The notes under the pieces: model-generated
What the model saw: the letters and a program-made list of their open reading frames with translations, nothing else
What the model was told of the DNA's origin: nothing
Database searches by the model: none
Source: Gemmatimonas sp. UBA2094
Lineage (GTDB): Bacteria > Gemmatimonadota > Gemmatimonadetes > Gemmatimonadales > Gemmatimonadaceae
Reading direction: 5' to 3'
NCBI GenBank assembly: GCA_002331565.1
Contig: DCZC01000031.1
Location: 1-11,753, forward strand
DNA: 11,753 bases
Part shown: in pieces, positions 1 through 11,753 of the stretch
Layout: each line of letters starts with the position of its first letter
How positions within the stretch are numbered: the stretch's first letter is position 1
Translations under genes and position numbers: made by a program

Positions 1-185
1 CGCTCCACCACCCCCGCCGACGGGCGCTCGCGATCGGCCCCGACGCCGAATTGGCTCGCCGCGACCGCCAGCCCCACCGTGAACACCGCGACCGCCGCCG
101 CCATGTACAGCGCCGGCTTCGGCACCCGGAGCTCATCGCCGTTGCCTCGAGCGCCCGGCTCCGGCTCGAAAATGATGTCGCCCAC
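1..185 (-). CDS. puhC: PuhC photosynthetic complex assembly protein, N-terminal fragment (cut by window edge)
   Basis: Only the first 61 codons lie in the window, and the rest continues past the left edge. The fragment has a short charged N-terminus containing FEPEPG (residues 6-11), then PKPALYMAAAVAVFTVGLA, a single hydrophobic segment at about residues 25-44, followed by a polar stretch. That is the expected start of PuhC, a single-span protein needed for reaction-centre/LH1 assembly in purple bacteria. The identification rests mainly on position directly after puhB and on this topology. The start must be the GTG at 185-183: the same frame carries the puhB stop (TAG, 191-189) just two codons earlier, and the next in-frame ATG falls inside the membrane segment. 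I see no strong ribosome-binding site, so translation probably depends on ribosomes finishing puhB. Confidence 0.72.
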   Translation of the reverse strand, partial: MGDIIFEPEPGARGNGDELRVPKPALYMAAAVAVFTVGLAVAASQFGVGADRERPSAGVVE

Positions 186-188
186 GGC

Positions 189-863
189 CTAGATGCTCGC
201 CGGCTCGGGCACGGCACGGCGCTCGACGGCGCGAGGCGCCGCAGTCGTCCCACGCGCGAGGTGTGACGTCGTCTCGTGGGCGGTCGCCCGGGCCACGGCC
301 TCCACCAGAATCTCCGCGACCCGCTCCGGATCGACCAACCCACGCAAGACCGGCTGTGGTTGGTTGACGTGGAATACCCGACAGTGCGGCCACAACGCGA
401 TGTAGGCCAAGCGGTGTCCGGGGGTGATCTGCAGCAGCACCTGTCCCGTTCCGTCGCGGAAACGCCCGACTCCGGCAGCCCCGATCAGGCTGAACGGAAT
501 GTTGATGGACATGGACAAGACCATGCCGATGCGAAGCACGACGCGTTCGGACGTGATGGCGTACCACGTGGTGGACGCCACGAGTCGAGCCAAGAGGTAC
601 GCGGTGGCCAGCACGAAGCCCGCCAGGACGACGCGCACCAGCAAGGCCGACCACCAGACCGGCGTCCCCACCGCCTCGGTCGTCGAGGCGAACCAGAATG
701 CAAGCATCACCCCGAAGTACACCGCGAGCAGACGCCAATGAAACACGTGCGCCGCGACCGCGCGAGCACTGGGAGCCCCTTCCCACAGAACCCGCTCGCC
801 GTCAGGGAGCGGGTGTGGTACGCCGCGGATGTACCGGGGCTCCTCAGCGTCGCGCCCGTTCAT
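189..863 (-). CDS. puhB: PuhB, photosynthetic complex (RC-LH1) assembly protein
   Basis: This 224-aa membrane protein matches the PuhB family, which acts in assembly of the RC-LH1 core. An N-terminal region ends in PHPLPDGERVLWEGAPS (residues 17-33), typical of PuhB and related bPH-domain proteins. Two hydrophobic segments follow at about 42-60 and 70-96. Then comes TTWYAITSERVVLRIG (98-113) and MSINIPFSLI (118-127), the signature of the PH-like domain after the second span. The open frame extends upstream to 1049, but residues before this ATG do not look like PuhB and would lie inside the preceding gene. The ATG at 863-861 overlaps the preceding stop in an ATGA junction (863-860), so translation is probably coupled to the H-subunit C-terminal gene. 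No independent ribosome-binding site is visible. The last 25 or so residues are polar and poorly conserved. Confidence 0.9.
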   Translation of the reverse strand: MNGRDAEEPRYIRGVPHPLPDGERVLWEGAPSARAVAAHVFHWRLLAVYFGVMLAFWFASTTEAVGTPVWWSALLVRVVLAGFVLATAYLLARLVASTTWYAITSERVVLRIGMVLSMSINIPFSLIGAAGVGRFRDGTGQVLLQITPGHRLAYIALWPHCRVFHVNQPQPVLRGLVDPERVAEILVEAVARATAHETTSHLARGTTAAPRAVERRAVPEPASI

Positions 864-1402
864 ATGATCGGCTGTGAGCGATCGTCGAAGGCGTAGAGAT
901 GTCCGCCCGCGTAGTACGCACAGATCCGATCCTCTTCGAGCAGGGTGATCTGATCGTCGCGCTGAATCGTCGGCACATCGGCGAATTGGGCGGCCGTAAT
1001 CGCCTTCACGAGCAGACGATCGTTGCCCCACAGCCCCAGATTCGGCCACTGCACGAAGCCGACCGGCACCAGGCGGCGCGCATCGCTTCCGGCCAATTGG
1101 ATTTCGTAGTAGCTCACCTGCGGCTCGGACCGGTTCACCCAGACATCGATCACCGTCCCCGCCACTTCCTTGTCCGCCGCGATCACGGGCAGGCCCCGCG
1201 GATCAGGATCACCCTTGGCGATCGTGAACGTGGCATCGAGCCGCATTGGCACGACCTTGGGCGCGCCGTGGAACGTCATGTCCGGTGTATCCGACCGATC
1301 GGCCCACGACGCGGGGCCCACTCCGTCCACCATGGGGTTCCCGGTGGGAATCATCGGCGATCCGTTGTAGTGATCAGCCGGTGTGGCCTTGATATCCGAC
1401 AT
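860..1402 (-). CDS. puhA: Reaction-centre H subunit, cytoplasmic part (Hc; C-terminal half of split PuhA)
   Basis: This 180-aa protein lacks a membrane span and aligns with roughly residue 90 to near the end of purple-bacterial PuhA. Landmarks are PTGNPMVDGVGPASW (19-33), PRGLPVIAADKEVAGTVIDVWV (split across 68-89), VPTIQRDDQITLLEEDRICAY (143-163) and AGGHLYA (165-171). In the family this domain caps the cytoplasmic side of the L/M core, stabilises the quinone sites and supplies the proton path to QB. It is a separate gene: it begins at its own ATG in a TGATG overlap with the 67-aa transmembrane part, in a different frame, with a strong GAGGGAG site 7 nt upstream. Compared with Rhodobacter sphaeroides H from memory, Glu93 and His45 match E173 and H126, while the partners of D124, H128 and D170 are Thr43, Ala47 and Asn90. 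The C-terminus is shorter than in R. sphaeroides. Confidence 0.93.
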   Translation of the reverse strand: MSDIKATPADHYNGSPMIPTGNPMVDGVGPASWADRSDTPDMTFHGAPKVVPMRLDATFTIAKGDPDPRGLPVIAADKEVAGTVIDVWVNRSEPQVSYYEIQLAGSDARRLVPVGFVQWPNLGLWGNDRLLVKAITAAQFADVPTIQRDDQITLLEEDRICAYYAGGHLYAFDDRSQPII

Positions 1403-1605
1403 CAGTGCGCTCCCTCGTCGCCGTGTGTGCGGTGGATGTAGACCTTCGCATCAGCCGGCTTGGGCCAGCCTTCGCGTGGACCCTGCGGTGACTCGAGCGG
1501 ATAGCCGGACCGCTTGTCCTCGCGACGCAGGTAATAGATGAGGCCCGCGAAGAAGAGCCAGAACGCGTAGAGCGCTGCCTGTGCACCGTCGATGTACTTC
1601 ATCAT
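1402..1605 (-). CDS. puhA: Reaction-centre H subunit, transmembrane part (Ht; N-terminal half of split PuhA)
   Basis: This 67-aa protein matches the N-terminus of PuhA. It has a single membrane helix at about residues 9-26 ([16 protein letters not shown]) followed by [12 protein letters not shown] (27-38), which lines up with the family's [24 protein letters not shown] segment. It then runs through a proline-rich linker, with [13 protein letters not shown] matching the LPKPKTFI region, and stops with TGA at 1404-1402. In most purple bacteria the same polypeptide would continue into the cytoplasmic domain; here that domain is the next gene. Two adjacent start codons exist (1605 and 1602). A GAGG at 1613-1616 lies 7 nt before the first, so I chose 1605. 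The helix should anchor the separate cytoplasmic part to the reaction centre. Confidence 0.93.
1410..1416 (-). promoter_or_regulatory. Strong ribosome-binding site for the Hc gene
   Basis: GAGGGAG reads on the minus strand 7 nt before the ATG at 1402, inside the last codons of the Ht gene. Its strength and spacing argue that the cytoplasmic half of PuhA is translated from its own start, and that the split is not a sequencing frameshift. Confidence 0.75.
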
Positions 1606-1612
1606 GCGCCGA

Positions 1613-1616
1613 CCTC
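1613..1616 (-). promoter_or_regulatory. Ribosome-binding site for the Ht gene
   Basis: GAGG reads on the minus strand with a 7-nt spacer to the ATG at 1605. It supports that start over the second ATG at 1602, although both would give nearly the same protein. Confidence 0.6.
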
Positions 1617-1646
1617 GTGGAAAAAGAATGATCGAATCACTGCAGG

Positions 1647-1666
1647 GCCGTGACCACCGTCACGGC
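1647..1666 (-). promoter_or_regulatory. Intercistronic stem-loop between lhaA and puhA
   Basis: Immediately after the lhaA stop codon, the minus strand reads GCCGTGAC-GGTG-GTCACGGC, a perfect 8-bp inverted repeat with a 4-nt loop. A T-rich run (TTCTTTTT) follows only about 17 nt later, so this is not a standard intrinsic terminator. Its place at the border between pigment genes and reaction-centre genes suggests an RNA processing or stability element, or a partial attenuator, that could set puh transcript levels apart from upstream genes. The structure is seen directly; the role is inferred. Confidence 0.6.
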
Positions 1667-3112
1667 TTACGCCGGTGTATCTGCCAATCCAAACGCTCGC
1701 GGGCCAGCGGTGTCGACTGCCGCCCGACGCACGTCGAACAGCGGCCCCAACGCGACCAGTGTGACGAACAACACGACGATTTCCACCACGTACACCGTCG
1801 AATACGGCACCCCGGGCCCCGTGAGTGCCGGCCCGAGGGCTCCCTTCGCTGACAGAAGCGTCAGCCAATCCTTCATGATGCCACTCAATGCGAACGACAG
1901 TCCTTCCGCCGCCGCGAATACCGCGCCCCATGCACCGAGCGCGATGCCATGCTGCGACGCATCGCGCAGGTCCATCGCGAAGGACAATGTGCCCACGCCG
2001 AACAGCCCCTCGCCGAAGCCGATCAGCACCACGCCCGCGCGAAAGACCGCAGCGGAATCGAGCGGCCCGGCGAACGTGACCAGGGCGAAGGCGATCACCC
2101 CAAACAATGCGCCCATCGCGGCCAAACGGATAGGATCCATGCGTCGCTTGAGCAACTGCGCGGACAGCCAGAATGCCACCACCGCGCCCAACGCCATGAG
2201 CGCCGTGAGCTGCGTTGTCGAGGCCACCGACAGATGCAGAATCTCGCCGCCATACGGCTCCAGCAGCACGTCCTGCAGGTTGAACGCGAAGAACCCGAGC
2301 CCCGATGCCGTCAGCAGCCGGACCGCCTGTCCACCCTGCGCGAAGGTGCGCCAGGCATCCCGGAAGAGCGGCCGGCGCTCGCCCTTCTGGTACTCCACCA
2401 CCCCGCGCACGCGCGGCTCCTGCTTCCAGAGCGAAATCACGTTGACCACGATGGTGAACACCGCCGTCCCTTGAATCACCTGGATCAACCGCATGGCCGA
2501 GAAGTCCCGCAGCATCCCCTCGAGCACGAGCGCACTGATCAGCGTGCCAAGCAGCATCGTCAGGTACATGAGGGCTATGACGCGCGGCCGCTTCTCCTCG
2601 TCGGCCAGATCCGTCGCCAATGCCAGCCCCGCCGTCTGCGTGGTGTGAGCCCCCGCACCGACCAGCAGGAAGGCCAAAGCGGTACCTGCATGCCCGAGCC
2701 AAGAGGGCCCGACCCGCGGACCATCGGACAGCACCAACAGGGCAAAGGGCATGATGCTCAAACCGGCGAACTGGACCATCGTGCCGCCCCACAGGAAGGG
2801 CACGCGGCGCCATCCCAGGATGCTGCGGTGCGTGTCCGACTTGAAGCCGATCAACGCGCGGAACGGTGCCGCCAGCAGCGGGATGGCGAGCATGATGGCC
2901 ACCAGCGAGGCCGATACATGCAGTTCGAGGATCATCACCCGATTGAGCGTGCCGACGAACAACGTCTGCACCATGCCGACCGACAGCTGAAACATCGACA
3001 GGCGCAGCAGCCGCCCGAGTGGGAGGTCGGGCGTCGCGACGTCGGCAAACGGGAGGAACCGCGTGCCGAGGACCTGCCACACGCGCACGCCGATCGTGGG
3101 GGACTTGCTCAT
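1667..3112 (-). CDS. lhaA: LhaA/PucC-family MFS protein (light-harvesting 1 assembly, Bch2 group)
   Basis: This 481-aa, roughly 12-span membrane protein belongs to the PucC/LhaA (Bch2) branch of the major facilitator superfamily, which delivers bacteriochlorophyll to, or assembles, light-harvesting complexes. Typical segments are GTLNRVMILELHV (54-66), PFRALIGFKSDTHRS (83-97), GGTMVQFAGLSIMPFALL (109-126) and ATDLADEEKRPRVIALMY (166-183). Position just before puhA favours LhaA (LH1 assembly) over PucC (LH2). The frame opens at 3142, but the first ten codons (MCACRRCGRP) overlap acsF and look unlike the family. The ATG at 3112 starts 4 nt after the acsF stop and gives MSKSPTIG, so I chose it; no strong ribosome-binding site separates the two options. 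It is followed by 61 nt holding a hairpin before the H-subunit genes. Confidence 0.9.
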   Translation of the reverse strand: MSKSPTIGVRVWQVLGTRFLPFADVATPDLPLGRLLRLSMFQLSVGMVQTLFVGTLNRVMILELHVSASLVAIMLAIPLLAAPFRALIGFKSDTHRSILGWRRVPFLWGGTMVQFAGLSIMPFALLVLSDGPRVGPSWLGHAGTALAFLLVGAGAHTTQTAGLALATDLADEEKRPRVIALMYLTMLLGTLISALVLEGMLRDFSAMRLIQVIQGTAVFTIVVNVISLWKQEPRVRGVVEYQKGERRPLFRDAWRTFAQGGQAVRLLTASGLGFFAFNLQDVLLEPYGGEILHLSVASTTQLTALMALGAVVAFWLSAQLLKRRMDPIRLAAMGALFGVIAFALVTFAGPLDSAAVFRAGVVLIGFGEGLFGVGTLSFAMDLRDASQHGIALGAWGAVFAAAEGLSFALSGIMKDWLTLLSAKGALGPALTGPGVPYSTVYVVEIVVLFVTLVALGPLFDVRRAAVDTAGPRAFGLADTPA

Positions 3113-3116
3113 GGGC

Positions 3117-4202
3117 CTACCACACCGCCTGCATGCGCACATCCGCCGGCAGTGGCTGGCGATGCGGCGATCGCAGGAAGAGACGCAGGAACGTGAGCCC
3201 GTTCGCCACCTTGAGCGCCGTGACCTTGAGCGTGGTCAGCAGCCCGCCCTTCGCCTCCGCCGCCCGCATGGCGTCGGTATTCCGCCACATTGTCTCCATC
3301 AGCTCCCAGAACCCCTCGGCCTCGGTATCGATGGTCTCGGGAAAGACCTGGCGGCTGATGAGATTCGTGAGCTTGATGACGCTGCGATCGTACTCGTCGA
3401 CGTCGATACCCATGAAGTCGAAGAACGGTTTCCGCGCGTGATCGCGGATGTACATCGTGCAGAACACCGCCAGCAGGAAGAAGCGGATCCAGAGCTTATT
3501 CACGCCCTCGAGAAACTGCGGATTCGAACGCATGAGCACCGCAAACGCCTCGCCGTGGCGGAACTCGTCGAGACACCAGTTCTCGAACCACTTGAAGATC
3601 GGGTGGAAGCGTTTGTCGGGCTGCTTCTCGAAGTTGCGGTAGATCGTGACGTACCGCGCGTAGCCGATCTTCTCCGACAGGTACGTGGCGTAATAGATGA
3701 ACTTCGGCTGGAAGTACGTGTACTTCTTCGCCTTCGTGAGAAAGCTCAGATCCACCGCCACGTTGAAATCGTTCAACGTGTGGTTGATGAAGCCGGCATG
3801 ACGCCCCTCGTCGCGGCTCATGAAGCCGAACAGTTCGCGCACGTCGGGGTTCTTGATGCGCTTCTTGATTTCGGCGTACAGAATGCACCCCGAGAATTCG
3901 GCCGTCACCGACGACGTGAGAAATTCCACGAATTGCTCGCGCAGCGCCGGGTCCATGCCGGAGAAATCGGCGTCGAACTCTTGGTTGCGCTTGAAGTGGT
4001 CCTTGTTGGGGTCACGCCGGAACTCCGCCAGGATGTCGTCCCACATCCGGCGGTTCTCGGGCGTGATCTTCAGCGCGTCGATCTCGGCGAAGTTCGTCGT
4101 GTAGAAGCGCGGATTCAGGATCGCATCCTGCTGCGCCGCCTTGGTGGTCTCGTTGACGGGTTTCATCGCGCGGACGGGAACGTCTGTTTCGGTAGAGTAC
4201 AT
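3117..4202 (-). CDS. acsF: AcsF, aerobic Mg-protoporphyrin IX monomethyl ester oxidative cyclase
   Basis: This 361-aa protein is the di-iron subunit of the O2-dependent cyclase that forms the isocyclic (E) ring, turning Mg-protoporphyrin IX monomethyl ester into divinyl protochlorophyllide. Family signatures are LNPRFYTTNFAEID (29-42), SVTAEFSGC (98-106), SRDEGRHAGF (129-138) and WCLDEFRHGEAF (209-220). The likely iron ligands are Glu102, Glu132, His135, Glu213 and His216, giving the paired ExxH pattern of ferritin-like di-iron enzymes. The length is normal. The start at 4202 has no good ribosome-binding site (its nearest upstream bases are CTCCCC), and an alternative ATG at 4166 would remove 12 poorly conserved residues. 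It lies 10 nt after the small ORF and 4 nt before lhaA. Its presence implies bacteriochlorophyll synthesis with at least low oxygen; whether an anaerobic BchE also exists cannot be seen here. Confidence 0.96.
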   Translation of the reverse strand: MYSTETDVPVRAMKPVNETTKAAQQDAILNPRFYTTNFAEIDALKITPENRRMWDDILAEFRRDPNKDHFKRNQEFDADFSGMDPALREQFVEFLTSSVTAEFSGCILYAEIKKRIKNPDVRELFGFMSRDEGRHAGFINHTLNDFNVAVDLSFLTKAKKYTYFQPKFIYYATYLSEKIGYARYVTIYRNFEKQPDKRFHPIFKWFENWCLDEFRHGEAFAVLMRSNPQFLEGVNKLWIRFFLLAVFCTMYIRDHARKPFFDFMGIDVDEYDRSVIKLTNLISRQVFPETIDTEAEGFWELMETMWRNTDAMRAAEAKGGLLTTLKVTALKVANGLTFLRLFLRSPHRQPLPADVRMQAVW

Positions 4203-4212
4203 GGGGAGTTGC

Positions 4213-4545
4213 TCAGCCCTCGAAGCCGACTTCGTAGAGTTCGTGGATTTCGGTACCGCCGGTGAGCTTCACGATCTGGCGCTTGAGCCAGCTCGCGCGC
4301 TTCACCTCAGCGCTCGATGCGAACGTGGTCGTGGTGCCGAAGGCGACGCGACTGGGCGTGTTGCGCACCAGCACTTCATCGCCCGGATCCACTTCCACCC
4401 CATTGAGGTCCACATGCGCGTGAAAGTGCTCATGCGTCATCTCGAGGTCCACCGTGCAGGGGACCTCGCTCGTGCGCGACCGCACGTACCACGCGGCGCA
4501 GCCGACGGCGGCGGCACCGACCAGCCCCCACGTCATTCCATCCAT
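4213..4545 (-). CDS. Small membrane-anchored His-rich protein upstream of acsF; possible cyclase accessory subunit
   Basis: I cannot name this 110-aa protein with certainty. It has one N-terminal hydrophobic segment (about residues 5-21, TWGLVGAAAVGCAAWYV). A small domain follows with alternating histidines His38, His40, His42 and His44 (HEHFHAH), then DLNGVEVDPGDEVLVRN (46-62), WLKRQIVKLTGG (86-97) and the ending ELYEVGFEG (102-110). The start is well supported by GGGAGGA at 4552-4558, 6 nt before the ATG. It lies 33 nt after bchM and 10 nt before acsF, between the enzymes that make and use Mg-protoporphyrin monomethyl ester. The part after the anchor is about 75 residues, similar in size to BciE, the small accessory subunit of the alphaproteobacterial AcsF cyclase. 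A BciE-like role is therefore my leading guess, resting on context and size and not on a verified alignment. Confidence 0.8.
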   Translation of the reverse strand: MDGMTWGLVGAAAVGCAAWYVRSRTSEVPCTVDLEMTHEHFHAHVDLNGVEVDPGDEVLVRNTPSRVAFGTTTTFASSAEVKRASWLKRQIVKLTGGTEIHELYEVGFEG

Positions 4546-4551
4546 CGTTGG

Positions 4552-4558
4552 TCCTCCC
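4552..4558 (-). promoter_or_regulatory. Strong ribosome-binding site of the small ORF before acsF
   Basis: GGGAGGA reads on the minus strand 6 nt before the ATG at 4545, one of the strongest ribosome-binding sites in the window. It overlaps a short inverted repeat (CTCC-CCG-GGAG, 4554-4564) that could partly hide it in the RNA, although a 4-bp stem with a 3-nt loop is weak. It shows that the small ORF is a translated gene. Confidence 0.7.
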
Positions 4559-4578
4559 GGGGAGCCGGCGTAGAACGG

Positions 4579-5378
4579 TCAATCGCGGCGGGCACTGTAG
4601 GCTCCCAGCGTGGCGTGATGCAGATTGATCGCCATCGAACGGTAGAATCCGGATTCCACCAACCGGGTGGCCACCATGCCCCAGCTTTCGAGCGCCGGCT
4701 GGTCGACGAGCGCCTTGCGGAACGCGTTTTCCGAGACCGGCACGATGGAGGGTGAACGATCCGACCGGGGGAACAGCTTGCCGACCGCCCGCATCACCGA
4801 CAGCATCGGCGTGCGCGGCGCGACGGTGATCACCATGCGCTCGTTCACCCGCGGCGCCAGCGTGGCCAACGCCTTCACCATGTCCGGCAGCTCGTAGTGG
4901 ATGATCGAGTCCATCGCCACCACGTAGTCGAACTGGCCCAGCAACGGATCGAGCATGTCACCGGCCCGGAAGTCGATGTCGTAAATCCCCTCGGCTTCCG
5001 CCCGCTCCTGCGCATGCTGGACGAGGGTCGGCGACAGATCGATGGCCACCACTTCCGCGCCACGCTGCGCCAGTTCGATGCTCGCCGTGCCCGTGCCACA
5101 GCCCGCGTCGAGCACCCGCTTGCCGTGCAGTTCGGGGGGCAGCCAGTTCAGCAGCGTGGCACGCATGCGGTCACGGCCCGCCCGTACGGTGGCGCGCACC
5201 TTCGACACGGGGGCGTCGGAGGTCAGGGCCTTCCACGCGTCGGCAGCGGTGCGGTCGAAGTACTCCCCGATCCAGGCCCGCCGCTCGCGGTACGACACCG
5301 ATGCGGCGTGCGAACCCCCAAGCGGCGTTCCCTCGAACGACGGACCTGGAGTCGGGGAGTTTTTCATGAAAGTGGCCA

Positions 5379-5379
<1 letters not shown>
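4579..5379 (-). CDS. bchM: BchM, S-adenosylmethionine:Mg-protoporphyrin IX O-methyltransferase
   Basis: This 266-aa enzyme transfers a methyl group from S-adenosylmethionine to the ring-C propionate of Mg-protoporphyrin IX, the step after Mg chelation and before AcsF. The family start block EYFDRTAADAWKALTSD (39-55) is followed by VRATVRAGRDRMR (61-73). The SAM-binding glycine motif is VLDAGCGTGTAS (89-100), and the acidic residue ending strand 2 is Asp114 in VVAIDLSP. Typical family members are about 225-235 aa; here roughly 30 extra, Gly/Pro/Ser-rich residues precede the conserved start. The frame is open much further upstream, but that part lies inside bchL. The ATG at 5379 overlaps the bchL stop in a TGATG junction, suggesting translational coupling; a second ATG at 5367 is possible. 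No strong ribosome-binding site is seen. Confidence 0.95.
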
Positions 5380-6377
<998 letters not shown>

Positions 6378-9300
6378 TTACGCCGCGTACACTCCTTCCA
6401 AACGATCCTCCAGCTCGGCCGCTGCATCGCGCAATGCATCCAACGTTGCATCATCCGGCTGCCAGTAGCCGCGGTCGTTCGCTTCGAGCAGACGCTGCGC
6501 GATGCCCAGCGCCGCGTCCGGATTCGCGTCGGCGATGCGATTGCGCATCGCTTCGTCGAGCACGAACGTCTTGCTGGCTTCGGCGTACACCCACTGCGAG
6601 ACCGCCCCCTTGCCGCCGGTGGCCGACCAGCCCAGGGTGGTGGTGAGGTGACCGGTGATGTTGCGCACGCCTTCGTAGCCGTACTGGATCTGCGCTTCGT
6701 ACCACTTGGGGTTGAGCATTTTGGTGCGCGACTCCAGCTCCACCTGCTCCTTGAGCGTGCGCACCTTGCCCTGCCCCTGTCCGTAGTCGCCAAGGTATAC
6801 CGCGGGCGTCCTGCCGTCGTTTTGTTGCGCGATGACGCGCGTCATGCCGCCCAGTGATTCCACATACTGGTCGATATCGGTGGCGCCGAGGTCCACCGAG
6901 TCGAGCCCCTGAAACGACAGGGTGGCCGTGCCGAGCGCACGCTTCATGAGCGCCGGTTGCGACTGCGGCTTGCCGTCGGATCCGTACGCGAAGCCCTTGC
7001 GCTGCACGAACAGATCGGCAAGCTCGTTCTCGTCCTGCCATTTGCCCGTTTCGATGAGCAGGTTGACGTTCGAGCCGTAGGCACCGTCGGCGTTGGAGAA
7101 CACCCGCAGCGACGCCTGCTCGATGGTGCACCCGGTGTCACGCATCGTGTCCAGCGCGTGCTTGCGGATGAAGTTCATCTCGGGCTCCTCCTCGGCCGTC
7201 GCGCACAGCAGCGAGGCTTCGGCGAGCAGCTTCACTTGCAACGGCAGCAGATCGCGGAAGATGCCGGAGAGCGTAATCACCACGTCGACGCGCGGCCGGC
7301 CGAGGCTTTCGAGCGGCAGCAGGCGCGCTCCGGTGAGCCGGCCCACGCTGTCGAAGCGCGGCACCACACCCATCATGGCGAGTACCTGCGCCAGCGGGGT
7401 GCCCTCGCTCTTCATGTTGTCGGTACCCCACAACACCACGGCCACCGTCTCGGGGACCTCGCCCGTTTCCTGCCGGTGCTTGACCAGCAGCTGCTCGGCA
7501 CGCCCGCGTCCTTCGAGCATCGCAGCGGCACTCGGCACCCGATACGGATCGAAGCCGTAAATATTGCGCCCAGAGGGGAGCACCTGCGGATTGCGCAGCA
7601 GGTCACCTCCCGGCGCAGGCTCCACATACCGTGCGTCGAGCGCGCGCAGCAGGCCGTCCACCTCGCGATCCTCGCGCAGCGCGACGTCGTAGCCGGCGAG
7701 CAGCTCGAGGTGCTGATCGAACTGCCTGTCGTTGGCGAGCCGCACTCCGCGGGTCTTCGCCTCGGCGCGGCCAGCCTGCTGCGCCGCGCGCAGGTCGGCC
7801 TGGTGCACGAGGGTGTGCACCGCCGCATGCACGATGGCCTCCACCGCGGTGCCCTGGCTGTCATCGCTCCGCTTGTCACCGTGGCCGGCCACCACCGTGT
7901 CACCGATGCTCGGCAGGTCCACTTCCGGACGGCCGCTGCGCGCCATCTCGATGAGCATGTCCACGCGCGCCGCGGGCGCCATGGACTCCCCCACGACATG
8001 CAGGCCGGTGGGGATGAGGCTGTACTCGAGCTCCAGCAGCTTCTCGCGGATGTCGGCGATGCGTGCGTCGGTGTCCTGCGCGGTCCACGCCGGTTCGGCG
8101 GTCGCGAGCTCCACTGCGGCCGCCTGCTGCTGAACAAGCGCGCGCAGTTGATCGGCCTCGGCCGCGCGTCCGCCATCCATCTGACGCCACCGGTCAAGGC
8201 TCGTCTTGAGATCGGCGAGGCCGCGATAGAGCCCCGCATTGCTCACCGGCGGCGTGAGATACGACACCAGCGTGGCGTTACCGCGGCGCTTGGCCAGCGT
8301 GCCCTCCGACGAGTTGTTGGAGGCATACAGGTATACGTTGGGCACGTCGCCGATCAGGCGCTCCGGCCAGCAGGTCGAGTCGAGCCCCGATTGCTTGCCG
8401 GGCATGAACTCGAGCGCGCCGTGCGTACCGAAATGCAGCACGGCATCGGCCCGGTAATCTTCGCGAAGCCAGCGGTAAAACGCGCTGAAGGCGTGCGTGG
8501 GCGCGAAGCCGCCTTCGAACAGCAGACGCATCGGATCGCCTTCCCAGCCGAAGCTGGGCTGCACACCCACGAACACGTTGCCGAACATGGCGCCCATCAC
8601 CTGAATGCTCTGGCCGTCGGCGAGCTGGCGACCGGGGGCGGGCCCCCACGTCTTCTCGATATCGTTGAGGTACGTTTCGCGGCGCACGTGGTCGTCCACC
8701 GGGATGCGCGCGTGCACGTTGGCCGGCGCCCCGAACTGCTCGCGATTGCCCTGTGTGATGCGCGCGCGCAGATCGTCCGCGCTTGCAGGCAGATCCACGG
8801 AGTAGCCCGCTTCCTTCATTTCCGCGAGCACGCGCTGCAGCGACGGGAACACGGCGAGGTACGCCGCCGATCCGGTGTTGCCCGCATTGGGCGGGAAGTT
8901 GAACAGGATGATGCCCACCCTGCGCTCGGCACGTGCCTTCCGGCGCAGCGCCACGAGCATTGCCACGCGTTCCGACACGCGCTCGATGCGCTCGGGAATG
9001 GGCTCCGACGCCGCGGGCTTCCCTTCCACCGGATTGCCCTTGCCGCCGTACACGGTGGGCACGATGGCGCCGTCGAGTTCCGGAATGGCGATTTGGAGCG
9101 TGGCCTGCAGCGGGTTGAGCCCGCGCGCATCACGCTGCCACTCGTCGATAGTCTGAAATTCGAGCGTCTGCAGCGTGAGATACGGGACGTCGAGCTGCTT
9201 GAGCACGCATTGCGCGGCCGCGGCATCGTTGTACGCCGGCCCGCCCACCAGCGAGAAGCCGGTGAGATTGACCATCACATCGATGATGGGTTCACCGCGC

Positions 9301-10205
9301 GCGTTCTTGAAGTACTTGTCGATCGCAGGGCGCGCGTCGAGAGCGCTCGAGAAACCCGCCACCACGCGCAGGCCCCTGGCTTCGAGCCCCTTCACCACCG
9401 CCGTGTAGTGCGCCACGTTGCCGGCCAGCAGATACGAGCGGCCGACGAGCACCCCAACGGTGCCGGTCCTGTTCTTCGCCACCGGCAGTGCGTCGAGATG
9501 CTCGGTGATGCCGCGGTTGGGCAGATCGGGGTGCCAGAGCCCCACTTCGGGATACGTGACCGGCTGCGCGGGCTTGAGCGCGCCCTTGAACGTGGCGCGC
9601 GGGCCGGCCGCATAACGGTCGACGGCGTACCGGATCATCTGCTCGATGTTTTCGTCGCTGCCGGCCAGCCAGTATTGGATGAGCAGCAGATACGCGCGCA
9701 CGTCCTGCGCGGTACCGGGAATAAATTTGAGCAGGTTGGGGAGCGTGCGGAGGGCGCTCATCTGGCGTTCGCCGCTGCTCTTTCCGTCGCCGCGCGATCC
9801 GCGGAGCTTCTTGAGCAGCGAAATGGGCGAGAACGGCGAGCGGCTTTCGCTCCCCATCATGTCGAACTTTCCGAGCTTCGTACACTTTACCAGATCGGGC
9901 GTGCACAGGGCGCACAGCACGGCATCGGCGTCCTGGCGACGCGCGAGTACGGCCGGCAGCACCTCGTTCGCATACTCTTCCTGAAAGAGCTGCGTGCACA
10001 CGACGATGTTGGCGCGCGCAATGTCCTGACGTGCGCGCTCCGCCGCCTGTTTGTCGGTGTGGAAGTCGGCAGCGATGTGCATGGACACCTGCAGCCCCGG
10101 AATGCGGCCGAGCCCCTGCTTAGCGCGTGCGAACGCGTCGGCGAGGTGGGCATCGAGCGTCGTGATGCAGACGCGCATTTCGGGGGTGCGGGTGTCAGCG
10201 GCCAT
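6378..10205 (-). CDS. bchH: BchH, magnesium chelatase large (porphyrin-binding) subunit
   Basis: This 1275-aa cytoplasmic protein binds protoporphyrin IX and, with the BchI-BchD ATPase (not in the window), inserts Mg2+, the committed step to bacteriochlorophyll. It belongs to the BchH/ChlH/CobN family. Motifs include [16 protein letters not shown] followed by [11 protein letters not shown] near residue 180, [16 protein letters not shown] near 440, [15 protein letters not shown] near 590 and, near the C-terminus, [16 protein letters not shown] followed by [16 protein letters not shown]. The frame is open to 10268, but the residues before [12 protein letters not shown] look unlike BchH. The ATG at 10205 has AAGGCG just upstream and overlaps the end of bchB by 11 nt; an ATG at 10178 lacks a ribosome-binding site. 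The protein is about 80 residues longer than the roughly 1190 I recall for Rhodobacter BchH, largely through an apparent insertion near residues 750-840. Confidence 0.97.
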
Positions 10206-11753
10206 AGAACGCCTTGGCGTCGTACAGGGTATCCACGCTGATCTCGGCGATCCCGTGCTCGATCGCATACCGTTCCGTATTCCGGCGGGCCTTGCCGCGC
10301 ACGAAGAACGGGATCTTCCGGAGCTCCGCTTCGGCCGGCGGCAACCAGCGCGCGCTGGTCACCACGACCGGCGTAGACGTGTCCGGCGTGAATTCGGACT
10401 CTTCCTCGGTGAGTCCAACGGCGCTGGCCGCTTCGGGCACGAGGATCTCGTGTGACTCCGTACGACTGGCCGTGGTATAGGCGTTGTCGGAAACGGCCGA
10501 GGGTTCGCGGCCAAGACCGGCCTTCGGCGCGGCGTTGTGCAGATGCGAGGGGGCGTGCCCGTCACCGAATTCGAAGTCGTCGCGGAACATGTGCAGCAGA
10601 TGCTCCTCGAGCCCCATCATCAGCGGGTGCACCCACGTATCGAAGATCACGTTGGCGCCTTCGAAACCCATCTGCGGCGAGTGCCGCGCGGGCACATCCT
10701 GCACGTGGATGGGCGCGCTGATTACGGCGCACGGCACGCCAAGCCGTTTGGCGATGTGCCGCTCCATCTGCGTGCCGAGGACGAGCTCGGGGGCGAGCTC
10801 GCTCACCTTCTGCTCCACGGCGAGGTAATCGTCGCTGATGAGCGCTTCCACGCCGATCGTCGCCGCGTACTCCCGTACCGGGCGGGCGAACTCGCGCGAA
10901 TATGTGCCGATGCCCACCACCTCGAAGCCCAGTTCGTCCTTCGCGATGCGGGCCGCGGCCAGTACGTGCGTGGCGTCGCCGAAAACGAACACCCGCTTGC
11001 CGGTGAGATACGTGCTGTCGACGCTGCGCGAGTACCACGGCAGCAGCGACCGGCTGGCATCCACCTGGGCCGTCCCCGCCCGCTCGTGTTCGAGCATCGG
11101 CTGCACATCGATGCCGGTCACGGCGCCGATCTCCTGCACGAACTCGCGCGTGGCGAGGACACCGATGGGCACCGTCTTCACCGTGGGCATGCGGAACGTC
11201 TTTTCGATCCAGCGTGCCGCCGTATCCGCGACCTCCGGATACATGACGATGTTGAAGTCGGCCTCGGGGATGCGACGGATGTCGGCCACGGTGGCGGTGT
11301 GCGGCGCGCACACGTGCACGTCCACGCCGAGGTCGCCGAGCAGCCTCGTGATCTCGCGCACGTCGTCGCGGTTGCGGAAGCCGAGCGCCGTGGCGCCGAG
11401 CAGATTGGCCCGCGGACGGCGCCCCTCACGGCGCACTACGTCGAGCACCGGCTCGCGGGCCGTGCCCGGCGGCGGGGCCAACGGTTGCAGCAGGGCGCGC
11501 ACGAGATGATAGAAGGTCTCGCTGGCGCCCCAGTTCTCCTTCTTGCTGTATGCCGGCAATTCGAGCGGCACCACCGGCACCGGCAGTGACATTCCCTGAG
11601 CCAGCGACCCCGGTTGATCCTGAATGAGTTCGGCCGTGCACGACTCACCCACGAGCAGCGCATCGGGCTTGAACCGCTCGTAGGCGTCACGCACCGACGT
11701 TTTCACCAGCTCCGCCGTGTCACCGCCAAGGTCGCGCGCCTGGAAGGTGGTGT
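10195..11753 (-). CDS. bchB: BchB, dark-operative protochlorophyllide reductase subunit B (5' end cut off)
   Basis: The window holds the last 518 residues. The missing N-terminus, about 57 residues, lies past the right edge. The fragment opens with [16 protein letters not shown], a conserved BchB block, and continues with [41 protein letters not shown] and [20 protein letters not shown]. The C-terminus carries the small reductase-associated domain ([20 protein letters not shown], then [11 protein letters not shown]). BchB pairs with BchN to form the nitrogenase-like catalytic core, fed electrons by BchL. The aspartate that ligates the NB 4Fe-4S cluster (D36 in Rhodobacter, from memory) would be in the missing part and cannot be checked. 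Two stretches look longer than usual: a proline/arginine-rich loop after the first domain and a linker of about 60 residues before the C-terminal domain. The stop lies 11 nt inside the start of bchH. Confidence 0.96.

Follow-up and report, generated by a model that had tools for sequence, protein, structure and literature searches.

The H subunit of the photosynthetic reaction centre, PuhA, is a single polypeptide in purple bacteria, whereas the locus studied here presents its membrane helix (Ht) and its cytoplasmic domain (Hc) in two consecutive genes. Are these two separately made chains, how far does such a split reach, and how did it come about? We addressed these questions in the window, the whole stretch of 11,753 nucleotides analysed (contig DCZC01000031.1 of Gemmatimonas sp. 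UBA2094, a metagenome bin that is 59% complete in 243 contigs), and in genomes within and beyond the Gemmatimonadota. The minus strand of the window carries a photosynthesis gene cluster in the order bchB (partial), bchH, bchL, bchM, a gene for a 110-aa protein, acsF, lhaA, Ht, Hc, and puhB. BchL, AcsF, and PuhB were named from NCBIfam, LhaA from Pfam PUCC, and BchB from a PDB match; the name lhaA is our assumption from position, and bchH and bchM are presumed from gene order rather than from a family call.

Table 1. Features of the window discussed in the text.
Feature	Position	Strand	Description
puhA1 (Ht)	1402..1605	-	67 aa, transmembrane part of reaction-centre H; PRCH Pfam 69 bits; PDB match
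puhA2 (Hc)	860..1402	-	180 aa, cytoplasmic part of H, with the end of PRCH and the PRC-barrel; PDB and TIGR01150 match
TGATG junction	1400..1404	-	Ht stop and Hc start, one common base (1402)
GAGGGAG	1410..1416	-	likely ribosome-binding site of Hc, within the 3' end of Ht; read from sequence
lhaA (PUCC-family assembly protein)	1667..3142	-	upstream neighbour; Pfam PUCC 430.5 bits
puhB	189..863	-	downstream neighbour; NCBIfam puhB_PGC 165.9 bits on window 192-851
bchL	5379-6275	-	NCBIfam
bchB	10195-11706	-	PDB match
110-aa protein	4213-4545	-	directly upstream of acsF

The coordinates, codon counts, and TGATG overlap given in the first-pass annotation were confirmed from the window sequence: Ht runs from 1605 to 1402 as 67 codons followed by TGA, and Hc, in a different reading frame, starts with the ATG at 1402 and continues for 180 codons to the TGA at 862-860. 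The GAGGGAG that it had read as a ribosome-binding site is present, 7 bases before the Hc ATG. The likely puhB ATG (863-861, read from the sequence) shares four bases with the Hc stop.

Both products are recognizable as reaction-centre H. Ht matched the solved chains 7o0u_H1 (E 1.2e-34 over residues 1-67) and 9h22_H (E 5.8e-31), and Hc matched 9h22_K (E 8.6e-100) and 7o0u_H2 (E 1.2e-99 over residues 1-180), so that each window product is homologous end to end to a solved Ht or Hc chain. The domains of an H subunit, the PRCH helix region and the PRC-barrel, are likewise there, with PF03967 in both pieces and PF05239 in Hc. The NCBIfam puhA model (TIGR01150) was matched in two parts rather than by one polypeptide: Ht covered positions 5-68 with 70.3 bits, short of the cut-off of 200, and Hc covered 86-261 with 231.8 bits, which exceeds it. 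A chance pair of open reading frames is excluded because both match the PRCH/PuhA models and the solved chains end to end. When the window was compared with nine relatives, dN/dS was 0.13-0.35 for Ht in eight (the ninth was saturated) and 0.13-0.45 for Hc in all nine, and both genes look to be under purifying selection.

The separate, adjacent genes between lhaA and puhB closely resemble those of two solved Gemmatimonas complexes, and the window genome shares genus code g1 with the corresponding genomes, G039 and G074. In G. phototrophica (PDB 7o0u-7o0x), RC-Ht and RC-Hc are separate chains, as the first-pass annotation had noted, of 67 aa (H1) and 181 aa (H2); the genes have 67 and 181 codons, and the TGATG junction recurs in G039, whose Ht equals 7o0u_H1 letter for letter. 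Identity between G039 and the window is 79% for Ht and 78% for Hc, and the differences are substitutions and one more Hc residue in G. phototrophica, with no architectural difference seen. G. groenlandica is split alike according to passages of PMC12817894; we infer that PDB 9h22/9h19, whose chain names Ht and Hc are the depositors' own, come from this species. G074, whose Ht equals 9h22_H, also has the TGATG junction, is 74% (Ht) and 77% (Hc) identical to the window, and differs by substitutions and an Ht shorter by one residue. The fused PuhA of purple bacteria, such as PDB 3wmm_H (presumably from Thermochromatium tepidum), likewise has the helix followed by the cytoplasmic domain and is flanked by lhaA-like and puhB-like genes, but it is one polypeptide.

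Published accounts already describe this type. PMC12817894 (2025), in the passages available, treats the split of puhA into puhA1 and puhA2 as a Gemmatimonadota-specific modification present in G. groenlandica, G. phototrophica, and Pseudogemmatithrix, infers that it is relatively recent and predates the divergence of Gemmatimonas and Pseudogemmatithrix, and models Ht and Hc as two subunits of the G. groenlandica complex; part of PMC10214105 describes the split H of G. phototrophica. Because the solved chains were matched and the split is published as specific to the phylum, the window pair is, by homology, a further member of this known type, and the feature is real and well conserved. We found no wider survey of split H in the literature searched, by titles, abstracts, and some passages, a coverage that excludes most subscription journals. 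What is added here is a census, the reach of the split past the window's order, a variety of junctions that argues against recoding, and a revised figure for the length of the linker.

The linker is shorter than in fused proteins, by less than the roughly 20 residues that the first-pass annotation had estimated. Measured from one fixed motif to another, it spans 50 residues in the window and a median of 59 in fused H (range 55-69; 42 of 44 fused proteins measured), so the net shortening is about 9 residues. On a profile of the 44 fused H proteins, window Ht aligned to position 67 and Hc from position 83, which leaves positions 68-82 (about 15) without a counterpart. Among 22 representatives of the split form, the Ht match ended at fused-profile positions 61-74 in 19 and at 87, 91, and 102 in the three whose tails are long, while the Hc match started at 81-94 in 21 and at 100 in one. 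For genus g18, we do not claim that Hc retains the second strand of the fused-linker hairpin; the profile left those residues unaligned.

The split proved general among the phototrophs sampled in the phylum. Searches with PF03967 gave 44 matches among 395 genomes sampled across the Gemmatimonadota, 44 (43 above the cut-off) among 179 genomes of the window's family (f1), 11 among 121 of family f5, and one among 102 of family f2, the other families being covered by the sampling only. After one PRCH match that fell short of the family cut-off (G429) was removed, 55 distinct genomes in 18 genus codes stood above it, and Ht and Hc were separate open frames in all 55, with no fused or continuous puhA frame in any; G408 (L093), in which Hc is cut by a contig end, was counted as split and omitted from the trees. 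Thus the spread that the first-pass annotation had posed as open is largely answered, and the origin in part.

Outside the phylum, H was fused in the loci and genomes covered. An Hc-only scan of genome contigs returned 46 loci, of which 45 were fused and the one split locus was a Gemmatimonadetes record. Matches above the cut-off, each a single match without a stop, numbered 3 in a sample of 329 genomes from the phylum to which the genome behind L051 (titled Myxococcota) belongs, 27 in 385 genomes from the class of Aquibium carbonis, and 7 in 369 from the class of Rhodocyclus purpureus; the PRCH matches of G671 and G1077, below the cut-off, were left out of these counts. All 37 of these genomes have fused H, and they overlap the 45 loci by at least three (the genomes behind L051, L047, and L048). 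Protein searches leave room for a free-standing Ht beyond the phylum: the Ht profile gave 1058 matches, of which 120 were listed, and another search gave 2612, of which the 120 listed were all 180-182 aa. The taxon names seen among the matches listed were from the Gemmatimonadota, one of them Longimicrobium. Purple bacteria make this core photosystem subunit as one protein, whereas the Gemmatimonadota phototrophs sampled here encode it in two pieces; as a rare change common to them, split H could help to recognize photosynthesis clusters of this phylum in metagenomes.

Several individual records deserve mention. P0253, among the matches listed, is a 74-aa Ht-like protein named after a Longimicrobium MAG; if it does come from Longimicrobium, a free-standing Ht would exist in yet another lineage of the phylum. 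L057 (3307-3871, plus strand) holds a fused puhA frame of 181 aa from which about 85 residues are absent, from within the helix onward; this deletion is either an assembly artefact or real, and the locus was counted as fused and omitted from the trees. Two record titles look wrong: L041, titled Klebsiella pneumoniae, lies close to L044, which is gammaproteobacterial, and L043, titled Anaerolineae, is nearly identical to alphaproteobacterial L045.

The junctions indicate how the two pieces are likely to be made. Of 55, 40 (the window included) have the -1 overlap, eight a -4 overlap, one a gap of +19, and one a gap of +50 bases, and in five a stop is followed 3 bases on, after one sense codon, by an ATG in the same frame; the Hc start of G455 (GTG) is uncertain. 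The different frames noted in the first-pass annotation hold for the window and not as a general rule. The Ht proteins of f1 are 65-94 aa long, those of f5 79-162 aa. A Shine-Dalgarno match of at least 4 bases preceded the Hc start in 52 of 55 genomes, compared with 26.5% of 8156 control positions, the codon boundaries within Hc, and a match of at least 5 bases in 35 of 55, compared with 8.9% of these control boundaries, values that are not independent because the 55 genomes are related. Three of the 55 Hc starts lacked a 4-base match.

We conclude that Ht and Hc are very probably two separately translated H chains in this lineage, a reading of the genes that we weighed against two ways in which the split could be merely apparent. 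A programmed -1 frameshift or stop readthrough might fuse the pieces: a -1 shift before TGATG would link both window frames, and in the five in-frame relatives both parts already share a frame. Because the junctions vary (-1, -4, +3, +19, and +50) and the stop codon of the in-frame ones may be TAG, TAA, or TGA, no single recoding signal suits all, and separate translation fits this variety better than recoding does; two chains are moreover listed in the solved complexes, and the Shine-Dalgarno matches lie where Hc would be initiated. We regard such fusion as very improbable. That the break in puhA is an error of sequencing or assembly is barely credible: the completeness and contig number of this bin would allow for it, but the split is also found in 54 other genomes, including the single-contig assemblies G039, G074, and G129, and purifying selection is apparent on both frames. 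Under separate translation, the adjacent genes are probably translationally coupled, with ribosomes ending Ht at the TGA and re-initiating at the overlapping ATG, aided by the internal GAGGGAG. The membrane helix and the cytoplasmic cap would then be made as separate chains and, by analogy with the solved Gemmatimonas complexes, would assemble non-covalently on L and M.

Whether H was split once is less clear from the trees. When the linker was retained, a quick H tree had one branch (SH-aLRT 86) between 54 split and 44 fused rows. This clean separation was weakened by two careful trees without the linker, of which the first needed four state changes (at least two forced by starred branches) and the second three (one forced), and by an AU test. 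A single change was seen in none of 200 bootstrap trees for either, and the second tree placed genus g18 (three genomes) and G425 among the fused rows; in the AU analysis, the other 50 split rows formed one side of a branch (97/84). Genus g18 may on this evidence have broken its H gene independently, by an in-frame stop and start: one linker-free tree groups it with fused proteins (91/80), the other likewise lacks a single split clade, and its junctions are in frame with Ht and Hc together at the full fused length of 260 aa. Against this, the AU test did not reject a single split clade (p 0.47), the g18 branch is long, the break site is much alike across the 22 representatives, and a quick LhaA tree united 27 Gemmatimonadota rows, g18 included, in one clade (SH-aLRT 97). 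More than one split is in our judgement unlikely. A single origin is the simplest reading of these sequences, which they fit without proving: one split would have occurred in the common photosynthesis-cluster ancestor of the sampled phototrophic Gemmatimonadota, followed by drift of the junction.

The split is probably older than its published date, since it is present in a relative outside the window's order. Family f5, which carries it, is labelled 'same class' as the window and so lies outside that order. Four f5 loci (L088-L091) extend far enough to reveal the place of acsF, which follows puh in all four. The parts of PMC9426454 available give this arrangement for subtype I clusters in the SG8-23 order, and we infer that f5 belongs to this order. 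Its split H makes the 'relatively recent' date in the passages of PMC12817894 unlikely, unless the cluster moved between orders, and fits a single acquisition before the orders diverged, the view taken in those parts of PMC9426454. The published trees, as presented there, were read as a transfer from Proteobacteria, which implies that H underwent fission; the change may well have been fission rather than ancestral separation. That separate Ht and Hc are the older state, and the one-piece purple-bacterial H a later fusion, we consider highly doubtful; if it were true, the Gemmatimonadota photosynthesis cluster would not descend from a purple bacterium already having fused H. Rooting with the L/M paralogues gave opposite answers, L placing Gemmatimonadota among purple-type rows and M placing purple rows among Gemmatimonadota. 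Rooting BchL with the ChlL of PDB 2ynm was dropped: picocyanobacterial BchL/N/B are sometimes in a proteobacterial clade (passages of PMC7842958), so this ChlL is no valid outgroup, and NifH sat on a branch of length 10.

One bin, G439, contains two pufLM sets on contigs C38 and C235 (L179 and L199). One set groups with f5 rows, whereas the second falls with purple-type rows and rows from the L051 phylum; the likely cause is contamination.

Two further observations concern other genes of the window. The ChlL of 2ynm, which we take to be a Prochlorococcus structure, is 85% identical to G039 BchL and nests within Gemmatimonadaceae BchL (99/88; bootstrap not settled). An AU test rejected a Gemmatimonadota BchL clade without this ChlL (p 0.014) and did not reject an f1 clade without it (p 0.071). 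For window BchB, the highest-scoring PDB match was 2ynm_D (subunit B; 588.8 bits), with the next at 561.5 and 2xdq_B at 269.4. These similarities, from a tree with one ChlL only, suggest a Gemmatimonadaceae-like source of the 2ynm enzyme; passages of PMC7842958 already place the 2ynm-type enzyme in a proteobacterial clade that includes Gemmatimonadetes.

The 110-aa protein had no match in Pfam, NCBIfam, or PDB. Of the 45 loci outside the phylum, 21 encode a relative (36-48% identity) upstream of acsF, and no beta- or gammaproteobacterial title occurs among these 21; several other outside loci have acsF without such a relative. The place of its gene suggests that the protein is BciE, the order bciE-acsF being given in part of PMC10576062.
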